Part shown: positions 1-5,702 of the stretch, one piece after another
Numbering within the stretch: the first letter of the stretch is position 1
Layout of the letters: the number at the start of each line of letters is the position of its first letter
From: Candidatus Sumerlaeota bacterium
Lineage (GTDB): Bacteria > CG03 > SLGR01
Reading direction: 5' to 3'
DNA length: 5,702 nt
Assembly: GCA_007136585.1 (NCBI GenBank)
Contig: SLGR01000147.1
Span: forward strand, 1 to 5,702
The notes under the pieces: generated by a model
What the model saw: only the letters and a program-made list of their open reading frames with translations
What the model was told of the DNA's origin: nothing
Databases searched by the model: none
Position numbers and translations under genes: made by a program

Positions 1-534
1 GTAGGCGGAGACCTTGATGTAACCGGCGCTCTTACGGCGGATACAGTTACTTCGGCGCTGACTTCTACCGGTGAACTTGATATGGATTCAAACAAGATAG
101 TAAACCTTGTCGATCCTGATGGTCCCCAGGACGCGGCCACAAAGGCATACGTGGACGGTCTGACCGGCGGCGGGGAGAACGCGGCGGTCCTTAGCGGAAC
201 GCAGACCTTCACGGGGCTCAATACCTTCACGAAACTCGTGACTGTATCAAGCGACACGGTGATCACAGGTGATTTGGGCGTAGAGACAGACCTTGATGTT
301 GCAGGAGACGCGACGGTGAGCGGAAGCCTTGATGTATCCGGCGCGCTTACGGCGGACAATGCTACTGTATCTGTAATGACGGCTACGCAAGAGGCTTCGG
401 TCGGAGGTAACCTTGATGTGGACGAAGACACGACAGTAGGCGGAACTCTGGATGTAGCCGGAGCCGTAGATTTTGCTGGCAACCTCGATGTAGGCGGAGA
501 CTTGGATGTAACCGGCGCGCTTACGGCGGACACA
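1..534 (+). repeat. Dispersed LDV/SGALTAD coding repeats
   Basis: Imperfect copies of a unit reading roughly V-G-G-x-L-D-V-x-G-A-L-T-A-D lie at 1-45, 316-360 and 490-534, with a shorter relative beginning at 436. Copies 1-45 and 490-534 match at 41 of 45 bases by hand alignment. A 21-base stretch is identical between 338-358 and 512-532. Short LDV-containing segments occur between them (about 289-300, 403-420 and 481-489). The unit is a coding repeat of the fibre shaft, not an independent element. The near-identity of distant copies suggests duplication or recombination within the gene, and the array probably continues upstream of the window. Confidence 0.85.
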
Positions 535-2034
535 ATAGATACCGGATGGGGGGTGACGGATGTTTATATGATGGACCAGGACGTAACCAGTACTTCGGAA
601 GTTATGTTTGCTACGGTGACGGTTAATGAGTGGGCTTGGATCAATGAAATAGGGGTCAATGAACTTGAAGCGTTGACAGCTAACGCTACGAACCTCAGTG
701 CGGATAACGGTGAGATTGATTATCTTACTGTTACTGACGGACTTGATTCTTCTGATGCTCCGATAACCGTCAGTACCGTAACAGCAAATGATGTTACCGG
801 ACTGTACCTGCTTGACGCGTTTGGCGGCGGAGTACATATAACGGAAAATAAATTTTCCGGAGGAAACCTTTCAGTAAATACTGTTACAGGAAATTATGCC
901 TTTGCGTGGGGAGATGATAATACCGCAAGCGGTAATCATTCTGTAGTAAGCGGTGGTGAAGAAAATGAGGCCAGTGGGATGCTTTCAACAGTTGGCGGTG
1001 GATTTCAAAATGTTGCTGCGGGATCAGGATATACTACGGTGGGAGGCGGAATTAATAATACCGCCAGTTCTTATGATTCAACGGTAAGCGGTGGTAAGGG
1101 CAATACCGCGAGCGGCGAAGGCTCTGCCATAGGCGGCGGTCAGGACAATACCGCAACTGCAGATGCTAAATGGGCAGCAATCGGCGGCGGTCATAGCAAC
1201 GAGGCCACTGCTAATTACGCAACAGTGGCCGGAGGTAGAGAAAATGTCGCTTCCGAACAAGATGCTACTGTATCTGGCGGTTTTGGGAACGAGGCGACTG
1301 CTATGTTATCTACAGTAGGCGGTGGAAATTACAATGTAGCTTCCGGTCAGGCTGCCGTGGTACCGGGTGGAACAGAAAATACGGCTTCAGGGAATTATTC
1401 CGCGGTTCTGGGCGGTTGGCAGAATGTTGCTTCAGGAGCACATTCATTTGCCGCCGGGATGAAATCCAGCGCTACGGCTGTAGGTGCCTGGGCGATAAGC
1501 GATTCGGTGGTTGATGAGAATCTAAATGATATAATGAATAGTTTCCGGGCGCGTTTTCAAGGAGGCTTTGACCTTATAGGCGGTGCTCCGGGAGAAGACG
1601 GTTCCATCGTCAGGATATCCACAGGCAATTCCGTTTCTGGGATAACCACTATGTTTGAGTTTATGGGTAACGGTGACGCGGTTGCCGAAGGAACCTGGAC
1701 ATCAGGCGGCGCTGACTTCTCCGAGTGGTTCAGAAAAGATATAGGCGAAGTTCTGGAGCCCGGGGATGTTATAGGGCTTAACCTTGATACCGGGATGGTC
1801 AGAAGGTATCAGGAGGGGGATGTCCTTGTCGGGGTGTATTCCACTAAGCCCGGATTTGTGGGAAATAATATTCCCGATGAGCTCAAGTCTGACTACGCCC
1901 TGGTGGCTCTTGTGGGACAGGTTCCTTACAAGGCCGATCAGGTCAGCGTAAGCGGCCGGAGGGTTGAGACGAGTGACGGCAAGAGAATAGGGTATCTCCT
2001 GGAGGACGGCAACGTTTTTCTGAGGGTGGAATAA
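1..2034 (+). CDS. Phage-tail-fibre/YadA-head-like surface fibre protein with Peptidase_G2-like C-terminus (5' end outside window)
   Basis: The frame is open from base 1 and ends at TAA 2032-2034, giving 677 visible residues. The ATG at 82 is internal: it lacks a ribosome-binding site and the residues before it already belong to the repeat. Order, numbered from base 1: an LDV repeat (1-14); a tail-fibre motif ending DAATKAYVD (28-54); LDV/SGALTAD repeats (about 87-178); a MDQDVTSTSEVMFA motif typical of repetitive fibres (191-204); about 13 YadA-head-like repeats of roughly 15 residues (297-493); an NSFRARFQGGFDL segment (513-525); and a GADFSEWF motif with EPGDVIGL and GVYSTKP segments (570-650), resembling the Peptidase_G2 self-cleaving domain of phage appendages. 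No Cys is present. It is probably a trimeric beta-rich extracellular fibre. There is no YadA membrane anchor and no sorting domain at its C-terminus, so its route out is unknown. A prophage tail fibre is the alternative, but no phage genes flank it. Confidence 0.85.
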   Translation, partial: VGGDLDVTGALTADTVTSALTSTGELDMDSNKIVNLVDPDGPQDAATKAYVDGLTGGGENAAVLSGTQTFTGLNTFTKLVTVSSDTVITGDLGVETDLDVAGDATVSGSLDVSGALTADNATVSVMTATQEASVGGNLDVDEDTTVGGTLDVAGAVDFAGNLDVGGDLDVTGALTADTIDTGWGVTDVYMMDQDVTSTSEVMFATVTVNEWAWINEIGVNELEALTANATNLSADNGEIDYLTVTDGLDSSDAPITVSTVTANDVTGLYLLDAFGGGVHITENKFSGGNLSVNTVTGNYAFAWGDDNTASGNHSVVSGGEENEASGMLSTVGGGFQNVAAGSGYTTVGGGINNTASSYDSTVSGGKGNTASGEGSAIGGGQDNTATADAKWAAIGGGHSNEATANYATVAGGRENVASEQDATVSGGFGNEATAMLSTVGGGNYNVASGQAAVVPGGTENTASGNYSAVLGGWQNVASGAHSFAAGMKSSATAVGAWAISDSVVDENLNDIMNSFRARFQGGFDLIGGAPGEDGSIVRISTGNSVSGITTMFEFMGNGDAVAEGTWTSGGADFSEWFRKDIGEVLEPGDVIGLNLDTGMVRRYQEGDVLVGVYSTKPGFVGNNIPDELKSDYALVALVGQVPYKADQVSVSGRRVETSDGKRIGYLLEDGNVFLRVE
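889..1479 (+). repeat. YadA-head-like (Hep_Hag-type) tandem repeat array
   Basis: About 13 degenerate units of mostly 15 residues (about 45 nt) follow the pattern [N/E]-x-A-[S/T]-G-x-x-[S/A]-x-V-x-G-G-x-x-N. Clear examples contain NTASGNHSVVSGG, NEASGMLSTVGGG and NTASGNYSAVLGG. Two units differ: one is lengthened near NTATADAK and the next (WAAIGGG) is shortened. Pattern and spacing match the left-handed parallel beta-roll of trimeric autotransporter heads as known from YadA. The last unit (SFAAGMKSSATAVGAWAIS) leads into the C-terminal segment. DNA identity between units is modest, so this is an old, selected protein repeat. Confidence 0.88.
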
Positions 2035-2050
2035 GCGCGGATACTCAGCA

Positions 2051-2056
2051 GAGAGG
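2051..2056 (+). promoter_or_regulatory. Ribosome-binding site for the small CTD protein
   Basis: GAGAGG lies 6 bases before the ATG at 2063, a normal Shine-Dalgarno position, and supports that start. The 28-base gap after the fibre gene shows no hairpin or promoter, consistent with co-transcription. Confidence 0.7.
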
Positions 2057-2062
2057 TCAATT

Positions 2063-2632
2063 ATGAATTTATTAACATATAAGAACTCAAGGAAGCTGAG
2101 AGCGGCGCTTGCGCTTGTCTTTATCGCGTCGGCGGGGTACGCCGCTCTTATGACCGGGGTTAATTTCAGGCTCCTTACGGGGATACTTAACTCCGGGGGA
2201 GGGAGCGTCTCCTCGCAGGGATACGCTACCACAGCTGCGATAGGCGGGGGATACGGCGGCGAGGCCGCGAGCGCCTCGTACAGGTCCGGCGCGGGGTTTG
2301 CCTCGCAGTCATCAGCCCTGTCGGGGATACTGCCCGCGGTGAGCATAAGGGACGCGCACGTGTATCCCAGCCCCTTCAAACCGGGGGCGGGCGGCATATT
2401 TGACGCCGAGCACATAACGTTCAAGGACCTTACTCCTGTTGCTACTATAAGGGTCTTTAATATAAGGGGAGAGCTGGTAAGGACAATAAGAAAAGATGAT
2501 ACGTCGGTGGACTACTACAGGTGGGACGCCACAAACGACGCCGGGAACAGCCTGGCAAGCGGCGTATATATATTCTATATAACCAACCCGGAAGGGGAGA
2601 CGGCGAAGGGTAAGTTTTCTATTATCCGTTAG
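2063..2632 (+). CDS. Small secreted protein with FlgD-Ig/type IX sorting-like C-terminal domain
   Basis: The product has 189 residues. The N-terminus has basic residues (KNSRKLR) then a hydrophobic stretch ending AGYA, so signal peptidase I cleavage is likely after residue 27. Residues 44-85 are rich in Gly, Ser and Ala, with a YATTAAIGGGYGG...ASYRSGAGF pattern often seen before such C-terminal domains. Residues about 98-189 have the hallmarks of the FlgD Ig-like / type IX secretion C-terminal domain superfamily: VYPSPFKPG, then TIRVFNIRGELVRTI, WDATNDAGNSLASGVYIFYI and a final GKFSIIR. There is no room for a catalytic or binding domain between linker and CTD. The gene lies between the fibre and the PorV-like gene, suggesting an exported, surface-attached or accessory part of the same system. 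Its exact function is not recognised. The domain call is strong; sorting by a type IX-like machine is inference. Confidence 0.85.
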   Translation: MNLLTYKNSRKLRAALALVFIASAGYAALMTGVNFRLLTGILNSGGGSVSSQGYATTAAIGGGYGGEAASASYRSGAGFASQSSALSGILPAVSIRDAHVYPSPFKPGAGGIFDAEHITFKDLTPVATIRVFNIRGELVRTIRKDDTSVDYYRWDATNDAGNSLASGVYIFYITNPEGETAKGKFSIIR

Positions 2633-2637
2633 ATATG

Positions 2638-2642
2638 AGGAG
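2638..2642 (+). promoter_or_regulatory. Ribosome-binding site that decides the PorV-like start
   Basis: AGGAG lies 7 bases before the ATG at 2650. A longer reading from the ATG at 2635 would place this strong Shine-Dalgarno inside the coding sequence and has no good site of its own. The 2650 start is therefore preferred, and it also gives a cleaner signal peptide beginning MKIIKQT. Confidence 0.8.
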
Positions 2643-2649
2643 TCACAGT

Positions 2650-3786
2650 ATGAAAATCATAAAACAGACCCTTGCTGCGGCGGTTATGACGGCCTGCCTG
2701 TCGTCCCTGTCGTACGCGGGATACTTCACTTCGGACCGGGCCGGGACCACGGCCGCCCAGTTCCTGAGACTGGGTATAGGCGCAAGGCCCGTGGCTATGG
2801 GCGAGACCTTTGCGGGTATCGCGGATGATATAAACTCCGTTTACTGGAACCCCGCGGGGCTTAACAATATCAGCTCCAGGGAGGTCTCCGCTATGCACGC
2901 TGTATGGTTCGAGGATATAAGCTTCAGCTGGCTCGCCTACGCCCAGGAGCAGTTCGGGGGCACTATGGGGGTTGCCTTCAACTACCTCACGGTCGGAAAG
3001 ATGGAGAGCTACGACAACCAGAACAACCGACTGAGCGGGTATGACGCCTATGATTTCGCGGGCGTTATCTCTTACGCCAGGGAGATAAAGGGGATCCCCG
3101 CCGGGGTGAACCTGAAGGTCCTTAACTCCCGGATAGAGGATGAGACCGCGTTCGGGGCGGCCCTTGATATAGGGGCCTTTAAGGTCCTGCCGGTATCAGA
3201 AGGAAGAAATATTACCGCGGGGATTTCCGTTCAGAACATAGGCCCGGCCTACAAGTTCATCAACGAGGCCGATCCTCTTCCCCTTAATATAAAGATGGGG
3301 GCTGCCACGACACACTTCAGCGACGCGCTTCTTGTGGGGCTGGATATAAATTTCCCGGTGGATAACACCCCAAATATGAGCGTGGGGGCCGAGTACGCCA
3401 TAGACCTTGGGAAGTTCCTTATATTCCCCAGGGCCGGGTTCAAGACGGCCACCATAGACGACCTGGACGCCCTCTCGGGGCTCTCGGCCGGGATAGGGTT
3501 TGAGTATAACAGCATAGCCTTTGATTACGCCTGGGTCCCCTACTGGGAGTTTGGCGATACTCACAGGGTCTCTGCGGGGTACAAGTTCGGGAGGGCCAGT
3601 TACCCGCGGGAACCGGGAGCGGTGAGGCTTACCCGGGACGAGAGGCTCTACCAGAGGGGCCTGAGGCAGCTTGAGAGGGAAAACTACCTTGAGGCCGTGG
3701 AGCTTTTTACCGAGGCCCTTATAATAAACCCGGAGCATCCGGGCGCTCTTGAGTCCCTGGACGAAGCGCATAAAGGGCTTCAGTAG
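2650..3786 (+). CDS. PorV/PorQ-family (UPF0164-like) outer-membrane protein with C-terminal TPR tail
   Basis: From ATG 2650 the product has 378 residues. A signal peptide ends at about SYA (residue 23). The mature start contains GTTAAQFLRLGIGARPVAMGE followed by FAGIADDINSVYWNPAGL (31-71), the signature of the PorV/PorQ family, whose members form FadL-like outer-membrane barrels. In type IX secretion PorV is the receptor that carries cargo to the attachment complex. Alternating beta-strand segments run to about residue 314, where HRVSAGYKFG looks like a closing strand. Residues 333-378 then form one clear TPR-like unit (LYQRGLRQLERENYLEAVELFTEALIINPEHPGAL), an unusual addition that should face the periplasm if both barrel ends do. 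It starts 17 bases after the CTD-protein stop and is followed after 14 bases by a TPR gene. Family assignment is firm; a role in cargo display here is inferred from context. A lipid or hydrophobic-compound channel is the alternative. Confidence 0.88.
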   Translation: MKIIKQTLAAAVMTACLSSLSYAGYFTSDRAGTTAAQFLRLGIGARPVAMGETFAGIADDINSVYWNPAGLNNISSREVSAMHAVWFEDISFSWLAYAQEQFGGTMGVAFNYLTVGKMESYDNQNNRLSGYDAYDFAGVISYAREIKGIPAGVNLKVLNSRIEDETAFGAALDIGAFKVLPVSEGRNITAGISVQNIGPAYKFINEADPLPLNIKMGAATTHFSDALLVGLDINFPVDNTPNMSVGAEYAIDLGKFLIFPRAGFKTATIDDLDALSGLSAGIGFEYNSIAFDYAWVPYWEFGDTHRVSAGYKFGRASYPREPGAVRLTRDERLYQRGLRQLERENYLEAVELFTEALIINPEHPGALESLDEAHKGLQ

Positions 3787-3791
3787 GTCAT

Positions 3792-3795
3792 AAGG
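3792..3795 (+). promoter_or_regulatory. Weak ribosome-binding site for the TPR gene
   Basis: AAGG lies 5 bases before the ATG at 3801. It is the only plausible site in the 14-base gap, and its weakness fits translation linked to the preceding gene. Confidence 0.5.
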
Positions 3796-3800
3796 CTGTA

Positions 3801-5048
3801 ATGAATTTCTTTCCGCGCCTCCCGCGCGTTGCCCCCGTTTTTATTTCATCGCTTCTTCTTACAGTATCCGTTCCGTCTTTCGCGGGCCCTGAGGCCGCCA
3901 ACAGGCTCTTCCGGGAAGGGCTTGAAGAGTACCTTGCCGGGAACTATGTGCCGGCTATGGGGATTTTTATTGAAGCCCTGAAGGAAGACGAGACCCACCA
4001 CGGGGCCAAGGCCTTCATACTTAAGACAAGGGAGCAGCTGGCCAGGGAACAGGACGAAGCCCGGAGGGCCCTCAGGGAACAGGAGAGGCTTCAGAGGAGG
4101 CTGGAAGAGGAACGCGAGCGCGAAGAAGCCCTGAAGCGGCAGGAGCTTGAAGACGATACCCCCGAGGCCCGGGCAAGGAGCAGGGCCCACTCTCATTACC
4201 TGAAAGGCCTTGAGTATGTCTCAGAGGATAACCTTGCGCTTGCCCTGAGGGAATGGGACCTCTCGCTTTTATGGGATCCTGATAATACCGAGCTTGCGGC
4301 CCTTGCGGAAAGGACAAGAAGAGAACTTGATATCGTCTCACGGGCAAACCTTCTGGAGAAACGGATAGGGGAGGCCTATACCTACTACCAGGAGGGAAAC
4401 CTTGCAGATTCCCTGGAGGCCTGGAGAGAGGTGCAGCGTATAGACCCCGCCAGCCCCACCGCGGCGGAGTATATAAAAGAAATCCGGGAGAGGCTTTCCC
4501 AGCGCGAGAGGGACGCCTATGAGGCAAGGCGCAGTGAGCAGCAGAAAAGAGAAATCTCTTCGCTTATGGAAAAGGGAAGAGACGCGATGAGCGCGAAAAG
4601 GTACTCCGAGGCCGCCGGAAAATTCGGCAGGGCTCTTAAGCTTGACCCGGGGCACGAAGAGGCCGGGAAGATGAAAGCCGAAGCGGAGAAAGCCCTGGCC
4701 CTTAAGGTCGGGGAGCTGCTGGAGGAGGGCTCCGCCCTTCTTGAGAAGGAGGATTACGCGGGGGCGTCGCGTAAGTTCCACGCTGCACTGCAGGCGGACC
4801 CGGGTAACAGGCAGGCCGCAGGGTACATAGAGAAACTAAGGAGAATAACCTCCGCCCGGGAAAGGCGGAGAAGACAGCAGCAGGTCAGGCGTATGTATTT
4901 TGACGCGGCGGGGCTTTATATGAACGGGGAGTATGATGAGTGCCGCGCTGTTGTGGATGAGATATTTGAGCTTGATCCGGGTAATGAGAACGCCTATAAG
5001 CTTCTTGACCGCCTGGAATGGGTCCGGAGGTTAACCTCGGGAAATTAA
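3801..5048 (+). CDS. Exported TPR and coiled-coil protein (six TPR-like units)
   Basis: The product has 415 residues. A signal peptide (basic N-region, hydrophobic VFISSLLLTVSV, cleavage after PSFA, about residue 28) sends it to the periplasm. TPR-like helical pairs sit at about 31-64, 129-162, 188-217, 255-288, 306-339 and 366-399. Several end in the usual D-P before the next helix, for example RALKLDPGH and AALQADPGN. A highly charged Arg/Glu stretch (about 75-128) separates units 1 and 2 and is likely a long coiled coil; shorter charged linkers lie at 229-254 and 350-364. No lipobox, catalytic motif or second membrane segment is seen. The gene starts 14 bases after the PorV-like gene, whose tail is also TPR-like, so a periplasmic scaffold contacting that barrel is a reasonable inference. 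No specific ortholog is recognised, and TPR proteins cannot be assigned more closely from sequence alone. Confidence 0.87.
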   Translation: MNFFPRLPRVAPVFISSLLLTVSVPSFAGPEAANRLFREGLEEYLAGNYVPAMGIFIEALKEDETHHGAKAFILKTREQLAREQDEARRALREQERLQRRLEEEREREEALKRQELEDDTPEARARSRAHSHYLKGLEYVSEDNLALALREWDLSLLWDPDNTELAALAERTRRELDIVSRANLLEKRIGEAYTYYQEGNLADSLEAWREVQRIDPASPTAAEYIKEIRERLSQRERDAYEARRSEQQKREISSLMEKGRDAMSAKRYSEAAGKFGRALKLDPGHEEAGKMKAEAEKALALKVGELLEEGSALLEKEDYAGASRKFHAALQADPGNRQAAGYIEKLRRITSARERRRRQQQVRRMYFDAAGLYMNGEYDECRAVVDEIFELDPGNENAYKLLDRLEWVRRLTSGN

Positions 5049-5055
5049 AATATGT

Positions 5056-5078
5056 GACTCCTGTTAAGACCGGGAGTC
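5056..5078 (+). terminator. Hairpin after the TPR gene, possible weak terminator
   Basis: GACTCCTG pairs with CGGGAGTC (8 bp including one G-T wobble) around a 7-base loop, starting 8 bases after the TAA. The downstream sequence TTAATTAAGAATTT is AT-rich but not an unbroken T-run, so it is a weak intrinsic terminator at best. It could instead be an RNA processing or stabilising stem. The only purine-rich Shine-Dalgarno-like sequence ahead of the next gene (GGGAG, 5072-5076) lies in the stem. Confidence 0.45.
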
Positions 5079-5090
5079 TTAATTAAGAAT

Positions 5091-5118
5091 TTGAACTTTA
5101 TTTACACACTTTTAAAAT
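5091..5118 (+). promoter_or_regulatory. Sigma-70-like promoter candidate
   Basis: TTGAAC (5091-5096) and TAAAAT (5113-5118) are separated by 16 bases in a locally AT-rich stretch, close to a housekeeping -35/-10 pair. It coincides with the proposed TTG start of the BspA-like gene, so the promoter and that start cannot both serve the same transcript. AT-rich sequence gives such matches by chance. Confidence 0.3.
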
Positions 5119-5702
5119 CAGCCGGAGGCAAAACGCCCAGGGGGGCAGGGTTTTTCTCCGTTGTTTTTATATCTCTGATGATTATACCTTCCAGATGCGC
5201 CGCGGCTTCAAGTTTTGATTTTGTTATAGAGACTACGGTTGAAAACTCCACTTTCTCATTTTATGTAGAAAATGCGGAGGATTTTGAGATAAACTGGGGA
5301 ACCTGGTCCGGCTCCGGGTTTGTTTCTGTCGAGAGTGGGAACAGATTTTATTCTATGGAGTATGTTGAGACAGGAACTTATACGGTAAAGCTTAGGGGCC
5401 AGGCAACAAGGATCAGTTTTTTCGGTCCATTTTTTAATTCCACGGAAGGCACGCCTGAACTCCTAAGGGATATACTGACACCCGTTTCCGATGGTGTAAA
5501 CGGAATTACAAGCGCTGTATATATGTTCAGGAATGCGGTGAATATCACAACTTTTACGGCTTCCGGTTTTTTTGATGAGACTTTAGAAAATGTTACTTCT
5601 ATGAACTGGATGTTTCAGGGAGCATCTAATTTTAACGAAGATATATCCGGGTGGGATGTCTCCGGCGTCTCTCAAATGACAGGTTTATTCTACGGCGCCG
5701 AA
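5091..5702 (+). CDS. BspA-family (DUF285) repeat surface protein, 3' end outside window
   Basis: The frame is open from 5058 to the window end; 204 residues are visible from TTG 5091. That start gives MNFIYTLLK..., like the MNFF and MNLL starts of neighbouring genes. It also yields a full signal peptide: K/R-containing N-region, hydrophobic GFFSVVFISLMII, cleavage near CAAA (about residue 39). The only in-frame ATG (5178) would remove most of it. Residues 42-110 resemble the beta-sandwich that precedes repeats in this family (INWGTWSGSGF...GTYTVKLRG). From about 141 begin BspA/DUF285 units: SAVYMFRNA, then VTSMNWMFQGASNFNEDISGWDVSGVSQMTGLFYGA. Family members are secreted or surface-exposed repeat proteins, some adhesive. 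PSRC before the cleavage site is not a proper lipobox, so a lipoprotein is unlikely. Sampled base composition is lower in GC than the preceding gene (about 37% in 5221-5280 against 63% in 4081-4140). The start is the least certain point. Confidence 0.8.
   Translation, partial: MNFIYTLLKSAGGKTPRGAGFFSVVFISLMIIPSRCAAASSFDFVIETTVENSTFSFYVENAEDFEINWGTWSGSGFVSVESGNRFYSMEYVETGTYTVKLRGQATRISFFGPFFNSTEGTPELLRDILTPVSDGVNGITSAVYMFRNAVNITTFTASGFFDETLENVTSMNWMFQGASNFNEDISGWDVSGVSQMTGLFYGAE

Follow-up and report, generated by a model that had tools for sequence, protein, structure and literature searches.

A candidate operon for surface display by a divergent type IX secretion system: fibre, minimal sorting-domain protein and PorV-family barrel

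Four closely spaced genes, encoding a fibre, a small protein with a C-terminal sorting domain (CTD), an outer-membrane barrel and a TPR protein, raise the question of whether they form a unit that displays the fibre through a type IX secretion system (T9SS). The window, the whole stretch of 5,702 nucleotides analysed here, spans one entire contig. The metagenome-assembled genome (MAG) to which it belongs measures 1.9 Mb, and the closest named relatives are ‘Elusimicrobia’ MAGs. Genes were called on retrieved contig stretches, and the evidence throughout is in silico. All four ORFs lie on the + strand in the order fibre, minimal CTD protein, PorV-family barrel and TPR protein, with gaps of 28, 17 (barrel start at 2650) and 14 nt. 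They are located where an earlier sequence-only reading had put them, with gaps of 14-28 nt, and the identities that it proposed were upheld by profile searches. The features are as follows.

1..2034, + strand: fibre protein, 3' part (ORF; 5' truncated at the contig end)
901..1467, + strand: UspA1/YadA-like beta-roll head repeats, GGxxNxAxG (PDB 3pr7, PF18792)
1714..2031, + strand: C-terminal intramolecular-chaperone/autocleavage region, phi29 gp12-like (Peptidase_G2-like; PDB 3gqh, PF11962, tblastn)
2063..2632, + strand: minimal CTD protein, 189 aa (ORF and profile matches)
2348..2629, + strand: type A-like T9SS C-terminal sorting domain (TIGR04183, PF13860, PorZ C-terminus)
2635..3786, + strand: PorV/PorQ-family outer-membrane barrel, 383 aa (ORF and NF033709)
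3643..3738, + strand: periplasmic TPR unit at the C-terminus of the barrel protein (PF07719, E 3.7e-4)
3801..5048, + strand: periplasmic TPR protein, 415 aa (ORF, TPR matches, Sec signal peptide)
5091 to the contig end: fifth ORF, a PARCEL/DUF285 surface protein

The observed four-gene set of surface-display type is real, and it is not a product of chance, since further families of the order show these gene orders too. The PARCEL/DUF285 ORF was not found at the corresponding place in the related genomes G004 or G006, and a terminator scan gave no convincing end of the operon. With moderate confidence, we read the window as a surface-display operon of a divergent T9SS, in which a private type A shuttle barrel would also serve as a wall-anchored pedestal.

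The 5' part of the fibre gene was located on another contig, C172. The two contig ends have exactly 121 bases in common, in frame, and an overlap of identical length is also present in another contig pair. The joined protein would have about 1198 aa, with its signal peptide and N-terminal domain coming from C172. This N-terminal domain resembles Bdello_MAT_N (NCBIfam NF053851; E 2.5e-4, 20.9 bits, below the cut-off of 60). Residues 301-489 match UspA1 (PDB 3pr7, E 6.2e-23 by phmmer), with PF18792 above its cut-off. The C-terminus matches phi29 gp12 (PDB 3gqh, E 2.2e-5) and Peptidase_G2 (PF11962, E 2.8e-5, 24.1 bits against a cut-off of 25), and its tblastn matches are preneck appendage proteins of the phi29 group; the gp12-like match starts at the D of DFSEWF, and the crystallised phi29 fragment starts at DFAEYF. 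The fibre itself lacks a CTD, and no YadA membrane anchor was found in it. In the G001 relatives, the phage-type C-terminal chaperone of the fibres is S74.

The minimal CTD protein consists of a signal peptide, an adaptor-like stretch of ~70 residues and the sorting domain. The latter passes the cut-offs of the type A sorting domain TIGR04183 (23.4 bits, cut-off 23; the match stops 2 residues short of the C-terminus) and of FlgD_ig PF13860 (27.7 bits, cut-off 27), and resembles the C-terminus of PorZ (E 2.4e-10). An AlphaFold model from two sequences gave seven short strands at low confidence (pLDDT 46).

For the barrel, the likelier start is the ATG at 2650, which is preceded by AGGAG and gives a product of 378 aa. 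The protein covers the entire PorV/PorQ family profile NF033709 (1-326 of 326; 171 bits, cut-off 90) and misses both equivalogs, PorV NF033710 (69.6 bits against 250) and PorQ (114 bits against 220); PF03687 (UPF0164) and FadL-type profiles match as well. Its model has 14 strands at low confidence (pLDDT 51), and the top PDB fold match of this model is 8gl6 chain F, from a T9SS with bound RemA CTD (E 1.1e-7). The helices of the TPR tail were modelled at pLDDT 77-92, and the tail is kept in G004 and G006. In these two genomes, orthologues of the TPR protein also lie directly 3' of the barrel gene, while a single fused ORF encodes both in G008 and G012. The TPR protein of the window contains TPRs only (E 6e-18); a profile search detected no PG-binding or OmpA-like domain in it, which sets it apart from the PorE-type combination of TPR and OmpA, and wall anchoring by this protein is thus an analogy. 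Among the PorV paralogues, OmpA tails occur in three genomes (E 1.6e-22, 1.7e-23 and 6.3e-24), and other tails are LysM or, in several cases, TPR.

The window itself had shown no core secretion genes, and the sequence-only reading had named SprA/Sov and PorU as genes to seek in the same genome. A SprA/Sov homologue of 1726 aa was found there on a different contig, in colinear pieces. It narrowly missed the equivalog cut-off of TIGR04189 (E 1e-53, 182 bits against 200), and matched PDB 6h3i (E 4e-18); SprA homologues were also found in 14 of the other 15 phylum genomes. The outcome for PorU was negative: no PorU-type C25 peptidase (PF01364) was matched in the genome of the window or in G001-G007 of the same order, a result that covers one peptidase family in incomplete MAGs (66-97%), so that a different sortase could exist. 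Within the phylum, a different family did have Peptidase_C25, in five of seven genomes. Given this negative result for PorU in the order, a full canonical T9SS is not established. The GldM/PorM profile was silent in 41 of 41 genomes, those with strong SprA and PorU included, and also in the controls, and its silence therefore cannot be used as absence.

Conserved order in related genomes, the second test named by the sequence-only reading, supported it, as did the presence of SprA/Sov. G004 has the same four-gene order as the window, G003 has fibre, minimal CTD protein and a PorV with a TPR-like tail, and G001 has two tandem copies of minimal CTD protein, PorV and fibre. Counting the window's genome, G004, two sets in G003 and two in G001, the linkage was thus seen in four of the genomes sampled, which belong to three families. 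Across these two arrangements, 6 of 6 fibre genes adjoin a CTD-PorV pair, against 96 of 622 other genes (p 1.6e-5) in regions picked for holding PorV genes. Alignment identified homologues of the minimal CTD protein of 185-189 aa beside fibre genes in G001 (two), G003 and G004, and all complete proteins of this size (5/5) adjoin a fibre gene. In G006, the equivalent barrel-TPR pair lies behind the gene for a CTD-bearing Fn3 protein, with no adjoining fibre. The proposal of a compact module dedicated to fibre display accordingly stands in part. The fibre/CTD/PorV linkage recurs and the fibre is likely the displayed cargo, but there is no single fixed four-gene module, the TPR gene tracks the barrel rather than the fibre (as in the G006 pair and the G008 and G012 fusions), and the fibre set is a single case of a CTD-PorV pairing that spans the phylum and involves many different cargoes.

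This pairing was extensive. With profiles built for this analysis, 90 of the 128 sampled PorV-family genes in the phylum lay directly behind a CTD-ended gene, compared with 20 of 680 other genes (Fisher 4e-68), and the two genes often overlapped by 4 nt. When CTDs were detected by Pfam in five genomes of the phylum, 58 of 103 were followed directly by a PorV gene on the same strand, where about 0.35 would be expected; in a comparison genome with strong SprA and PorU, this held for 1 of 33. A PorV gene 5' of a CTD occurred in at most two cases per genome. The CTDs lie at the extreme C-terminus, 10-22 residues beyond the profile end; a FlgD_ig match in a 594-aa PorV of contig C91 was rejected as a CTD on account of its internal position. 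Each genome has about 30 PorV-family genes, most of them behind a CTD gene. In the window's own genome, Pfam FlgD_ig alone paired 13 of 29 PorV genes, an underestimate, and the purpose-built CTD profile paired 23 of 29-30, a count that is partly circular because the profile was seeded from the CTDs of this genome, which mostly adjoin PorV. The Pfam-only count of 58/103 and the counts from other genomes are free of this circularity.

Divergence of CTD and PorV was correlated (Mantel r 0.48; 0 of 1000 permutations, and the result held for permutation within genomes), and their best matches agreed in 41 of 114 cases, against 6.7. Simple linkage would also produce such co-inheritance. Two features expected of cognate substrate-shuttle pairs such as SprB/SprF were observed: the shuttle gene adjoins the 3' end of its CTD gene, and the two are co-inherited. 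To us, the CTD-PorV pairing rule appears new.

How might such an operon work? Judging from their signal peptides, three of the products (fibre subunit, minimal CTD protein and TPR protein) would reach the periplasm through Sec. The CTD protein would then cross through the SprA-like pore encoded elsewhere in the genome, and the PorV-family barrel, the product of the next gene, would pick it up; homology, the phylum-wide gene pairing and co-inheritance suggest that this barrel is its private shuttle. Since no C25/PorU sortase was detected in the order, the CTD is probably uncleaved and stays bound, so that the barrel would act as a pedestal. The TPR tail of the barrel and the TPR protein may hold it from the periplasmic side, as the OmpA, LysM and TPR tails of paralogues may do. 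The fibre presumably folds as a trimer, helped by its C-terminal chaperone, and its conserved N-terminal domain may bind the minimal CTD protein at the latter's N-terminal part, a contact suggested by conserved linkage only. As for passage across the outer membrane, the simplest guess is that the fibre travels together with the CTD protein. More tentatively, we see as possible a wider, sortase-free type IX branch: almost all type A cargoes would each have a PorV barrel of their own, at once shuttle and lasting wall-anchored pedestal, and the minimal CTD protein would be the receptor on the surface to which trimeric MAT-like fibres are held through their conserved N-domain.

The step from private shuttle to fibre display is where the main rival departs. 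The barrel might shuttle the minimal CTD protein while the fibre is merely co-transcribed, with its own route and anchor and no fibre-CTD complex. This is rather unlikely in our judgement, given that every fibre gene found adjoins a CTD-PorV pair across three families and two arrangements and every complete minimal CTD protein adjoins a fibre, whereas the CTD-less fibre, the other cargo of the G006 pair and the different fibre order in G001 would suit it. So would the MAT fibres of Bdellovibrio, for whose surface exposure neither a CTD protein nor a barrel has so far been implicated (PMC10769870).

Two further readings deny the barrel a role in display. In one, the PorV-like genes are FadL/UPF0164-type small-molecule transporters, as barrels with such PF03687 and FadL-type matches can be, and the adjoining FlgD_ig domains are ordinary structural Ig domains, as the occurrence of FlgD_ig in flagellar FlgD and Pfam matches in the E. 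coli and B. subtilis controls would allow. We consider this improbable: the domain sits at the extreme C-terminus and above the type A cut-off, a SprA homologue is in the same genome, the gene order is strongly one-directional, and the best fold match of the barrel is a chain of a T9SS complex. In the other, the fibre is a domesticated phage tail or contractile-injection remnant (prophage or tailocin) with the barrel genes as accidental neighbours. Its C-terminus does resemble phi29 gp12 and PHROG tail proteins, but it has a signal peptide, a UspA1-type adhesin head and conserved CTD-PorV linkage. We rejected a prophage because no other phage gene was recognised on C172 or in the G001, G003 and G004 neighbourhoods, and we regard this reading as very improbable.

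Our literature search found no description of PorV or T9SS in Elusimicrobia, nor of a T9SS with endosialidase-type chaperones. The display reading would place SprA-based export in a phylum for which we found no published description, and the approximately 90 natural CTD-barrel pairs offer material for learning recognition.

Several known systems share parts of this arrangement. The window fibre has the layout of Bdellovibrio MAT fibres (PMC10769870), namely a signal peptide, a conserved N-terminal domain, a mosaic trimeric fibre and a phage-type C-terminal chaperone. It differs in its UspA1 head, its gp12/Peptidase_G2-like end and a sub-cut-off N-domain match, and in its linkage to CTD-PorV genes; the minimal CTD protein would be a concrete candidate for the as yet unidentified surface partner of MAT-like fibres. 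Beta-roll head repeats are shared with UspA1/YadA trimeric autotransporter adhesins, whereas anchoring is here proposed to occur via a separate CTD protein and barrel. The C-terminal region resembles the chaperone/autocleavage region of the phi29 gp12 preneck appendage, although the fibre is encoded by a bacterial gene.

With the canonical type A pathway (SprA/Sov, PorV, PorU), the genome shares a SprA homologue, type A CTDs and a PorV-family barrel, and differs in its many PorV-family genes, against a single PorV, and in the C25 result for the order. The closest parallels are the operons Fjoh_3952/3951/3950 of Flavobacterium johnsoniae, which encode a type B substrate, an SprF-like shuttle and PorE in that order, and PG1035-PorP-PorE of P. 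gingivalis (PMC12618676, PMC9143113). These share the order of cargo, FadL-type 14-strand barrel and periplasmic TPR-type partner, one barrel per cargo and a proposed static wall anchoring, and PG1035 is likewise a small CTD protein. Unlike their type B signals and PorP/SprF barrels, the window has a type A CTD and a PorV/PorQ barrel, its TPR partner lacks OmpA, the wall-binding domain is on the barrel itself in paralogues of the phylum, and the phylum is another one. The window set is best read as a putative type A counterpart of the Flavobacterium type B substrate/SprF/PorE operons. In Bacteroidota, one PorV is common to all type A cargo, and private shuttles have been described only for type B cargo (PMC12618676); type A cargo that has PorV barrels of its own, several of them equipped with a wall anchor, would untie private shuttling from type B signals.

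ORF calling on the window reproduced the reading frames and intergenic gaps of the sequence-only reading, which had proposed a possible surface-display operon. The features are as follows.

1-2034, + strand, fibre gene (677-aa portion)
2063-2632, + strand, minimal protein with a type IX secretion system (T9SS) C-terminal sorting domain (CTD)
2635-3786, + strand, PorV-family barrel
3801-5048, + strand, TPR protein
5091-5702, ORF with PARCEL/DUF285 surface repeats (DUF285 E 1e-10), open at the contig end

The window is the complete contig C211 of a 1.88 Mb genome in 257 contigs (88% complete), and among named records its TPR gene has orthologues in two 'Elusimicrobia bacterium' MAGs, isolates CSSed10. 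DNA related to the PARCEL/DUF285 ORF lies on contigs C124 and C217 of the same genome.

In the minimal CTD protein (189 aa), a short stretch links the signal peptide to a C-terminal domain scoring over the type A sorting-domain cut-off. The barrel exceeded the PorV/PorQ family cut-off in a profile search; its structure model, of low confidence, shows 14 strands followed by a TPR tail, and its best PDB match is a chain from the RemA CTD-bound T9SS complex. The TPR protein carries a signal peptide followed by TPRs throughout.

The fibre contains UspA1-like beta-roll head repeats (PDB 3pr7, E 6e-23), and its C-terminal end resembles the chaperone/autocleavage domain of phi29 gp12. The window shares its opening 121 bases exactly with the end of contig C172; because a second contig pair in this assembly also overlaps by 121 bases, this is apparently the assembly word length. 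An in-frame signal peptide and N-terminal domain come from C172, giving a joined fibre of about 1198 aa. This N-terminal domain weakly matches the Bdellovibrio MAT profile. The MAT N-terminal domain is stated to have an as yet unidentified partner at the surface (PMC10769870); a candidate counterpart here is the minimal CTD protein.

In keeping with the proposed operon, all four genes recur in identical order, with a 186-aa CTD protein, in G004, a relative from another family. The G004 fibre shifts frame about 65 residues before its expected end (stretch L103, about 1850-2120) and the rest of it reaches the same terminus in a different frame; this copy is thus either broken or misread through sequencing error. 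In G003, one locus encodes a fibre, a 185-aa CTD protein and a barrel with a TPR-like tail, and another a fibre, a 395-aa CTD protein and a barrel. G001 carries a tandem of a 186-aa CTD protein, barrel and fibre followed by a 189-aa CTD protein, barrel with OmpA tail and fibre, both fibres having Peptidase_S74 ends. Across all stretches examined, a CTD-PorV pair adjoined 6/6 fibre genes versus 96/622 other genes (p 1.6e-5), a count that speaks to position and not to fibres elsewhere, since the stretches were chosen for PorV genes and two of the six fibres, those of G001, are a tandem pair. In G004 and G006 the TPR gene comes directly after the barrel, with different cargo ahead of the pair in G006, and the two are fused into one gene in G008 and G012. 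Genes for a response regulator/adenylate cyclase, a HAMP histidine kinase and a response regulator come right after the G004 and G006 barrel-TPR pairs (L047, L048), and a cyclase-like gene after the fused G012 locus.

The pairing of CTD and barrel extends across the phylum, and the window's genome alone has about 29 PorV-family genes. Using the Pfam FlgD_ig profile alone in five phylum genomes, 58 of 103 CTDs were followed by a same-strand PorV gene within 500 nt, compared with about 0.35 expected from random positions; the reverse order was rare in this count. In a comparison genome matching SprA and PorU strongly, PorV came next for 1 of 33 CTDs. With CTD and PorV profiles built for this analysis, 90/128 PorV genes stood directly after a CTD-ended gene, versus 20/680 other genes. 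CTD and barrel divergences were correlated (Mantel r 0.48, 0/1000 permutations), and their cross-genome best matches agreed in 41 of 114 cases (6.7 expected). This correlation shows that the pairs were kept together, not that they bind, because linkage by itself would give the same result. Two CTD-then-PorV pairs on contig C118 of G033, from another phylum, suggest that the pairing may reach further.

PorV barrels of three genomes end in C-terminal OmpA tails (E 2e-22 to 6e-24), and others carry LysM, TPR or CsgG/LpoB-like tails. Such tails are expected on the periplasmic side, and peptidoglycan binding is established for OmpA and LysM domains. Two more barrels of the window's genome have TPR tails, each followed by a TPR-HEAT protein (L115 on C186; L123 on C73), and at one of these loci a response regulator separates the CTD gene from the barrel. 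Composite forms include a barrel with an internal FlgD_ig domain before its OmpA tail (C91, L055 4532-6313) and a 792-aa protein in G008 combining PorV barrel, FlgO/CsgG-like and OmpA domains (C72, L146 1825-4203).

The sequence-only reading had proposed searching the rest of the genome for SprA/Sov, PorU and PorK-N. SprA/Sov was found on contig C230 as a 1726-aa protein matching in colinear pieces (E 1e-53; E 4e-18 against the solved SprA structure). Homologues occur in 14/15 other phylum genomes, and the gene's neighbourhood is conserved, with neighbours that we take to be LolC/D-type, lysS, comF and LptF/G-type genes. Peptidase_C25, the catalytic domain of PorU, gave no match in the window's genome and seven others of its order, and was present in 5/7 genomes of another family of the phylum (f5). 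Among the sampled families C25 is confined to f5, with SprA nearly everywhere in the phylum; the sortase was possibly lost or gained within it. The GldM profile matched in no genome searched, including those with strong SprA and PorU matches, and so speaks neither for nor against a motor.

A 2016 survey described T9SS as restricted to Bacteroidetes (PMC4793230), and type A cargo is reported to share one PorV (PMC12618676). In the mostly non-subscription literature searched, no paper described an expansion of PorV, its pairing with CTD genes or its anchoring to the wall for this group, which is not proof of absence.

Beyond the homologies, gene order, co-inheritance, tails and lack of a C25 match in the order observed here, we propose that the CTD protein would be exported through SprA, shuttled privately by its PorV-family barrel, and retained without cleavage, with the barrel anchored to the wall, and that the fibre may be attached via the minimal CTD protein. 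The closest known counterpart is in F. johnsoniae, where five operons each encode a type B substrate together with its SprF-like shuttle and a PorE-like protein (in the described case Fjoh_3952, 3951 and 3950, arranged in the order seen in the window) and secretion requires the cognate shuttle, and P. gingivalis PG1035, PorP and PorE form one complex (PMC12618676, PMC9143113). The gene plan of these type B operons is the same as that of the window, whereas the window combines a type A signal with a PorV-family barrel.
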